DNA of 64,000 bases, taken from Salinibacterium sp. SWN167. Lineage in GTDB: Bacteria > Actinomycetota > Actinomycetes > Actinomycetales > Microbacteriaceae. The DNA is taken from NCBI RefSeq assembly GCF_015864665.1, contig NZ_JADYWU010000001.1:806001-870000 (forward strand), written 5' to 3'. The notes beneath the pieces are model-generated. The model had not been told where the DNA came from and did not search any database. It saw nothing but the letters and a program-made list of their open reading frames with translations. The translations under genes were made by a program, and so were the position numbers. Positions 1 to 64,000 of this stretch are shown here, in pieces (position 1 is the stretch's first letter; each line of letters starts with the position of its first letter).

Positions 1-1
1 C

Positions 2-1129
2 GGTGGGGCACTCCTTCAACTTTCCGTATTTGCACTCGGAATCATGCCGTACATCACGGCCTCGATCATTGTGCAACTACTTCGTGTGGTCATCCCACAC
101 TTTGAAACTCTTCACAAAGAGGGCCAGTCTGGCCAGGCAACGCTGACTCAGTACACGCGTTACCTCACAATCGCTCTCGCGATTCTCCAGTCCACGACAT
201 TGATCACTGTCGCGCGAAGTGGTGCACTGTTCCAGTCGGCTGGTGCTCCCGAATGTAGCCAACTCATCACCAACGATGCGTGGTACGCGATCTTGCTCAT
301 GGTCATCACCATGACCGCAGGAACCGGCCTCATCATGTGGATGGGAGAGCTCGTCACTGAGCGCGGTATCGGTAACGGTATGTCGCTGTTGATCTTCACC
401 TCGATCGCTGCAACGTTCCCGAGCGCACTCTGGGGCATCTACGTGGCTAGCGGCATCGAGACGTTCGTTCTTGTGCTGCTCATGGGCATCCTAATCATGG
501 CGGCCGTTGTATTTGTCGAGCAGTCGCAACGGCGCATCCCTGTGCAGTACGCCAAGCGCATGGTGGGCCGTCGTACCTACGGTGGTAACAACACCTACAT
601 TCCGATCAAGGTCAATATGGCCGGCGTGATCCCCGTGATCTTCGCTTCGTCGTTGCTCTACCTCCCCGCCTTGATTGCACAGTTCAACCAGCCACAAGCT
701 GGCGAAACCTCTGCAGCATGGGTTGTCTGGGTCCAGAACAATCTGGTTTCAGGCGATAGCCCGATCTACATGATCGGTTACTTCCTGCTGATTGTGGGCT
801 TCACCTACTTCTACGTTGCGATTACCTTCAACCCTGAAGAAGTCGCAGATAACATGAAGAAGTACGGTGGCTTCATTCCTGGTATCCGTGCCGGTCGACC
901 GACCGCCGAATACCTCGATTACGTCTTGACTCGCGTCACCTTGCCTGGTTCTTTGTACCTAGGCCTCGTGGCAATGATCCCTTTGATTGCATTCGTAGTC
1001 ATCGGGGCCAACCAGAATTTCCCATTCGGCGGAGCTAGCATCCTGATTATCGTTGGCGTCGGTCTTGAGACCGTCAAGCAAATCGATTCGCAGCTGCAGC
1101 AGCGCCATTACGAAGGTTTGTTGCGTTGA
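2..1129 (+). CDS. secY: Protein translocase subunit SecY (5'-truncated by window edge)
   Basis: SecY forms the membrane channel through which the Sec system exports unfolded proteins. The open frame is in phase from base 2, so the gene begins outside the window; about 375 residues are visible against a usual length near 440. Visible family signs are the successive hydrophobic segments, the cytoplasmic loop containing QRRIPVQYAKR, the NPEEVADNMKKYGGFIPGIR stretch, and the RPT..YLDYVLTR segment before the last helices. It ends LLR and its TGA stop overlaps the TTG start of adk by four bases, the classic secY-adk junction. The internal methionine at base 44 is not the real start, because SecY-like sequence continues upstream of it. 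Identification is secure. Confidence 0.97.
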   Translation, partial: GGALLQLSVFALGIMPYITASIIVQLLRVVIPHFETLHKEGQSGQATLTQYTRYLTIALAILQSTTLITVARSGALFQSAGAPECSQLITNDAWYAILLMVITMTAGTGLIMWMGELVTERGIGNGMSLLIFTSIAATFPSALWGIYVASGIETFVLVLLMGILIMAAVVFVEQSQRRIPVQYAKRMVGRRTYGGNNTYIPIKVNMAGVIPVIFASSLLYLPALIAQFNQPQAGETSAAWVVWVQNNLVSGDSPIYMIGYFLLIVGFTYFYVAITFNPEEVADNMKKYGGFIPGIRAGRPTAEYLDYVLTRVTLPGSLYLGLVAMIPLIAFVVIGANQNFPFGGASILIIVGVGLETVKQIDSQLQQRHYEGLLR

Positions 1130-1725
1130 CACGACTTCTCTTGATTGGTCCCCCTGGTGCTGGAAAAGGCACCCAGGCCGCTCGTCTTGCCGAGATCTAC
1201 GGCGTTCCTGCAATTTCTACTGGTGACATTTTTCGCAGCAATGTGAAGAACGGCACGGAGCTCGGGAACAAAGCCAAAGCATTTATGGATGCCGGCGACA
1301 ATGTTCCTGACTCGCTCACGAACGCATTGATTCGTGATCGTCTCGAAGAGCCAGACGCCAAGCAGGGCTTCCTGCTCGACGGCTACCCTCGCACGACCGA
1401 TCAGGTCCGCGAGCTTGACGAATTTCTGGCAAGCCACGGTGCTGCGCTTGATGTTGTCGTCGAACTCGAAGCGGATCCTGATGTCGTTGTGGACCGCCTT
1501 CGTAAGCGCGCGCTCGAACAGGGCCGCAGCGATGATACCGAAGAGGTAGTTCGTCACCGTCTTGAGGTCTACAGCGAACAGACTGCTCCGCTCGTGAAGG
1601 TCTACGCGGACCGCGGCGTGCTTGTCACGATCGATGCTCTTGGCGAAATTGACGCGGTCACTGCGCGAATCACCGAAGCTCTTTTCGATCGCGGTATTTC
1701 TGCCACTGATGCGGGTTCTCGCTAA
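1126..1725 (+). CDS. adk: Adenylate kinase
   Basis: Interconverts ATP + AMP and 2 ADP in the cytosol. The 199-residue protein starts with the Walker A loop GPPGAGKGTQ (residues about 8-17), has the AMP-binding region STGDIFR, the DGYPRT motif (about residues 85-90) and an RSDDTEEVVRHRL lid/return segment. It is the short-lid form, slightly longer at the C-terminus than the minimal enzyme. The TTG start overlaps the secY stop, so it is translationally coupled. In many relatives map (methionine aminopeptidase) and infA follow; here map is absent and a mannitol locus intervenes. Confidence 0.96.
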   Translation: MTRLLLIGPPGAGKGTQAARLAEIYGVPAISTGDIFRSNVKNGTELGNKAKAFMDAGDNVPDSLTNALIRDRLEEPDAKQGFLLDGYPRTTDQVRELDEFLASHGAALDVVVELEADPDVVVDRLRKRALEQGRSDDTEEVVRHRLEVYSEQTAPLVKVYADRGVLVTIDALGEIDAVTARITEALFDRGISATDAGSR

Positions 1726-1800
1726 AACTCTGATTGGTGGCTAGCGCCGTTAGCAGCGTGTTCTGCGCCGTGAGTTGTTATCCATCCTGACGATTAGGGG

Positions 1801-2411
1801 ATAGCGGTCGCTATCCACAGCGTCGGGAAACCGGCTGAGCGGCGCGATTTCATCATCGCGATCGTCGTTCTGGCCCTAGCTTTCGTCATCGCCGCAGAGC
1901 TTCATCAGGCTTGAGCAGGCTACGGACACATCGAACAGAAGGATCGAGTGATCGGGGCGCGAGTCGAGCTCATCGTTGAAAGTTGGGCCTGAAAGCGCGG
2001 GCGGGAGGCGCGCGAGGTGCGTGAGGATTCCCTCTGCCTCGAAACAACAAGCGCCGAACTAACAGAGGTGTTCGCCGTGGCGGCAACAATCACCGCGACA
2101 AATAGTGCCGGCACGACAATGGAATCCGTTGCCAACTCTCTCTCGGCATGTGCTTCGCGTTTTATACTCTCGACGACGCAGACGCCCTTTGCGGTCAAGA
2201 TGTTGCGGGATGCGTGACATTCGTCGATCTCTCCACGGCGCGCTACGACGCCCAGACAAATCAAAAGCCCTATATGAACGAATGGCAGCGCACTGGGCTG
2301 GAGTAGGAGATCGTGGCGGTTTGCTTCGCTCTTACAAATCTCGAGGGCTGGGCAGTCGAACAGACGGTGTGGGGTGACGAATACGAATACTGGGAGCTCG
2401 CCGCCTACTGA
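1801..2411 (+). pseudogene. Remnant of a membrane-anchored protein gene, several stops and a frameshift
   Basis: No intact gene is evident between adk and mtlR, but protein-like sequence is. From base 1801 one frame reads a charged stretch (VGKPAERRD), then a hydrophobic helix (FIIAIVVLALAFVIAAE), stops at TGA 1912, continues in the same frame through a second TGA at 1990 and on to about base 2145. After that the neighbouring frame takes over (FAFYTLDDADALCGQDVAG... to PYMNEWQRTGLE), meets TAG at 2304, and continues in frame to EYEYWELAAY and a final TGA at 2411. That is three in-frame stops and one frameshift in what looks like a single-helix protein with an extracytoplasmic domain. The family was not recognised. 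The rest of the 1726-2512 gap shows nothing convincing. An antisense frame on the minus strand (1920-2483) is judged a shadow. Confidence 0.45.
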
Positions 2412-2512
2412 TTCGCCTGCACAGGCGGACGAAAAAAAGACGGTTCGCGACTGGCGCATCGCAATCGGGTTCACTCCGCGCACGATCTCGCAGAAATTAT
2501 TGCCCCTGATCG

Positions 2513-4447
2513 CTAGCTTTCGATGCCTCGAACTAGTTCATCGATAAATGTGGGAAAGTCGACCGCTTTCTTGACGAGTTGCTGCACATACTCACGGTCA
2601 GAAAAGACCGTTACGAATTGGTCGAACACTGTTTGGAACGTTGTGCGACCGGCAGCGCTGAAGGCGATCAAGGCGATCACGTTGACCTTGTTTTCACCCC
2701 ATGGCATCGGCGTTTCATTGATGACGATGCTGATTGCCGTGCGGTGAGCGTTCATGGTCATCGCATGGGGAACAGCCAGGGTGTCGGTGAAGGCCGTGGA
2801 TGACATGCGTTCGCGTTCGATCGCGCCTGTGATGTAGCCGTGGTCAATAACGCCGGCTTCGATCATCCGATGTCCAAGGGCGGCGATCATCGCTTCCTCG
2901 CTCGGGGCGGTAAAGTTGCGCAAGAACAGCGCGGGGTCAAAGAAGCGCAGGAGTTCATCGGTGAGTTCACGCCGGCGACGCAGCCGACGGATGCGACCGA
3001 TCGTGCGACGGATCGCATCCACATCGGTTTCGGTCAAGAACGGTTGAATCAGCACAACGTTGTCAGCGAACGACCGCAGATCGATGGTGGTCAAAACGAG
3101 ATCGGTGGAGAGCTCAGCGAGGTCGACATCGGTTCGAGTGATCACGATGCGAAGTTGCAGCTCGTCGCCGAGCACGGCTTCGATTCGCTCTCGCAAGATG
3201 ACGTGGAGGTCATGGTAGTTGGGGCATACGAGCGCGGCTGTCAGTCGCACCTCGCGCTTCGCCTGACGCTCGAGGTGCGAGCCAACGTGAAGGGCAATGT
3301 AGGAAATCTCGTCGTCGTGAATCGTGATGCCTTCATCGCGTTGCACTTCCGCCGCGATGAACACTGCGAGTTCGTAGATCATCGGATAAGTGGTCTTGAT
3401 TGACCGCGTCATGGGGTTGCGCGAGTAGGAGAGGTCTTGCGCGCGAAGGATGAGATTGCGCACGTGCAATGACAGCCTCATGATGAAGTCGTCGTCGTCA
3501 AGGTCAATGAGGTATTCCTCGCCAACGTGCTTCACGGTGCGGCGAACGCGAGAGGTGAGTTCCTCTAGATCGACATCCGCAGGCGAATCGGGGCTTGCGA
3601 CGCGGGTAATGACGCGCGTAGTGAGCAGGAGCTCGATCTCATTAAGGTCGTCTTCTCGCAGATTCGCGCCGAAGTGCGACGTGATGAGCGCCGCGAGGTC
3701 GATGGAAAAGGCTGCCGATTCTTTGGAGAGGGTTGGCGCGGTGCTCAGAGCTGGGGGAGAGCTTGCGTCATCCGCAGTGTCCTGATCGCGCGGGAGCGTG
3801 CGGTCTGCAGCAATTGCAACGTGGAGCAAGACATGGTTAATCCCATATTCGTTGACAAAATACCCGTGGGAGTCGAGGAGCTCGAGCAGTGAAGTCTTAA
3901 ACGAGCGGAGATCGGACGACTCAAATTCACGCTGAATACTCTCGAGTTCAAGAAAACCCTGGGATTCTTCGTGACGGAACATCTTGCTGAGCAGCCGACG
4001 AAGGTTGGGCTCCGTTCCTGACAAGATGACGAGCGGCCCGCGCCGAGTGAGCGTTAACCCTGATTCCTCTACGGCTGCCTTGATCTTTCGCAGGTCGGCT
4101 TCGATAGTCGACTCGCTGACGAAAAAGCTATCGGCGAGGGCGTGAATGTCTGTGCCGTCAGGAGCATCGCCAAGGCGACGAACAAGATGGTACTGGCGAT
4201 CGCGGGGGCGTTCTGCCTCGCGATTTGATGCGCCCTTGAGGAACTCTGCGTAGTTCTCGCGGTTGAGGCGATAGCCGGCCGTCGATGACTCGATGACCTC
4301 AAGAGGAAGCGCTGAGGACTTCACCGCAGTGACGTAACTGCGCACGCTGCGCGTAGTGACGCCAAGTTTGTCAGCAAGCTCGGCAGCGGTCACCCACGCC
4401 TCGGCTTGAGCGAGGTAGTCGATGAGTCGTGCGTGATTGGCAAGCAT
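2513..4447 (-). CDS. mtlR: PRD-containing PTS regulator of the mannitol operon (MtlR/BglG type)
   Basis: A 644-residue transcription activator controlled by PTS phosphorylation. Domains in order: DNA-binding HTH (about 1-70, ELADKLGVTTRSVRSYV), a second helix-turn-helix/Mga-like segment (about 85-155), two PTS regulation domains (about 185-280 with His209, and about 300-400 with His328 and His387), a GatB-like EIIB domain (about 400-490) with Cys408, and a C-terminal EIIA domain (about 510-644) whose phosphorylatable histidine is His561 in LAVPHA. This is the full MtlR layout of Gram-positive bacteria, where EI/HPr phosphorylate the PRDs and the mannitol enzymes modulate the EIIB/EIIA domains. 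It is divergent from the mannitol PTS genes, so control of that operon is the natural role. Confidence 0.9.
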   Translation of the reverse strand: MLANHARLIDYLAQAEAWVTAAELADKLGVTTRSVRSYVTAVKSSALPLEVIESSTAGYRLNRENYAEFLKGASNREAERPRDRQYHLVRRLGDAPDGTDIHALADSFFVSESTIEADLRKIKAAVEESGLTLTRRGPLVILSGTEPNLRRLLSKMFRHEESQGFLELESIQREFESSDLRSFKTSLLELLDSHGYFVNEYGINHVLLHVAIAADRTLPRDQDTADDASSPPALSTAPTLSKESAAFSIDLAALITSHFGANLREDDLNEIELLLTTRVITRVASPDSPADVDLEELTSRVRRTVKHVGEEYLIDLDDDDFIMRLSLHVRNLILRAQDLSYSRNPMTRSIKTTYPMIYELAVFIAAEVQRDEGITIHDDEISYIALHVGSHLERQAKREVRLTAALVCPNYHDLHVILRERIEAVLGDELQLRIVITRTDVDLAELSTDLVLTTIDLRSFADNVVLIQPFLTETDVDAIRRTIGRIRRLRRRRELTDELLRFFDPALFLRNFTAPSEEAMIAALGHRMIEAGVIDHGYITGAIERERMSSTAFTDTLAVPHAMTMNAHRTAISIVINETPMPWGENKVNVIALIAFSAAGRTTFQTVFDQFVTVFSDREYVQQLVKKAVDFPTFIDELVRGIES

Positions 4448-4474
4448 GAGAACTCCATTCTTGCCTATGAATGT

Positions 4475-4490
4475 TTCCGCGGGGGCGGAA
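4475..4490. promoter_or_regulatory. Inverted repeat in the mtlR-PTS intergenic region (candidate operator)
   Basis: TTCCGC, four G residues, GCGGAA: a perfect 6-bp inverted repeat with a 4-bp spacer, between the divergent mtlR start (4447) and the EIIB start (4576). A TATAGA sequence at 4528-4533 downstream could be the -10 of the PTS operon, which would put the repeat upstream of the promoter, where an activator such as MtlR would bind. The assignment to MtlR is inference only. Confidence 0.35.
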
Positions 4491-4575
4491 TCTTCTCTAC
4501 TGGAACTCAGGGGACCTTCCCAGCCACTATAGATATCGAAGGTGTGAAGAAGGTTTATCGCGAGGAGGCGATCAG

Positions 4576-4908
4576 GTGTCTACAGTGCTGGTTTTGTGCG
4601 GAGCAGGTGCCTCGAGCACCTTTTTGGCACACGCACTTCGTCGACAGGCGACTGTTCGCGGTCTGCCTCATACCTTTACCCCCGCGAGCGTTGCAGCGCT
4701 GAGTATGCCTCTCACTTCTGTGGATGTCGTGCTGGTGAGCTCCCACGTTGCAGATTTCTTCGACCAGGCAGCAATTGCCGCCGCCGCGATTGGTGCGAAA
4801 GCGATCCAACTTCCGGCCCTGAACTTTGATGCAGCTGGCGCAAATATTGCCCTCGACCTCCTTGATTCCTTCCCTCAAGTAACGACAGAAAGCAGCAACA
4901 ATGGCTGA
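4576..4908 (+). CDS. Solitary PTS EIIB component, lactose/cellobiose-like fold
   Basis: A 110-residue stand-alone EIIB. The N-terminus VSTVLVLCGAGASSTF carries the phosphorylatable cysteine (Cys8) followed by the small Gly/Ser-rich P-loop of the lactose/chitobiose EIIB fold. The chosen GTG start at 4576 is preceded by a GAGG Shine-Dalgarno sequence about 8 bases upstream; the longer frame reaching back to 4471 has no support and would bury Cys8 inside an Arg-rich leader. It overlaps ptsH by 8 bases and heads the mannitol operon. MtlA already carries its own EIIB domain and no lactose-type EIIC or EIIA is nearby, so a regulatory phosphocarrier role is possible. The substrate is unknown. Confidence 0.75.
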   Translation: MSTVLVLCGAGASSTFLAHALRRQATVRGLPHTFTPASVAALSMPLTSVDVVLVSSHVADFFDQAAIAAAAIGAKAIQLPALNFDAAGANIALDLLDSFPQVTTESSNNG

Positions 4909-5167
4909 ACAAACTATTCGGGTGGCTTCGGCACACGGGCTTCACGCTCGTCCCGCATCACTCTTCACCCAGGCGGCAGCTGCCTCTGGACTCGACGTCA
5001 CTATCGCCAAAGGCGACAAGTCGGTAAATGCCTCAAGCATCCTGAGCGTCATCTCGCTCGGCGTCACGCATGGCGACGAGGTCACCATTGCCGCTGAAGG
5101 CGAGGGCGCCGATGCCGTTATCGCCACCCTGACCGAAATTCTCAGTACCGATCACGACGAGAGCTAG
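4901..5167 (+). CDS. ptsH: Phosphocarrier protein HPr
   Basis: HPr passes phosphate from enzyme I to the EIIA proteins of all PTS sugars. The 88-residue protein has the active-site motif GLHARPAS with His15, and the regulatory-site sequence NASSIL with Ser46. It overlaps the preceding EIIB gene and is followed by mtlA, so the general phosphocarrier appears to be produced with the mannitol-specific proteins. Enzyme I (ptsI) is not in this window. HPr kinase is generally missing in actinobacteria, so Ser46 should not be read as proof of CcpA-type control. Confidence 0.95.
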   Translation: MAEQTIRVASAHGLHARPASLFTQAAAASGLDVTIAKGDKSVNASSILSVISLGVTHGDEVTIAAEGEGADAVIATLTEILSTDHDES

Positions 5168-5224
5168 TCGTGTTCGGCCGCTTCCCTCGCAGTATCCTCA
5201 CATCACAGATATCGGAGTAAAACA

Positions 5225-6754
5225 ATGACAACGTCGTCTACGACCGCCAAGAGTGGCGGTGCGCGCGTAGGGGTCCAGAAATTTGGAACCTTCGTTAGCG
5301 GAATGGTGATGCCCAACATTGCGGCATTCATCGCTTGGGGCTTTATCACTGCACTGTTCATCCAAACAGGTTGGTTGCCGTTGCTCGGCATCGACCCGGT
5401 CTGGGTTCAGCAGCTTGGTGGCTGGAGCCTTGACCCCGAGGTAACAAACACGGGCCTCGTCGGTCCGATGATCATTTACCTACTTCCCTTGCTCATCGCT
5501 AACACCGGTGGCCGCATGGTTTACGGAACCCGCGGTGGAGTTATTGGAACCATCGCGACGATGGGTGTCATCATTGGCGCCGGTATCCCGATGTTCCTGG
5601 GCGCCATGATCGTTGGTCCCGGTGCTGCGTGGGTCATGAAGAAGATCGACTCACTCTGGGAGGGAAAGATTCGTCCTGGTTTCGAGATGCTCGTCGACAA
5701 CTTCGCTGGTGGAATCGTTGGCATGCTGCTCGCGATTGCGTCATTCTTCCTGATCGCTCCGCTCGTCACGGCGATCAGCAACGGTCTCGAAGCGGTTATC
5801 GCGTTCCTTGTTGACAACAGCCTGCTGCCTTTGGCAAGCGTTTTCGTTGAGCCCGGCAAGATCCTCTTCCTGAACAACGCCATCAACCACGGTGTCTTCA
5901 CGCCGCTGGGAACGGCCGAGTCTCTTGAAAAGGGACAGTCGATCTTGTTCCTCATCGAAGCAAACCCTGGCCCCGGCCTCGGTATCCTGCTTGCCTTCTT
6001 GGTATTCGGTGTTGGTCTGCTGCGTGCGAGCGCTCCTGGTGCCATCCTGATTCACTTCGTCGGTGGTATCCACGAGATTTACTTCCCGTACGTTTTGGCT
6101 AAGCCGCTGCTCGTTGTTGCAGCAATCGCTGGTGGAGCAACTGGTGTTCTCACGAACGTCATCTTCCAGTCGGGTCTGCGCGCTCCGGCATCACCGGGCT
6201 CGATCATTGCGGTTCTCGCCCAGACGCCTCCCGGAAGCATCGTTGGCGTATTGCTGTCGGTTGTATTCTCCGCGGCTGTCTCATTCCTGGTCGCTTCGAT
6301 CATCATTCGTGCGGGTCGTAAGCGCGACCTGGAAGCTATGGCCAACGGTGACGATGCTCTCGCAGCAGCCGTTGCTAAGAACGAGGCCAACAAGGGCAAG
6401 GGCAGCTCGGTAAGCGACCTGCTCGGAGCTGGTGCTGCAACTGCTGGTGCAACTGCTGGTGCAGCAACTGCCACGAAGATCCAGAACGTTGTGTTTGCGT
6501 GTGACGCAGGCATGGGATCGAGTGCCATGGGAGCAACCGTTCTCCGCAACAAGTTTGCGAAGGCCGGCATCGAGGGCGTCAACGTGACGAACAAGGCAAT
6601 CGCGAACCTCGATGGTTCGGAAGACCTCATCATCACGCAGAATCAACTGACTGACCGTGCCACGGAGAAAGTTCCCGGCGCAATCCATGTTTCAGTTGAT
6701 AACTTCATGAACAGTCCGAAATACGATGAAGTCGTAAACATGGTTAGCGAATAA
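5225..6754 (+). CDS. mtlA: PTS mannitol transporter subunit EIICB
   Basis: Imports mannitol while phosphorylating it to mannitol 1-phosphate. The 509-residue protein has an N-terminal EIIC membrane domain (about 15-360) containing the diagnostic GGIHEIYFPYVLAKP segment, then an Ala/Gly-rich linker (about 385-415), then an EIIB domain with the phosphocysteine Cys426 in ACDAGMGSSAMG. The EIIA domain found at the C-terminus of E. coli MtlA is absent and is supplied by the next gene, as in Bacillus and Staphylococcus. The gene follows ptsH after 57 bases, and the ATG has a GGAGT-type ribosome binding site close upstream. Confidence 0.95.
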   Translation: MTTSSTTAKSGGARVGVQKFGTFVSGMVMPNIAAFIAWGFITALFIQTGWLPLLGIDPVWVQQLGGWSLDPEVTNTGLVGPMIIYLLPLLIANTGGRMVYGTRGGVIGTIATMGVIIGAGIPMFLGAMIVGPGAAWVMKKIDSLWEGKIRPGFEMLVDNFAGGIVGMLLAIASFFLIAPLVTAISNGLEAVIAFLVDNSLLPLASVFVEPGKILFLNNAINHGVFTPLGTAESLEKGQSILFLIEANPGPGLGILLAFLVFGVGLLRASAPGAILIHFVGGIHEIYFPYVLAKPLLVVAAIAGGATGVLTNVIFQSGLRAPASPGSIIAVLAQTPPGSIVGVLLSVVFSAAVSFLVASIIIRAGRKRDLEAMANGDDALAAAVAKNEANKGKGSSVSDLLGAGAATAGATAGAATATKIQNVVFACDAGMGSSAMGATVLRNKFAKAGIEGVNVTNKAIANLDGSEDLIITQNQLTDRATEKVPGAIHVSVDNFMNSPKYDEVVNMVSE

Positions 6755-6765
6755 CAGGAGAAATC

Positions 6766-7203
6766 ATGAGCAAGGTACTCGAGCTAGACCAGATCAAAGC
6801 GGCTGGCACCGCTCGCACCAAAGAAGAAGCCATCGCTGAGGCGGCGGAGATTCTGATTGCTGCTGGCGCGGTAACGCCCGAGTACCTTGGTTTCATGAAG
6901 GCCCGTGAAGAGTTGACTTCAACGTTCATGGGTAACTTCCTAGCCATTCCGCACGGCACGAACGAGGGCAAGGACACGATCTTGTCGTCTGCGCTCTCGT
7001 TCGTGCGGTACGCGGATCCCATCGATTGGGATGGCAACGAGGTTCGCTTCGTTGTCGGCATTGCAGGCAAAGATGGCGGACACATGGACACCCTCGCTGC
7101 GGTAGCCACAATCTTTAGCGACAATGACGAAGTGCAGAAGCTCATTGACGCATCGAGCGAAGACGAGTTGCTCGGTCTTCTCTCTGAATTGAACAACGCA
7201 TGA
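6766..7203 (+). CDS. mtlF: PTS mannitol EIIA component
   Basis: Takes phosphate from HPr and passes it to the EIIB domain of MtlA. The 145-residue protein is a free-standing EIIA of the mannitol/fructose family; the phosphorylatable residue is His63 in [11 protein letters not shown], and a second conserved segment, [19 protein letters not shown], follows. A clear AGGAG lies just before the ATG. The stop overlaps the mtlD start by four bases (ATGA), indicating coupled translation. Length matches stand-alone MtlF proteins of Gram-positive bacteria. Confidence 0.95.
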
Positions 7204-8333
7204 AGGCCGTACATTTTGGAGCTGGCAACATCGGGCGCGGCTTCGTCGGTCTGATCCTGCACAAGGCTGGCTATGAGATCGTATTTGCGGATGTCGCAGC
7301 GGAGCTCATCGACAGCCTCGCCGCAGCGGACAGCTACCAGGTGCACGAGGTGGGCGCGGAACCCCGCACTGAGACTGTCGACAACTTCCGCGCACTCAAC
7401 AGTGCGAGCAATGAAGCTGGCGTGATCGAAGAGATCGCCACCGCCGACATGGTTACGACTGCTGTCGGCCCCAACATCCTCAAGTTTGTCGCTCCCTTGA
7501 TCGCTCAGGCGATCAAGGCTCGCGCTGATGATCTGCCGCCTCTGCAGGTGCTGGCGTGTGAGAACGCGCTCTATGCCACGAACAATCTGCGCGCCGAAGT
7601 TGCGGTCGCTGTCGATGCTGAAACGCTCGCCGCGAAAGCTATTTTTGCTAACACTGCGGTCGACCGCATCGTGCCAGCCCAGGATCCCGCTGCAGGACTC
7701 GACGTCACGGTAGAAGACTTTTTCGAGTGGGCTATTGAGAGCGCACCGTTTGGGGACAACGTTCCCGACATTGCCGACGTGCATTTCGTCGACAATCTTG
7801 AGCCCTACATCGAGCGCAAGCTCTTCACCGTCAACACTGGCCACGCTACCGTGGCGTACCACGGCTATCTTCGCGGGGCGGAGACACTTTCCGCCGCGAT
7901 GGCGATCCCTGAGGTTGCGGCGGAGGTCGATGCCGTCTTGGCGGAGACCAGCGCCATGCTTGTCGCCAAGCACGGCTTTGATGCTGCTGACCACGCCGAC
8001 TATGTCGCGACGTGTACTCGTCGATTTAGCAACCCTCACCTGCCGGACACTCCGGAGCGCGTTGGCCGTAGTCCGCTGCGCAAGTTGTCGCGCAACGAAC
8101 GCTTTATCAGCCCTGCCAGCGAATTGGCAGCATCGGGAACGACTCCTCACGCGATCCTGCGTGCGGTCGGTGCCGCGATGCAGTTCACCGTGGCTGAAGA
8201 CCCCGAAAGTGTGCGGATGATGGAGCTGCGGTCGTCGCTCACCGCCCCCGAATTCGTCACCGAAGTTATGGGACTGCGCGAGGGCGATGCTCTCTATGCC
8301 GCTGCAGTCGAAACTGTTAGCGCGCAATCTTAG
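7200..8333 (+). CDS. mtlD: Mannitol-1-phosphate 5-dehydrogenase
   Basis: Oxidises mannitol 1-phosphate to fructose 6-phosphate with NAD+, feeding imported mannitol into glycolysis. The 377-residue protein begins with the dinucleotide-binding motif [14 protein letters not shown] and has the family's polyol dehydrogenase C-terminal half, including the [16 protein letters not shown] segment that carries active-site residues. Its length agrees with the E. coli enzyme (382). It is the last gene of the mannitol operon; infA follows after about 140 bases and probably has its own promoter. Confidence 0.95.
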
Positions 8334-8340
8334 CCCCAAC

Positions 8341-8370
8341 TTGGTGAAACGCCCGGGATTAGCGTAGGCT
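8341..8370 (+). promoter_or_regulatory. Candidate promoter for infA and the downstream ribosomal genes
   Basis: TTGGTG (8341-8346), an 18-base spacer and TAGGCT (8365-8370), placed right after the mtlD stop. The -10 fits the actinobacterial TANNNT pattern. A dedicated promoter is expected here, since essential translation genes should not depend on a mannitol-regulated transcript. No experimental support is available. Confidence 0.4.
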
Positions 8371-8477
8371 TTCTCTTTGGTGTTTCAGGCCGTTTTTTTC
8401 GCGCCTTGGCTTTCTCGAAAGTCACTCACCACAATCTACGCAGACCAGCGAACCCCACTTATAGCGACGAAGAGGCT

Positions 8478-8699
8478 ATGGCCAAAAAAGACGGTGTCAT
8501 TGAGATCGAAGGAGCAGTAGTCGAGGCTCTGCCCAACGCGATGTTTCGTGTTGAGTTGACGAACGGCCACGTTGTGCTCGCGCACATCTCCGGCAAAATG
8601 CGACAGAACTACATTCGAATCCTTCCGGAGGACCGTGTAGTTGTAGAGCTGAGCCCGTATGACCTGACTCGCGGCCGCATCACCTACCGCTACAAGTAG
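8478..8699 (+). CDS. infA: Translation initiation factor IF-1
   Basis: IF-1 occupies the ribosomal A site during initiation. The 73-residue product starts [14 protein letters not shown] and ends RITYRYK, matching the highly conserved family over its whole length (S1-type OB fold). The frame is open further upstream to 8406, but the ATG at 8478 gives the canonical N-terminus. It opens the infA-rpmJ-rpsM-rpsK-rpoA-rplQ set, which in most relatives directly follows adk-map. Confidence 0.97.
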
Positions 8700-8774
8700 A
8701 CCGCGCTGGAAAGTAACGTCCACGCTGCCCTTGCGGGCTAGTGGAACGACGACAGCGATTCACAAGGAAAAATA

Positions 8775-8891
8775 ATGAAGGTTAACCCCAGCGTTAAGCC
8801 CATCTGCGACAACTGCCGCGTAATTCGCCGCAACGGTCGCGTCATGGTTATCTGCAAGTCGAACCCGCGTCACAAGCAACGCCAGGGCTAA
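8775..8891 (+). CDS. rpmJ: Ribosomal protein L36 (bL36)
   Basis: A 38-residue zinc-ribbon protein of the large subunit: [19 protein letters not shown] at the start and [11 protein letters not shown] at the end. The zinc ligands are Cys11, Cys14, Cys27 and the histidine near residue 33, so this is the zinc-binding form. An AAGGAAA ribosome binding site precedes the ATG. It sits in its standard place between infA and rpsM. Confidence 0.97.
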
Positions 8892-9087
8892 GGTTCCGCG
8901 AGCAGATCGCACAGTTGCACGGGGTGGGGCGAGCAATCGCCACACACCGCAGCGCACATAACTAAATACGAGAACTAGCAACACCAGATCTGAGACTTGT
9001 GAAAACAAGTAACAGGGACACCATCGGTTGGAGGCCGGTGCACAGGTGCTGTTACAGACCTCTACTCATCAAACAGGAGAAGCCACT
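8892..9087 (+). promoter_or_regulatory. Long structured leader upstream of rpsM
   Basis: 196 bases separate rpmJ from rpsM. The stretch contains a perfect 6-bp hairpin with a GAAA tetraloop (ACTTGT at 8995-9000, ACAAGT at 9005-9010) and further pairing potential around 9020-9050 (CCATCGG...CCGGTG). There is no T run, so it is not a simple terminator. Ribosomal operons often carry autoregulatory leaders; whether this is one, and for which protein, is not known. Confidence 0.4.
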
Positions 9088-9462
9088 ATGGCACGTCTAG
9101 CAGGCGTCGACATCCCACGCGACAAGCGTGTAGAGGTCGCACTGACTTACATTTACGGTGTTGGCCGCACGAGGGCACTCAAAACCCTCGCCGACACTCA
9201 GATCAGCGGAGAGATCCGTGTTCAGGATCTCACCGATGACCAGCTCATCGCGCTGCGCGACTACATCGAAGGAAACTTTCAGGTAGAAGGTGACCTCCGC
9301 CGTGAGGTTGCAGCAGACATCCGCCGCAAGGTTGAAATCGGAAGCTACCAGGGTATCCGTCACCGCAAGGGACTGCCCGTTCACGGTCAGCGCACGAAGA
9401 CCAACGCTCGTACCCGTAAGGGCCCGAAGCGCACCGTAGCCGGCAAGAAGAAGGCCCGATAG
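9088..9462 (+). CDS. rpsM: Ribosomal protein S13 (uS13)
   Basis: Head protein of the small subunit that contacts the P-site tRNA and the intersubunit bridge. The 124-residue product starts [19 protein letters not shown], contains the [10 protein letters not shown] helix-two-turn-helix region, and ends with the basic tail [13 protein letters not shown]. The ATG at 9088 has AGGAG upstream; the frame extends to 9028 but that leader is unlike S13. rpsK follows after about 50 bases. Confidence 0.98.
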
Positions 9463-9513
9463 ACCCTGGGTTCAACCCCAGTGTCGTCGCCATCAACGTT
9501 TTAGGAGAAAACA

Positions 9514-9912
9514 ATGGCAGCACCAAAATCGGCCGCTCGTAAGCCGCGTCGTAAAGAAAAGAAGAACATTGCTGTGGGCCAGGCTCACATCAAGTCAACG
9601 TTCAACAACACCATCGTGACCATCACTGACCCCACCGGCGCAGTTCTTGCCTGGTCGTCGTCAGGTGTCGTTGGCTTCAAGGGTTCGCGTAAGTCGACCC
9701 CTTATGCCGCACAGATGTCTGCTGAGTCGGCTGCACGCCAGGCTCAGGAGCACGGTGTCAAGAAGGTTGACGTTTTCGTCAAGGGACCGGGTTCGGGTCG
9801 CGAAACTGCGATTCGCTCGCTGCAGGCCGCTGGCCTCGAAGTGGGTTCGATCAACGACGTAACACCGCAGACGCACAATGGTTGCCGTCCGCCCAAGCGT
9901 CGTCGCGTTTAG
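9514..9912 (+). CDS. rpsK: Ribosomal protein S11 (uS11)
   Basis: Platform protein of the 30S subunit. The 132-residue product has the conserved [19 protein letters not shown] segment, the [11 protein letters not shown] stretch and the C-terminal [12 protein letters not shown] basic N-terminal tail (KPRRKEKKN) matches actinobacterial S11. TAGGAG precedes the ATG. rpsD, which follows rpsK in some bacteria, is not present here, as in several other actinobacteria. Confidence 0.98.
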
Positions 9913-9957
9913 TTTCACGCCGTACTAGCGGGGCAACTCGTTAGTGCTGGCGTCGTG

Positions 9958-9980
9958 GCGAGGGCCCATGTGGCCCTCGC
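9958..9980 (+). other. Hairpin between rpsK and rpoA
   Basis: GCGAGGGCC and GGCCCTCGC form a perfect 9-bp stem with a 5-base loop in the 163-base gap between rpsK and rpoA. No T tract follows, so full termination is unlikely. A processing site, a partial attenuator or an RNA-stability element would fit. Confidence 0.5.
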
Positions 9981-10075
9981 TCACAGTTCCAGCGCACAAC
10001 TCAATACAACGTCGGGCCAGCCACCCGTCGCCCACAAGTGTCATATAGCGGACACTTCGCCGAAAGGAATTACCA

Positions 10076-11071
10076 GTGCTGATTGCACAGCGTCCCACCC
10101 TTGCTGAGGAGAACATTTCCGAATTCCGTTCACGGTTCGTTATCGAGCCGCTCGAACCTGGTTTCGGTTATACCCTCGGAAACTCACTCCGTCGCACCCT
10201 TCTTTCGTCGATCCCCGGAGCAGCTGTCACCAGCATCCGTATCGATGGAGTTCTTCACGAATTCAGCACCGTCGCCGGTGTCAAAGAAGACGTCACTGAG
10301 GTCATCCTCAACATCAAGAACCTCGTAGTCTCCAGTGAGCACGACGAGCCGATCACCGCTTACCTGCGCAAGCAGGGTGCTGGTGAAGTTACCGCAGCGG
10401 ACATCTCAGCACCTGCCGGTGTAGAGATTCACAACCCGGAACTCGTCATCGCAACGCTCAACGACAAGGCCAAGTTTGAACTTGAGCTGACGATCGAGCG
10501 TGGCCGTGGCTATGTCACCGCAACTCAGAACCGCAGCGAGTTCAGCGAAGCCGGCCAAATTCCGGTCGACTCGATCTACTCGCCCGTTCTCAAGGTCACC
10601 TACCGCGTCGAGGCAACTCGTGCCGGTGAGCGCACTGACTTTGACCGTCTGGTTGTAGATGTTGAAACCAAGTCGGCAATCACCCCTCGCGATGCAGTGG
10701 CTTCGGCCGGTCGCACGCTGACCGAACTGTTTGGACTCGCTCGCGAGCTCAACACGGCCGCAGAGGGTATTGAGATTGGTCCTGCACCGGTTGACGCCGT
10801 GCTTTCGACCGAACTCAGCATGCCGATCGAAGATCTTGATCTTTCGGTGCGTAGCTACAACTGCCTCAAGCGCGAAGGCATCAACACCGTAAGTGAACTG
10901 GTTGCTCTTTCGGAGACCCAGCTCATGAACATCCGTAACTTCGGTCAGAAGTCGGTTGATGAAGTGCGCGACAAGCTCGTCGAGATGGGACTGTCGTTGA
11001 AAGACAGCGTTCCCGGATTCGACGGAGCACACTTCTACGGCGGATACGCCGACGACGAGACCAACGCTTGA
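10076..11071 (+). CDS. rpoA: DNA-directed RNA polymerase subunit alpha
   Basis: The alpha subunit dimerises to nucleate RNA polymerase assembly and contacts promoter UP elements and activators through its C-terminal domain. The 331-residue protein has the N-terminal assembly domain ([23 protein letters not shown]) and the helix-hairpin-helix CTD ([14 protein letters not shown], then [18 protein letters not shown]). The GTG at 10076 gives the usual actinobacterial N-terminus (V)[16 protein letters not shown] lies just upstream. rplQ follows after 38 bases. Confidence 0.98.
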
Positions 11072-11109
11072 GCCACTGGCTCGAAACTTTGACACTGGAG
11101 AATTAGAAA

Positions 11110-11622
11110 ATGCCTACACCTACTAAGGGCCCGCGTCTCGGCGGTGGACCGGCGCACGAGCGCCACATGCTTGCCAACTTGGCCGCAGCCCTGTTCACGC
11201 ACAAGAGCATCAAGACAACGGAAATGCGCGCGAAGCGTCTGCGTCCCGTTGCTGAGCGCCTGATCACGTTCGCGAAGAAGGGTGACTTGCACAACCGTCG
11301 CCGCGCGCTCGGAATCATTGGCGACAAGACTGTCATCCACGAACTCTTCACGGTCATCGCACCGCAGGTTGAGAACCGCGATGGTGGTTACACTCGCATC
11401 ACGAAGCTTGGTTTCCGCAAGGGAGACAACGCTTCGATGGTTCAGATGGAACTCGTTCTTGAGCCCGTAACGCCCAAGAAGAAGGCCCCGAAGGCTGCCG
11501 CTAAGGCTGAGCCCAAGGCTGCTGCAGAAGAGCCCGCCGCCCAGGAGGCTCCCGTTGAAGAAGTAGCAACCGAAGACGTCGCCGTCGAGGACGCTGCTGC
11601 AGAGACTGCAGAAGAGAAGTAA
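11110..11622 (+). CDS. rplQ: Ribosomal protein L17 (bL17) with an acidic Ala-rich C-terminal tail
   Basis: L17 lies at the polypeptide exit of the 50S subunit. Residues 1-120 are the conserved domain ([19 protein letters not shown]...). The remaining roughly 50 residues form a low-complexity tail, first Lys/Ala-rich and then Ala/Glu-rich ([12 protein letters not shown]...), seen in other actinobacterial L17 proteins and predicted to be disordered. It ends the transcription unit: a strong terminator follows within 16 bases. Confidence 0.97.
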
Positions 11623-11637
11623 CTTTCTTCGTTCGAG

Positions 11638-11673
11638 AAAACCCCGGCTCCGCTTCGTGCGGGCCGGGGTTTT
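11638..11673 (+). terminator. Rho-independent terminator after rplQ
   Basis: AAAACCCCGGC and GCCGGGGTTTT pair across a short loop, with T residues on the 3' side. It separates the ribosomal operon from truA, which has its own leaderless-type promoter just downstream. Confidence 0.85.
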
Positions 11674-11695
11674 CTTCGTGAAATAGGGTTGGACT

Positions 11696-12616
11696 ATGAC
11701 TGAAACGGCACCCGCCATCCCGGCGCTTGAGTCGGATGCCGCGCCCTTTGCCCGCCTGCGGCTAGATATCGCCTACGACGGTACGAACTTCTTTGGGTGG
11801 GGCAAGCAGCCTGTGCTGCGCACCGTGCAGGGCACCATTGAAGACGCCCTGGCCGTCATCTTTCGGCGGTTTGGGGTTACACCGCAACTGGTCGTTGCCG
11901 GACGCACGGATGCCGGCGTTCACGCGACAGGCCAAGTGGCTCACCTTGACCTCACAGAGACTCAGCTGCGCAGCCTCGACCGCCCGCGTCGCGGCAACAT
12001 GGGCGGCCGGCGATATGACGGACCGGCCTCGCTGGCACGACGGATCAATGGCATCACGGGCCTTGAGTCCGACATTTTCGTGACCCAGTCAGTGATCGCA
12101 GCGGACGGGTTCGATGCCCGGTTCTCGCCCCTCTGGCGACGCTACGAGTACCGCATCGCCGACAACGAGTCACCGCGTGACCCGCGTCAACGCAATCACA
12201 CACTCTGGTACCCGGCCACTCTCGACGTGGACGCGATGAACGTGGCGGCGAAAGAGCTTCTCGGGCTCCATGATTGGGCTGCCTATTGCAAGCCCCGCGA
12301 AGGTGCCACGACGGTGCGCAGCCTTGAGCGATTCAGCTTTACCCGCACCGATGAGGGCATCATCCTCGCCGAAGTGCGCGCCGATGCGTTTTGCCACAGC
12401 ATGGTGCGGTCGCTCGTGGGAGCCGGAGTCTTTGTGGGACAGGGCAAGATCGATGCTTCGCGCCCCGCCGACATCCGTGATGAACGTTCGAAGGGCAGCG
12501 AATACAAGGTCATGCCGGCTAAAGGACTCACGCTTGTTGAGGTCGGGTATCCGCCAGATGAAGAACTGCACGCGCGCGCAGAACTCACGCGATCACGTCG
12601 CGAGTTGATCGACTAG
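11696..12616 (+). CDS. truA: tRNA pseudouridine synthase A
   Basis: Converts uridines 38-40 of the tRNA anticodon stem to pseudouridine. The 306-residue protein contains LRLDIAYDGTNFFGW, the catalytic motif GRTDAGVHA with Asp72, and SMVRSLVGAGVFVGQGKI near the C-terminus. It is about 30 residues longer than the E. coli enzyme, mainly through an Arg/Gly-rich insertion around residues 95-115. The ATG lies 6 bases after a TAGGGT -10 element (11684-11689), implying a leaderless transcript. In relatives rplM usually follows directly; here a 9.7-kb sugar cluster intervenes. Confidence 0.96.
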   Translation: MTETAPAIPALESDAAPFARLRLDIAYDGTNFFGWGKQPVLRTVQGTIEDALAVIFRRFGVTPQLVVAGRTDAGVHATGQVAHLDLTETQLRSLDRPRRGNMGGRRYDGPASLARRINGITGLESDIFVTQSVIAADGFDARFSPLWRRYEYRIADNESPRDPRQRNHTLWYPATLDVDAMNVAAKELLGLHDWAAYCKPREGATTVRSLERFSFTRTDEGIILAEVRADAFCHSMVRSLVGAGVFVGQGKIDASRPADIRDERSKGSEYKVMPAKGLTLVEVGYPPDEELHARAELTRSRRELID

Positions 12617-12661
12617 TCACCGCTGCGGCGCGCTGCGCTGCCGCCGTTGTTACCGACCGCG

Positions 12662-13714
12662 TCAGTGCTGCGCGGGTGCCCGAAGGTCGGTGGAACGTCG
12701 TACGACAAGCTCGGGCGGGAGCACTTCTTGACGGTGGGTGTGGGAATCTTCTCGCGCTGAGTGCTCAATGAGCAATCGTGCGGCGCGCGTGCCGAGCTCG
12801 TCAATGGGCTGGCGCACTGACGTGAGCGGCACAACCCAATCGCGAGCGAAGTCAATGTCGTCGTACCCGACGAGCGCAACGTCCTCTGGCACGCTGAGTC
12901 CCGCGTCGATAAGTCCGCGGTAGACGCCGAAGGCGAGCATGTCGTTTCCGCAAAATACGGCGTCGGGGGAGTCTCCCTCGAGAAGCAGTTCCGCGGCTCG
13001 TCGACCATCTTGGATGCCGATCCCTGACGTACTGACTTCGATCAAAGACACTTCTGGATCCATGCCGGCTGCAATGATCGCTTCGCGTGCGCCTTGGGCG
13101 CGATCGGCGAACTGACGGAGCCCGGTTGGTCCTCCGACGACAGCGATGCGGGTGTGGCCTAGCTGCAGCAGGTGTTCGATTGCGAGGCGCCCTCCTGCGA
13201 CGTTGTCGACGGAAATGGAGCAGTGTTCTGGACCGCCGTTGTAGTCGATCAACACAACGGGCAGATCGCCCGGGAGGTCTTTGTAGGGGTCGGAGTCTTC
13301 GTCGAGGCTCGCGGGTGCCAGTAGTACGCCGCGGACTCGCTGGGCGGCCAACATTGCGAGAAGTCCAGACTCGCGGGTCGTGTCGCCTTCGGAGTTACAG
13401 AGCATCACCACGTGGCCCGATTCGCGGACGGTGCGCTCGATGACGTGCGCGGCTTCCATATAGAAGGGGCTTTCGATATCCAGAACAACAAGCCCGATGA
13501 CGTTGCTCGAGGCTCCCGTGAGCACGCGGGCTTGCTGGTTGGGCACGAAGCCAAGTTCGGCAATCGCTTTCTCAACGGCGGCGCGGGTGCGCGGGTGAAC
13601 AGTGTCGGGGCGATTGATCGTATTCGACACGGTGCCTGTCGACACCTGGGCCAGTGCGGCGACATCGCGGATCCCGGCGGGCGACTTCGATGTCGCAGTG
13701 TCGGGGGTACTCAT
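12662..13714 (-). CDS. LacI-family transcriptional regulator of the sugar cluster
   Basis: A 350-residue repressor-type protein. The N-terminal LacI helix-turn-helix (about residues 14-65) reads GIRDVAALAQVSTGTVSNTIN with the hinge helix PNQQARVLTG, followed by a periplasmic-binding-protein-like sensor domain (DVALVGYDDIDFARDWVVPLTSVRQP near residue 280). It is divergent from the ABC importer operon. Two palindromes of the LacI-family CCGG-centred type lie in the shared 282-base intergenic region, which makes local autoregulated control the straightforward reading. The inducer is unknown. Confidence 0.92.
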   Translation of the reverse strand: MSTPDTATSKSPAGIRDVAALAQVSTGTVSNTINRPDTVHPRTRAAVEKAIAELGFVPNQQARVLTGASSNVIGLVVLDIESPFYMEAAHVIERTVRESGHVVMLCNSEGDTTRESGLLAMLAAQRVRGVLLAPASLDEDSDPYKDLPGDLPVVLIDYNGGPEHCSISVDNVAGGRLAIEHLLQLGHTRIAVVGGPTGLRQFADRAQGAREAIIAAGMDPEVSLIEVSTSGIGIQDGRRAAELLLEGDSPDAVFCGNDMLAFGVYRGLIDAGLSVPEDVALVGYDDIDFARDWVVPLTSVRQPIDELGTRAARLLIEHSAREDSHTHRQEVLPPELVVRRSTDLRAPAQH

Positions 13715-13874
13715 GGATAGCTCACTTCTTGTGCATGGTTCGGGTGCTGCAGGTTTCTCACTCTAAGGGCATTGCCGGGGTGCACCGGGTATGGGTGCAG
13801 TCGAGCTTCTCGTAATCGCATCGTTGTGATCATCTCCGCCTAGCGGTTGCATATCGGTATTTGTCCAGTGTACG

Positions 13875-13890
13875 TTTGAACCGCTTTAAA
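13875..13890. promoter_or_regulatory. LacI-type operator, imperfect copy
   Basis: TTTGAACCGCTTTAAA is a near-palindrome of the consensus TTTGAACCGGTTCAAA. It lies 17 bases (centre to centre) upstream of a perfect copy. A weak promoter (TTGCAT at 13847-13852, TACGTT at 13871-13876) would place both operators at or just after the -10, where bound repressor would block transcription of the importer genes. Confidence 0.6.
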
Positions 13891-13893
13891 AAA

Positions 13894-13905
13894 TGAACCG
13901 GTTCA
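13894..13905. promoter_or_regulatory. LacI-type operator, perfect palindrome
   Basis: TGAACCGGTTCA is a perfect 12-bp palindrome with the central CpG typical of LacI/GalR operators. It sits 91 bases before the binding-protein start and forms a tandem with the imperfect site at 13875-13890. Confidence 0.75.
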
Positions 13906-13996
13906 AAATTCTCGACCGGGCGCAATGACGCGAAAGTGCTGAGGCTCTAGGCGCTGCGTCCGCGCAACACTGCACTCACACCAAAAGGAGAAACAC

Positions 13997-15028
13997 ATGA
14001 AGCAACGTCGCTTTGCAGGCCTCGCGATCGGTCTCGTGGCCGTCGTAGGACTCGGCCTCGCTGGATGTTCCGCTGACGCCGACACATCTACCGCATCCGG
14101 GGAAGACGCCTACACAATCGTTATCGTCCCCAAGGACTCGACTAACCCGTGGTTCGTTCGCATGGAAGAGGGCGTCAACAAGTTCGCGGCTGATTCCGGC
14201 AACGATGTTTACCAAAAGGGCCCCGCTGAAACGGACGCCACACTGCAGGTTCAGGTCATCCAAGACCTCATCGCTCAGGGTGTAGACGCCATCGGCGTCG
14301 TACCGGTTGACCCCGGAGCACTTGAGACCGTCTTGAAGCAGGCCATGGACGCCGGCATCGTTGTTGTCACCCACGAAGGTGCCAGCCAGGAAAACACGAT
14401 GTACGACATCGAAGCCTTCAACAACACCCAGTACGGCGCATTCATCATGGACAACCTCGCCGAGGCTATGGGCGAAGAGGGCACCTACGCCACGATGGTT
14501 GGCCACGTAACCAACGCGTCGCACAACGAGTGGGCTGACGGTGCTGTTGCCCGTCAAATGGAGGCTTACCCGAACATGACGCTGCTTGCTGCCGAGCCGC
14601 GCGTTGAGTCGCAGGACGACGGAGAGGTTGCCTACCAAGCAGCCAAGGAACTCCTCAAGAAGTACCCCGAAGTAACCGGCATCGTCGGAACCTCGTCGTT
14701 TGACGCTCCTGGTGTCGCTCGTGCGATCGAAGAACTCGGCCTCACCGGCAAGGTCTTCGTGAGCGGAACTGGCATGCCGGCCGCTAACAAGTCGATCCTC
14801 GAAAAGGGCCTCGTCAAGACGCTGACCCTCTGGGACCCGGCAGACGCTGGTTACGCTCTGGCATCGCTCGCCGAGCAGATCCTCGACGGCGAAGACATCG
14901 CTGACGGCGTGAACCTCGGAGTCACCGGTTACGAAAACATGACCTTCGCTGAAGGTAGCGACAAGGTTCTCGAAGGTAACGGCTGGGTTGTTATCGACAA
15001 GGACAACGTAGACAGCTTCGGCTTCTAA
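13997..15028 (+). CDS. Sugar ABC transporter substrate-binding lipoprotein (ribose/rhamnose type)
   Basis: A 343-residue extracytoplasmic lipoprotein that would capture the sugar and deliver it to the permeases. The signal peptide ends in the lipobox LAGC, giving a lipid-anchored cysteine near residue 25. The mature part is a type I periplasmic-binding fold (IVIVPKDSTNPWFVRMEEGVNKFAA, then GVDAIGVVPVDPGALETVLKQA), of the group that includes RhaS, RbsB and AI-2-binding proteins. Ribosome binding site AAAAGGAGA. It is the first gene of the operon and is followed by a strong hairpin. The ligand cannot be assigned from sequence. Confidence 0.92.
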   Translation: MKQRRFAGLAIGLVAVVGLGLAGCSADADTSTASGEDAYTIVIVPKDSTNPWFVRMEEGVNKFAADSGNDVYQKGPAETDATLQVQVIQDLIAQGVDAIGVVPVDPGALETVLKQAMDAGIVVVTHEGASQENTMYDIEAFNNTQYGAFIMDNLAEAMGEEGTYATMVGHVTNASHNEWADGAVARQMEAYPNMTLLAAEPRVESQDDGEVAYQAAKELLKKYPEVTGIVGTSSFDAPGVARAIEELGLTGKVFVSGTGMPAANKSILEKGLVKTLTLWDPADAGYALASLAEQILDGEDIADGVNLGVTGYENMTFAEGSDKVLEGNGWVVIDKDNVDSFGF

Positions 15029-15042
15029 ACAGTTCCGTTTAC

Positions 15043-15082
15043 GCGACCAGGGCAGAGCGAACATTCGTTCTGCCCTGGTCGC
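15043..15082 (+). other. Strong intercistronic hairpin between binding-protein and ATPase genes
   Basis: GCGACCAGGGCAGA (15043-15056) pairs perfectly with TCTGCCCTGGTCGC (15069-15082), a 14-bp stem that can extend inward. No T run follows (ACCCCC instead). In ABC import operons such stems often protect the upstream binding-protein message from 3' decay or partly terminate, giving excess binding protein over membrane components. Confidence 0.75.
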
Positions 15083-15119
15083 ACCCCCAGATTTATTCAC
15101 GCGCGGAAAGGACCGGACG

Positions 15120-16634
15120 ATGGTAGATAACGTCATCGCGGTACGCGATATCGGTAAGGCTTTCGCTGGCGTTCAAGCGCTTGATGGCATCACCTTGGAG
15201 ATCGCTCCCGGAGAGATTCACTGTCTCGCTGGAGAGAATGGCAGTGGCAAGTCCACGCTGATCAAGGTCATGTCTGGTGTACACGCCCCCGATACCGGAA
15301 CCATCGAACTGAACGGCAAGACGTTTTCGAAGCTGTCGCCCATCGAGGCGATCTCGAACGGCGTTCAGGTCATTTATCAAGACTTCTCCGTTTTTCCGAA
15401 CCTCACGGTGATGGAGAACTTGGCGCTCAACGCCGAGCTCGCAGCCCACCGCACTTTCGTGAGTTGGAAGCGGATGCGGGCCGTCGCTGAAGAGGCGATC
15501 GCCAAAATTAACTTTACGATCGACCTCGACGAGAAGGTCGGCCAGCTTTCTGTGGCACAGAAGCAACTCGTCGCTATCTCCCGCGCGCTCATGAGCGACG
15601 CAAAACTCATCATTATGGATGAACCAACCACGGCTCTGACGAAGCGCGAGGTTGACGCGCTCTTTGCCATCATCCTCGATCTCAAGGCCCGTGGAATCGC
15701 GACGCTGTTCGTAAGCCACAAGCTGGACGAAGTGTTCGAGATCAGTGAACGCTTCACGATCATCCGCAACGGTAAGTCGGTTATCACGTGCTTGCCGGAG
15801 GAACTGGATCACGCGACGTTCTCGCACCACATGACCGGCCGCGAGTTCGACGACGACCACTTCGTTCCTGAACACGTCTCCGAAGAGCCCATCTTGGAAA
15901 CGCGGGGACTCGGCGTCGATGGAGCGTTTGCGGATGTTGACCTCACACTGCGTAAGGGCGAAATCCTGGGAATCACCGGGCTGCTTGGCTCCGGACGAAC
16001 GGAACTCGCGCTCTCGCTCTTCGGTTCGAAGCCTGCCGATTCGGGCAAGATCCTGATCAACGGTGAAGTTGTCGAGGTCGGCAGCGTGCGCGCCGCGATC
16101 GCTCACGGTATTGGCTACGTTCCCGAAGACCGCCTCACCGAAGGTCTCTTCCTCGAGCGTTCCATTAACTCAAACATCGTGATCTCCGAGATCGATTCGT
16201 TCGTCTCGAAGTTCGGGGCACTCGATCAGCGCAAGGCGGATGCCGAAGGTCAGCGCTGGGTCGACGAGCTCAAGATCGCAACGCCCAACCCTGCTAACCC
16301 GGTGAACACTCTTTCCGGAGGAAACCAGCAGCGCATCGTGCTCGCGAAGTGGCTCGCCACTCATCCAAAGATTTTGATTCTCAACGGCCCAACGGTCGGT
16401 GTCGATATCGGATCGAAGCACGACATCCATCGCATTTTGCGCACGCTTGCCAGCGAAGGCCTCGGCGTCATCATCATCTCCGATGACATCCCTGAGGTCA
16501 TCCAGAACTGCAACCGGGTCATGGCGATGAACGCAGGACGAATCGTGGCAGAAATTGACCCGCGCAGGACGACCGAATCCGAGCTCGCCGAGCTCATGTC
16601 GAAAGACCCGAGCACTATTGACGGGAAGGGCTGA
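15120..16634 (+). CDS. Sugar ABC transporter ATP-binding protein, duplicated (RbsA/RhaT type)
   Basis: A 504-residue ATPase with two nucleotide-binding domains, as in RbsA and MglA. The first has Walker A GENGSGKSTL (about residue 38) and Walker B LIIMDEPTTAL. The second (from about residue 255) has GLLGSGRTEL in place of a canonical Walker A, the signature LSGGNQQRIVLAKWL, and a degenerate Walker B region ILILNGPTVGVDIGSK, where an Asn-Gly replaces the usual Asp-Glu. Asymmetric sites are usual in this family, but the loss of the acidic pair at the second Walker B is noticeable. The stop is one base before the next ATG. Confidence 0.93.
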   Translation: MVDNVIAVRDIGKAFAGVQALDGITLEIAPGEIHCLAGENGSGKSTLIKVMSGVHAPDTGTIELNGKTFSKLSPIEAISNGVQVIYQDFSVFPNLTVMENLALNAELAAHRTFVSWKRMRAVAEEAIAKINFTIDLDEKVGQLSVAQKQLVAISRALMSDAKLIIMDEPTTALTKREVDALFAIILDLKARGIATLFVSHKLDEVFEISERFTIIRNGKSVITCLPEELDHATFSHHMTGREFDDDHFVPEHVSEEPILETRGLGVDGAFADVDLTLRKGEILGITGLLGSGRTELALSLFGSKPADSGKILINGEVVEVGSVRAAIAHGIGYVPEDRLTEGLFLERSINSNIVISEIDSFVSKFGALDQRKADAEGQRWVDELKIATPNPANPVNTLSGGNQQRIVLAKWLATHPKILILNGPTVGVDIGSKHDIHRILRTLASEGLGVIIISDDIPEVIQNCNRVMAMNAGRIVAEIDPRRTTESELAELMSKDPSTIDGKG

Positions 16635-16635
16635 G

Positions 16636-17652
16636 ATGGCCAAGTTAGTGCGAAAGCTCACTAAATCAAACGAGTTCTACCTTTTGCTCGTGATCATTGC
16701 CGTGAGCATTGTCATCCAGTTGCGCAGCGGGCAATTCTTCTCCGCGAACAACCTGGTCGACCTCGCCAATGCGATGGTCGTTCCCGGCATCTTTGCGGTT
16801 GGCGCCTTCATGGTGCTGGTCGCTGGCGGAATCGATGTCTCATTTCCGGCGCTGGCGTCGCTTTCCGTCTACGCCACCACCCGCGTGCTCGTGGATGCGG
16901 GCTACACCGGGGGAGTTTGGTTGCCGTTCCTGATGGTCATTGTGGTCGGGGCAATCCTCGGGGCGTTCAACGGACTGTTCACCTCGAGGTTTGTGGTGCC
17001 TGTGCTCATCATCACCCTCGGAACCGCCAGCGTCTTCTCCGGAGTCATGCAGGGCGTGTTCAAGTCGGTTCAGATTCCGAACCTGCCGCAGGGGATGAGC
17101 GACTTCGGCCGCTCGACACTGTTCGTGGCGACGAACCCTGAGTCAGGGCTCACCTCGAACATGCCGGTTGCATTCCTCATCTTGGTTGCTGTCGTTGCTG
17201 TTGCCTTCGTCGTGATGAGGTACACCACCTTCGGCCGCGGCCTCTACGCGATTGGCGGCGACGAAAGTGCTGCTGCTCGCGCAGGTTTCAAAGTGCGCAA
17301 GATCAAGTTCTGGCTCTTCGTCATTGTGGGAATCATTGCCAGCCTCGCTGGACTGGTGCGCACGAGCATGATGGACCAAATGCATCCGACGAACCTGCTC
17401 GGTATGGAGCTCATGGTTATCGCCGCGGTCGTGCTCGGTGGTGCCTCCATTACGGGAGGAACCGGAACCCTGACCGGAACGATGCTGGGCACGCTGTTGA
17501 TTGTGATCGTGCAAAACAGCATGATCTTGGTCGGCATCCCCACCTTCTGGCAGGGCTTCGCGCTCGGCACCCTGATCCTCGTCGGAACAGGTATTTCGGC
17601 CGTGCAACTCACCCGATCACGCAAACGCGCACCCGCGCTGGTTCAAGGATAG
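16636..17652 (+). CDS. Sugar ABC transporter permease, first subunit (RbsC type)
   Basis: A 338-residue membrane protein of the BPD_transp_2 family, with about eight to ten hydrophobic segments. Typical motifs are FMVLVAGGIDVSFPALASL near the first third and ARAGFKVRKIKFWLF in the coupling region facing the ATPase. The ATG at 16636, one base after the ATPase stop, is preferred; the longer frame from 16555 would lie inside the ATPase gene. It forms a heteromeric pore with the next gene. Confidence 0.92.
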   Translation: MAKLVRKLTKSNEFYLLLVIIAVSIVIQLRSGQFFSANNLVDLANAMVVPGIFAVGAFMVLVAGGIDVSFPALASLSVYATTRVLVDAGYTGGVWLPFLMVIVVGAILGAFNGLFTSRFVVPVLIITLGTASVFSGVMQGVFKSVQIPNLPQGMSDFGRSTLFVATNPESGLTSNMPVAFLILVAVVAVAFVVMRYTTFGRGLYAIGGDESAAARAGFKVRKIKFWLFVIVGIIASLAGLVRTSMMDQMHPTNLLGMELMVIAAVVLGGASITGGTGTLTGTMLGTLLIVIVQNSMILVGIPTFWQGFALGTLILVGTGISAVQLTRSRKRAPALVQG

Positions 17653-17660
17653 GGACGGCC

Positions 17661-18704
17661 ATGTCTGCTCTAACGACTCTTACGCCTCTTCGGGATCGTC
17701 TCACTCGCGACCCCCACGTCACGCGCCTCGCCGTGATTCTCGTTCTGCTCTTGACGTTCTTCATGCTCGTCAAGACTAAGAACTTCTTTGGAATTGCCAC
17801 GTGGCAGTCAATGGCTGTGCAGTTCCCCGAGTTTGGCCTCATGGCTCTCGGGGTGATGCTCACCATGATTATTGGAGGTATCGACCTCTCTGTGGTCGGC
17901 GTCGCCAATATGACAGCAATCGGCAGCGCGACCCTCATGATGTCGATTGCACCCACCGGCTCCGACAGTCCCCAGGGCTACCTCGCTGTTGTCGCGGCGA
18001 TCGCGTTCTCGCTCATTGTGGGAGCGATAGCCGGCGCCTTCAACGGGTTCTTGATAGCCAAAGTGAAGATCCCCGCGATTCTGGTGACGCTCGGAACCTT
18101 TGAGCTCTTTACGGGTATCGCGGTCATCATCACGGGAGGAAAGCCCGCCAGTGGCCTTCCCGCCCAGTACGGCGAGATCATGGCGCAGCGCGTCTTCGGA
18201 ATCATTCCGATGCCGCTCATCATCTTCATCCTCGCCACTGTCGTGATCGCTCTGATCATGTACAAGACCGCATTCGGCACCAAGCTCTACATGCTCGGCT
18301 CGAACGAAACAGCGGCGCAGTTCAGTGGGCTCAAGACCGACAACCTCATCATCCGCACCTATATGACCTCGGGCATTTACGCCGCGGCCGCCGGTCTCGT
18401 GATGCTGGCCAACTACAACTCGGCGAAGGCTGACTATGGCTCCACGTACACGCTGCTCGCAGTGCTCATCGTGGTGCTGGGCGGAGTGAACCCGAACGGT
18501 GGATCAGGTCGATTGTCGGGAGTGATCCTTGCGGTCGTTGTGCTGCAGGTTCTCTCATCGCTGCTCAACACCTTCCCGAATATCAGCAACTTCTACCGCC
18601 CGCTGATCTGGGGCGGAGTGCTGCTGCTCGTCATCGTGGTGAATCAATGGACTAAAAAGAACAGGCTCTCTCGTCTGTTCGGTGTGAAAGGAAACAAATC
18701 ATGA
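17661..18704 (+). CDS. Sugar ABC transporter permease, second subunit (RbsC type)
   Basis: A 347-residue paralogue of the preceding permease (MLTMIIGGIDLSVVGVANM; NETAAQFSGLKTDNLIIRTYM). Paired permeases with one duplicated ATPase are typical of rhamnose and AI-2 importers (RhaPQ, LsrCD), in contrast to the single RbsC. The ATG follows GGGACGG. It ends with a four-base overlap (ATGA) with the isomerase-like gene, so import and catabolism are translationally coupled. Confidence 0.92.
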   Translation: MSALTTLTPLRDRLTRDPHVTRLAVILVLLLTFFMLVKTKNFFGIATWQSMAVQFPEFGLMALGVMLTMIIGGIDLSVVGVANMTAIGSATLMMSIAPTGSDSPQGYLAVVAAIAFSLIVGAIAGAFNGFLIAKVKIPAILVTLGTFELFTGIAVIITGGKPASGLPAQYGEIMAQRVFGIIPMPLIIFILATVVIALIMYKTAFGTKLYMLGSNETAAQFSGLKTDNLIIRTYMTSGIYAAAAGLVMLANYNSAKADYGSTYTLLAVLIVVLGGVNPNGGSGRLSGVILAVVVLQVLSSLLNTFPNISNFYRPLIWGGVLLLVIVVNQWTKKNRLSRLFGVKGNKS

Positions 18705-19264
18705 AACTGACTAAAGACCGCCACGTTGTTGTAGGCGCTGACTTTGCTGGATTCCCTCTCAAAGAGGCCGTCAAGCGGCACCTTGAGGCGCGCGACTGGA
18801 CTGTTACTGACCTGACCCCCACTCTCGACGACGCTCCGATGTACCAGCGAGCTGGGTTCATGCTCGGAGCCAAGCTTGCCGAGGGCGAGTTTGAAAAGGC
18901 TCTTGCGTTCTGTGGCACCGGAATGGGCATCCACGTTGCTGCGAGCAAGGTGCCTCACGTGCACGCCGCCGTCTGTGAAAGTGCGCCATCGGCGTTGCGT
19001 GCGGCCACGGCGAACAACTGCAACCTCATGGCGATGGGCGCGTTCTACATTGGCCCGCGCCTCGGAATGGCCATGGCGGATGCGTTCCTTGATAACAGCT
19101 TTGGTGACGGCTACGAGAACTGGGAAGGCTTCGGCGACTACCACATGATCGGCTACGAAGAGTGTGAAAACTTCGACTACCAGGCCTACAAAGACAACGG
19201 TTTTGAGATCGTCGACGAGCGCAACGTGGCCATGGGGCCAGAGCCTCGCGGCCTCGCTTACTAA
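18701..19264 (+). CDS. RpiB/LacAB-family isomerase-like protein lacking phosphate-binding residues
   Basis: A 187-residue protein of the ribose-5-phosphate isomerase B fold. The catalytic-cysteine motif is kept (FCGTGMG, Cys71, equivalent to Cys66 of E. coli RpiB), as are asparagines at 105 and 108. By alignment made by eye, the phosphate-contacting His10 in the DHxG motif is Phe15 here (ADFAG), the ring-opening His99 is Ala104, and the C-terminal Arg pair (133/137 in E. coli) has no counterpart in an acidic, aromatic-rich extension (DGYENWEGFGDYHM...). It is about 40 residues longer than RpiB. Position upstream of a kinase suggests isomerisation of a non-phosphorylated sugar; the activity is unproven. 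Confidence 0.8.
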   Translation: MKLTKDRHVVVGADFAGFPLKEAVKRHLEARDWTVTDLTPTLDDAPMYQRAGFMLGAKLAEGEFEKALAFCGTGMGIHVAASKVPHVHAAVCESAPSALRAATANNCNLMAMGAFYIGPRLGMAMADAFLDNSFGDGYENWEGFGDYHMIGYEECENFDYQAYKDNGFEIVDERNVAMGPEPRGLAY

Positions 19265-19289
19265 CTGATCGATAGCCAGAGGGAGACAC

Positions 19290-20039
19290 ATGGCGAAGGT
19301 ATTGCTCGCAGGAGAGTCATGGTCGACGACGTCGATCCACACGAAGGGTTTTGACTCCTTTGTCACTTCCGCATATGCCGAGGGGGCAGATGATTTCATC
19401 GCTGCTCTGAAGTCAGCGGGTAACAGCGTTGAGTTCCAGCCCAACCACGTTGCGGCCGAACGATTCCCGACCACCGCTGAGGAGCTCAGCCAGTACGACG
19501 TTGTCGTGCTCAGCGACATCGGGGCTAATACGCTCTTGCTGCCCAACGGCGTCTTTGCCAAGGGCGAGCGGATTCCGCATCGCCTCGAAGTGTTGGCGCA
19601 GTGGGTGCGCGACGGAGGATCGCTCTTGATGGTTGGCGGCTACCTCAGCTTCCAAGGCATCGAAGCGAAAGCGAACTACCGCAACACTGCCTTGGCGAGC
19701 GTTCTGCCGGTCGAAATGGAGATTGGCGACGACCGCGAAGAGACTCCGCAGGGTGTCGAAGCCGTGTCCCTCGACAACCATTCTGCCACCGCCGGCCTGC
19801 CGACCTCGTGGCCCGCAGTGCTCGGTCATCATCGCTTGGTTGCCCGCGACGGTGCCCAGACCCTGGCGACTGTCGGGGCGTTCCCTCTTCTTGTCGTGGA
19901 TGCCGAAGGTGCCGGCCGCGTTGCCGCTTTTGCAAGCGACATGGGCCCGCACTGGCTGCCGACCGAGTTCTTGGAATGGGACGGCTTTGCTCCCATGTGG
20001 AACCAGTTGATCTCGTGGCTCGCTCGCGAGACTGACTAA
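19290..20039 (+). CDS. Class I glutamine-amidotransferase-like protein (DUF1355 type), no cysteine
   Basis: A 249-residue cytosolic protein resembling the 'putative glutamine amidotransferase' family (PF07090, a flavodoxin-like fold related to ThuA). Recognisable features are the N-terminal strand VLLAGESW, YDVVVLSDIGANTLL (about residues 69-83) and WVRDGGSLLMVGGYLSFQG, where a true class I amidotransferase would have its Cys nucleophile elbow. There is no cysteine anywhere in the sequence, so glutaminase activity is excluded. The C-terminus (RVAAFASDMGPHWLP.EFLEW) is conserved-looking. It lies between the isomerase-like gene and the kinase, within one operon. A role in sugar handling is inferred from context only. 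Confidence 0.75.
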   Translation: MAKVLLAGESWSTTSIHTKGFDSFVTSAYAEGADDFIAALKSAGNSVEFQPNHVAAERFPTTAEELSQYDVVVLSDIGANTLLLPNGVFAKGERIPHRLEVLAQWVRDGGSLLMVGGYLSFQGIEAKANYRNTALASVLPVEMEIGDDREETPQGVEAVSLDNHSATAGLPTSWPAVLGHHRLVARDGAQTLATVGAFPLLVVDAEGAGRVAAFASDMGPHWLPTEFLEWDGFAPMWNQLISWLARETD

Positions 20040-20059
20040 GCACAGGCAAGTAGGACTAA

Positions 20060-21475
20060 ATGGTGGGCCACGTTGTTGCGCTCGACTTTGGCGCGACTAG
20101 CGGCCGTGTAATTCTGGGCGAGGTCGGCCCTGACCAGTTGCGCACGGCAACGCACGCGCGATTCACTAACCGTGCGGTGAGCGTGCGCGGCTGCCTGCAT
20201 TGGGACGTTCTCTCCCTGTGGCAGGGCGCGCTCGACGGGCTCACTTCGGCGATCCGCGAAGTGCCCACGGTGTCGTCTGTCGCGACCGACACGTGGGGAG
20301 TCGATTACGGGCTGCTGCGCGACGGACAGCTTCTCGGCAATCCACGGCACTATCGCGATGAACGAACCGACGCCGCGGTCGAGCGCGTGCAATCGCTGAG
20401 CCCGCAGGCTAAGCAATATGCGGCAACCGGCATCCAGTTCATGCCGATCAACACGATCTACCAGCTTTCAGCCGACGCGGCAGAAAATCGGCTCGAGCTA
20501 GCTGACACCGTTCTCCTCATGCCCGACCTCTTTACCTACTGGCTGAGTGGGATCAGCATCGCCGAGACCACGATGGCCTCAACGACCGGACTGCTCGATG
20601 TGCACACTCGGCAGTGGAGCGACAGCCTGCTCGACGTCGCCGGAGTGCGGCGCGAACTGTTGCCCGAGCTCGTGATCCCGGGTACTCGCGTTGGCGAGCT
20701 GGACGCGGATGTCGTCGCCCAAGTGCGCGCAGAGTCACCCATCGAAGTGGTCGCCGTTGGCTCGCACGATACGGCGTCGGCGGTGACGGCGATTCCGATG
20801 CAACCGGAGACGGCAGCGTTTATTTCGTGCGGCACGTGGGGACTGGCTGGTGTCGAGTTGGAGAGCCCCGTTGTTACTGAGGCGACCCGTACCGGTGGAT
20901 TCACCAACGAGGTCGGCGTCGATGGACGCATTCTTCTCATGCGCAATGTCATGGGGTTGTGGATTTTGAGTGAAGCAGTGCGCCAGTGGGAACGCGACGG
21001 CGAAGCGATCAGTTTGCCCGAACTTATTGAGGCAGCCGCCGCCGTCTCCGACGCGATGCCCGTAGTTGACGTCAACGATCCTCGATTCTTGGCGCCAGGC
21101 AATATGCCTCGACGAATCACTGAGTGGTGCACGGAGCGCGGCATCCGCGCACCGGGCAATCGCGCCGAGATGGCACGCTGCATTATTGAATCTCTCGCTC
21201 AAGCTTTCGCGGATGCCGTGCTCAGCGCTGGATTGCTCGGCGACGTCCCGGTAAAGACGATCCACATCGTTGGCGGCGGATCCCTCAACCGTTTGCTGTG
21301 TCAGCGCACCGCTGACCGCGCGGGAATCCTGGTTCTCGCGGGCCCAGTCGAGGCGACAGCGCTCGGAAGTGTCCTTGTTCAAGCGCGCGCGATGGGGCAC
21401 ATCTCGGGCAGTCTCGACTCGCTTCGCGATCTCGTGCGACGCACACATCATCCCGTCAGCTACACGCCTCGCTGA
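20060..21475 (+). CDS. FGGY-family carbohydrate kinase, rhamnulokinase-like
   Basis: A 471-residue sugar kinase. It matches the rhamnulokinase branch of the FGGY family: ALDFGATSGRV at the N-terminus, ATDTWGVDYGLL (about 75-86), STTGLLD, GSHDTASAV with the predicted catalytic base Asp237, the ATP-domain motif SCGTWGLAG, and HIVGGGSLN near residue 405. It would phosphorylate a ketose at its terminal hydroxyl before aldol cleavage by the next gene. The true substrate could be L-rhamnulose, another ketose or a branched ketose; no rhamnose isomerase (RhaA/RhaI) is present in the cluster. Confidence 0.88.
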   Translation: MVGHVVALDFGATSGRVILGEVGPDQLRTATHARFTNRAVSVRGCLHWDVLSLWQGALDGLTSAIREVPTVSSVATDTWGVDYGLLRDGQLLGNPRHYRDERTDAAVERVQSLSPQAKQYAATGIQFMPINTIYQLSADAAENRLELADTVLLMPDLFTYWLSGISIAETTMASTTGLLDVHTRQWSDSLLDVAGVRRELLPELVIPGTRVGELDADVVAQVRAESPIEVVAVGSHDTASAVTAIPMQPETAAFISCGTWGLAGVELESPVVTEATRTGGFTNEVGVDGRILLMRNVMGLWILSEAVRQWERDGEAISLPELIEAAAAVSDAMPVVDVNDPRFLAPGNMPRRITEWCTERGIRAPGNRAEMARCIIESLAQAFADAVLSAGLLGDVPVKTIHIVGGGSLNRLLCQRTADRAGILVLAGPVEATALGSVLVQARAMGHISGSLDSLRDLVRRTHHPVSYTPR

Positions 21476-21536
21476 CACCGCAACTCTCCCTGAATTCGTC
21501 TCACCCCTGAATTCGCCCAACATAAGGACTGAAAAG

Positions 21537-22313
21537 ATGACCGCACGAATTGCTCCCGACCTCGTTAGCGCCGATCTCCTCGGACTCACCACCCGCCTCG
21601 GCCTACCCGAGCGCGACCTCGTGATTCTCGCTGAAGGCAACACGAGCGAATTGATCGCTGATGGCACGATTATCGTCAAGACGTCGGGTTCCTCGATGCA
21701 GAACGCAACGGCAGCAAACTTTGTCAGCGTCGAAATCGAACCTCTCCTCGAGGTGCTGCGTGATCCGAATGCCAGCCAAGACCGATTGACGGCCGAACTG
21801 GATGCCGGTGAGATCGACGGTCAGCGGGTGCGGGCCTCCATTGAGACCCTCATTCACGTGGCGGTGCGCGCGTATGCACCGGCGCGGTACGTGGCTCACA
21901 CCCACCCGACCGCGGTCGTTTCGTTGCTCGCGAGCGTGCACGCTGAAACCTCGTTCGTCGATGCCGTTTACTCAGACGAGCTCATGGTCCTGGGGCGTAG
22001 TCTCTACATTCCGTATGCTCAGCCCGGTATCGAACTTGGCCAGCTGTTTTTGACACGACTCGGTGAGCACGTCGAACAGTATGGTGAAGTGCCGTCGTTG
22101 ATTCTGCTGGGAAACCACGGCATCGTCGCGATCGCTGACTCGGCGGAGGGGGCTGAGGCGATTTCCCTGATGGCGGTCAAGAGCGCCCGGGTTCGTCTCG
22201 GTGCGTTGCAAGCCGGCGGAATCGCGAGTTTGAGTGCGGAAGTGACTGCCCACTATTTCGACCGCCCCGACTTCCGTGAGCGCCGTGCTGCTCTCACGGG
22301 CACCACCAAATAG
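21537..22313 (+). CDS. Class II aldolase/adducin-family sugar-phosphate aldolase
   Basis: A 258-residue zinc aldolase of the fuculose/rhamnulose-1-phosphate aldolase family. Visible active-site elements are the phosphate-binding ILAEGNTS and KTSGSSM, the acid/base Glu103 in SIETLIH, and the zinc ligands His121 and His123 (AHTHPT) and His194 (NHGIVA). It would split the phosphorylated ketose into dihydroxyacetone phosphate and an aldehyde. It lacks the fused dehydrogenase domain of actinobacterial RhaD-type rhamnose enzymes, and no aldehyde dehydrogenase is nearby. The ATG at 21537 is preferred over a frame extending back to 21270, which would overlap the kinase. Last gene of the cluster. Confidence 0.88.
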   Translation: MTARIAPDLVSADLLGLTTRLGLPERDLVILAEGNTSELIADGTIIVKTSGSSMQNATAANFVSVEIEPLLEVLRDPNASQDRLTAELDAGEIDGQRVRASIETLIHVAVRAYAPARYVAHTHPTAVVSLLASVHAETSFVDAVYSDELMVLGRSLYIPYAQPGIELGQLFLTRLGEHVEQYGEVPSLILLGNHGIVAIADSAEGAEAISLMAVKSARVRLGALQAGGIASLSAEVTAHYFDRPDFRERRAALTGTTK

Positions 22314-22353
22314 TCGCTGAGGCGTTTGCCGCCGGGCCGCAGTTCCGCTAGTG

Positions 22354-22381
22354 TTGACCCTTGGTGTCTGCACTATAGGGT
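22354..22381 (+). promoter_or_regulatory. Candidate promoter of rplM-rpsI
   Basis: TTGACC (22354-22359), 16-base spacer, TAGGGT (22376-22381). It places the start of transcription about 100 bases before rplM and isolates the ribosomal genes from the sugar operon. Confidence 0.55.
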
Positions 22382-22413
22382 GCGACATCCGATCATGAGC
22401 CCTCCAACCGGCA

Positions 22414-22431
22414 TTGTTTCTTCTGAAACAA
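22414..22431 (+). other. Hairpin in the rplM leader
   Basis: TTGTTTC and GAAACAA form a perfect 7-bp stem with a TTCT loop, flanked by CCG/CGG that can pair further out. It lies in the roughly 100-base leader between the putative promoter and rplM. L13 leaders are autoregulatory in some bacteria; whether this one is cannot be told from sequence. Confidence 0.5.
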
Positions 22432-22485
22432 CCATCGGAGCGGGATTCACGAACACCTCACTCGATCAATGAAAGCAGCACTATT

Positions 22486-22932
22486 GTGACGCGTACATAT
22501 TCGCCCAAGCCCGAAGACGTCAAGCGGGAATGGGTCATCATCGACGCCGCCGACATCGTTCTCGGCCGTCTTGCCAGCCACGCAGCCATCTTGCTTCGTG
22601 GAAAGCACAAGGCCACCTTTGCTCCTCACATGGACATGGGTGACTTCGTCATCATCATCAACGCTGAGAAGGTTGCCCTCACCGGCTCCAAGCTCGCGAA
22701 GAAGAAGGCTTACCGCCACTCCGGTTACCCGGGTGGGCTCACGGCCACCACGTACTCCGAGATGCTGGAGAAGCACCCCACTCGCGCCGTTGAAAAGGCC
22801 GTCCGTGGAATGCTCCCCAAGAATTCACTCGGTCGCGCTCAGCTGTCCAAGCTGAAGGTTTACGCGGGTACTGAGCACCCTCACGCTGCTCAGCAGCCGA
22901 CTCCGTACACCCTCACCCAGGTCGCTCAGTAG
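22486..22932 (+). CDS. rplM: Ribosomal protein L13 (uL13)
   Basis: Early-assembly protein of the 50S subunit. The 148-residue product starts (V)[19 protein letters not shown], contains VLGRLAS and the [11 protein letters not shown] motif, and ends TLTQVAQ. The GTG at 22486 gives the actinobacterial N-terminus; the frame extends to 22414 through the leader hairpin, which is not L13-like. rpsI follows after 41 bases. Confidence 0.97.
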
Positions 22933-22973
22933 CGCCCGCGCTTTACTAAGCAAAGATAAAAGGACTTATTACA

Positions 22974-23462
22974 GTGGCTAAGATCGAAGATTCAATCACC
23001 GAGGGTGCACCCGAGTCGTACACGACCGAGTCGGCAGCAGTTGAGGCGCCCACCGCGCCTCGCCCCGTTCTCACCGTTCCCGGCGCAGCCGTCGGACGTC
23101 GCAAGCAGGCAATCGCCCGCGTGCGTCTCGTTCCCGGTTCGGGCACCATTACGGTCAACGGCCGTGAGCTCGCCGAGTACTTCCCCAACAAGCTTCACCA
23201 GCAGCTCATCAACGACCCGTTCAAGGTTCTTGATCTGCTCGGCGGTTACGACGTAATCGCACGCATCACCGGTGGTGGCCCCTCGGGTCAGGCCGGCGCA
23301 CTGCGTCTCGGTATCTCTCGTTCGCTCAACCAGATTGACGAAGAGAACAACCGTGCAATCCTCAAGAAGGCTGGCTTCCTTACCCGTGACGCTCGCGTCA
23401 AGGAGCGTAAGAAGGCTGGACTCAAGAAGGCTCGTAAGGCTCCGCAGTTCTCGAAGCGCTAA
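22974..23462 (+). CDS. rpsI: Ribosomal protein S9 (uS9)
   Basis: Small-subunit head protein whose C-terminal Lys/Arg reaches the P site. Residues from about 42 carry the conserved domain ([17 protein letters not shown]...), ending [12 protein letters not shown]. The N-terminal 40 residues are an acidic Ala/Pro/Thr extension, usual in actinobacterial S9. The start is GTG, with AAAAGGA upstream. glmM begins 26 bases later. Confidence 0.97.
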
Positions 23463-23488
23463 CCCGCTTTCCCTGCTAGCGGCAACGC

Positions 23489-24850
23489 ATGGCACGTCTT
23501 TTTGGTACAGATGGTGTTCGCGGTTTAGCGAACAGTGATCTTACTGTCGAGCTTGCACTCGGCCTGGCTCAGTCGGCAGCAGTCGTACTGGGTCAGGGTC
23601 GAGTTGCTGATGGCCGGCGCGCTTCTGGCCGCCGTCCCGTCGCAGTTGTTGCACGCGACCCCCGCGTATCCGGCGAATTCATATCCGCCGCAGTATCCGC
23701 GGGGCTCGCGAGCTCGGGCGTCGATGTTTTCGACGCCGGGGTAATTCCCACCCCGGCAGCTGCGTTTCTCGTTGCCGATTTCAAAGCCGACCTCGGAGTA
23801 ATGATCTCCGCGTCGCACAATCCCGCCCCGGACAACGGAATTAAGTTCTTTGGTCAGGGCGGCACCAAACTTCCCGATGAGGTTGAAGACCGCATCGAAG
23901 CAGCCCTCGCCGCACCGAGCCTCGCTCCCACCGGTATTGAGGTTGGTCGCATCCGTCGTTTCGCCGATGCTGAAGACCGCTACGTCGTGCACCTCTTGTC
24001 GACGCTGCCGAACCAGCTCGACGGCATCCACGTCGTTCTTGACTGTGCTCACGGTGCAGCCGCTGGGGTCTCGCCCCAGGTTTTCACGGATGCCGGCGCC
24101 AAGGTCACCGTGATCGGTGCAGACCCCGACGGCATCAACATCAATGAGGGCGTTGGATCGACGCATCTCGACAACCTTGCCTCCGCAGTCCTCGCGCACG
24201 GTGCCGATGTCGGCATCGCCCACGACGGCGACGCTGACCGTTGCCTCGCTGTGGACAAAGAGGGCAACATCGTCGATGGCGACCAGATTATGGCAATCCT
24301 GGCTGTCTCGATGGCTGAACGTGGGGTGCTGAACGACCGCACGCTCGTCGCGACCGTGATGAGTAACCTCGGACTTCGTCGTGCCATGGCCGAGCACAAT
24401 ATCAAGATGCTCGAAACCAAGGTCGGTGACCGCTACGTGCTCGAAGCACTCGGCGAGCACGGTTTGTCCCTCGGCGGAGAACAATCGGGCCATGTCATCA
24501 TGACCAAGTTTGCGACCACGGGCGACGGCATCCTCACCGGACTTCACCTCGTGGCCGAGATGGCTCGCACCGGCAAAACACTGGCGCAACTCGCTGCTGT
24601 CATGACGGTCTACCCGCAGGTTCTTGTGAACGTTCGCGGGGTTGACCACCACGCACTCGGTTCCAACACGGCCATCGCTGACGCGGTTGCTGCTGTGGAA
24701 GCTGAACTGGGCGACACCGGCCGAGTGCTCTTGCGGGCATCCGGCACTGAACCCATGATTCGTGTCATGGTCGAAGCCGAGCACCATGAGGTCGCTCAGC
24801 AGATGGCAGATCGCCTTGCCGCTGTTGTGCTTTCTGAACTCGGCAACTAA
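23489..24850 (+). CDS. glmM: Phosphoglucosamine mutase
   Basis: Converts glucosamine 6-phosphate to glucosamine 1-phosphate for peptidoglycan precursor synthesis. The 453-residue protein starts [12 protein letters not shown], has the phosphoserine loop ISASHNP with Ser109, the metal-binding loop DGDADR, the sugar-binding GGEQSGH and the phosphate-binding [11 protein letters not shown]. It is linked to glmS about 1 kb away, which makes its substrate. The position immediately after rpsI is typical of Actinobacteria. Confidence 0.97.
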
Positions 24851-24915
24851 CGAGTTTTCTCGCCGCATCGGCTGCGCTCGACAGTTCCTCGTGTGCCCGG
24901 CGAGGCCTCAATGCT

Positions 24916-25863
24916 CTACGTCTTGCGCAGCAGCACCTTCGACACCGCATGGTTCGCATCCTTGCGCAGAATGAGTGACGCCCGTGGTCGGGTGGGGCGA
25001 ACATTCTGGATGAGGTTGGGTTCGTTGGTGCGCTTCCACACTTCTTGAGCGCGTGCCCGGGCTGCGCTCTCGCTGAGATCGGCAAAGCGGTGAAAGTAGG
25101 ATCGCGGATTGCTGAACGCGCCGCGCTGGAGCCGCAGGAAGCGTTCCTCGTACCAGTGCGCAATGTCGCTCGTACGCGCATCCACGTAGATGGTGAAGTC
25201 GAAGAGGTCGCTGACGGCGAGGCTATTGCCGGGGCTTGGTGGTTGCAGCACGTTGAGGCCTTCGACGATGAGTACGTCGGGTTTGCGCACGGTCACTGCT
25301 GCATCCGGGATGATGTCGTAGGCCAGGTGGGAGTAGAACGGTGCGCGCACAACGGGTTCGCCGGCTTTGATTTTGCTGACGAAGCGGAGCAGCGCCCGAC
25401 GGTCGTAACTTTCGGGGAACCCCTTGCGTTCAAGGATGCCGCGGCGTTCAAGCTCAGCGTTGGGGTGCAGAAAGCCGTCGGTGGTGAGAAGTTCGACGCG
25501 CGGGGTGCCTTCCCAACGGGAGAGCAGCTCGCGGAGCAGCCGGGCGATCGTGGACTTTCCCACGGCGACAGACCCAGCGACACCAATGACAAACGGCGTT
25601 CGTCCGGTGGATGCTCCCAAAAACTGGGTGGTCGCAGAGTGCAGCTGTTGGGCATTCTCTGCGTACAGGTTAAGGAGGCGGCTGAGGGGGAGATACACCT
25701 CAGCAACTTCGGTGAGGTCGAGTTCGTCGCCGAGTCCGCGCAGCTCAATGAGCTCCGCCTGGGTCAGGGGAACTTTCATTTTCGGGGCAAGTTCAGCCCA
25801 ATCGCTCCGATCAATTTCAAGAAAGGGAGAGATGTGACCGTGTCCGGAGCCATTTTCATGCAT
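24916..25863 (-). CDS. coaA: Pantothenate kinase type I
   Basis: Phosphorylates pantothenate, the first and controlling step of coenzyme A synthesis. The protein has the P-loop GVAGSVAVGKST, LLTTDGFLHPN, KGFPESYD and VLIVEGLNVLQ motifs of the bacterial type I (CoaA) kinase. Several in-frame starts exist. The ATG at 25863 (315 residues, MHENGSGHGHISPF...) is chosen because a TAGGAT -10 element (25871-25876, minus strand) lies exactly 7 bases before it, as for other leaderless genes here. Starts at 25872 or 25920 would give 318 or 334 residues; the last would overlap the glmS start. Divergent from glmS. Confidence 0.94.
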   Translation of the reverse strand: MHENGSGHGHISPFLEIDRSDWAELAPKMKVPLTQAELIELRGLGDELDLTEVAEVYLPLSRLLNLYAENAQQLHSATTQFLGASTGRTPFVIGVAGSVAVGKSTIARLLRELLSRWEGTPRVELLTTDGFLHPNAELERRGILERKGFPESYDRRALLRFVSKIKAGEPVVRAPFYSHLAYDIIPDAAVTVRKPDVLIVEGLNVLQPPSPGNSLAVSDLFDFTIYVDARTSDIAHWYEERFLRLQRGAFSNPRSYFHRFADLSESAARARAQEVWKRTNEPNLIQNVRPTRPRASLILRKDANHAVSKVLLRKT

Positions 25864-25918
25864 CCCTAACATCCTATCTGCGCACGGATACCCAGCTTGG
25901 GGAACTAAACTCGTCTCC

Positions 25919-27769
25919 ATGTGTGGAATCGTCGGTTACGTTGGTAACGAAAAAAGCCTTGAGGTTCTCCTCGGCGGTCTCAAGCGTCTTGAATACCGGG
26001 GTTACGACTCCGCCGGTGTCGCGATTATCGACGAGGCTGGAGTGCTCGGAACGCGCAAGCGTGCAGGCAAGCTGCAGATGCTCTTGGATGATCTTGAAGC
26101 CGACCCTTTGGGCAATGGCGCCACCGGAATCGGCCACACCCGCTGGGCAACCCACGGTGGCCCCACCGACGTGAATGCTCACCCGCACTTGAGCCGCGAC
26201 TCTAAGCTCGCGCTGATCCACAACGGCATTATCGAGAACTTCTCTGAGTTGAAGAACGAGTTGCTCCTCGAGGGCGAAACGTTCATTAGCGAGACCGACA
26301 CTGAGGTTGCAGCCCTTCTGATCGGGCGCGAGTACGACAAGACGGGTGACCTCACCGCTGCGATGCAGAGCGTCGTTTCGCGTCTTGAGGGCGCTTTTAC
26401 TCTCCTCGCCGTACACCAGGACCAGCCACGTGTTGTTGTCGGCGCTCGCCGCAACTCTCCGCTCGTCATCGGTTTGGGCGACGGCGAGAACTTCTTGGGC
26501 TCTGACGTTGCGGCTTTCGTAGAGTTCACGCGTCGCGCGGTTGCGATTGGCCAAGACCAGATCGTTACGATCCGTCCCGACTCTGTAGATGTCATCGACT
26601 TCGACGGCAACCCGGTTGAGGTCGAGGAATTTGACATCGCGTGGGACGCCTCAGCATCCGAAAAGGGTGGCTGGTCGAGCTTCATGGCGAAGGAAATCAG
26701 CGAAGAGCCGGATGCCGTAGCTAACACCATTCTTGGTCGCGTTCAGGATGGGCTGGTCAAGCTCACTGAATTCGAGCCTCTCGGTGATGACGTGATTGCG
26801 AACATCGACCGCATCGTCATCATTGCGTGTGGAACCGCGGCGTACGCGGGAATGCTCGGCAAGTACGCCATCGAGGCGTGGGCGCGCGTTCCTGTCGATG
26901 TTGAACTCGCTCACGAGTTCCGCTACCGCAACCCAATTTTGACTGACCGCACGCTTGTGATCTCGATCAGCCAGTCCGGCGAAACGATGGACACGCTCAT
27001 GGCGGTCAAGTTCGCGATGGAGTCCGGCGCGAAGGTCGTCTCGGTGTGCAACACGCACGGCGCAACGATTCCGCGTGAATCGCACGCTGTTGTGTACACG
27101 CACGCTGGTCCTGAGGTTGCTGTGGCATCCACGAAGGCTTTCGTCGCGCAGGCCACGGCGCTGTACTTGATTGGTCTGCACATTGCGGGCGTGCGCGGCA
27201 CGCTCAGCGATGAGGAGATTCGCGAGAATGTCGCCGAGTTGCAGGCGATTCCCGACAAGATCTCCGAGGTTTTGGTCACGTCGCAGTCGATCAAGCAGCT
27301 GGCTCACTGGATGACAGACACCCAGTCAGTGCTCTTCCTCGGTCGCCACGTTGGCTACCCGATCGCCCTTGAAGGCGCGCTCAAGCTCAAGGAACTCGCG
27401 TACATTCACGCGGAGGGTTTTGCTGCTGGCGAGTTGAAGCACGGCCCGATCGCGCTCATTGAGCCTGGTCAGGTTGTCTTCGTGATCGTTCCGAGCCCCC
27501 GCGACCCGAACTCTTTGCACAAGAAGGTTGTCTCCAACATTCAGGAGATCCGTGCTCGAGGCGCCCGGGTTATTGCGATCGCCGAGAAGGGCGATGCCGC
27601 AGTGCTGCCGTTCGCCGATGAGGTTATTCCGATTCCGTTGGCTGGCTCGTTCTTTGAGCCGCTGCTTGCTGTCATTCCGTTGCACATCTTCGGCATGGAG
27701 CTTTCTGCTGCGAAGGGACTCGACGTCGATCAGCCTCGCAACCTCGCGAAGTCTGTCACCGTCGAATAG
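25919..27769 (+). CDS. glmS: Glutamine-fructose-6-phosphate aminotransferase
   Basis: Makes glucosamine 6-phosphate from fructose 6-phosphate and glutamine. The 616-residue protein starts MCGIVGYVGN, with Cys2 as N-terminal nucleophile of the glutaminase domain, then two SIS isomerase domains (from about 290; ISQSGETMDTL, GRHVGYPIALEGALKLKE) and the C-terminal DQPRNLAKSVTVE. A TAAACT -10 element (25906-25911) stands 7 bases before the ATG, so the transcript is probably leaderless; no glmS ribozyme or leader could fit there. acpS follows closely. Confidence 0.97.
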   Translation: MCGIVGYVGNEKSLEVLLGGLKRLEYRGYDSAGVAIIDEAGVLGTRKRAGKLQMLLDDLEADPLGNGATGIGHTRWATHGGPTDVNAHPHLSRDSKLALIHNGIIENFSELKNELLLEGETFISETDTEVAALLIGREYDKTGDLTAAMQSVVSRLEGAFTLLAVHQDQPRVVVGARRNSPLVIGLGDGENFLGSDVAAFVEFTRRAVAIGQDQIVTIRPDSVDVIDFDGNPVEVEEFDIAWDASASEKGGWSSFMAKEISEEPDAVANTILGRVQDGLVKLTEFEPLGDDVIANIDRIVIIACGTAAYAGMLGKYAIEAWARVPVDVELAHEFRYRNPILTDRTLVISISQSGETMDTLMAVKFAMESGAKVVSVCNTHGATIPRESHAVVYTHAGPEVAVASTKAFVAQATALYLIGLHIAGVRGTLSDEEIRENVAELQAIPDKISEVLVTSQSIKQLAHWMTDTQSVLFLGRHVGYPIALEGALKLKELAYIHAEGFAAGELKHGPIALIEPGQVVFVIVPSPRDPNSLHKKVVSNIQEIRARGARVIAIAEKGDAAVLPFADEVIPIPLAGSFFEPLLAVIPLHIFGMELSAAKGLDVDQPRNLAKSVTVE

Positions 27770-27777
27770 GTTTCACC

Positions 27778-28152
27778 GTGATTGTGGGGATCGGTGTGGA
27801 TGTCGTTGATGTCGCCCGCTTCGAGCGAGCGTTGCAGCGCACACCGACCCTCACATCGCGTCTGTTCTCTGAGGGCGAACAACTCAAAGACGGTAAACCG
27901 CGACCCCTGCGCTCGCTAGCAGGGCGTTTTGCGGCGAAAGAAGCACTCATCAAAGCCCTCGGCGATTCGGCGGGAGTCACTTGGCACGACATGCGGGTGG
28001 TTTCTGACCAGCTCGGCAATCCTTCGCTCGAGCTCCACAATTCGACCAAAGCCATTGCCGAACGTCGCGGAATCACCTCGGTGCACCTGTCGATGAGTCA
28101 CGACGCCGGAATCGCGATCGCCTATGTCATCGCGGAGGCACACCATGGCTGA
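27778..28152 (+). CDS. acpS: Holo-[acyl-carrier-protein] synthase
   Basis: Transfers 4'-phosphopantetheine from CoA to acyl carrier protein. The 124-residue protein has the family motifs GIGVDVVDVARFE (Mg-binding Asp8) and GRFAAKEALIKAL. The GTG start lies 9 bases after glmS, and the 3' end overlaps the alr ATG by 8 bases, so glmS-acpS-alr-tsaE-tsaB-rimI-tsaD looks like one long transcription unit. Length fits the AcpS family. Confidence 0.94.
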   Translation: MIVGIGVDVVDVARFERALQRTPTLTSRLFSEGEQLKDGKPRPLRSLAGRFAAKEALIKALGDSAGVTWHDMRVVSDQLGNPSLELHNSTKAIAERRGITSVHLSMSHDAGIAIAYVIAEAHHG

Positions 28153-29245
28153 TCTTCGACTCGCCACTATCAACACGGCGGCCATCACCCACAACGTTGC
28201 GACCCTGCGGGCGCTCGTTGCGCCGGTGCAGGTGATGGCTGTCGTCAAAGCCAATGGCTACGGCCACGGTGCTATTGAGAGTGCCCGCGCGGCTCTCGCG
28301 GGAGGCGCCGACTGGCTCGGCGTTGCTGATCTGACCGAGGCCTTTGCCGTGCGCGGCGCCGGAATCGACGCTCCGCTGCTGGCGTGGTTACACCAGCCGG
28401 GGGCAGCGTTTGGCGAAGCGGTTCGCGCGAATATCGACCTCGGCGTGAGCAGCACCGAGCAGCTGCATGAGGTTGCCGCGACATCCGATACTGCGTTCGT
28501 GCATTTGAAAGTCGATACAGGCTTGCATCGCAATGGCGCCTTCCTCGAAGAGTGGCACCAGTTCTTCGAAGCGGCGGTTGTTCACGAGCTCGCGGGTCGC
28601 GTTCGCGTGCGGGGTCTGTGGAGTCACCTCGCCAACGCGGGTGCCGAGCACGACGCTGACCAGATTGAGCAGTTCTCGGCCGCGGTCGCCATGGCCGAGT
28701 CTGTAGGGCTCCGCCCCGAACTGCGCCACCTAGCAGCGTCAGAGGGCGCGATCAAACATCCTTCTGCTCGTTTTGATCTCGTTCGTGTCGGCATCAGCAG
28801 TTATGGGCTGTCACCCGCCGCCGATGTGGATGCTGCGGCACTCGGTCTCGTACCCGCCATGACCCTCAGCGCTCCTGTCGTGTCGGTGAAGCGCGTTACT
28901 GCCGGTTCTGGGGTTTCCTATGGCTACTCCTACCGGTGCGAGCAAGACACCACGCTCGCGCTCGTGCCGCTCGGCTACGGCGATGGGGTTCCCCGTCATG
29001 CCTCCAATCGCGGACCGGTTTCCATCAATGGCGTCGTCGGTCGAGTTGCGGGTCGTGTCGCGATGGATCAAATTGTTGTCGACATGGGCAACGCGAACGT
29101 CGCAGTCGGCGATCGGGCAGTCCTTTTCGGCGACCCAGCACAATCGGTGCCGACGGCGGATGACTGGGCGGCAGCCGCTGACACTATCAACTACGAAATC
29201 GTGACCCGCATCGGTTCCCGTGTAACCCGCAGGTATGAGTCGTGA
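28145..29245 (+). CDS. alr: Alanine racemase
   Basis: PLP enzyme making D-alanine for peptidoglycan. The 366-residue protein carries the PLP lysine Lys35 in VVKANGYGHGA, the HLKVDTGLHRNG segment, and the catalytic tyrosine region SYGYSYRCEQDTTLALVPLGYGDG. The ATG at 28145 gives the canonical N-terminus (ADLRLATINTAAI); a frame from 28124 is less likely. It overlaps acpS at the 5' end and tsaE at the 3' end (GTGA). Confidence 0.96.
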   Translation: MADLRLATINTAAITHNVATLRALVAPVQVMAVVKANGYGHGAIESARAALAGGADWLGVADLTEAFAVRGAGIDAPLLAWLHQPGAAFGEAVRANIDLGVSSTEQLHEVAATSDTAFVHLKVDTGLHRNGAFLEEWHQFFEAAVVHELAGRVRVRGLWSHLANAGAEHDADQIEQFSAAVAMAESVGLRPELRHLAASEGAIKHPSARFDLVRVGISSYGLSPAADVDAAALGLVPAMTLSAPVVSVKRVTAGSGVSYGYSYRCEQDTTLALVPLGYGDGVPRHASNRGPVSINGVVGRVAGRVAMDQIVVDMGNANVAVGDRAVLFGDPAQSVPTADDWAAAADTINYEIVTRIGSRVTRRYES

Positions 29246-29814
29246 CCACACTGACAATCGCTTCTCCCGACCGCATGGCCGAGCTGGGTGCCGTCATCGC
29301 CGCGCAACTTGTGGCGGGCGATCTGGTGATGCTCAATGGCGAGCTCGGTGCCGGAAAGACCACGCTGACGCGCGCGATCGGGGAGACTCTCGGCATCCGC
29401 GGCACGGTCACGAGCCCCACTTTTGTGCTGGCGCGCACGCATCCGAGACTCGACGATTCGGGAGCAGAAGTTTCGCAGGCGGAGGCGCCACCGCTCGTGC
29501 ACGTCGACGCATACCGTCTTGGTAGTGCCGTAGAGCTCGACGACCTCGACATCGACTTTGAGTCATCCATTGTGGTCGTCGAATGGGGCGCTGGCTTGCT
29601 CGATGGCGTGAGCGAAAGCTGGCTCACCGTCGACATCGTGCGCCCGGTGGGCGCCGGGGCGGCAGATGAGGACCCCGATTCAGACGGCGTCGACGCCTCC
29701 AGCGATCACGCCGACGATTTTGCTGACGAGGCGATCGAGCCGCGCACCGTCACCGTCACGGGAAGTGGCCCGAGATGGGCAGACATGGAGTGGCTCAATG
29801 CTGTTAGCGATTGA
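29242..29814 (+). CDS. tsaE: tRNA t6A biosynthesis ATPase TsaE, with an acidic insertion
   Basis: ATPase that works with TsaB and TsaD to make threonylcarbamoyl-adenosine 37 of tRNA. The 190-residue protein has the P-loop GELGAGKTTLTR (about 33-44), TSPTFVLAR and HVDAYRLGS, then the EWG motif (VVEWGAGL). Typical TsaE proteins are 150-160 residues; the excess is an Asp/Ala-rich segment at about 136-166 (ADEDPDSDG...DHADDFADEA) before the final strand. GTG start overlapping the alr stop; tsaB starts 17 bases before its end. Confidence 0.93.
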   Translation: MTTLTIASPDRMAELGAVIAAQLVAGDLVMLNGELGAGKTTLTRAIGETLGIRGTVTSPTFVLARTHPRLDDSGAEVSQAEAPPLVHVDAYRLGSAVELDDLDIDFESSIVVVEWGAGLLDGVSESWLTVDIVRPVGAGAADEDPDSDGVDASSDHADDFADEAIEPRTVTVTGSGPRWADMEWLNAVSD

Positions 29815-30418
29815 TACCTCGGCGGGCACGAGCGTTGCGATCGTCGACGCTCAGGGCGTGGTGAGAGCGGAACACAATTCTTTGGATACTCGCAAGCACG
29901 CCGAAGTCATTGGCGACTTCATCCGCGGCTGCCTGACCGACGCTGAGTGCGCTGTAACCGACCTGACCGGTGTCGTGGCGGGAATGGGCCCCGGGCCCTT
30001 TACGGGCCTGCGCGTTGGTATTGTGGCGGCTCGAGCTTTTGCCTTTGGCGCTGGCCTTCCGTTGCTGCCTGTCGTGACGCATGACGCACTAGCGCTTGGG
30101 GAAACTGAACCGATCGTCGTGGCCACCGATGCCCGTCGCAAGGAACTGTACTGGTCAACGTACGAGGGATCGGATGCCGCGGGGTTGCCCGTGCGCGTTG
30201 CTGGCCCGGCGCTCGCTCCCGCCGCCGAGCTCGCCGCTAGCGTCCCGAGTTTCGAACACTTTCAACTGAGGGATTCGCAACCCGTGCACGCCTCGAACTT
30301 GGCACGGCTCGCATTCCTGCTGCGCGAACACCACCGTCCTTTTGCCGGCGAAGAGGCGCTCTACTTGCGTTCGCCAGACGTCACACTCTCCGCCGGACCG
30401 AAACGAGTAACCGCATGA
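29798..30418 (+). CDS. tsaB: tRNA t6A biosynthesis protein TsaB
   Basis: Scaffold partner of TsaD in t6A synthesis, an inactive ASKHA-fold paralogue. The 206-residue protein starts MLLAIDTSAGTSVAIVD and has GMGPGPFTGLRVGIVAARAFAFG, both diagnostic. The ATG at 29798 gives this N-terminus; the longer frame from 29666 would overlap tsaE widely. It overlaps rimI by four bases. Confidence 0.94.
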   Translation: MLLAIDTSAGTSVAIVDAQGVVRAEHNSLDTRKHAEVIGDFIRGCLTDAECAVTDLTGVVAGMGPGPFTGLRVGIVAARAFAFGAGLPLLPVVTHDALALGETEPIVVATDARRKELYWSTYEGSDAAGLPVRVAGPALAPAAELAASVPSFEHFQLRDSQPVHASNLARLAFLLREHHRPFAGEEALYLRSPDVTLSAGPKRVTA

Positions 30419-30906
30419 GCTGGCAATTGCGCCGCGCGACCGAGAACGACCTCGACGCCATCATGGCGATTGAGACCAGCGAGTTCGCGAACGATGCCTG
30501 GTCGAGTGACATGATGCGTGCGGAGATTCGCGACAACCACGGGTACTACGTGATCGCGCATCCCGTGGGGGAGCCCGCGGTGGTCACGGCCTATGCGGGA
30601 TTGCGTTCGCCGTTCCGGTCGCCACAGGCTGACATTCAGACGATTGCTGTTTCTCCGGATGCGCGGCGTCAGGGAATCGGTCGTGCGCTGATGCACGCGC
30701 TGATGGTGGAAGCGCGCGATCGCGGGGCGAGCGAGCTCTTTCTTGAGGTGCGCGACGATAATCCCTCTGCGCAGCGACTGTATGACTCGCTCGGCTTCGA
30801 GCGCATTGCGGTGCGACCGAACTATTACCAACCGGATGGGGTTGATGCCATCGTGATGCGACTCACTATTCCTGAGCCCAAACTTTCTCCCGCGGTGGGT
30901 GCCTGA
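30415..30906 (+). CDS. rimI: Ribosomal protein S18-alanine N-acetyltransferase RimI
   Basis: GNAT acetyltransferase that N-acetylates S18 and possibly other N-termini. The 163-residue protein has the acetyl-CoA motif [11 protein letters not shown]-type sequence ([20 protein letters not shown], about residues 78-97) and the C-terminal [17 protein letters not shown]. It lies between tsaB and tsaD, the standard actinobacterial arrangement, with ATGA and TGATG junctions on either side indicating tight coupling. Confidence 0.93.
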
Positions 30907-32027
30907 TGTCGAATCCGGCTCCGAATCCAGCTTCAGCGGTAGCAAGCTCTGCTCTCTCGGGTCAGCTTCCCGCCAACACCACAAATCCACTCGTGCTTGG
31001 CATCGAGACGAGCTGTGACGAGACCGGAATCGGTATCGTGCGCGGCAATCAATTGTTGGCCAATGTGATCTCGTCGTCGATGGATGAGCACGCTCGCTAC
31101 GGGGGCGTGGTTCCCGAAGTTGCGGCTCGCGCGCACCTCGAGGCGATGCAACCAGCGCTCGAGCAGGCGCTCGCCGAAGCCGGCGTTGAACTGTCCGAGC
31201 TGGACGCGATCGCGGTCACGAGCGGCCCGGGGCTTGCAGGCGCTCTCATGGTTGGAGTTGCGGCTGCCAAGGCGCTTTCGGTAGCCACGGGCAAGCCCTT
31301 GTATGCGGTGAATCACTTGGTTGGTCACGTCGGCGCCGATGTCTTGCGCGATGATGGAACTGAGATTGAGCTTCCGACGATTGCTCTGCTGGTATCTGGT
31401 GGTCACACCTCTCTGCTGCTGGTGCGGGATCTCGTTTCTGATGTTGAGCTCCTCGGCGAGACGATTGATGACGCTGCGGGCGAGGCATTCGACAAGGTCG
31501 CGCGCTTGCTCGGATTGCCCTATCCCGGTGGACCCCAGATCGATCGAGTTGCTATCGGCGGCAATCCAAAGGCGATCCGTTTTCCGCGCGGACTCACCCA
31601 TACCAAAGATGTTGATCGTCACCGTTACGACTTCTCGTTCTCGGGTCTCAAAACCTCGGTCGCTCGTTGGGTTGAGCGCGAGCAGGACGCAGGCACCGAC
31701 TTTTCGATTGCGGATGTCGCAGCAAGTTTCCGCGAGGCCGTCGTTGATGTACTCCTCACCAAGGCTGTCGCGGCCTGCGTTGATCGCGAGGTGCCGCGCC
31801 TGTTACTCGGGGGTGGTGTCGTGGCGAATTACCGCGTTCGTGAGCTAGCCGCCGCGCGGTGTGCGGAGGCGGGGATCGAGCTGCGGATTCCTCCGTTGTC
31901 GCTGTGTACCGATAATGGGGCGATGATTGCAGCACTGGGCGCCCAATTAATTATGGCAGGCAAAGAGCCCTCAACTTTGGGCTTCAGCGCTGACTCCACG
32001 CTCCCCGTAACGCAGATTCAGGCGTGA
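30906..32027 (+). CDS. tsaD: tRNA N6-adenosine threonylcarbamoyltransferase TsaD
   Basis: Catalytic subunit of t6A37 synthesis, an ASKHA-fold metalloenzyme. The 373-residue protein has [24 protein letters not shown] (metal-ligand region), the NHLVGHV metal motif, [13 protein letters not shown] and PYPGGPQID. An N-terminal Ala/Ser/Pro-rich extension of about 30 residues precedes the catalytic core. Last gene of the coupled operon; a new promoter follows downstream. Confidence 0.96.
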
Positions 32028-32055
32028 TGGCGAAGTAAAATCTGGGTTACTCGCG

Positions 32056-32087
32056 TTGACAGGGTTCTTTCAGGCTGAGAATATAGG
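32056..32087 (+). promoter_or_regulatory. Candidate promoter for the small DUF4190 gene
   Basis: TTGACA (32056-32061) followed by AT-rich sequence with possible -10 elements GAATAT (32079-32084, 17-base spacer) or TATAGG (32082-32087). The gene starts about 40 bases further with an AAGGAG ribosome binding site. Confidence 0.45.
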
Positions 32088-32126
32088 TGCGCCGCAATTG
32101 GCCCATGAACTAAGGAGCATTTCGCC

Positions 32127-32405
32127 ATGTCAGAACCCACCCCCTACGCTGCAGCACCTGCAGGCGCAGCGCCCGCGAAGTGGAATGTTCTCTCGATCAT
32201 CTCCCTCGTGACATCGGTCTTCGGTCTCAGCCTCGTCGGCATCATCCTCGGGCACATTAGCCTGAGCCAGATCAAGAAGACCGGTGAGCAGGGTAACGTT
32301 CTCGCCATCATCGGCCTCATCCTCGGATACCTCGGCTTCGTTGTCTTCCTCTTCCTCGCCATCGGCTTCGTCATCGCCCTCGGCGCCGCAGGAACTTCGT
32401 ACTAA
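32127..32405 (+). CDS. DUF4190-type small membrane protein
   Basis: A 92-residue protein. A short Pro/Ala-rich N-terminus is followed by WNVLSIISLVTSVFGLSLVGIILGHISLSQIKKTGEQG, the DUF4190 hairpin with its basic ILGHxSLxQIKKTGExG loop, and a second helix (NVLAIIGLILGYLGFVVFLFLAI...). Function of the family is unknown. It is monocistronic, with a strong terminator 14 bases downstream. Two further DUF4190 proteins are in the window (32481 and 56366). Confidence 0.85.
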   Translation: MSEPTPYAAAPAGAAPAKWNVLSIISLVTSVFGLSLVGIILGHISLSQIKKTGEQGNVLAIIGLILGYLGFVVFLFLAIGFVIALGAAGTSY

Positions 32406-32418
32406 GCAGCAACGCACG

Positions 32419-32450
32419 AAAAGGGCCCGCACGCGAGTGCGGGCCCTTTT
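32419..32450 (+). terminator. Rho-independent terminator after the small DUF4190 gene
   Basis: AAAAGGGCCCGCAC, loop GCGA, GTGCGGGCCCTTTT: a perfect 14-bp stem ending in T residues. Confidence 0.9.
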
Positions 32451-32480
32451 CTGTGGGGAGAGTCTTGCTAAAGTGTGCCC

Positions 32481-33452
32481 ATGGCTACCAACAACTCAGA
32501 CGACTCAATTCCGTCGATCTCAACGCCCGGCGCGTCCTCAACTTCTGACGAGACCCTGGCGAAAGCCACCCCCTCGGCCAAGAAGCCCGCAGCGAAGAAG
32601 TCGCCTGCCTCTAAGGCGACCGCTGCTAAGTCCACTGCTGCATCCAAATCGACTTCCGCGGCCAAGGTAACCGCCGCGCCTAAGGTCACTGCGGCGCCGA
32701 AGGTCAGCGCTGCTAAGAGCACGACTGCCAAGCCAGCAACGGCGAAAGCAACGGCGACAAAGGCGACCGCAGCAAAGTCGACAACGGCTAAAGCTGCAAC
32801 CACCAAGGCTGCGGCGACCAAGGCTGCCGCTGCTCAGACAGCAGCGGTTAAGGCAGCCAACGCAAATGACTCAGCGACACCAGCCACACCATCTGCTGCA
32901 ACGCCTGCCACCACTACTGCCACATCCGCGGCGGCAGTGACGGCTGGCAGCGCAGCAGCGAGCGTGCCGCCCGTCCCGCCAGCGCCGAAGCCCGCCGGGG
33001 CATCAACGGCTGCATCGAGTGCTCCCGTAGCTCCGGCTGTTCCTCCCGCAGCACCAGCCGCTTCTGCGGCGCCTACGGCTGGTGACCCTTACGCGGCTCC
33101 GAGTGGAACTCCGGTTCCCGGCTATGCAGACACGACTACTCCTGGGCAGGCTTCGTTCACCCCCGTTCCGGCTGGCCCCCCTCAGGGGCTTTCCATCGCC
33201 TCGATGGTCACCGGAATCGCTGGATTGTTGTTTTCCTTCATCTTCATGGGATTCTTGCCTGCGCTGGCCGCGGTTGTTCTCGGCCACCTTGCCCAGAAGA
33301 AGCAGAAGTATGCCCGCCCGTTCTGGCTCACCGGTCTCATCACGGGTTACGTTGGAATCGGCCTCAGCCTGATCGTCGGCATCTTTATTGCGATTGCCTT
33401 CTTGCTGCCGTTCATCTTCGTTGGTGGAAACGGCTATGGCTACGGCTACTAA
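32481..33452 (+). CDS. Membrane protein with histone-like Lys/Ala-rich N-terminus and DUF4190 C-terminus
   Basis: A protein of about 323 residues in three parts. Residues about 25-140 are a low-complexity Ala/Lys/Thr/Ser repeat (units like AAKSTTAK, AAPKVTA, ATKAAA) resembling the basic tails of histone H1-like and HupB proteins. Residues about 140-235 are Pro/Ala-rich. The last 85 residues are a DUF4190-like membrane unit (LSIASMVTGIAGLLFSF..., GHLAQKKQKYARP loop) ending in GGNGYGYGY. The ATG at 32481 is preferred over GTG 32475, because a TAAAGT -10 element (32469-32474) stands 6 bases before it. No function is known for this combination. Confidence 0.8.
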   Translation: MATNNSDDSIPSISTPGASSTSDETLAKATPSAKKPAAKKSPASKATAAKSTAASKSTSAAKVTAAPKVTAAPKVSAAKSTTAKPATAKATATKATAAKSTTAKAATTKAAATKAAAAQTAAVKAANANDSATPATPSAATPATTTATSAAAVTAGSAAASVPPVPPAPKPAGASTAASSAPVAPAVPPAAPAASAAPTAGDPYAAPSGTPVPGYADTTTPGQASFTPVPAGPPQGLSIASMVTGIAGLLFSFIFMGFLPALAAVVLGHLAQKKQKYARPFWLTGLITGYVGIGLSLIVGIFIAIAFLLPFIFVGGNGYGYGY

Positions 33453-33471
33453 GTCTTAACACGTGCCGATT

Positions 33472-33497
33472 TTCCCGCCTCACTAGTGAGGCGGGAA
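33472..33497. terminator. Bidirectional terminator between convergent genes
   Basis: A perfect 26-bp palindrome, TTCCCGCCTCACT and its complement, in the 53-base gap between the DUF4190 gene (+) and the methyltransferase gene (-). Short T/A runs on both sides fit termination in both directions. Confidence 0.75.
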
Positions 33498-33505
33498 TTT
33501 CAGTA

Positions 33506-34696
33506 TTAGGCCGCAGTTGGTGTCACTCGTTGAGCAAGCAGTGCGCGGCGTTTGCCAGCAACGCGCGTCAGAATCAGTGTCGCGCTGTTTTCGCCCTTGA
33601 GCGAGAGTGACGTTCTAAAAGTCGCGGGGTCGATGTCGACCCCGCGCTTTTTGATTTCCAACGTGCCGATCTTTCGCGCCGCCAATTCTTTTTTGAGCGA
33701 ACGCTTGTCGAGAGTGAAGTCCTCGACGATCTCGAAGCAGCTTGCGAACGGGCTCGCGACAGCAGCATCCGCACTGAAGTAAGCGATGGAGGTGTCGAGC
33801 ATTCGCCCGTTCAGTTGTCGTGCAAGATCCCCGATGAGGCGGGCACGGATGACGGCGCCATCGGGTTCGTAGAGAAACTGTCCGAGTTCTCCAGCGGGTT
33901 CGTCTTCGCTGTCGGCGGCTGCCGTGAGTTCAGCAGTGCCATGGTCTCCGATCACGAGGGCTGCGCGCCGAATGCCGGGGCGGGCGACAGCCCCGAACCA
34001 CAGTCCTAGCTCGACAACTTCGCGTCCAACAGAGATCCACTGGGCTTCGGCGGTGTCAGGGATGAGGTCGCGGTCAATTCCGGGGCCGAGTTTGATGCCC
34101 GTTGGATAGCGCTCAGCGAGACCGAACGCAAAGTCGAGGGAGGGCGTCCAGTCGGCGGGGTTAGTGAGACGCACCCGGGCGTCGCGGCGGGCGGGGTCGA
34201 GGTAGATACCGTCAATGCCAGCGAGGTCAGTAGTTTCGGCATCGCCGTGAACGACTTGGGCATTGCTCCACGGCGCGAGGTTGAAGCTGGCAATAGCGGC
34301 GGTGGTTTCGTCACGCTCAACGGCGGTGACGTTGATCTCGAGGGCGGCGATGGCGAGAGCATCCGCTCCAATGCCACAGCCGAGGTCGGCTACCCACTTC
34401 ACTCCGGCCTTCGAGAACCGGCCGGCGTGCTGGGCAGCGACGGAAAGGCGAGTTGCTTGTTCGAGGCCGGCCTCGGTGAAGAGCATCCGGTCGGCAAACG
34501 GGCCAAACTTGCTGGCGGCTTTCGCGCGAAGTTTGGATTGGCTGAGCACGGCAGCAACCAAGCCGGGGGTGTGGCCGGCCTTGCGAAGCTCGGCGACGGT
34601 GCGCACGATTTCGTCACTCGAGTGCCAGGTCGGCAGCGAGTCCAAGAGGCGAAGGCCCTCGGCTGAAAGTAGCTCGCGCAATTCGCTCTGATTCAT
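33506..34696 (-). CDS. Class I SAM-dependent methyltransferase with C-terminal THUMP-like domain
   Basis: A 396-residue protein. The central Rossmann domain has the SAM-binding motif VADLGCGIGADALAIA (about residues 95-110) and a YLDPARRD segment (about 165), which resembles the NPPY/DPP-type catalytic motif of RNA methyltransferases. The C-terminal 75 residues (FTLDKRSLKKELAARKIGTLEIKKRG) look like the THUMP-like domain seen in this actinobacterial family. The target is probably RNA but is not established. The ATG lies 6 bases after a TACGGT -10 (34703-34708, minus strand), so leaderless. Divergent from groES. Confidence 0.85.
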   Translation of the reverse strand: MNQSELRELLSAEGLRLLDSLPTWHSSDEIVRTVAELRKAGHTPGLVAAVLSQSKLRAKAASKFGPFADRMLFTEAGLEQATRLSVAAQHAGRFSKAGVKWVADLGCGIGADALAIAALEINVTAVERDETTAAIASFNLAPWSNAQVVHGDAETTDLAGIDGIYLDPARRDARVRLTNPADWTPSLDFAFGLAERYPTGIKLGPGIDRDLIPDTAEAQWISVGREVVELGLWFGAVARPGIRRAALVIGDHGTAELTAAADSEDEPAGELGQFLYEPDGAVIRARLIGDLARQLNGRMLDTSIAYFSADAAVASPFASCFEIVEDFTLDKRSLKKELAARKIGTLEIKKRGVDIDPATFRTSLSLKGENSATLILTRVAGKRRALLAQRVTPTAA

Positions 34697-34720
34697 TCTC
34701 TAACCGTATCCGCATCCGTA

Positions 34721-34747
34721 TTGGCACTCACGTTGATCGAGTGCCAA
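34721..34747. promoter_or_regulatory. CIRCE element 1 (HrcA operator) upstream of groES
   Basis: TTGGCACTC, 9 bases, GAGTGCCAA: a perfect inverted repeat matching the CIRCE consensus (TTAGCACTC-N9-GAGTGCTAA) with one symmetrical change. The 9-base spacer contains the -35 hexamer of the groES promoter, so HrcA bound here would exclude polymerase. Confidence 0.93.
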
Positions 34748-34761
34748 CCAAGCCGTATAGT
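34733..34761 (+). promoter_or_regulatory. groES promoter
   Basis: TTGATC (34733-34738), exactly 17 bases, TATAGT (34756-34761). The -35 lies inside the first CIRCE and the second CIRCE begins 5 bases after the -10, so the promoter is bracketed by HrcA sites. Confidence 0.8.
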
Positions 34762-34765
34762 TGAT

Positions 34766-34792
34766 CTGGCACTCCTGTACGGAGTGTGCCAG
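34766..34792. promoter_or_regulatory. CIRCE element 2 upstream of groES
   Basis: CTGGCACTC, 9 bases, GTGTGCCAG: an inverted repeat with one mismatch in the arms. It spans the expected transcription start, 28 bases before the groES start codon. Confidence 0.88.
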
Positions 34793-34820
34793 CCCAAGCA
34801 CTTTTAGAAAGAGGTCAAAC

Positions 34821-35117
34821 GTGTCGGTGTCCATTAAGCCGCTCGAGGATCGCATTGTTATCAAGCAGGTCGATGCAGAACAGACCACCGCGTCTGGGCT
34901 CGTCATTCCTGACACTGCGAAAGAGAAGCCCCAAGAGGGTGAAGTAGTCGCTGTAGGTCCCGGTCGTATCGACGACAACGGAAACCGCGTGCCGCTCGAC
35001 ATCGCAGTTGGTGACAAGGTCATCTACTCCAAGTACGGCGGAACCGAGGTGAAGTACGGCGGAGAAGACCTTCTCGTACTTTCGGCTCGCGACGTTCTCG
35101 CTGTCATCGTTCGCTAA
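34821..35117 (+). CDS. groES: Co-chaperonin GroES
   Basis: The 10-kDa lid of the GroEL folding chamber. The 98-residue protein starts (V)[14 protein letters not shown], has the mobile loop [19 protein letters not shown] and ends [10 protein letters not shown]. The GTG at 34821 has GAAAGAGGT upstream; the frame extends to 34761 through the second CIRCE and is not GroES-like there. No groEL follows; a terminator does, so groES is monocistronic and groEL must be elsewhere. Confidence 0.97.
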
Positions 35118-35176
35118 GTAGTCTCTCGCTCACGCGATACTAACTTTCTCGTCTCCCGTTCGCGGTGAGGCGTCTC

Positions 35177-35206
35177 GAAAGCCCAGGGCCTCGGCTCTGG
35201 GCTTTC
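35177..35206 (+). terminator. Terminator after groES
   Basis: GAAAGCCCAG...CTGGGCTTTC, a 10-bp stem around a GC-rich loop, 60 bases after groES. The following T tract is short. Confidence 0.7.
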
Positions 35207-35255
35207 GCCGTTCCCGGTGGCATGTGCGGGCAGCATCCGACCCTAGGATTTAGTA

Positions 35256-36200
35256 GTGACCTCCACTTCTTCGGCGACTGATCGCGTCTCGCCCAGCGGC
35301 CTCGGCTTTGCTGTGTCTGCCTACGTTTTGTGGGGCGCGATGCCGATCGTGTTTTTCTCGCTCAAAGAGTCGGGTGCGATCGAGATTGTCGCGTGGAGAA
35401 TCGTGTTGTCTCTGGTGTTTTGCGCGGCGCTTCTGGTGGTTACGCGGGGATACGCACGGGTCATGGCGATCGTCCGCGATCGTCGCACCTTCTGGATGTT
35501 GGGCTTGGGCGGCGCCTTTGTTGTCGTCAACTGGCTCATTTATGTTTACGCGAGCCTGAACGGCCACATCGTTGAGGCTGCTCTCGGGTATTTCACGAAC
35601 CCGATCGTCACGGTGCTCCTCGGGGTGCTCGTTCTGCGCGAGCGCCTTCGCCCGCTGCAATGGGTCGCCCTGGCAATTAGTGCGCTCGCCGTTCTCGTCT
35701 TGGCCATCGGCTACGGCAGCTTTCCGTGGATCGCGTTGGGCCTCGCGTTCAGTTTTGGCCTTTACGGTCTCGTGAAGAAAAGCGTGGGGCCTAAGGCGGA
35801 TGCCGTGGGCGGCCTCGCCGTCGAGACAGCATTTTTGACGCCGGTTGCGATTGTTGTTCTGCTCGTGCTTGCGGCCAACGGGCAGCTCGCAGCGGGCACG
35901 GCGGGACCGGGACACCTCACTTTGACGCTCTTTTTGGGTGCCATCACCGCGATCCCGTTGATTCTGTTTGCTGCTGCAGCGCGGCGATTGCCGCTCACCT
36001 ATATGGGCTTGGCCCAGTACTTGGCACCAATCCTTCAACTCATTGTTGGTGTCTTTGTGTTCCACGAGGCGATGCCGCCGGAGCGCTGGTTGGGCTTCGC
36101 GATCGTCTGGATTGCGCTCGCTATTTTGACCTACGATCTCTTCCGCCACTCTTCGCGCACGCGGCTTGGTTCGGCGGCTGAAGCACCGGGCGCACCGTAG
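35256..36200 (+). CDS. rarD: EamA-family transporter RarD
   Basis: A 314-residue membrane protein of the drug/metabolite transporter superfamily, with about ten hydrophobic helices from two EamA repeats. The start region GFAVSAYVLWGAMPIVF and the LRERLRPLQWVAL and YMGLAQYLAPILQLIVGVFVFHE segments match RarD proteins, named after a chloramphenicol-sensitivity phenotype; the substrate is unknown. The GTG start stands exactly 6 bases after TAGGAT (35244-35249), indicating a leaderless message. Confidence 0.9.
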   Translation: MTSTSSATDRVSPSGLGFAVSAYVLWGAMPIVFFSLKESGAIEIVAWRIVLSLVFCAALLVVTRGYARVMAIVRDRRTFWMLGLGGAFVVVNWLIYVYASLNGHIVEAALGYFTNPIVTVLLGVLVLRERLRPLQWVALAISALAVLVLAIGYGSFPWIALGLAFSFGLYGLVKKSVGPKADAVGGLAVETAFLTPVAIVVLLVLAANGQLAAGTAGPGHLTLTLFLGAITAIPLILFAAAARRLPLTYMGLAQYLAPILQLIVGVFVFHEAMPPERWLGFAIVWIALAILTYDLFRHSSRTRLGSAAEAPGAP

Positions 36201-36256
36201 TATTCCGTTGAAGGTGCCTGATCGCCCGAGGTCAGCGCGCTGAGAGAGGTTAGGCA

Positions 36257-37543
36257 ATGACGAGGATTCGAGCGACTCGACGTGTGGCTGTGGCGGTAAC
36301 GATCGCGGTGGCTCTCGCTGCGTGCAGTACTCCTACACCGACCCCCGCTCCGATTGTGGCGTCGACGCCCACGGTCGTTCCCACTTCCGTAGCCACGCCG
36401 AGCGGTGATGGTGTTCTTCGTATCGGCACGATTTTTCCGACGAGTGGCACGTTTTCGTTTCTGGCTGCAGCGCAGAAAGCTGGTGTAGCCGCCGCGGTCA
36501 AGGAAATTAATGCTGCTGGCGGAGTGAACGGTGAGCCGGTCGAGATCGTCGCGGTCGATTCGGGCGAGGCTAAGAACACGAAGCTTGAGTCGAACTTCAA
36601 GACCTTGGTCTCTAAGGATGTCGATGTTGTGATCGGCCCGTCATCGTCGGTGCTGGCGCAGCGAGCAATCCCGTTGGCCATAGACGCGAAGATCCCGCTC
36701 ATCTCGCCCGCCGCAACGCTGTCGAGTCTCGACGACGTTTTTGATGACGGCTACTTCTTCCGCACCATCCCGGCCTACGACCAGCAGGGCTATGCGCTCG
36801 CTGAAACTTTGGCTGGTGGCGACACAACGCAGAGAATCGCTTTTGTCTATGTCGACGATGAGGAGGGCGTAGCGCTGCACGACACGTTCGTCGAAGCGCT
36901 CGCCGAGTATGACACCGAACTCGTCGCGGATGAGGTCTTCACGAGTTCAACTACGAAGTTCGACACGATCACCGCCAGCGTGAAGAAGGCAGAACCCGAC
37001 ATCGTGGTGATCGGGTCGACCTATGAAGCTGAGAAGGCAACGAAGGCCGCCATCGAGAAGATCGTCGCGGCCGGATATAAGGGATCGGAGCTCTGGCTCA
37101 CCTCGCTGAACACGGGCGACTATTCGCAAGCGTTCAAAAACGGCACGCTCAAGGGTATTCGGGGAGTTATTGAGGGAGCGCAGCCGTCAAAGACTTTTAT
37201 CGCCACTCTTAAGGACACCAACTCGAAGCTGACGACTTACCGCTACGGGGCAGAAGCCTACGACGCCACGATGCTGGCGGCGCTCGCTGCAATCGTGGCG
37301 GGGGACGATGCAGGTGAGGCCATCGCCGGTTCGCTTTACGATGTCTCGAAAAGCGGTGTGAAGTGTCTGAGTTTTGAGGAATGCCTCGAAGTGCTCAAGA
37401 CCACGAACGACATCGACTACGACGGTGTTTCTGGCCCTGTGAACTTCACTCCCGGTGGCAACGTAGAGCCCGCATTCTGGGGTTATTACACCTACGACGG
37501 TGAAAATAAGTTCGTCTATAAGAGTGGCTCAATCGTCGGCTAG
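36257..37543 (+). CDS. Branched-chain amino acid ABC transporter binding lipoprotein, copy 1
   Basis: A 428-residue LivK-type binding protein. The signal peptide ends in the lipobox LAAC (Cys about 23), then a Thr/Pro-rich linker (TPTPTPAPIV...) that would space the domain from the membrane. The body has GTIFPTSGTFSFLAAAQKAG and a C-terminal FDYDGVSGPV-type motif (DYDGVSGPVNF), shared with the next two genes. Two cysteines near residue 375 (VKCLSFEECLEVL) probably form a disulphide. The ligand may be an amino acid or a related small acid/amide; sequence does not decide. Confidence 0.9.
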   Translation: MTRIRATRRVAVAVTIAVALAACSTPTPTPAPIVASTPTVVPTSVATPSGDGVLRIGTIFPTSGTFSFLAAAQKAGVAAAVKEINAAGGVNGEPVEIVAVDSGEAKNTKLESNFKTLVSKDVDVVIGPSSSVLAQRAIPLAIDAKIPLISPAATLSSLDDVFDDGYFFRTIPAYDQQGYALAETLAGGDTTQRIAFVYVDDEEGVALHDTFVEALAEYDTELVADEVFTSSTTKFDTITASVKKAEPDIVVIGSTYEAEKATKAAIEKIVAAGYKGSELWLTSLNTGDYSQAFKNGTLKGIRGVIEGAQPSKTFIATLKDTNSKLTTYRYGAEAYDATMLAALAAIVAGDDAGEAIAGSLYDVSKSGVKCLSFEECLEVLKTTNDIDYDGVSGPVNFTPGGNVEPAFWGYYTYDGENKFVYKSGSIVG

Positions 37544-37673
37544 TTCGAGTGCCGCCCGGATTGGGGGCGAGATTCTGACCCTAAATGGCCCGCGCTGAGT
37601 TCTCCTTTTCAGCATTGGCCAGTACCGTAACAATGCCGCTCTCTGTTGTGGGTGGTAGATAGGAGCGACTGTG

Positions 37674-38933
37674 ATGACATCCATGCCCTATGGATCACGC
37701 GTGTCGCTGCGAGCCCGACGCGGGTTCACGGCAGTTGCAGGCGTGCTCGTTGCGGCCCTCATGCTGAGCGCATGCTCGGTTGAGGAGCCCGTTGAGGAGA
37801 CCCTTACCCCCAAAGATTTGACTCTCACCGTCGGAGCCTTGGTGCCCGAGTCGGGAGCGCTCGACAAGTTCGGTCCGGCAGTGTCTGCTGCGATCGCATT
37901 GGCTGCTCAAGATGTGAATGACGCCAATGCCAAGCTCACGGTGAACGTGGAGTCGGCCGATTCCGGCGACTCCACGGGAACGACCGCCGAGGATGCCGTC
38001 ACGGAGTTGCTCGCTGCTCGTGCAACGGTGATTATCGGCGGACTCTCCAACGGTATTTCCAAGAAAGTGATCGACACGATCACCGAAGCGGGCGTTGTCG
38101 AGATCTCGCCTGCGAACGATTCTCCTGACTTCTCTAACTACGGTGACAACAACCTGTACTGGCGCACCTCGCCGTCTTGTGCGCTCGAAGGCACCGCACT
38201 GGGCAATGAGATGGCAGAGCGTATTGGTGAGGGATCAATCGCGATCCTCTCCGAAGACACGCTGTGTGAACCGCTTCTTCCGCGTGCTCTCAGCGAAGCG
38301 TTCTTGCGCGGTGGAGGCGAATTGCTTTCTCAAGAGATGATCGATGAAAGCGCGACTGATCTCGATGAGAAGATCGAGCGAGCAATCGCTGCAGAGCCGG
38401 ATGCCGTGGCGATCGTGGGCTCGAAGCGGGCCGAGAAGATTGCTAAGGCGTTCATCGCTGCCGGTTACTCAGGCGACCAACTCTTCTTCACCGGATTGTC
38501 GCTTGGCGAGCGTGACTCGGGATTTGCGGATGGCAGCCTCACGGGCTCGATCGTGACGCATCCCGGTCTTGATATCTCGACGATTTCGGGCTTCACGGAT
38601 CGACTGTTGGAGATCAACCCCAGCCTCAAAGACTTTAGCTATGCCGCTGAGAGTTACGACGCCGTGATTCTTGCGAGCCTGGCCGCGTTGGCCTCGCAAA
38701 AGATTTCGGGCGAAGCGATCTCGAGCAAACTGCAAGAAGTCTCCGGCGGCAGCGGTGACGGCGAAGTCGCGACAACGTTTGCGGATGCGGCGAAGATTGT
38801 GCTCGATGGTCGCACCGTAGATTACGACGGTGTTTCAGGCCCGATAACCCTCAATGACAATGGTGATCCACAGGGCGCCATCATTGGGATTTACCAGTAC
38901 GGTAGCGACAACGTGTACACCCGGATTAAGTAA
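37674..38933 (+). CDS. Branched-chain amino acid ABC transporter binding lipoprotein, copy 2
   Basis: A paralogue of its neighbours, about 419 residues. Lipobox LSAC after a 30-residue signal peptide; conserved GALVPESGALDKFGPAVSAA, FSYAAESYDAVILASLAALAS and VDYDGVSGPITL segments. It lacks both cysteines of the C-terminal pair present in copies 1 and 3 (EVATTFADAAK instead of EKCTTFADCAE) but has a different pair in mid-domain (SPSCALEG and DTLCEPLL). The ATG at 37674, 8 bases after AGGAG, is preferred to the adjacent GTG at 37671. It has its own upstream gap of about 130 bases. Confidence 0.9.
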   Translation: MTSMPYGSRVSLRARRGFTAVAGVLVAALMLSACSVEEPVEETLTPKDLTLTVGALVPESGALDKFGPAVSAAIALAAQDVNDANAKLTVNVESADSGDSTGTTAEDAVTELLAARATVIIGGLSNGISKKVIDTITEAGVVEISPANDSPDFSNYGDNNLYWRTSPSCALEGTALGNEMAERIGEGSIAILSEDTLCEPLLPRALSEAFLRGGGELLSQEMIDESATDLDEKIERAIAAEPDAVAIVGSKRAEKIAKAFIAAGYSGDQLFFTGLSLGERDSGFADGSLTGSIVTHPGLDISTISGFTDRLLEINPSLKDFSYAAESYDAVILASLAALASQKISGEAISSKLQEVSGGSGDGEVATTFADAAKIVLDGRTVDYDGVSGPITLNDNGDPQGAIIGIYQYGSDNVYTRIK

Positions 38934-39103
38934 GAAACACCCGTGTTTCCCAAAGTCTACGAATGGTAACGATTCCCAAGAGCGTTACAAGGCTGTAGTA
39001 CAGACGTATTGTGCGGATGTGCCGGGTGGGCATAGCTTGACAGTGTGGTGACACGGTAGTGCCACATTTGATTCCTGAACACATTCGAAACGCAAGGAGC
39101 AAC

Positions 39104-40375
39104 ATGAGCGTATTCGCGAAGGCTACGGCCTCCCCATCACGGTCCAAGCGGACCCTGTTGAGCGGTCTCGCAATCGTCGGTGCAAGCGCACTGGTTTTGG
39201 CCGGCTGTGCAACTGACGGTGGAGAAACCTCCACTGGATCCGAGGGTGGCGAACTGTCCCTCAAGCTTGGAACGGCACTGCCCGTAACCGGTAACCTCGC
39301 ATTCCTCGGCCCGCCCGAGATCGCGGGAACCGAGTATGCAGCGTCGCAGGTCAACGAAGCCGATGCTGGCATCCAGATCGACCTTATTCAGGGCGACTCC
39401 GGTGACACCGACAACAAGGCATACGAGACTGAAATCCCTCGCCTGCTCGGTGAAGACGTTTCCGCAATTCTTGGTGCAGCATCCTCGGGTGTTTCACTTC
39501 AGTTCATTGACCAGGTTGTTGGCGCTGGAGTAATCCAGTTCTCGCCGGCAAACACCTCGGCCGCATTCTCGACGTACGACGACAAGGGCTTGTACTTCCG
39601 TACCGCTCCTTCCGACGTACTTCAGGGTGAGGTTCTCGGTAACCTGATCGCTGCCGATGGTCACGAGACCCTTGGCATGATCGTTCTCAATGACTCCTAC
39701 GGAACCGGTCTTGCCGGCTACACGCAGGAAGCATTCGAAGCCGCCGGTGGCGAGGTAGTTTCACAGCCCACCTACAACACCGGTGACACCACGTTCGATG
39801 CTCAGATCTCTGAAGTTCTTGCTTCTGACCCTGACGCCATCGCACTGATCACGTTCGAAGAAGTTTCGACCATGCTTCCGAGCATCGTCAGCAGCTTCCC
39901 GGCCGAGAACCTCTACTTCGTAGACGGTAACCTCGCCAACTTCGGTGACGAGTTTGCTGCTGGAACCCTCGAGGGCGCCAAGGGAACTCTTCCCGGCCTG
40001 AGCGTCGACACGATTGCTGACTTCACGTCGGCCGTCAACGACTTCTGGGTCGAATCCGGACAGCCTGAGCTCGAAGAGTTCAGCTATGCAGCAGAGTCCT
40101 ACGACTCGGTAATCCTTCTTGCTCTCGCATCGCTCGCAGCCGGTTCCACCGACTCCGCAGCAATCGCTGAGAAGCTTCAGGAAGTATCGGGTGGTTCGGG
40201 CAACGGCGAGAAGTGCACCACTTTCGCTGACTGTGCAGAAATCATCAACGGTGGCGGCGTAGCTGACTACGACGGCATCTCTGGTCCGATCACCTTCGAT
40301 GAGCTCGGTGACCCCACCGAAGCTCAGGTTGGTATCTACCAGTACGGTGAAGACAACACCTACAGCGCTTACTAA
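39104..40375 (+). CDS. Branched-chain amino acid ABC transporter binding lipoprotein, copy 3
   Basis: The third tandem LivK-type protein, 423 residues. Signal peptide with lipobox LAGC; body with LGTALPVTGNLAFLGPPEIAG, SYAAESYDSVILLALASLAAG and a C-terminal cysteine pair (EKCTTFADC) as in copy 1, then DYDGISGPITF. The ATG at 39104 follows AAGGAG. Codon choice here is the most biased of the three (many AAG, GGT, CTC), hinting at high expression. A terminator follows. It faces the convergent livH-M-G-F operon, whose permease these proteins probably serve. Confidence 0.92.
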   Translation: MSVFAKATASPSRSKRTLLSGLAIVGASALVLAGCATDGGETSTGSEGGELSLKLGTALPVTGNLAFLGPPEIAGTEYAASQVNEADAGIQIDLIQGDSGDTDNKAYETEIPRLLGEDVSAILGAASSGVSLQFIDQVVGAGVIQFSPANTSAAFSTYDDKGLYFRTAPSDVLQGEVLGNLIAADGHETLGMIVLNDSYGTGLAGYTQEAFEAAGGEVVSQPTYNTGDTTFDAQISEVLASDPDAIALITFEEVSTMLPSIVSSFPAENLYFVDGNLANFGDEFAAGTLEGAKGTLPGLSVDTIADFTSAVNDFWVESGQPELEEFSYAAESYDSVILLALASLAAGSTDSAAIAEKLQEVSGGSGNGEKCTTFADCAEIINGGGVADYDGISGPITFDELGDPTEAQVGIYQYGEDNTYSAY

Positions 40376-40405
40376 GCCTCACTGAGACTTAGCTTTCGCT
40401 AAGAG

Positions 40406-40438
40406 AAGGCCTCAACCCTCACGGGTTGGGGCCTTTTT
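40406..40438 (+). terminator. Terminator after binding-protein copy 3
   Basis: AAGGCCTCAACCC, ACGGGTTGGGGCCTTTTT: a GC-rich stem followed by a run of T residues. Confidence 0.85.
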
Positions 40439-40778
40439 GCGTGCGGGGGACTGCGGTGGCGCGTAATGGGTTTTCGCTGTGGACCGGGTGTGCCCTTCTG
40501 AAGCGTGTTCACGAAGTCGGGTGCAGCGTTGCCCCACGGATGCGTCGTTGAGCCGTGGGGCGGTGCTGAAAGCGTTTCACGGCCATCACTGCACTCGAGT
40601 CAAACGTGAAACTGCATCAGGTCGCCCTGTAAGCGCCTTACTTCGTCCCGGCGCATTCGTGGATGGTTCGGTACGAAACGACCGCTCAGGACGTCTCTGA
40701 GCGCTGCGGGCGCTGTGGTGGGGGAGCAGGACGCCGCTGTGTGGCCCCGATTGAGCCCCACGGCCGCTCCCGGAGCAC
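40439..40778. other. Spacer between convergent liv units, no gene seen
   Basis: About 340 bases without a convincing coding frame on either strand. It contains a hairpin with arms CCCCACGG (40532-40539) and CCGTGGGG (40553-40560), and CCCCACGG recurs near 40755. No promoter, tRNA or repeat family was recognised. Confidence 0.5.
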
Positions 40779-40816
40779 CAAAAAGGCCCCACCCGGACGA
40801 ATCCGGATGGGGCCTT
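40779..40816 (-). terminator. Terminator of the liv permease operon (minus strand)
   Basis: Read on the minus strand, AAGGCCCCATCCGG pairs with CCGGGTGGGGCC and is followed by a T run (AAAAA on the plus strand at its left edge). It lies 16 bases beyond the livF stop. Confidence 0.85.
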
Positions 40817-40832
40817 GTGAGAAGCGTATTGG

Positions 40833-41570
40833 CTAGGTGCCGAGGGTTCCAAGGTAGAGCCCGATGACCTTGGGGTCATTAAGGAGCTCACGTCCGGTGC
40901 CTTCGTACGCATCGTGACCCTGGTCGAGAACGTAACCGCGGTCACAGATCTGCAGACAACGACGTGCATTCTGCTCCACCATGATCGTGGTCACGCCGGC
41001 CTTGTTGATCTCCGAGACGCGGATGAACGCCTCATCCTGCTTCACCGGTGAGAGTCCAGCAGACGGCTCGTCGAGAAGGAGAACGTGCGGATCCATCATG
41101 AGTGCGCGAGACATGGCGACCATTTGGCGTTCTCCACCCGAGAGTGAACCCGCGCGCTGCTTGAGGCGCGACTTCAACTCGGCGAAAATGCCAGTCACAA
41201 ATTCGAGACGCTCATCGTAGATCTTGGGGTTTTGGTACAGCCCCATCTGAAGGTTCTCTTCGATCGTCAGGCTCGGGAACACGTTGTTGTTTTGCGGAAC
41301 AAAACCGACTCCACGGGCGACAAGCTTGTTGGCTTTGAGGCCGGTGATGTCATCGCCGTTGAGGCTAATCGATCCGCCGCGCACCTGCACCTGACCGAAA
41401 ATGGCCTTCAGTAGGGTCGACTTGCCGGCACCATTCGGACCAATAATTCCGATCAGTTCACCCGGGTTAGCGACCAAATTGCAGTCGTTGAGGATGTCGA
41501 CGCCGGGCAGGTACCCTGCGGTCAGGCCCTTGACGTGGACAACCGCATTCTCGGTAGGGATTGCGTTCAC
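40833..41570 (-). CDS. livF: Branched-chain amino acid ABC transporter ATP-binding protein LivF
   Basis: A 245-residue ATPase energising import. Walker A GPNGAGKSTLL (about residue 45), signature LSGGERQMVAMSRAL, Walker B VLLLDEPSAGL, and the His-loop region VEQNARR characteristic of LivF. A GTG start overlaps the livG stop by four bases. Last gene of the livHMGF operon, with a terminator just beyond. Confidence 0.94.
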   Translation of the reverse strand: MNAIPTENAVVHVKGLTAGYLPGVDILNDCNLVANPGELIGIIGPNGAGKSTLLKAIFGQVQVRGGSISLNGDDITGLKANKLVARGVGFVPQNNNVFPSLTIEENLQMGLYQNPKIYDERLEFVTGIFAELKSRLKQRAGSLSGGERQMVAMSRALMMDPHVLLLDEPSAGLSPVKQDEAFIRVSEINKAGVTTIMVEQNARRCLQICDRGYVLDQGHDAYEGTGRELLNDPKVIGLYLGTLGT

Positions 41571-42541
41571 TTGCCGGTCTCCTTGCGGTTAGCGATGTTT
41601 TCGTCGAGGTGTTTGACCTCCGCGGCAAGTTCGATCGCTTCAGTGTTGAGTTCGCCTTCGATGCGGCCCGTAACGATTCCCAGGTCGACATCTTGATGCG
41701 AACCGAGGTATGCATCGATGACGGCTTGGTTCTTCATGACCTCATCCGGGGGACCTTCAGCAACGACCTGACCTTCAGCCATCACGATTACCCAGTCGGC
41801 GATGTGACGCACCATGTGCATGTCGTGCTCCACGAAGAGCACGGTCATGCCCTCTTCCTTCAGGTCGAGGATGTGGTCGAGCAGCGACTGAGTCAACGCG
41901 GGGTTGACACCGGCCATGGGCTCATCCAGCATCACCAGCGTCGGCTGGCTCATGAGGGCGCGAGCCATCTCGAGCAGCTTGCGCTGTCCACCGGAAAGGC
42001 TGGCGGCGAAGTCAGAGGACTTGGTGTCGAGCTTGAACTTCTTGAGCAGAACGATTGCGCGCTCTTCGATCTCGGCTTCTTGCTTGCGCCAGAGGCTGGG
42101 GATCATGGCGCGGAAAATGTTCTCCCCGATCTGATCCTTGGCACCGAGTTTCATGTTCTCAAGAACCGTCAAGAGCCCGAGGGCCTTCGTCAGCTGGAAC
42201 GTGCGCACCTGGCCGAGGCCGGCCACTTTGTGCGCGCCCATTCCGGCGAGCGGGTGCCCATCGAAAGTCCACTTGCCTTCATCAGGCTTGTCGAAGCCGG
42301 TCAGAAGGTTGAACAGCGTCGTCTTACCGGCACCGTTCGGGCCAATCAATGCGGTAATCGCATTGCGGGGGATCTCGACGTGGTCGACGTTCACCGCAGT
42401 GAGGCCACCGAATGTTCGACGAATTCCGTCAGCGATGATGATCGGGTCAACCTTGGCAACACCAGGAACGATGTCGCCCTTGTGGAGTCCGGTTGTCTTT
42501 GCTCGCTGCACCGGCGCAGCCGATGCGTCATTACTTGACAA
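41567..42541 (-). CDS. livG: Branched-chain amino acid ABC transporter ATP-binding protein LivG
   Basis: The second ATPase, 324 residues. Walker A GPNGAGKTTLFNLLTG, signature LSGGQRKLLEMARAL, Walker B VMLDEPMAGVNP and VEHDMHMVRHI are LivG hallmarks. It is about 70 residues longer than E. coli LivG: a 35-residue N-terminal leader and a C-terminal tail (GRIEGELNTEAIELAAEVKHLDE). The TTG start at 42541 overlaps livM by 11 bases; a slightly downstream in-frame GTG is an alternative. Confidence 0.92.
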   Translation of the reverse strand: MSSNDASAAPVQRAKTTGLHKGDIVPGVAKVDPIIIADGIRRTFGGLTAVNVDHVEIPRNAITALIGPNGAGKTTLFNLLTGFDKPDEGKWTFDGHPLAGMGAHKVAGLGQVRTFQLTKALGLLTVLENMKLGAKDQIGENIFRAMIPSLWRKQEAEIEERAIVLLKKFKLDTKSSDFAASLSGGQRKLLEMARALMSQPTLVMLDEPMAGVNPALTQSLLDHILDLKEEGMTVLFVEHDMHMVRHIADWVIVMAEGQVVAEGPPDEVMKNQAVIDAYLGSHQDVDLGIVTGRIEGELNTEAIELAAEVKHLDENIANRKETGK

Positions 42542-43511
42542 AGGTCAGCTCCTTCTTGTTGCCGAGGATGCCCTGCGGTCGATAGATCACGAGCAACATC
42601 AGTGCCACACCCACAAGGATGAAACGCACCGTCTGCGACTGCGTCGTGGTCATGAACGGCAAGAGGCCGACGTTGACCATGGCGGGAAGCAGGTTGCTCA
42701 GGAGGGTTTGCACACCCCAGAAGATCACCGAACCGATAATCGGTCCGAAGATCGTTGCAGCTCCACCGAGCAGCAACGCGGTATAGACGAAGAACGTGAG
42801 CGACGTGACGTACACACCGGGGTTCACCGAGGCCGGGAGGGCGTAAATGATTCCACCCATGGCGCCGAAGACACCACCGAGCATGAGCGACTGCAACTTG
42901 TAGGAGAACACGTTCTTGCCGAGGGCGCGCACGGCATCCTCGTCTTCACGGATTCCCTTGATCACTCGGCCCCACGGGCTGCGCATGACAGCCCAGAGGA
43001 TGAAGGCAGCAAGTGCCAGAATTGTGATTCCGAAGATACGAACCCACCAACCGTTGGCGTTGTACTCCCACGGGCCGAAGCCGTAGGTGCCATCGGGAAT
43101 CGGGTTGAACGCACGGAAGCTCTCGTGGTATCCGCTCAGTCCATCGGCAGAACCGGTGTACTTGTCGAATGTCGTGGTCAGGAACAGCAGACGCACAACC
43201 TCGGCGGCCGCAATGGTCACGATGGCGAGATAGTCACCGCGCAGTCGCAGGGTAGGGATACCGAGGATCAGGGCGAAGACAAGCGAGCCACCGACACCGA
43301 CGAGCATGCCGCCCCACCACGGAAAACCGAAGGTGAGGATCGAGATTGCGTAGCCATAGGCGCCGATCGCCATGAAGGCGGCCATACCCATGTTGAGCAA
43401 ACCGGTGAATCCGAAGTGCATGGCGAGACCGAGCGCCGCAAGGGCATACCCGATCGTTGCCGGTGCAATCAGTGATGACCCGGTGTTGGAGAGAATTTGC
43501 AGAATATCCAT
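42531..43511 (-). CDS. livM: Branched-chain amino acid ABC transporter permease LivM
   Basis: A 326-residue permease with eight or more hydrophobic segments. Family motifs are GLLNMGMAAFMAIGAYGYA near the N-terminus, GDYLAIVTIAAAEVVRL (about 93-109), and the coupling-loop region SPWGRVIKGIREDEDAVRALGKN. It pairs with LivH to form the pore and is followed by the overlapping livG. Confidence 0.94.
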   Translation of the reverse strand: MDILQILSNTGSSLIAPATIGYALAALGLAMHFGFTGLLNMGMAAFMAIGAYGYAISILTFGFPWWGGMLVGVGGSLVFALILGIPTLRLRGDYLAIVTIAAAEVVRLLFLTTTFDKYTGSADGLSGYHESFRAFNPIPDGTYGFGPWEYNANGWWVRIFGITILALAAFILWAVMRSPWGRVIKGIREDEDAVRALGKNVFSYKLQSLMLGGVFGAMGGIIYALPASVNPGVYVTSLTFFVYTALLLGGAATIFGPIIGSVIFWGVQTLLSNLLPAMVNVGLLPFMTTTQSQTVRFILVGVALMLLVIYRPQGILGNKKELTFVK

Positions 43512-43520
43512 GAGCGGCCC

Positions 43521-44849
43521 CTAACCTATTCTCTCTTTGCGACCCAAGATGCCTTGTGGTCTGAACAACAAGACGATGATGAGCACGCCGAGCGCACCCA
43601 CGTACTTCAGGTCTGATGGGATGAAGAGGCTAGACGTCTCAACAAGAACGCCGACGATGATCGAGCCGACGAGCGCACCGAATGCTGTTCCGAGTCCACC
43701 CAGGGTGACTGCGGCAAACACGAGCAGCAAGATCTGCGCTCCCATGTCCCAACGGATGCCCGGGCGGAAGTAGGCCCAGAGAACACCGGCAAGACCGGCC
43801 ATGGCGGCAGCGAGGATCCAAACCACACGGACGACTTGGTCGACGTCGATTCCCGATGCCGCTGCCAGAGACGGGTTGTCAGAGACGGCGCGAGTTGCCT
43901 TACCGATCTTGGTCTTGACGAGCCACCACGCGAAGATCACGATCACGACGATGCTGATGACCATGCTGATCATGTTGGTTTGGCTGAGCGATACCGATCC
44001 GAAGAGCGGGATATCGGGGGAGTCGGAGCCGGGTAGTTGCTCGGTTCCTCCTCCACGGAAGTACTGGAACGTATAGCGAAGTGCCAGCGACAGACCGATT
44101 GACACGATCATGAGCTGAACGATACCGACGCCCTTCTTGCGCAGCGGTTTCCAGAGCGCGGCATCGAGTGACCACCCGAAGCCGGCACTGAGGAGTACGG
44201 CGAGCGGTATCGCAATCCAGACAGGCCAACCGAGGTCGACCGACACAATGAGCGCCATCACCGCACCGAAGGTCACCATTTCTGCGTGCGCAAAGTTGGA
44301 GAGCCCGGTGGTTCCGTAAACGAGCGAGATGCCGATGGCAGCGAGGCCGAGCATCAGTCCGAAGTTCACGCCATTGACGATTCGTTCAACGAATTGATCG
44401 AAGAAGCTCGTGACGTTGCGTTCACCGCGGCCGATAAAGAAGTTCATGACGGTCGAGCCACTCGGGCCGATCATCGCCTCTTTAACGTTAGGGGTGTCGT
44501 CGTCGCCGACCTCGTCGATTACCGCAATGCCCTCGGGCAGCGTTTCTTCGTTGAGGGTGACAGTGAATTCGTCACCGTCGGGAACTCCGACTTTCCAACG
44601 ACCATCAGCATCCGTGGCTACTTCAACCTCGTAGCCGCCGCCAGAGATGGTGAGAAGTACACCCTCTAGTGCCACGCTTTCGAGCTTGACGTTACCGATG
44701 ATGCTGTTGTCGTATTCGTCGACGTTTACCTCGTCGGCCATTGCAGGCATGGCCATCAGAGAGAAGGCGGCAGAAAGTGCGACGATGAGTGCTACAAGCA
44801 CTCCTCGTCTATTTTTCCGTCGCGTGCGGCGATAATCCGCTGTGTTCAC
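43521..44849 (-). CDS. livH: LivH-type permease fused to an N-terminal secreted carboxypeptidase-regulatory-like domain
   Basis: A 442-residue protein. The C-terminal 300 residues are a LivH permease (VNGVNFGLMLGLAAIGISLVYGTTGLSNFAHAEM..., coupling loop VKTKIGKATRAVSDNPSLAAASGI). In front lies a signal peptide (basic RRTRRKNRR, then a hydrophobic stretch ending AMPAMADE) and an extracytoplasmic beta-sandwich-like domain of about 90 residues (GVLLTISGGGYEVEVATDADGRWKVGVPDG...), as in carboxypeptidase regulatory domains. E. coli LivH has neither. The GTG at 44849 is preceded by GGAGG; the longer frame to 44948 has no such support. Confidence 0.88.
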   Translation of the reverse strand: MNTADYRRTRRKNRRGVLVALIVALSAAFSLMAMPAMADEVNVDEYDNSIIGNVKLESVALEGVLLTISGGGYEVEVATDADGRWKVGVPDGDEFTVTLNEETLPEGIAVIDEVGDDDTPNVKEAMIGPSGSTVMNFFIGRGERNVTSFFDQFVERIVNGVNFGLMLGLAAIGISLVYGTTGLSNFAHAEMVTFGAVMALIVSVDLGWPVWIAIPLAVLLSAGFGWSLDAALWKPLRKKGVGIVQLMIVSIGLSLALRYTFQYFRGGGTEQLPGSDSPDIPLFGSVSLSQTNMISMVISIVVIVIFAWWLVKTKIGKATRAVSDNPSLAAASGIDVDQVVRVVWILAAAMAGLAGVLWAYFRPGIRWDMGAQILLLVFAAVTLGGLGTAFGALVGSIIVGVLVETSSLFIPSDLKYVGALGVLIIVLLFRPQGILGRKERIG

Positions 44850-45069
44850 AGGACCTCCAGGAAGGGACCCAGCCGGACTCAAGAATCCCGCGGGTTCTGA
44901 TGTGCCGACGGCAATGACGGCACCGGCCGATTGCGGTCCGACATACAAATGCTTGTCGGGTACAAAGCGGTGAAGCCATTATGCGGGGGAATGTTCTGGC
45001 ACGAAACCCGTTAATATTGATTGGCCGGAGATTTAACACAAGATCACCGGTTTCGCGCTCCTGCCGTAA

Positions 45070-46584
<1,515 letters not shown>

Positions 46585-46608
46585 AAACTACGCGACCGAA
46601 ACACACTG

Positions 46609-46644
46609 AAGGCCTGCTGGAGCGATTGCTTCCAGCAGGCCTTT
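46609..46644. terminator. Terminator between guaB and the ABC exporter genes
   Basis: AAGGCCTGCTGGA and TCCAGCAGGCCTTT form a 13-bp stem with a 9-base loop, flanked by short A and T runs, between convergent genes. Confidence 0.85.
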
Positions 46645-46672
46645 CGCGTTGGGGAGGGCGAGACCTGCCCGG

Positions 46673-47491
46673 CTAGGCGGACACGTCGCGGCGGTTGAAG
46701 ACGAACCCACCGAGAACGAGCATGACGGCAGAAATTCCGAAGATGAGCCCGAGGGCACCCCAGTCGGCTCCCTCGCTCAGCGGAGAGTTGCCGAACGCCC
46801 AGTAGTAGGGCGAGAGGTTGTGCAGCCATTCGACACCGGCGCTTTGGTTGCCAAGCGAGTTGAGGATGTACCCGAGCAGGGAGATTCCTGCGGCGGCAGC
46901 AGAGGCAAAACTGCGACGACCGGTGATGGCGCCGACAGCGAGACCAAAGCTGGCCGCGAGCACTCCCACACCGAACAGCGCCGCACATCCGCCGATCACA
47001 TGGGCAGGCTCAAGGTCGATCCCCGAGGAATCGTTGAGCGCGAGAATCAGCAGCGCCGAAACGATGCTCAACCACAGCAGGCGCAGGATTACTCCGAGGC
47101 TACGCTCGACCATAATCTGCACGCGGGAAACCCCATGGGCGAGAGTGAGTTCGAGCGAACCCGACTCCTCATCGCCCGCGATCGCCGCCGAGCTCCACAG
47201 GGTGGCGGCAATCGTGAAGAGCACGAACCCGATGAGGCCAAGGTACGTCGCCTGCACGTAGCCGGCGCCGCTGGCGAGGTCTTGGAAACCAAGAGTGCTC
47301 GCGAGTCCATCCGGCAGCGAGGCAATGATGTCTTCGAAGCCCGCGTTGTCTCCCGAGAACGAGGAATACAGCGGCACATAGAGAAAAATCGCTCCCGTGA
47401 CGCCGGCCGTCCAGCCGAGTAGGCCTCGCCATGAGTCGGCAAGGTTGCGCCGAGTGAGGGGCAGAAAGCGCCCGGTCATGCTCTGACTCAT
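46673..47491 (-). CDS. ABC-2 type exporter permease
   Basis: A 272-residue membrane protein with about six hydrophobic segments (WRGLLGWTAGVTGAIFLYVPLYSS near the N-terminus; ISAVMLVLGGFVFNRRD at the end) and the LELTLAHGVSRVQIMVER loop typical of ABC-2 permeases. Its ATG overlaps the stop of the ATPase gene by four bases. Together with that ATPase it forms an exporter whose substrate is unknown; TetR-linked pairs of this kind often handle drugs or lipids. Confidence 0.85.
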   Translation of the reverse strand: MSQSMTGRFLPLTRRNLADSWRGLLGWTAGVTGAIFLYVPLYSSFSGDNAGFEDIIASLPDGLASTLGFQDLASGAGYVQATYLGLIGFVLFTIAATLWSSAAIAGDEESGSLELTLAHGVSRVQIMVERSLGVILRLLWLSIVSALLILALNDSSGIDLEPAHVIGGCAALFGVGVLAASFGLAVGAITGRRSFASAAAAGISLLGYILNSLGNQSAGVEWLHNLSPYYWAFGNSPLSEGADWGALGLIFGISAVMLVLGGFVFNRRDVSA

Positions 47492-48402
47492 TTGTTTGCC
47501 TCATTCGAGTAGAGGTCGATAACCGACGATTCGAGATCTTGCTCTTCCACCCGCAGATCTACCACGTGGAAGGGGGCGATCGCCTTGACGAGGGCGTCGA
47601 TGTGTCCCTCGACCGTGCCGGTGACCTGAATCACCTCGCCATCAGCGACGGTGAGGTTAGCCAGTTGCGGCAGGGCAAGCAGGGCAGTGCGGATGTCGTC
47701 GGCTGCGGCATCCGTGAAGTCAATGACAACGCGGCGGATGGCGCTCGCGCGCAGGCTGGCGACGTCGCCCACTTTCACCACGGTGCCGTTGCGGAGTACC
47801 GCAACCTGATCGGCAGCGTTCTGGATCTCGCTCAAGACGTGAGAGCTGAGGAACACTGTCTGACCATTGTGTTGAGCTTCGCGCACCATCGAGAGGAACT
47901 CTTGCTGCACAAGAGGATCGAGACCACTCGTCGGTTCGTCGAGCACCAGCAGTTTCGGCTCATGCATGAACGCCTGCACGAGGCCGAGTTTTTGTTTGTT
48001 GCCTTTGGAGAGGGTACGCACGTGGCGGGTGAGGTCGAGCCCCAACCGCTCAGCGAGCGAATCGATGCGGCCGGGCGCTACAGGGCCGCTGATTTCGGCG
48101 TAGTGCTTGAGCAGCGAGCGGCCAGTGACGCGGCCCTCGAGGAGTAGTTCGCCCGGCAGGAATCCGATGTCACGGCGCAGTGCAGCACCGCCGGTGATGG
48201 GGGACTGCCCGAGCACGGTGGCACTGCCCGAGGTGGGGCGAATGATGTCGAGCAGTAGCCGCATCGCGGTCGTCTTGCCGGCACCGTTAGGGCCGATCAT
48301 GCCGAATACGCTGCCGGTTTCCACGGCGAGATCCAAGCCGTCGAGGGCAGTGTTTTTGCCGTAACGCTTGGTCAGCGCCTGAGTTTCAATGGCGTAAGTC
48401 AT
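47488..48402 (-). CDS. ABC exporter ATP-binding protein (CcmA/DrrA type)
   Basis: A 304-residue ATPase. Walker A GPNGAGKTTAMRLL (about 38-51), signature LSKGNKQKLGLVQAF (the KGN variant of the drug-exporter subgroup), Walker B LLVLDEPTSGLDP, and SSHVLSEIQNAAD. A C-terminal extension (DFTDAAADDIRTALLAL...) matches the DrrA-type tail. The ATG at 48402 is chosen because Walker A then lies at the usual distance; the frame runs on to 48702 inside the TetR gene. It overlaps the TetR 3' end by 17 bases. Confidence 0.9.
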   Translation of the reverse strand: MTYAIETQALTKRYGKNTALDGLDLAVETGSVFGMIGPNGAGKTTAMRLLLDIIRPTSGSATVLGQSPITGGAALRRDIGFLPGELLLEGRVTGRSLLKHYAEISGPVAPGRIDSLAERLGLDLTRHVRTLSKGNKQKLGLVQAFMHEPKLLVLDEPTSGLDPLVQQEFLSMVREAQHNGQTVFLSSHVLSEIQNAADQVAVLRNGTVVKVGDVASLRASAIRRVVIDFTDAAADDIRTALLALPQLANLTVADGEVIQVTGTVEGHIDALVKAIAPFHVVDLRVEEQDLESSVIDLYSNEANK

Positions 48403-49030
48403 GGGTGGGGCCGGAGCCTGGTCCTTCCTGGGAGGGAATCGTTGAGGGGGTGTAGATGCCGTGGGTATAGAGCTCGAGGGCGGCATTGCCCATGCGGCTG
48501 AGGCTGTCGAGGCTGAGTTGGCTGCTACCGAGACTGCGGGCGATGTGGCTTTGCAGAGTGAGGGTCGACAGGCTGTGGGTAACGAGGAGCACGGCGCGCG
48601 CGTGCTCGTCGGCGCTGGGCGTGATGGCTCCGCTCGCCACTCCGTCAGCGAGCATGGTGTGGGACATGGCGACGAGGCGGTCGAACAGGTCTGCCCCGGC
48701 AACTGAGTCGTCGGTGAAGAGGCGGCCCAGGTAGATAAGCCAGGGCTCGAAGGTGGGCAGATCGGCGTACCACTCGCTCACTGCCGCGCTCACGTCGCCT
48801 TCGCCCATCCCGACTTTGCGGTGGGTGACCTCGGTGATGATGAAATCGTCACACGCGACCTTGAGCTTGCGCATGCTTCCAAAGTGGTGGATGACAAGGC
48901 CAGCACTCACTCCGGCTTCGGTCGCGACACCACGGGCGCTCGTCGCGGCAAACCCGTTCTGTCCGATGAGCCGGATTGCGGCGTCGCGGATGCGAGCCTT
49001 CGTGGTGGAATCATCCGATCTTGAACGCAT
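48386..49030 (-). CDS. TetR-family transcriptional regulator
   Basis: A 214-residue regulator. The N-terminal helix-turn-helix is ARIRDAAIRLIGQNGFAATSARGVATEAGVSAGLVIHHFGS (given here in outline; residues about 10-50), followed by a ligand-binding domain of the TetR_C type. The ATG at 49030 stands 7 bases after TAGTTT with TTGACA 17 bases further upstream, an excellent promoter for a leaderless message; the longer frame to 49183 would cross that promoter. It is co-transcribed with the exporter it probably controls. Confidence 0.9.
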   Translation of the reverse strand: MRSRSDDSTTKARIRDAAIRLIGQNGFAATSARGVATEAGVSAGLVIHHFGSMRKLKVACDDFIITEVTHRKVGMGEGDVSAAVSEWYADLPTFEPWLIYLGRLFTDDSVAGADLFDRLVAMSHTMLADGVASGAITPSADEHARAVLLVTHSLSTLTLQSHIARSLGSSQLSLDSLSRMGNAALELYTHGIYTPSTIPSQEGPGSGPTHDLRH

Positions 49031-49037
49031 GTTTAAC

Positions 49038-49066
49038 AAACTAAACGCTTGTTCAATTGTTGTCAA
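49038..49066 (-). promoter_or_regulatory. Promoter of the TetR-exporter operon
   Basis: On the minus strand TTGACA (49066-49061), 17 bases, TAGTTT (49043-49038), 7 bases, ATG. Short AT-rich inverted repeats (GTTT-AAC-AAAC at 49031-49041) overlap the start region and might be a TetR operator. Confidence 0.7.
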
Positions 49067-49154
49067 TCGTGCGTGTCCCACGCGCTCTTCCACTAAATGG
49101 GCGGCTCCCCGCAGCAGCGGTGTCTCACAATCGCTGGCCGGGTAGTCTTGACGG

Positions 49155-50276
49155 GTGAATGATTTCGAGATTGGCCGCGCCAAGCGCGCTCGCCGCGTCT
49201 ACTCCTTTGATGACATCGCTATCGTGCCGTCGCGCCGCACGCGTGACCCTCGTGATGTGTCGGTGAGCTGGACGATTGACGCCTACACGTTCGACATCCC
49301 CGTGATCGCAGCCCCCATGGACTCCGTGGTGTCGCCGGCGACCGCGATCGCCATGGGAAAGCTCGGCGGCCTCGGTGTTCTCGACCTCGAAGGTCTCTGG
49401 ACTCGCTACGAAAACCCCGAACCCGTTCTCGAAGAAATTCGTTCGCTGCCCGCCGACCAGGCGACCGCGCGCATGCAACAGCTGTACGCCGAGCCGATCA
49501 AGCCCGAGCTCGTCACGCAGCGTCTCGCGGAAATCCGGGAAGCCGGAGTGCCCGTTGCCGGCGCCCTGAGCCCGCAGCGCACTCAAGAGCTGTATCAAAC
49601 TGTGGTTGATGCCGGAGTCGACCTGTTCGTTATCCGCGGCACAACCGTGAGTGCCGAGCACGTCTCCAAGACGACTGAGCCGCTCAACCTCAAGGAGTTC
49701 ATTTATGAACTCGACGTTCCCGTGATCGTGGGAGGCGCCGCAACCTACACCGCGGCTCTGCACCTCATGCGCACCGGCGCCGCTGGCGTACTCGTGGGAT
49801 TCGGCGGCGGAGCCTCCAGCACCACGCGCACTGCCCTCGGCATCCACGCTCCCATGGCAACCGCTGTTGCCGATGTTGCCGGCGCTCGCCGTGACTACAT
49901 GGACGAGTCGGGCGGCCGCTATGTGCACGTGATCGCCGATGGTGGTCTGGGTACCAGTGGCGACATCGTCAAAGCAATTTCTGTTGGTGCGGATGCGGTC
50001 ATGCTCGGCAGTGCTCTCGCTCGCGCCACCGAAGCGCCTGGTGGCGGTTACCACTGGGGTCAAGAAGCGCACCACTCTGAACTTCCTCGCGGAAACCGTG
50101 TCGAAGTTGGGCAGCTTGCTCCTCTCGCAGAAATCCTCAACGGCCCCTCGTCACACCCGAACGGTCAGTCGAACCTCATCGGTGCGCTGCGTCGCTCGAT
50201 GGCCACCACCGGCTACTCCGACCTCAAGGAATTCCAACGGGTCGATGTTGTTGTTGCTCCGTACAATCCGCTGTAG
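49155..50276 (+). CDS. guaB3: GuaB3-family IMP dehydrogenase paralogue
   Basis: A 373-residue TIM-barrel protein of the GuaB3 group found next to guaB/guaA in Actinobacteria and Cyanobacteria. It has the IMPDH-like start (RVYSFDDIAIVPSRRTRD), FDIPVIAAPMDSVVSPATAIAMGKLGGLGVLD and HVIADGGLGTSGDIVKAISVGADAVMLGSALA, but no CBS domains. The usual catalytic GPGSxCTTR loop is replaced by VGFGGGASSTTRTALG, without cysteine. Its role in guanine nucleotide metabolism is not settled. The GTG start is 6 bases after TAGTCT, so probably leaderless. Confidence 0.9.
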   Translation: MNDFEIGRAKRARRVYSFDDIAIVPSRRTRDPRDVSVSWTIDAYTFDIPVIAAPMDSVVSPATAIAMGKLGGLGVLDLEGLWTRYENPEPVLEEIRSLPADQATARMQQLYAEPIKPELVTQRLAEIREAGVPVAGALSPQRTQELYQTVVDAGVDLFVIRGTTVSAEHVSKTTEPLNLKEFIYELDVPVIVGGAATYTAALHLMRTGAAGVLVGFGGGASSTTRTALGIHAPMATAVADVAGARRDYMDESGGRYVHVIADGGLGTSGDIVKAISVGADAVMLGSALARATEAPGGGYHWGQEAHHSELPRGNRVEVGQLAPLAEILNGPSSHPNGQSNLIGALRRSMATTGYSDLKEFQRVDVVVAPYNPL

Positions 50277-50316
50277 CTAAACCCACGTTCACGTCATCTG
50301 GCGCTGGAGGAAAACA

Positions 50317-52044
50317 ATGGTCAAGCCCCGATCGATTGCCCCGACAGCGCCGCTGAGCGCCGAACAACGCACCGCCGCCATTGCGGCACTGCGCGACACT
50401 GAACTCGACATTCTCGTGATCGGTGGCGGCATTGTCGGCACCGGCAGTGCCTTGGATGCCGTGACGCGCGGCCTGAACGTCGGCATGGTCGAGGCGCGGG
50501 ACTGGGCCTCAGGCACGTCGAGTCGGTCATCGAAGCTCGTACACGGCGGCATCCGCTATCTGGAACAACTCGATTTTCGACTCGTGCGCGAAGCGCTCAA
50601 GGAACGTGGCTTGCTCTTGCAGCGGCTTGCGCCTCATCTGGTGAAGCCCGTGCGCTTTCTCTACCCCGTGACAAAGCCTGTTATCGAACGGCTATATATC
50701 GGTGCGGGAATGTTGCTCTACGACCTTCTCAGTTATACCGGCGGTCGACCGCCAGGAGTGCCTCATCACCGGCACCTCACGCGCGGGCAGATGCTGCGGG
50801 CGGCACCGAGCTTGCGAGGCGACGCCTTTCGCGGTGGGCTCACCTACTACGACGCTCAAGTTGACGATGCCCGCTACGTGTCGACTCTCGCGCGCACCGC
50901 CAGCTTCTACGGCGCTCACGTTGCGAACCGCGTGCGGGTCGAAGATTTCGTGAAGGTGGGCGAGCGTGTAGTCGGTGTGCTGGCGCACGATCTCGAGACC
51001 GGTGAAAAGTTTGAAATTCGCGCCAAGCAAGTCGTTAACGCCACCGGAGTGTGGACCGACGACACTCAGGCGATGGTGGGAACGCGCGGTCAGTTCAAGG
51101 TTAGAGCCTCCAAGGGTGTGCACCTCGTGGTGCCGCGCGATCGTTTTCAGTCGAAGCTGGGGCTGCTGCTGCGCACCGAGAAGAGCGTGCTGTTTGTGAT
51201 TCCGTGGGGTCGTCATTGGCTCATCGGCACCACCGACACTGACTGGGATCTCGACAAGGCGCACCCCGCTGCTACGGCGGCCGATATCGACTATTTGCTG
51301 GCCCACGTCAATAAAGTGCTGGCTGTTCCGCTGACCCGTGACGATGTCGAAGGCGTCTACGCTGGCCTGCGCCCACTGCTCGCGGGGGAGTCGGATCTCA
51401 CCTCGAAGCTCAGCCGGGAACACATCGTCACGCACAGCGTCCCCGGTCTGGTCGTCGTCGCCGGCGGCAAATGGACCACCTACCGCATCATGGCGAAGGA
51501 TGCCGTGGATGCCGCGGTCGACGCTCTCGACGGCAAGATCTCACCGAGCATCACTGAAGACGTCGCGCTCCTCGGAGCCGAAGGCTACCGCGCCGCGTGG
51601 AACAAGCGAGCGGCTCTCGCGCGCACCTACGACGTGCACAAGTCGCGCGTCGAACATCTGCTGAACCGCTACGGGGTGCTCGCCACCGAGGTGCTTGAGC
51701 TGGTGCGCGCGACGCCGAGCCTGGCCGAAGCTCTTCCGGGCGCCGACGACTACATCGCGGCCGAGATCGTCTACGCCACGAGTGCTGAAGGTGCCCTTCA
51801 TCTGGACGACGTGCTGGCTCGCCGCACTCGTATATCGATTGAGGCATGGGATCGCGGAGTGTCCGCGGCGCCGGTGGCGGCACAGCTCATGGCTGGCGTG
51901 CTGGGCTGGGACGAAGCTCGCACTCACACGGAGATCGAGCGCTACCTCCAGCGAGTGGAAGCCGAGCTCGCCAGCCAGAAGCAGCCCGATGATGAGTCGG
52001 CTGACAGGGTTCGCCTCGAATCACCAGATATTGTTAGCGAGTGA
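50317..52044 (+). CDS. glpD: FAD-dependent glycerol-3-phosphate dehydrogenase/oxidase
   Basis: Membrane-associated flavoprotein oxidising glycerol 3-phosphate to dihydroxyacetone phosphate, passing electrons to quinone. The 575-residue protein has the FAD motif VIGGGIVGTGSALDAVTRG (about residues 32-50), SSRSSKLVHGGIRYLEQLDF and the C-terminal DAO_C domain. The GGAGGAAA ribosome binding site is strong. Its stop overlaps the GTG of the SURF1 gene by four bases. The glpQ-like gene at 56732 could supply its substrate. Confidence 0.94.
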   Translation: MVKPRSIAPTAPLSAEQRTAAIAALRDTELDILVIGGGIVGTGSALDAVTRGLNVGMVEARDWASGTSSRSSKLVHGGIRYLEQLDFRLVREALKERGLLLQRLAPHLVKPVRFLYPVTKPVIERLYIGAGMLLYDLLSYTGGRPPGVPHHRHLTRGQMLRAAPSLRGDAFRGGLTYYDAQVDDARYVSTLARTASFYGAHVANRVRVEDFVKVGERVVGVLAHDLETGEKFEIRAKQVVNATGVWTDDTQAMVGTRGQFKVRASKGVHLVVPRDRFQSKLGLLLRTEKSVLFVIPWGRHWLIGTTDTDWDLDKAHPAATAADIDYLLAHVNKVLAVPLTRDDVEGVYAGLRPLLAGESDLTSKLSREHIVTHSVPGLVVVAGGKWTTYRIMAKDAVDAAVDALDGKISPSITEDVALLGAEGYRAAWNKRAALARTYDVHKSRVEHLLNRYGVLATEVLELVRATPSLAEALPGADDYIAAEIVYATSAEGALHLDDVLARRTRISIEAWDRGVSAAPVAAQLMAGVLGWDEARTHTEIERYLQRVEAELASQKQPDDESADRVRLESPDIVSE

Positions 52045-52853
52045 GTACGAGCAATTCCCCCCTAAGCAAGTCGGTCCCCGACACTGAGCCGGCGACGATG
52101 TGGGAAATCGCACGACGCCCGCGCTGGATTGGCGCCCTCGTCTTGGCCCTCGCCATTGCCGCCAGTTTCGCGGCGCTTGGCCAGTGGCAGCTCAGCCGCA
52201 GCCTCGAAGGTGGCGAGATCACCGAGCAGCAAAGCGAAACAGCAGTCGAACTCGATTCGGTCGCTACTGCTCAAGAGCCGCTGTCGTACCTCACAACCGG
52301 TCAAACGGTCACACTTACGGCAGACCTGATTGCGGGCGACTACGTCATCCTCTCCGACCGTAGCAACGACAGCGAAGGCATTGGCTACTGGGTCGTCGCT
52401 CATGGAGTCGAACCGAGTGGTGCGAGTATTGCCATCGCGTTGGGCTGGGCCGAGTCGGCGGATGCTGCGGCATCCGCTATCGCAGATTTGGATACGATGA
52501 CGGGGCCGGTGACGCTGACCGGACGGTTGCTGCCGACCGAGTCACCGCAACAGTCGGACTTCGAAGAGGGGGAGCGCAGCGCCCTCGCGGTTTCCGAACT
52601 CGTGAACCTGTGGGCAGAAGTTCCGGCGGGAACTTACGGCGGCTACGTCATCAGTTTCGAATCCCCGGCTGGCTTGGTCGCAATTGACGCTCCGCCCCCA
52701 TCGACCGAGGTTTCACTCAACCTGCTCAATGTGTTCTACGCCGTGGAATGGGTTGTGTTCGCGGGATTCGCCGTCTTCCTCTGGTTCCGCCTCGTGCGGG
52801 ATGTATGGGAAGAGGAGCGCGAAGCTCGCAGCTCCGACGCGGCCGTAGACTAG
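52041..52853 (+). CDS. SURF1-family cytochrome oxidase assembly protein
   Basis: A 270-residue membrane protein. Two terminal transmembrane helices (RWIGALVLALAIAASFAALG at about 28-47; WVVFAGFAVFLWFRLVRDVWEE near the end) enclose an extracytoplasmic domain with the ALGQWQLSRS motif just after the first helix and YVISFESPAG-like sequence later, as in SURF1/Shy1. Members help insert heme a into cytochrome c oxidase. GTG start coupled to glpD. Oxidase genes are not in the window. Confidence 0.85.
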   Translation: MSTSNSPLSKSVPDTEPATMWEIARRPRWIGALVLALAIAASFAALGQWQLSRSLEGGEITEQQSETAVELDSVATAQEPLSYLTTGQTVTLTADLIAGDYVILSDRSNDSEGIGYWVVAHGVEPSGASIAIALGWAESADAAASAIADLDTMTGPVTLTGRLLPTESPQQSDFEEGERSALAVSELVNLWAEVPAGTYGGYVISFESPAGLVAIDAPPPSTEVSLNLLNVFYAVEWVVFAGFAVFLWFRLVRDVWEEEREARSSDAAVD

Positions 52854-52857
52854 AGCC

Positions 52858-53316
52858 ATGGCTCTCGGTCCCCGGCTTTCAGATATTCCCAGCATTCGTC
52901 GCACGCTTTCGTTCTACAAGGTGTCGTCGATCGTCACCGGAACCTTCCTGCTTGTGCTGTGCCTCATGATGATCTTCCGCTACGGACTGGGCGGCGACAT
53001 CGAGCTGAACGGCCCCGCGGGCTTCCTCACGTTGACGCCCAAGATTCTCGTGCAGGGCATCAACGTGTCGACGATTATCCTCATCGTCCACGGCTGGCTC
53101 TACGTCTTTTACGTTGCCGCAGACTTCATCCTGTGGCGCCTCACGCGCTACTCGTTCTTGCGCTTCCTCTACATCGCCCTCGGCGGTGTCATCCCTTTTC
53201 TGTCGTTCTTCCTCGAACGTCAGGTACCGCGCCTCGTTGAGGCGAAGATCGCACAACTTGAATCCGCTGCTGCTGCGAAAGCGGCCGGCACTGACTCCGC
53301 AAAGGCAACTGCATGA
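52858..53316 (+). CDS. DUF3817 membrane protein
   Basis: A 152-residue protein with three hydrophobic helices: [45 protein letters not shown], and [21 protein letters not shown]. This is the DUF3817 pattern, of unknown function, usually next to SURF1 and guaA in actinobacteria. The C-terminus is Ala/Lys-rich and cytosolic. A TAGACT (52846-52851) lies 6 bases before the ATG, so it may be transcribed leaderless as well as from the upstream operon. It overlaps guaA by four bases. Confidence 0.88.
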
Positions 53317-54908
53317 CCGACTCCACGGCCACATCCGCTGACACGAATGCACGCCCCGTTCTTGTCGTCGACTTCGGCGCCCAATACGCGCAACTGATCG
53401 CACGTCGCGTGCGTGAGGCGAACGTTTACAGCGAGATTGTTCCTCACACCATCACCGCAGCGGAGATCGCCGCTAAGAACCCGGCTGGCATCGTGCTGAG
53501 TGGTGGCCCGTCGAGCGTCTACGAGCCTGGCTCGCCCGACCTCGACCCCGGCATCCTCAAGCTCGGTGTTCCCGTTTTTGGTATTTGCTACGGCTTCCAG
53601 GTGATGGCCCGTCAGCTCGGCGGCACCGTTGCCAAGACGGGGCTGCGCGAATACGGCGCTACCGACATGACTGTTCAGGGCGGTGGCGGAAACCTCTTGG
53701 GCGACCAGCCGTCGGAGCAGACCGTCTGGATGAGCCACGGCGATGCTGTGACCGAAGCGCCAGAAGGCTTTGCCGTGTTGGCGAGCAGCGAGGCGACTCC
53801 GGTCGCCGCATTCTCCAGCGTTGAGCGCGGCCTGTATGGAGTGCAGTGGCACCCCGAGGTCAAGCACTCGACTCACGGTCAAGACTTGCTTGAGAACTTC
53901 TTGCACGATGCTGCGGGCATCCCCGCCGACTGGAACAGCGGCAACGTTATTGCTGAGCAGGTTGCGCGCATTCGCGAGCAAGTTGGCTCGGCCAAGGTTA
54001 TTTGTGGTCTCTCTGGTGGCGTCGATTCCGCTGTTGCCGCCGCGATCGTGCACGAAGCTGTCGGCGATCAACTCGTCTGTATCTTTGTTGACCACGGTCT
54101 GCTGCGTCAGGATGAGCGCCGCCAGGTTGAAGAAGATTACGTTGCCTCGACCGGTGTGCGTCTCGTCACCGTTGATGCCGTTGACCAGTTCATGGATGCT
54201 CTCGCCGGAGTCACTGACCCCGAAACAAAACGCAAGATCATCGGCCGCGAGTTCATCCGCAGCTTTGAAAACGCAGCAGAAGCCCTCGTGCTTGAAACGA
54301 AGGGCAGCGAAGACACCGTCAAGTTCCTCGTGCAGGGAACGCTCTACCCGGATGTCGTCGAAAGTGGCGGAGGAACCGGCACCGCCAATATCAAGAGCCA
54401 CCACAACGTCGGCGGACTCCCCGAAGACTTGCAGTTCGAGCTTGTCGAACCGCTGCGCACCCTGTTCAAAGATGAGGTGCGCGCGATCGGTCGCGAGCTG
54501 GGCTTGCCGGAGGTCATTGTGGGCCGCCAGCCGTTCCCTGGCCCCGGCCTCGGCATCCGCATCATTGGTGAGGTCACGCACGATCGTCTCGAGTTGCTGC
54601 GCAAGGCTGACGCGATTGCTCGCGCCGAGCTGACCGCCGCTGGTCTGGATGACACGATCTGGCAGTGCCCCGTCGTGCTTCTTGCTGACGTGCGCTCGGT
54701 CGGCGTGCAGGGCGATGGTCGCACTTACGGTCACCCGATCGTGTTGCGCCCCGTCTCGTCGGAAGACGCGATGACCGCCGACTGGACGCGCCTGCCGTAC
54801 GACGTGCTCGCCAAGATTTCTAACCGCATCACCAACGAGGTGGACGGGGTCAACCGCGTTGTGCTCGACGTCACGTCGAAGCCGCCGGGAACTATCGAGT
54901 GGGAATAG
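53313..54908 (+). CDS. guaA: GMP synthase (glutamine-hydrolysing)
   Basis: Aminates XMP to GMP. The 531-residue protein has the class I glutaminase domain (residues about 14-215) with Cys92 in FGICYGFQV and the WHPEVKHS histidine motif, the ATP-pyrophosphatase loop [14 protein letters not shown] (about 230), and the C-terminal dimerisation domain ([11 protein letters not shown]-type [14 protein letters not shown]; ends KPPGTIEWE). Together with guaB and guaB3 it places the whole IMP-to-GMP route within 10 kb. A strong terminator follows. Confidence 0.97.
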
Positions 54909-54914
54909 CGCTTT

Positions 54915-54969
54915 AACGACAAAGCCCCCGTCACTCGGCTACTGCCGAAGTGACGGGGGCTTTGTCGTT
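54915..54969. terminator. Terminator after guaA (bidirectional)
   Basis: ACGACAAAGCCCCCGTCACT and its complement AGTGACGGGGGCTTTGTCGT form a 20-bp stem around a GC-rich inner hairpin, in the gap between the convergent guaA and Bax-inhibitor genes. Confidence 0.9.
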
Positions 54970-54983
54970 GCTGAGTGGTGCTA

Positions 54984-55787
54984 CTAGTCGCGGGTGAGAG
55001 CGAACATGCGCAGCAGTTCGAGATAGAGCCAGATGACGGTGACCATGATGCCGAAGGCACCCTTCCAGCCGAACGCGCGGGGTGCGCGATTGTTGGCACC
55101 TCGCTGGATGAAGTCAAAGTCGAGCACGAGGGAGTACGCGGCCATGATAACGACGAGCACGCCCAAGATGAGGCCGAAGGGGATGCCGAAGATCTCCGCG
55201 CTGCGAAGACCGAATGCGTTGTCGGTAGCGCCGGTGATCATCATGACGAAGTTCACGAGCGAGAAGACAACGTAACCGATCATCGCGATCATGAAGACCT
55301 TGGTGGCCTTCTTCGACGCGCGGATCTTGCCACTCGCGAAGAGCGCGAGCGTGACGCCCACGACAACGACGGTGGCGATAACAGCCTGCGAGACGACTCC
55401 GCCATAGGCGTTTTCGAATACGCGCGAGATGCCGCCGACGAAGAGACCTTCGAAGGCCGCGTAGGTCAGAACAAGAGCGCCGGATGGCTGCTTCTTGAAG
55501 ATGTTGACGAGGGCCAGCACGAAGCCGATGAGGCCTGCACCGATCCACAGAAGGGGAAATGCGGGAACGAGCATCCAGCTGAGGCCAGCGCCGACGACAA
55601 GAAGCGCGAAGGCCCCTACAGTCTTGGCAATGGTGTCTTCAACGGTCATGACATCACCGGAGGCGGGAGCCGACTCCTGGTTGTACATGTCGTTGAGCTG
55701 CTGGTTGGAGACCTGGTTCGCGACGGCGATTCCGCCGCGCGAGCTGAATGCAGCATCGCGGGAGAAAGCGGGGTTATTGAGTGCCAT
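54984..55787 (-). CDS. Bax inhibitor-1/YccA family membrane protein
   Basis: A 267-residue protein with seven hydrophobic helices after an N-terminal cytosolic segment of about 55 residues. VLTYAAFEGLFVGGISRVFE (about residues 105-124) and the C-terminal LVLDFDFIQRGANNRAPRAFGWKGAFG with its acidic residues match the actinobacterial Bax-inhibitor-1-like family (PF12811 type). Eukaryotic and Bacillus relatives are calcium-leak channels; function here is unknown. An AGAGGA site precedes the ATG. Confidence 0.9.
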   Translation of the reverse strand: MALNNPAFSRDAAFSSRGGIAVANQVSNQQLNDMYNQESAPASGDVMTVEDTIAKTVGAFALLVVGAGLSWMLVPAFPLLWIGAGLIGFVLALVNIFKKQPSGALVLTYAAFEGLFVGGISRVFENAYGGVVSQAVIATVVVVGVTLALFASGKIRASKKATKVFMIAMIGYVVFSLVNFVMMITGATDNAFGLRSAEIFGIPFGLILGVLVVIMAAYSLVLDFDFIQRGANNRAPRAFGWKGAFGIMVTVIWLYLELLRMFALTRD

Positions 55788-55866
55788 GATTCCTCTGGTT
55801 GGTGTGGTGTCACACGTTTGTGACGCACCCCCAAAACTACCGGAGTTCGCTGAGAAATGCCGCGTT

Positions 55867-56376
55867 TTAGCGTCGGGCGGCTGCGCTGACAGCGATCAGC
55901 CGAGCAAGCCATGCTGCCGCCACGAGCACGACGAAAGAAATGGCGAGTGCCTGAGGCATTTGCGAGTATTCCTGATAGAACTGCGGAAGGATGATGCCGT
56001 TGGCAATCGGGAGGGCAAGCGCGAGATACGAGATGAGCGGTCGGTGTCGCACGATGAGCCAGCACAGCAGCGGGATCACGAGGGTCCACATCGACATCGG
56101 GCCCGTGAGCATGAGCCAGATTTGGGTGACCGCTGGCAGGGCCACGATCATCCGTCGCCACCCTTTGGCGGGCATGATCGAGTACCCGACGACCGTCGAT
56201 GTGGTGCCGATGAGCAAGATGATGAGCGTGTAGTTGTTGGCTCCCTGCAGGTGCATGGCGCCCGCGATGATGAGCACCAACCCCGTGTAGTAGCGGTCGG
56301 CGTAGTTGCCCCACCGCAGGGGAAGGCGCCGGGTTGGCTCCCGGAACCGCGTGCGTGTTGGCGGCTTAGCGACCAT
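55867..56376 (-). CDS. Predicted multi-pass membrane protein, family not recognised
   Basis: A 169-residue protein with about five hydrophobic helices (YTGLVLIIAGAMHLQ; YTLIILLIGTTSTVVGYSIM; MIVALPAVTQIWLMLTG; WTLVIPLLCWLIV; LISYLALALPIAN; final FVVLVAAAWLARLI). The N-terminus is basic (RTRFREPTRRLPLRWGNYADRYY). It overlaps the 3' end of the upstream DUF4190 gene by 11 bases, so the two are probably expressed together. No function could be assigned. Confidence 0.8.
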   Translation of the reverse strand: MVAKPPTRTRFREPTRRLPLRWGNYADRYYTGLVLIIAGAMHLQGANNYTLIILLIGTTSTVVGYSIMPAKGWRRMIVALPAVTQIWLMLTGPMSMWTLVIPLLCWLIVRHRPLISYLALALPIANGIILPQFYQEYSQMPQALAISFVVLVAAAWLARLIAVSAAARR

Positions 56377-56686
56377 TGGTGAGCAGCGAGTACAACAGAA
56401 TTGCCCACACGACTAACCACACATAACCCAGCGCCGTGGCAATGATTGCCATGGCTTTGCCGCGTTCGCCCGTCTCTTTGATCTGCCGAAGCGCCAAGTG
56501 GCCAAAAATCAGTGCGGGAGGCCCGCCAATCGCGGCCAAAATGAGCGCGAGAATAGCCAAAGGACTCGTTCGTTTTGCTGCCAGCGGCGCCGGGCGGGCA
56601 GCATCAGCAGACGTGGGTTCTCCGCAATAAATGCAGAATTTCCACTCCGGTTGCACTGCTGCAGCGCATGACGAACATTCGGGCAT
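56366..56686 (-). CDS. Zinc-ribbon plus DUF4190 membrane protein
   Basis: A 106-residue protein. The N-terminal zinc ribbon has Cys4, Cys7, Cys18 and Cys21 (MPECSSC, FCIYCGEP). It is followed by a short linker and a DUF4190 unit (SPLAILALILAAIGGPPALIFGHLALRQIKETGERGKAMAIIATALGYV, outline). This zinc-ribbon/DUF4190 pairing recurs in actinobacteria; its job is unknown. The ATG lies 6 bases after TAATAT (56693-56698, minus strand), so it is probably leaderless. Third DUF4190 member in the window. Confidence 0.85.
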   Translation of the reverse strand: MPECSSCAAAVQPEWKFCIYCGEPTSADAARPAPLAAKRTSPLAILALILAAIGGPPALIFGHLALRQIKETGERGKAMAIIATALGYVWLVVWAILLYSLLTNGR

Positions 56687-56731
56687 AACTAAATATTAGT
56701 GGTTGGTCGCGTAACGCATATTCTTGACCCA

Positions 56732-57733
56732 ATGAGCACCACCATTCGCCCGCTTGTGATCGGGCACCGCGGGGCAAGCGGATACCGCCCAGAACACACT
56801 CGATCCGCCTACGAACTCGCTTTCACCCTGGGGGCGGATGCTGTCGAACCCGACATCGTGGCGACCCGCGATGGCGTGCTGGTGTTGCGTCACGAGAACG
56901 AGATTTCGGGCACGACGGACGTGGCGGAGCATCCCGAGTTTGCTGACCGGCGCACGTCAAAGACGATCGACGGCACCGCGATGACGGGCTGGTTTACCGA
57001 AGACTTCACGTGGGAGGAACTCAGCACGCTGCACGCTCGTGAACGCTTGCCCGAGGTGCGGCAGGCGAGCACCGCCCACAACGATGTTTCGCCCATTCTG
57101 CGATTGAGCGACCTGCTCGAGATCGTGGACCAGCATCCGGAGGCTGCGCGTCGCCCGCTGAAGATCGTCGCCGAGATCAAGCATGCGAGCTACTTCGCGT
57201 CGATCGGGCTGCCGCTTGACGAGCTTTTCGCCCGCGACGTGAGTGGGTGGGCGACGGCCGACAATCTCATCATCGAATCATTCGAGCAGAGCGTGCTGCA
57301 CCGCATCCGGGAGTGTGGGGTTCCGGGCCAGCTCGTGTTCTTGCTCGAGTCGAGTGGGGCGCCGTCAGATTTGATTGCCCGCTTTGGTACGAAAGCGCGG
57401 AGCTACGCCGACCATCTCACCGCTGATGGCCTTGCACAGTTGGCACGCGAAGTCGACGGAATCAGTGTCGATAAGAAGATGCTGATGGTGAAAGACCTCG
57501 CTGGTAATCTCACCGGCACTAACGACCTCGTCGACCGCGCCCATGCGGTCGGACTGCTCGTCTTCTGCTGGACTCTGCGGGCTGAGAACCGCTTCTTGCC
57601 GAAGAACTTGCGTTCGAGCACGCAGCCCGAGCAGCACGGAGATTGGCGTGCGGAGTTTCGGATGCTCATCGATTCCGGTCTCGATGGCGTCTTCGCGGAC
57701 CAACCCGACCTCGCCGTCAGCGCGCGCGGGTAG
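56732..57733 (+). CDS. Glycerophosphodiester phosphodiesterase
   Basis: Hydrolyses glycerophosphodiesters to glycerol 3-phosphate and an alcohol. The 333-residue protein has the GDPD catalytic start VIGHRGASGYRPEHT (active-site His and Glu), GADAVEPDIVATRDGVLVLRHE, and KIVAEIKHA. No signal peptide is seen, so it looks cytosolic. The ATG at 56732 is 7 bases after TATTCT (56719-56724), implying a leaderless message and ruling out the longer frame from 56699. It is functionally linked to the nearby glpD. pcrA follows after 12 bases. Confidence 0.93.
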   Translation: MSTTIRPLVIGHRGASGYRPEHTRSAYELAFTLGADAVEPDIVATRDGVLVLRHENEISGTTDVAEHPEFADRRTSKTIDGTAMTGWFTEDFTWEELSTLHARERLPEVRQASTAHNDVSPILRLSDLLEIVDQHPEAARRPLKIVAEIKHASYFASIGLPLDELFARDVSGWATADNLIIESFEQSVLHRIRECGVPGQLVFLLESSGAPSDLIARFGTKARSYADHLTADGLAQLAREVDGISVDKKMLMVKDLAGNLTGTNDLVDRAHAVGLLVFCWTLRAENRFLPKNLRSSTQPEQHGDWRAEFRMLIDSGLDGVFADQPDLAVSARG

Positions 57734-57745
57734 AGTCAAGGGGCC

Positions 57746-60151
57746 ATGACGACTGCTCTTGACCCTCACGACCCTGGCCGTTCTGACGACGGGGATTCCA
57801 TTAGCGACCCTCTGCTCGACGGGCTAAATCCGCGTCAACGCGAGGCTGTTGAATACCGCGGGCCTTCGCTGCTGATTGTGGCGGGCGCTGGCTCGGGTAA
57901 GACGAGCGTTCTGACGCGTCGCATTGCCGGGCTGTTGCGTTCGGGAGAAGCCTGGCCGAGCCAGATTCTCGCCATCACCTTCACCAACAAGGCTGCCGCC
58001 GAAATGCGGGAGCGCGTGGGTGCCATTGTCGGCAACACTGCTGAGGGCATGTGGATCTCCACGTTCCACTCCGCCTGCGTGCGCATTTTGCGCCGCGAAG
58101 CTGAAGCCTTCGGATTCTCCAAGAACTTCACGATCTATGACTCCGCCGACAGCAAGGCGTTGCTCAAGCGGATTCTTAAAGAGCTCGACGCCGACATGTT
58201 CGGCCTCACGGTCAGCAAGGCCGCGAACCGTATTTCGCAGCTCAAGAATGAGCTAACCGACGTCGACGGTTTCGCACGGGATGCCAACATGAGTGACCCG
58301 ACAGAGAAGAAATTCCTCGAAGTATTCCGTCGCTACACTCGCGGTCTCAGCGACGCCAACGCTTTCGACTTCGACGACCTCATCGGGCAGACCGTGTACC
58401 TGTTCCGGGCGTTCCCGCAGATCGCAGCCACCTACCAGCGTCGCTTCAAGCACATCCTCGTCGATGAGTACCAAGACACTAACCACGCGCAGTATTCGCT
58501 CATCCGCGAGCTGACGCGGCCGCCGGCTCCTGAGCAGTTCGAGACCTCGCCTGGCGTGCTCATTGCCGGCTCCAGCAGCGAGGCGGATGCCGCGTCGCTG
58601 ACCGTGGTCGGTGACAGCGACCAGTCGATTTATGCGTTCCGCGGGGCCGACATCCGCAACATTGTGGAGTTCGAGCGTGACTTCCCGAACTCGACCGTGA
58701 TTCTGCTCGAGCAGAACTACCGCTCGACCCAGACGATTCTGGATGCGGCCAACGCGGTCATCTCCCACAACTTCGACCGCAAAGACAAGAAGCTCTTCAC
58801 GACCGTGGGGGCTGGCGACAAGATCATGGGCTTCACCGGTTACTCGGGCCACGACGAAGCGCAGTTTGTGGCCGACGAGATTCAGAAGCTGCACGATCAG
58901 GGCGTCGCATACAAAGACGTCGCGGTTTTCTATCGCACCAACTCGCAGACTCGTGCGCTGGAAGAAATTTTCATTCGCGCAGCGTTGCCGTACCGCGTGC
59001 TCGGCGGCACCAAGTTCTACGAGCGCGCAGAAATCAAGGACGCCTTCGGCTACCTGATCGCGGTTGCTAACCCGGCGGATCCGTTGGCCCTGCGCCGCAT
59101 CATGAACACTCCGAAACGCGGCATTGGTCCGGCGACGGAAGCTGCGCTGCAGGCGTGGGCGGATGACCGGGGGATGACCCTGCGCGATGCGATGCGCAAC
59201 GCCTCCGAACTCGGCCTCGGCCCCAAGGTCACGAAAGCGATCGTTGGTCTGGCTGAGGTGCTCGATGAAGTGATGGCGAAGGTGGAGACATCCAAGCCCG
59301 CCGACATTTTGACTGAGTTGCTGGAACGCTCGGGGTATCTGACGGCGCTGCGCGCCTCGCAAGACCCGCAAGATGAAGCTCGCGCCGAGAACGTGGACGA
59401 GCTCGTGGCGGTGACGAAGGAGTTTGGCAAGAACAACCCCGACGGCACACTGCTCGACTTCCTCACCGAGGTGTCTCTCGTGGCGGCGGCCGATGATCTG
59501 GATGACTCCAGCGGAACCGTCTCGCTCATGACGCTGCACACCGCGAAGGGCCTCGAATACGATTCGGTGTTCCTCACCGGAGTCGAAGAAGATCTGCTGC
59601 CGCACCGCATGTCGGCCAACGAGCCGGGCGGTCCCGCCGAAGAACGTCGACTGTTCTATGTCGGCATCACGCGCGCTCGCAAAAGACTCTTTCTCTCGCT
59701 GGCCATGACCCGCGCCCAGTTCGGCGAAGTCAACGTCGCGATGCCGAGCCGCTATTTGCAAGAGATTCCCACCGAACTCATCGAGTGGAAGCAATCACCC
59801 GGAATGGCGAACTCGCGCGGCGGAACCCAGTCCCGTGCGCTCAACGCTCGCCGCGACGGCAACAGTGGCGGCGGCTCGTGGGCCGGCTCGCTGCGGCAAG
59901 CGGCATCCGGTGGTCTGCCTCCGGCACCGCCGCGGGCCAAGACGGAATGGGCCAGCCCCATCACCGCAACCGTGCGCGACAACGGTGACCTCACTCTGGC
60001 GGCGGGCGACCGCATCCGCCACACTGACTTTGGTGACGGAACCGTGAACCAAGTCACGGGCGCTGGCCCTAAGAGCATCGCTGACGTTCAATTCGACACC
60101 TCCGGGCGCAAGCGCCTGCTGATCAAGATTGCTCCCATTGAGAAACTTTGA
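57746..60151 (+). CDS. pcrA: ATP-dependent DNA helicase UvrD/PcrA
   Basis: A superfamily 1A 3'-5' helicase for repair and clearing of protein-DNA blocks. The 801-residue protein contains motif I GAGSGKTSVLTRR (about residue 50), motif Ia FTNKAAAEMRERV, motif II VDEYQDTNHAQY, motif III GDSDQSIYAFRGAD, motif IV QNYRSTQTIL, motif V TLHTAKGLEYDSVFLTG and motif VI VGITRARKRL. The C-terminal 60 residues (DRIRHTDFGDGTVNQV...) are the PcrA Tudor-like domain that binds RNA polymerase. The next gene starts inside its 3' end. Confidence 0.96.
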   Translation: MTTALDPHDPGRSDDGDSISDPLLDGLNPRQREAVEYRGPSLLIVAGAGSGKTSVLTRRIAGLLRSGEAWPSQILAITFTNKAAAEMRERVGAIVGNTAEGMWISTFHSACVRILRREAEAFGFSKNFTIYDSADSKALLKRILKELDADMFGLTVSKAANRISQLKNELTDVDGFARDANMSDPTEKKFLEVFRRYTRGLSDANAFDFDDLIGQTVYLFRAFPQIAATYQRRFKHILVDEYQDTNHAQYSLIRELTRPPAPEQFETSPGVLIAGSSSEADAASLTVVGDSDQSIYAFRGADIRNIVEFERDFPNSTVILLEQNYRSTQTILDAANAVISHNFDRKDKKLFTTVGAGDKIMGFTGYSGHDEAQFVADEIQKLHDQGVAYKDVAVFYRTNSQTRALEEIFIRAALPYRVLGGTKFYERAEIKDAFGYLIAVANPADPLALRRIMNTPKRGIGPATEAALQAWADDRGMTLRDAMRNASELGLGPKVTKAIVGLAEVLDEVMAKVETSKPADILTELLERSGYLTALRASQDPQDEARAENVDELVAVTKEFGKNNPDGTLLDFLTEVSLVAAADDLDDSSGTVSLMTLHTAKGLEYDSVFLTGVEEDLLPHRMSANEPGGPAEERRLFYVGITRARKRLFLSLAMTRAQFGEVNVAMPSRYLQEIPTELIEWKQSPGMANSRGGTQSRALNARRDGNSGGGSWAGSLRQAASGGLPPAPPRAKTEWASPITATVRDNGDLTLAAGDRIRHTDFGDGTVNQVTGAGPKSIADVQFDTSGRKRLLIKIAPIEKL

Positions 60152-61616
60152 TTCCGAAGGAACACCGCAGTCGGGCACGCCGCGCCACTGGGAACCCCGG
60201 CTCGTGGTGCCGCGCGTTCGGCCACTTGACACCGACGACGAGTTGGCTCAGGCGCTCGCAGCAGTGCGGGTCGAGCTAAAGCTTCCCACCGAGTTCAGCG
60301 CTGAAGTCGAGGAAGCAGCCAACGCCGCGGTGGCAGCATTCGAGCCGCCGGAACTCGACCTCACAGCCATCCCTTTCGTGACAATCGACCCCGAGGGCGC
60401 AACCGATCTCGACCAGGCGCTCTACCTCGAACGCACCGGCGAAACACTGCGCGTGATGTACGCCATCGCAGAAGTGCCCGCCTTCGTGCTTCCCGGCTCA
60501 GCCGTGGATGCTGAAGCCCGCAAGCGTGGCCAAACCTTGTACGGTCCCGACGAACGGGTGCCGCTGCATCCGACCATCATCAGCGAAGACGCCGCCTCGC
60601 TCCTCGCCGGTGCGACGCGACCCGCTTTTGTGTGGACCTTTGACTTGGATGCCGCGGGCGAGGTCATCACGACAACTCTCGTGCGCGCCCAAGTGCGAAA
60701 CCGTCGCCAGTTCAACTATGTCGAAGTGCAAGAGTTGCTCGACAATGACCGCGCGGACGAATCACTCTCGTTGCTGCCCGAGTTTGGGCGCCTGCGTACC
60801 GAGCTCGAACGTCAGCGCGGGGGCGCGAGCCTGAACCGGCCTGACGAAGAAGTCGCCGTAGTCGATGGCCAGTACGTGATCGAGCGTCGCGCGTCGCTGC
60901 CGATCGAGGACTACAACGCCCACGTCTCGCTCATGACCGGCATGGAAGCTGCGCGCATCATGCTCGAAGGCAAAGTCGGCATTCTGCGCACGATGCCCGC
61001 GCCGGATGACGAAACGCTCCAACAGTTCCGCCGTCAGGTGGCGAGCCTCGGATGCCCGTGGCCCGAGAACCAGAACTATGGCGAGTACCTGCGTGCTCTC
61101 GACCACTCCGACCCTCGCGCCCTCGCGGCGACCCACGCCGCCACTTCACTCTTCCGCGGAGCGGGCTACACGCCGTTCGACGGCGAGCTGCCCGAAGACA
61201 CCATCCAGGCTGCCGTTGCAGCGCCCTACGCTCATGCGACAGCACCGCTGCGCCGCCTCGTCGACCGCTTCGTGCTCGTGGCGTGTGAAGCGATCGTTGC
61301 TGGCCGGGATGTTCCGAAGTGGGTTCGCGAAGCTCTCCCGCAATTGCCGAAGATCATGGGGCGCACGAGTCAGCTCGCGTCGCAGTTCGATCGCTCGTCG
61401 GTTGACGTGATCGAAGCGGCACTGTTGCGGCCGCGCGTGGGCGACGAGTTCGAGGCCACGGTGGTGTCGGAGCGCGGCGATGGTGGCGTCATCCAGATCG
61501 CTGATCCGGTGATCACCGCCCGCATCTCCGGCACTGTTTCGGCCGGGGACACGGTGCGGGTTCGACTCGTTTCTGCCGAAATTGCGACCGGAACGATCGA
61601 GTTCGAACTCGTTTAG
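60129..61616 (+). CDS. RNB-domain ribonuclease (RNase II/R family)
   Basis: A 3'-5' exoribonuclease of about 490 residues. The RNB catalytic domain has the acidic motif TIDPEGATDLDQALYL (about residues 84-99), VPLHPTIISEDAASLL and a C-terminal region with RRLVDRFV. There is no recognisable S1 domain of usual length; the last 60 residues (VGDEFEATVVSERGDGGVIQI) may be a short OB-like remnant. The start is uncertain: TTG codons at 60129 and 60138 both overlap pcrA. This compact form is common in actinobacteria. Confidence 0.88.
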   Translation: MLPLRNFDSEGTPQSGTPRHWEPRLVVPRVRPLDTDDELAQALAAVRVELKLPTEFSAEVEEAANAAVAAFEPPELDLTAIPFVTIDPEGATDLDQALYLERTGETLRVMYAIAEVPAFVLPGSAVDAEARKRGQTLYGPDERVPLHPTIISEDAASLLAGATRPAFVWTFDLDAAGEVITTTLVRAQVRNRRQFNYVEVQELLDNDRADESLSLLPEFGRLRTELERQRGGASLNRPDEEVAVVDGQYVIERRASLPIEDYNAHVSLMTGMEAARIMLEGKVGILRTMPAPDDETLQQFRRQVASLGCPWPENQNYGEYLRALDHSDPRALAATHAATSLFRGAGYTPFDGELPEDTIQAAVAAPYAHATAPLRRLVDRFVLVACEAIVAGRDVPKWVREALPQLPKIMGRTSQLASQFDRSSVDVIEAALLRPRVGDEFEATVVSERGDGGVIQIADPVITARISGTVSAGDTVRVRLVSAEIATGTIEFELV

Positions 61617-61655
61617 GGCGCTTCAGCTGAGGCGGATGCCGCAGCAGCAGCCTCG

Positions 61656-62420
61656 TTAGAACTTGCCGGAGTTCACCCAGGTGCTCGGGTCGGTGATCTC
61701 CTCGGAGACCACCCAGTGCTCGACGATGAGGCCGTTCTCGACGCGGTAGAGGTCGATGAGGGCTTGCGCAATTCCGTCTTTGTCGGCGGCCGCGAGAACG
61801 GCAACGAAGTTTCCCGACCCGATGAGATTGTGAATCTGGTGGTAACGAACTGCGTGTGCGTCGACAAACGCAAAGTAAGCATCGCGGCCGTCGCCAATGC
61901 GTGAGTCGTGCTGGGCGAGATCGGGGTGCACAAACGACGCGGCGAGCGTGCGGTCGCCCTCGATGAGAACCTTCGTCACGTATTCGAAGACGAGCCGTTT
62001 GTTGACCTCGGTCTTGTCGAGATCCGTGACCTCGGTCGGGCCATCAAACGGTGTGCGCCCGCTCACGCTCGTGGGCTCGACTTCGGCGATCATGTCCCAG
62101 TGCTCGATGAGCTTGGCATCGTCGTCGGTGTCGAAAATGTCGGCGGTCACATAGGTGAATTCGCCGTTGTTGAGCTTCTGGCGGGCCTGGATGAAGACGA
62201 AGTGTCCATCTTCGAAGCCGCGAACGATCTCGATGTCGCGGAGGGGATTGCGGGTCGTGAAGTCTTCGAAGAATTCGATGAAACCTTCGCGGCCGTCGCG
62301 CACGGGCGTGGAGTGCTGCGTGTAGCGCTGGCCCGCATAGTTGTTGATCGCGTCGACGTAGTTGCCGTCGCGGATACCTTCAAGATAGAGGCCCGTGACG
62401 TTGTCGAGTCGTTGTCCCAT
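61656..62420 (-). CDS. Tandem SnoaL-like (NTF2 fold) protein
   Basis: A 254-residue protein made of two SnoaL-like domains of the NTF2 cone fold. Domain 1 (about 1-120) has YTQHSTPVRDGREGFIEFFEDF and DIFDTDDDAKLIEHWD; domain 2 (about 135-250) has HPDLAQHDSRIGDGRDAYFAF and DLYRVENGLIVEHWVV. The repeated Q-H-...-G pattern and IxEHWD/V ending show an internal duplication. Single-domain members include polyketide cyclases and many uncharacterised enzymes. AGGAGC precedes the ATG. It lies downstream of an AraC regulator on the same strand. Confidence 0.85.
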   Translation of the reverse strand: MGQRLDNVTGLYLEGIRDGNYVDAINNYAGQRYTQHSTPVRDGREGFIEFFEDFTTRNPLRDIEIVRGFEDGHFVFIQARQKLNNGEFTYVTADIFDTDDDAKLIEHWDMIAEVEPTSVSGRTPFDGPTEVTDLDKTEVNKRLVFEYVTKVLIEGDRTLAASFVHPDLAQHDSRIGDGRDAYFAFVDAHAVRYHQIHNLIGSGNFVAVLAAADKDGIAQALIDLYRVENGLIVEHWVVSEEITDPSTWVNSGKF

Positions 62421-62512
62421 GGAGTGCTCCTAGCGGCGAGGTGAGGGTGCGCTATTGCGTGCTTCAAGCCTCCCGTGCAGCGAGACGCGAGCACAGGTGC
62501 GACCACGACTGC

Positions 62513-63376
62513 TTATGGTGCAAAGTGGACAAGGCCGCGCCGGAACTCTGCGGGCGACGTGCCGATCACGCGCTCAAAGAACTTTGTGAAGTTGGTGGGT
62601 TCGCTGAAGCCGAGCGCCGTGGAGATGGATGCCACCGTGCCGTCGGTGTGCGCCAGCAATCGTTTCGCCTCGAGCATGAGCCGCTCATCCAGCAGCGCTT
62701 TGGCGGTGAGGCCCGTGACGGTTTGGCAGGCGCGGCTCACGGTGCGCTCGGAATACCCGAGGCCCGTGACGTAGTCGCGAACGTTGCGGCTGAGGGTGAG
62801 GTCACGTTCGAGGGCGGCGCGGAAGGCGAGGTAGGCGTGCGGGAGGGCGCCGCGGCCGGGCTCGCTGCTCGCTCGTTGATAGAGCGCGACGAGGGCGGCG
62901 AACAACGCGGTGAGCAGGGTGACGGAGTGCTCGTCGGCTGTGAATCGCTGCTGTTCTCGCTCGATTGCGGCGACAAGGTCGAGGGCGGTGACGAGCGAGT
63001 TCTCGCCGAGGTCGGCGTGAGTGGGATCGCCGGGGAGCCACGCCGCGGCTTGTGAGGCAGCGGGCGATGCTACGACCACACTGGCGCTGAGATCGTTCTG
63101 GATGTGCCACTGCTGAACTTGGCCAGCCCGCACGAACAGCACGCGACCGGGATGCAGGGCGACCGTCTGAAAGTCGACGGTGTGGGAACCGCTGCCGCCG
63201 CGGATGACGATCATGAGGTCAAACGAGGGCCGCTGCGCTCGTTCGAAATAGCTCGGGCCCATTCGCTCCACGAGCGCCGTGTAGTCGAGCACCTCGACGG
63301 GAAGCGCGTGGCCGTGCTCGCTCGCGAAGTCGACCGGCAGTACGGTCTCGTCGCGCTCGTCGTCAATAGTGGCCAC
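62513..63376 (-). CDS. AraC-family transcriptional regulator
   Basis: A 287-residue regulator. The N-terminal half is a cupin sensor (VRAGQVQQWHIQNDLS at about 85-100), and the C-terminal hundred residues hold the double helix-turn-helix (LSRNVRDYVTGLGYSERTVSRACQ; VASISTALGFSEPTNFTKFFERVIGTSPAEFRRG, outline). The GTG at 63376 is chosen over the longer frame to 63496, because TACCAT (63383-63388, minus strand) stands exactly 6 bases before it. It may control the adjoining SnoaL gene. Confidence 0.9.
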   Translation of the reverse strand: MATIDDERDETVLPVDFASEHGHALPVEVLDYTALVERMGPSYFERAQRPSFDLMIVIRGGSGSHTVDFQTVALHPGRVLFVRAGQVQQWHIQNDLSASVVVASPAASQAAAWLPGDPTHADLGENSLVTALDLVAAIEREQQRFTADEHSVTLLTALFAALVALYQRASSEPGRGALPHAYLAFRAALERDLTLSRNVRDYVTGLGYSERTVSRACQTVTGLTAKALLDERLMLEAKRLLAHTDGTVASISTALGFSEPTNFTKFFERVIGTSPAEFRRGLVHFAP

Positions 63377-63426
63377 ACGCTGATGGTAGCGGGCGGGAGT
63401 GGCGGGTGATCGTGACGCGGCGCCGG

Positions 63427-64000
63427 TCAGCCACCGCTCGCGAGCGATCGCCGGAATGACGCCAGATACCTCCGCTGCACCGCGAAGCGCACCCACCGCG
63501 GCAGGCGCGGGTACACCGCCCGCGTGACCCGCATGATCCGGGTGAAGCGTCTCGGGTGATGGGGGAGCGCATACGCCTCGCGCAGTTCAGCGCTCAGGAG
63601 CCCAGCGGTCAGCACCCGCACGAGCGGCATCGAGGCGCGCAACCACCAGGGTCCGCCGGTCGGATGTAGCAGCTGCTGGGCAACTCCGAGGCTCGCGTCC
63701 GTGACGCGCAACGAAGCCACGCTCTCGGTCCAGTACGCGGCGAAAGCCGCGCGGTCGGCGGGCCACAGCGCGTGCGGAACGCCGAGCGCGGTCGCGATCA
63801 CGGCGTAGTCAGCGAGCAAGCTCTCGGCATCTCCGTCGCGCAGCGGCCCGAAGACCAGCTCACGCACCCGCATCGCGGTGTCGTACAAAGTAGCGGCGAC
63901 CCACAACTGCAGCTGCGGATCACGGGCGTCATAACTGTCTGCCCGCACCGGGCGGTGAGCCGCGCCCACGCGCCGGGCGACCTCGGCAGCCTCGGCCGGG
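63427..64000 (-). CDS. MpaB-type oxygenase family protein (DUF2236), 5'-truncated by window edge
   Basis: The C-terminal part, about 190 residues, of a DUF2236 protein. This family contains heme oxygenases such as latex-clearing protein and fungal MpaB. Visible features are DPQLQLWVAATLYDTAMR, the aromatic/Pro segment PHALWPADRAAFAAYW and RRFTRIMRVTRAVYPRLPRWVRFAVQRRYL. The reading frame is open through base 64000, so the start lies outside the window. The substrate is unknown. Confidence 0.8.
   Translation of the reverse strand, partial: PAEAAEVARRVGAAHRPVRADSYDARDPQLQLWVAATLYDTAMRVRELVFGPLRDGDAESLLADYAVIATALGVPHALWPADRAAFAAYWTESVASLRVTDASLGVAQQLLHPTGGPWWLRASMPLVRVLTAGLLSAELREAYALPHHPRRFTRIMRVTRAVYPRLPRWVRFAVQRRYLASFRRSLASGG

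Follow-up and report, generated by a model that had tools for sequence, protein, structure and literature searches.

A putative 6-deoxy-sugar catabolic cassette with a divergent RpiB-family isomerase in Salinibacterium and other Microbacteriaceae

Which sugar might Salinibacterium sp. SWN167 import and degrade with the nine genes that lie between truA and rplM, and by what route? These genes occupy positions 12662-22313 of the window (the whole stretch of DNA that was analysed, 64,000 nucleotides), and all nine belong by Pfam to the families that a preliminary description, made from the sequence alone, had given them. Their junctions are, as it had said, mostly overlapping or very close: the operon gaps run from 1 to 91 bases (91 from binding-protein to ATPase gene, 1 to permease 1 with its ATG at 16636, 8 between the permeases, 25 from rpiB to the PF07090 gene, 20 to the kinase gene and 61 to the aldolase gene), and permease 2 and rpiB overlap by 4 bases. 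Neither RhaA nor RhaI is found among the nine genes with Pfam and NCBIfam models, in keeping with the earlier assignment of the isomerase to the RpiB fold rather than to RhaA, RhaI or FucI. Full-text searches of open-licence PMC papers likewise turned up no known assignment for the cluster.

12662..13714, minus strand: LacI-family repressor, 350 aa (Pfam LacI and Peripla_BP_3), divergent from the operon and in the same place in the other full cassettes
13877..13888, plus strand: operator-like site 1, TGAACCGCTTTA, matching the pattern TGAACCGNTTNA
13894..13905, plus strand: operator-like site 2, TGAACCGGTTCA, a perfect palindrome, 17 bp from site 1
13997..15028, plus strand: lipoprotein sugar-binding protein of CUT2 type (Pfam Peripla_BP_4) with an AauA-like pocket
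15043..15082, plus strand: long RNA hairpin with an 18-pair stem, between the binding-protein and ATPase genes
15120..16634, plus strand: CUT2 sugar ABC ATPase with two ABC domains (Pfam ABC_tran, two stretches)
16636..17652, plus strand: permease 1 (Pfam BPD_transp_2)
17661..18704, plus strand: permease 2 (Pfam BPD_transp_2)
18701..19264, plus strand: divergent RpiB-family isomerase, 187 aa (PF02502, LacAB_rpiB), a putative free-aldose isomerase
19290..20039, plus strand: GATase1_like protein, 249 aa, cysteine-free (PF07090, 308 bits), a probable accessory
20060..21475, plus strand: FGGY kinase of the rhamnulokinase/L-fuculokinase group (Pfam FGGY_N/FGGY_C; TIGR02627)
21537..22313, plus strand: stand-alone class II aldolase, 258 aa (Pfam Aldolase_II)

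For the aldolase gene the most likely start is ATG 21537, which is kept in loci L010, L012, L013 and L014; the longer reading frame opened at TTG 21270 was dismissed as an artefact of mechanical ORF scanning. The route itself may best be read as inducible, with a LacI-type regulator and two operator-like sites. The operator pattern has three matches against 0.07 expected, and these represent two sites, the palindrome being counted on both strands. Among 118 loci only four Salinibacterium loci match it exactly, and related sites elsewhere were found by eye: one occurs in all nine lacI-sbp intergenic regions compared, as a pair with 17-bp spacing in eight of them, the ninth (L111) having one clear site. 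Between the binding-protein and ATPase genes, a 95-nt fold of -45.1 kcal/mol (z -7.2) was matched by 0 of 200 shuffles; strong stems stand at this position in seven of eight other loci, with a weak one in L012.

Among twelve long loci read that carry this RpiB branch, eight hold the full nine genes in order (the window, L010, L011, L017, L012, L014, L112 and L113), with gene calls in the comparison loci being codon-usage calls whose ends may be wrong. The other four comprise L013, interrupted by a run of N, L111, whose locus has no PF07090 gene, and L109 and L110, where the RpiB-branch gene sits among other genes. Gene order is thus conserved in three lineages, the opposite of the lack of co-occurrence that the preliminary description had named as fatal to its reading. 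At the truA-rplM site itself, all three cassette-free sister genomes examined are empty. The best reading is of a cassette that was horizontally acquired and is mobile among Microbacteriaceae.

The genome also has its own RhaEW, RhaI-like isomerase and RhaB genes, 732-745 kb away, which makes the cassette a second, rhamnose-like system. Given these separate canonical genes, a plain L-rhamnose operon was rejected as the first choice, and the earlier proviso, that close homologues might already be known to serve L-rhamnose, has no force here. The two systems nevertheless meet elsewhere. In G916 and G1010, genomes of one genus, the rha locus itself contains the cassette, between RhaB-RhaEW-DeoR and RhaI; in L012, a MAG, the cassette stands beside RhaEW-DeoR; and in G828, 70 bases separate RhaEW from the RpiB-branch gene that comes after it. 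RhaEW scores over cut-off in all 13 RpiB-branch carriers tested, against a background of 194 of 349 Microbacteriaceae (P = 0.005 counting genomes, about 0.2 counting genera); inside the genus the figures are 6/6 versus 14/21 (P = 0.13). The link is weak as mere co-occurrence, and adjacency is its stronger part. That FucI (PF07881) is over cut-off in none of 16 genomes counts for the route proposed next, and weak partial matches below cut-off in three of them count against it.

The best explanation, held at somewhat less than an even chance, is that the cassette, acquired by horizontal transfer, provides an inducible route for a 6-deoxy sugar that accompanies rhamnose. That sugar would most likely be 6-deoxy-L-talose or similar, perhaps L-fucose. 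6-Deoxy-L-talose is a bacterial surface sugar found alongside rhamnose, and 6-deoxytalose may be a wall sugar of Microbacteriaceae, although literature searches and a passage on another genus gave no confirmation of the latter. The sugar, as aldose or ketose, would enter through the ABC importer; the RpiB-family enzyme would turn the free aldose into its ketose, L-fuculose; the kinase would yield L-fuculose-1-phosphate; the aldolase would split this into two three-carbon products, dihydroxyacetone phosphate and L-lactaldehyde; and the RhaW half of the rhamnose-locus RhaEW would oxidise L-lactaldehyde to L-lactate. If the ketose and L-rhamnulose are diastereomers, it would make sense for the cassette to have its own kinase and aldolase beside RhaB and RhaEW. 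The class of route (isomerase, kinase, class II aldolase) is well supported, and the earlier logic of a deoxy or rare sugar ending in dihydroxyacetone phosphate plus an aldehyde is supported. Its word "complete" was too strong: the cassette has no aldehyde-processing gene, and RhaEW probably supplies the oxidation of lactaldehyde. The preliminary description had made no mention of the link with the rhamnose locus, the suggested D-ribulose-like pocket of the binding protein or the loss of phosphate anchors from the RpiB-family protein. A bolder version is doubtful as a whole, namely that this is the first catabolic route for 6-deoxy-L-talose, that a new RpiB branch which lost phosphate binding is a free deoxyhexose isomerase, and that the cassette moves between Microbacteriaceae and docks onto the rhamnose locus, which would take care of lactaldehyde oxidation.

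The importer bears both on the substrate and on the strongest alternative. By Pfam it has the makeup of a CUT2 system (Peripla_BP_4 binding protein, two-domain ATPase, BPD_transp_2 permeases), and the best PDB relatives of the binding protein are 5bra, 9i1m and 3d02. In L-fuculose, C3 and C4 are arranged as in D-ribulose, and a methyl group is added. AauA is described as a D-ribulose binder in the available parts of PMC12307932, and of its contacts Lys37, Trp43, Glu118, His167, Glu196 and Ser223, five are identical in all five cassette binding proteins aligned, with Glu196 replaced by Asp in each. The 5bra and G546 proteins share three contacts apiece and the rhamnose-locus binding protein none. 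A D-ribulose-like pocket is thereby suggested, leaning on sequence and on a single relative of solved structure. Should the pocket bind a ketose, an isomerase would not be strictly needed, which counts against the 6-deoxy-sugar route. An unlikely alternative is a pentulose route, in which D-ribulose (or D-ribose or D-arabinose) is imported, the kinase forms D-ribulose-1-phosphate and the aldolase cleaves this to dihydroxyacetone phosphate and glycolaldehyde. Besides the pocket, it draws on D-ribose to D-ribulose being a free-sugar reaction documented for the RpiB family (PMC4783025, in the portion available), but the Asp in place of Glu196 speaks against it, and it leaves unexplained the repeated adjacency to RhaEW, an enzyme that cleaves L-rhamnulose-1-phosphate and oxidises L-lactaldehyde.

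The kinase counts slightly in favour of the 6-deoxy-sugar route. Its best NCBIfam model is rhamnulokinase TIGR02627, at 398.6 bits under a cut-off of 528, a threshold also missed, at 450.6 bits, by the genome's canonical RhaB. Against PDB structures, the cassette kinase scores 293 bits with 4c23 (streptococcal FucK) versus 284 with 2cgj (RhaB), while the genome's own RhaB (448 aa as given) scores 325 with RhaB versus 294 with FucK; the paired identities are 37.4/37.6% and 35.8/40.2%, respectively. Specificity positions compared with FucK and RhaB gave no clear answer: of 17 fixed differences of the cassette kinases from RhaB, one is shared with FucK only and one with E. coli RhaB only. The kinase thus appears as near to L-fuculokinase as to rhamnulokinase, with a slight preference for the FucK structure and a small shift. 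In class II aldolases, a Glu and three His are active-site residues. The Glu, His-Thr-His and Asn-His-Gly motifs are conserved among cassette aldolases, where SIETLIH, HTH and NHG align with SSEWRFH, HNH and HHG of FucA. As first described, the aldolase lacks the fused dehydrogenase, being a stand-alone Aldolase_II gene whose product falls in a clade apart from RhaE, in a tree that, like that of the binding proteins, carries long-branch warnings. Glu versus Asp at the catalytic position was dropped as a marker, the RhaE of G546 also having Glu.

Slightly less probable than the pentulose route is an alternative L-rhamnose (or L-quinovose) route, in which the RpiB protein is a non-orthologous L-rhamnose isomerase and the kinase and aldolase act on L-rhamnulose. 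The rhamnulokinase model agrees with it, and C. difficile RpiB accepts L-mannose (PMC4783025, same portion). The MAGs G443 and G444 have RhaEW and, in either, no match to RhaI, the one rhamnose isomerase searched for there, and G704 has RhaI, RhaB, a rhamnosidase and a stand-alone aldolase of the same family without RhaEW. But G916 and G1010 hold RhaI, RhaB and RhaEW in the very same locus, and RhaI-like and RhaEW genes are present in the six Salinibacterium genomes that carry the cassette, so that a second L-rhamnose set would be redundant. The pocket also disagrees with the rha-locus binding protein at all six positions.

For the isomerase, the reading as a housekeeping RpiB was rejected, as the genome has two other PF02502 genes. 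By E. coli RpiB numbers, the catalytic-site equivalents Asp9, Tyr43, Cys66 and Asn100 are kept and that of Thr68 is Ser in three of five branch members, while the phosphate anchors His10, Arg110, Arg133 and Arg137 and the ring-opening His99 are all changed in the five compared; the published residue numbers were mapped here onto the alignment, with the Arg133 and Arg137 columns in a gapped stretch. E. coli RpiB and one of the genome's two other RpiB proteins keep all of these. The second, like a Rhizobium DerI-type protein, keeps Arg110 and has lost His99 and the other three anchors, so that anchor loss, although it speaks for the 6-deoxy-sugar route, is no proof of free-sugar activity. The cassette protein also has a conserved C-terminal extension of about 40 aa; its AlphaFold2 model was poor (mean pLDDT 56) and left unused. 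It is improbable that the substrate is a branched or shorter sugar, whether apiose, a tetrulose or a methylated sugar, that the kinase phosphorylates ahead of the isomerase step, as happens in erythrulose routes. The protein reaches 100 bits with the D-erythrulose-4-phosphate isomerase model (cut-off 240), shares the loss of the ring-opening His with the Rhizobium protein, and the gene for the latter adjoins one for OiaX, a 3-oxo-isoapionate-4-phosphate decarboxylase; yet Arg110 is kept there and lost here, and the RhaB-type kinase and rhamnose-locus link favour a six-carbon deoxy ketose. Apiose is a minor rival only, the literature search being empty and no apiose-specific family appearing among the nine genes in Pfam or NCBIfam.

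The PF07090 protein has no Cys in 249 aa, as first noted, and, judged by its sequence, is not a class I glutamine amidotransferase, because the nucleophilic Cys is missing. Its PDB relatives are 3soz and 2gk3, its fold is also ThuA-like, and its AlphaFold2 model is fair (pLDDT 72). It had been called a built-in part; the gene is, at the level of the locus, missing in G894 and G866, which keep the RpiB-branch gene and aldolase, and a dispensable sugar-handling accessory is the best reading. A literature search on its relatives of solved structure, STM3548 and STM1381, found no function. That the RpiB-family protein is no aldose-ketose isomerase and, with the PF07090 protein, removes or rearranges a substituent carried by a glycoside or N-glycosyl sugar before the kinase step is very improbable, despite the ThuA-like fold, the two ThuA genes, Gfo/Idh/MocA gene and phosphotriesterase gene that adjoin the RpiB-branch gene in G828, and six plasmid loci where PF07090 genes accompany varying sets of LacI, ribokinase/PfkB, phosphotriesterase or CUT2 genes, as the G894 and G866 loci do without the PF07090 gene.

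The 6-deoxy-sugar route, if true, would provide a new structural type of isomerase for 6-deoxyhexose catabolism, show that RpiB-family enzymes have been put to work on free sugars in nature, beyond rare-sugar biotechnology, and place the PF07090 family in a defined pathway. It also offers a short list of candidate substrates for a transporter and pathway unnamed in the family libraries searched.

Several known systems resemble the cassette in part. With RpiB/LacAB isomerases its protein shares the PF02502 fold and the active-site Asp, Cys, Thr/Ser and Asn, unlike them lacking phosphate anchors and ring-opening His and bearing the C-terminal extension. The PF07090 protein is 44-47% identical over 243 aligned columns to STM3548 and STM1381 (PDB 2gk3, 3soz), but the neighbours of STM3548 are a PfkB kinase, a DMT transporter and a phosphotriesterase. 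The Aau and Rbl D-ribulose systems, in the available parts of PMC12307932, likewise have a sugar ABC importer, matched at five of six AauA contacts, and Rbl an FGGY kinase and a non-essential isomerase; those parts describe no aldolase, D-ribulose passes to the pentose phosphate pathway, and the Rbl isomerase is KpsF-like, not RpiB-like. The L-fucose pathway FucI-FucK-FucA would share the ketose, ketose phosphate and products, and the aldolase Glu occupies the FucA position, whereas the cassette has an ABC importer, a kinase of RhaB/streptococcal FucK type and no FucI over cut-off in the 16 genomes. Another such system is the actinobacterial L-rhamnose pathway with RhaEW, as far as PMC3870299 was available: the genome's own rhamnose locus also has a CUT2 importer, and the RhaB-group FGGY kinase, class II aldolase and probable end in dihydroxyacetone phosphate and L-lactaldehyde are common to both, while the cassette is set apart by the absence of RhaA and RhaI, an aldolase unfused to RhaW, its own LacI and an importer with a different pocket.

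The nine genes that the preliminary description placed at 12662-22313 were all found, with the families it had given them, and the cassette that they form (C1:818662-828313 of the source genome, the window being G000:C1:806001-870000) is a real, ordinary-looking sugar route. For its aldolase gene, ATG 21537 is the most likely start, in place of the TTG 21270 given by the mechanical ORF list. Twelve long loci with the RpiB branch, the divergent PF02502 proteins resembling the cassette isomerase, were read (the window, L010, L011, L013, L017, L012, L014 and L109-L113), and eight of them carry all nine genes in the same order: the window, L010, L011, L017, L012, L014, L112 (G916) and L113 (G1010). 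These eight represent Salinibacterium, another genus and a pair of MAGs of a single type; the window's nearest named relatives are the Salinibacterium strains L010 (S. amurskyense DSM 16400), L011 and L017. In the window and these three strains the cassette lies between truA and rplM, and in G025, G004 and G009 (three of three examined) truA adjoins rplM with the cassette absent. It is a mobile, conserved unit. Of 349 Microbacteriaceae genomes, 9, belonging to 5 of 85 genera, contain the RpiB branch at E 1e-28 or better, with no match scoring below 339 bits, and in a class-wide draw of 394 genomes the source genome alone passed E 1e-25.

Other copies vary. In L013 (G017) the ATPase gene is split by a run of N with an apparent inversion; the cassette's first part lies inverted about 10 kb off, beside the run of N (L117-L118, strain PHSC20C1), which reflects either a genuine inversion or a fault of the assembly. 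The L111 locus (G894) holds lacI, importer, an rpiB-like gene, a divergent kinase (39%) and an aldolase (38%), and in L109 (G828) and L110 (G866) the RpiB-branch gene stands among other genes. The MAGs L012 and L014, labelled Microthrixaceae and Actinomycetes, have cassette proteins 73-85% identical to the window's and downstream flanks that resemble each other by eye; the Microthrixaceae label of L012 may be wrong.

L-rhamnose in the source genome is very likely served by a locus of its own, given separate genes far from the cassette:
G000 C1:72372, RhaI-like isomerase
G000 C1:83717, RhaEW (aldolase fused to dehydrogenase)
G000 C1:85753, RhaB (rhamnulokinase)
The cassette is thus a second rhamnose-like system. 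Among 29 genomes surveyed (27 of the genus and the two MAGs), RhaEW, whose product from L-rhamnulose-1-phosphate is reported as DHAP plus L-lactate (PMC3870299), exceeded its cut-off in 22, and these include both MAGs and all six members of the genus that carry the cassette. An isomerase termed RhaI-like, since no genome reached the RhaI model's cut-off, was matched in all six carriers; the same model search gave no match in either MAG. The two systems can be neighbors. G916 and G1010, of one genus, share the order RhaB-RhaEW-DeoR (minus), lacI (minus), the eight other cassette genes (plus) and RhaI (minus). In L012, RhaEW and DeoR directly precede the cassette lacI; in G444, RhaEW-DeoR ends one contig and the cassette begins that of L014, from which we infer adjacency there too. 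In G828 an RpiB-branch gene follows RhaEW by 70 bases, and in G866 such a gene is accompanied by an aldolase gene, identified by eye, next to tRNA-Ser. RhaEW exceeded its cut-off in all 13 RpiB-branch carriers tested versus 194 of 349 genomes in the family. With the RpiB-branch and RhaEW surveys of 349 Microbacteriaceae genomes treated as one draw, P is 0.005 when genomes are counted and about 0.2 when genera are, so the rhamnose link rests on adjacency, not co-occurrence. The G828 cluster (L109, 3289-17299), which comprises 2-hydroxyacid dehydrogenase, GH78 rhamnosidase, ThuA, RhaEW, RpiB-branch, ThuA, Gfo/Idh/MocA, phosphotriesterase and Dak kinase genes, is a different rhamnoside or deoxysugar route with the same isomerase branch.

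A search of 396 genomes from the phylum with the aldolase profile gave matches in 10. G704 has RhaI, RhaB, DeoR, a rhamnosidase and a stand-alone aldolase of the same family, and lacks RhaEW; G546 has a TIM-barrel isomerase-like gene and DeoR (both by eye), a RhaB-like kinase, CUT2 importer and aldolase, together with HAD, FGGY and RhaEW genes. About six matches (family f69) neighbor other FGGY kinases and a second class II aldolase, by eye. Kinase, aldolase and importer are therefore a core that some lineages combine with different isomerases, and the strongest argument for assigning the isomerase step to the RpiB-family protein comes from this pattern. Relative to E. coli RpiB, the branch keeps Asp9, Tyr43, Cys66, Thr/Ser68 and Asn100, while all five members compared have lost His10 (Phe), His99 (Ala), Arg110 (Phe), Arg133 and Arg137, the last two falling in a gapped alignment region. 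Corresponding His and Arg residues are described as phosphate anchors, and His99 equivalents as ring openers (PMC4783025, PMC3755991; the mapping of published numbers is ours). A Rhizobium DerI-type protein and one other RpiB of the source genome keep Arg110 and lack the other anchors and His99, which counsels caution over the branch's anchor loss. RpiB enzymes are reported to act on free sugars, that of C. thermocellum best on L-talose and that of C. difficile also on L-mannose (PMC4783025). One of the source genome's two other RpiB proteins (L098, C1:1422885) has Gly in place of the catalytic Cys, and a lone 158-aa RpiB-like protein of Proteus mirabilis (L082, 5998-6474; efp-like and lysine aminomutase-like neighbors, by eye) likewise lacks His99 and the Arg anchors. 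6-Deoxy-L-talose matches L-talose in stereochemistry, and its isomerised product is L-fuculose.

The cassette kinase scores 293 bits to FucK (4c23) and 284 to RhaB (2cgj), with identities of 37.4% to FucK and 37.6% to E. coli RhaB; the corresponding values for the genome's own RhaB (448 aa given) are 294 and 325 bits, 35.8% and 40.2%. Three RhaB rows (own, G916 and G444) form one supported group; the cassette kinases are not part of it and branch where the tree lacks resolution. The cassette aldolase and that of G150 form a supported clade apart from RhaE, subject to a long-branch warning. The G150 gene (L069, 10116-11557) is perhaps a remnant: a single CUT2-type permease gene accompanies it, and its surroundings showed no further member of the cassette. 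FucI exceeded its cut-off in none of 16 genomes. The binding protein's best PDB matches are 5bra, 9i1m and 3d02, of which 9i1m is AauA, reported as solved with D-ribulose (PMC12307932). Five cassette proteins (window, L012, L014, L111 and L112) share all but one of the six AauA contacts (Lys37, Trp43, Glu118, His167, Glu196 and Ser223), the exception being Glu196, which is Asp; the counts are 0/6 in the own rhamnose-locus protein and 3/6 in both G546 and 5bra. Because L-fuculose is D-ribulose plus a methyl on C5, L-fuculose as ligand would reconcile pocket, kinase and rhamnose-locus tie.

The PF07090 protein, which has no Cys, is 44-47% identical to the STM3548 and STM1381 structures, and its fold also resembles ThuA proteins and beta-galactosidase domains. 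Missing from the G894 and G866 loci, it is probably accessory. Of 60 genomes, 7 have a match to the family above its cut-off, and six of these belong to the genus, the source genome among them; six plasmid loci combine it with varying sets of LacI, PfkB/ribokinase, phosphotriesterase or lactonase-like and CUT2 genes. A 2026 paper on STM3547 describes its neighbors as being of unknown function (PMC13432705). A second PF07090 protein in G020 (L051, 8553-15684) accompanies an NMT1/THI5-like binding protein, M24 peptidase, ABC permease and LacI-like, M20 and carbon-nitrogen hydrolase genes, an arrangement akin by eye to Frondihabitans L016; in G058, of another family of the order, roughly 6 kb separate a PF07090 gene from one for a nucleoside hydrolase (L052, 1608-9423). 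Upstream of the operon, within 13877-13905, stand two TGAACCG[C/G]TT[T/C]A sites 17 bp apart, with related, equally spaced pairs in eight of nine regions compared and one clear site in L111 (by eye). The binding-protein/ATPase intergenic region forms a long hairpin, matched by strong stems in seven of eight other loci and a weak one in L012; it would be typical of a device holding the binding protein at higher abundance.

Taken together, a pathway of the deoxyhexose isomerase-kinase-aldolase kind is quite probable, and passage through L-fuculose is a tentative reading of it. The cassette is best placed as a variant within the known deoxyhexose isomerase-kinase-aldolase routes, one without prior assignment.
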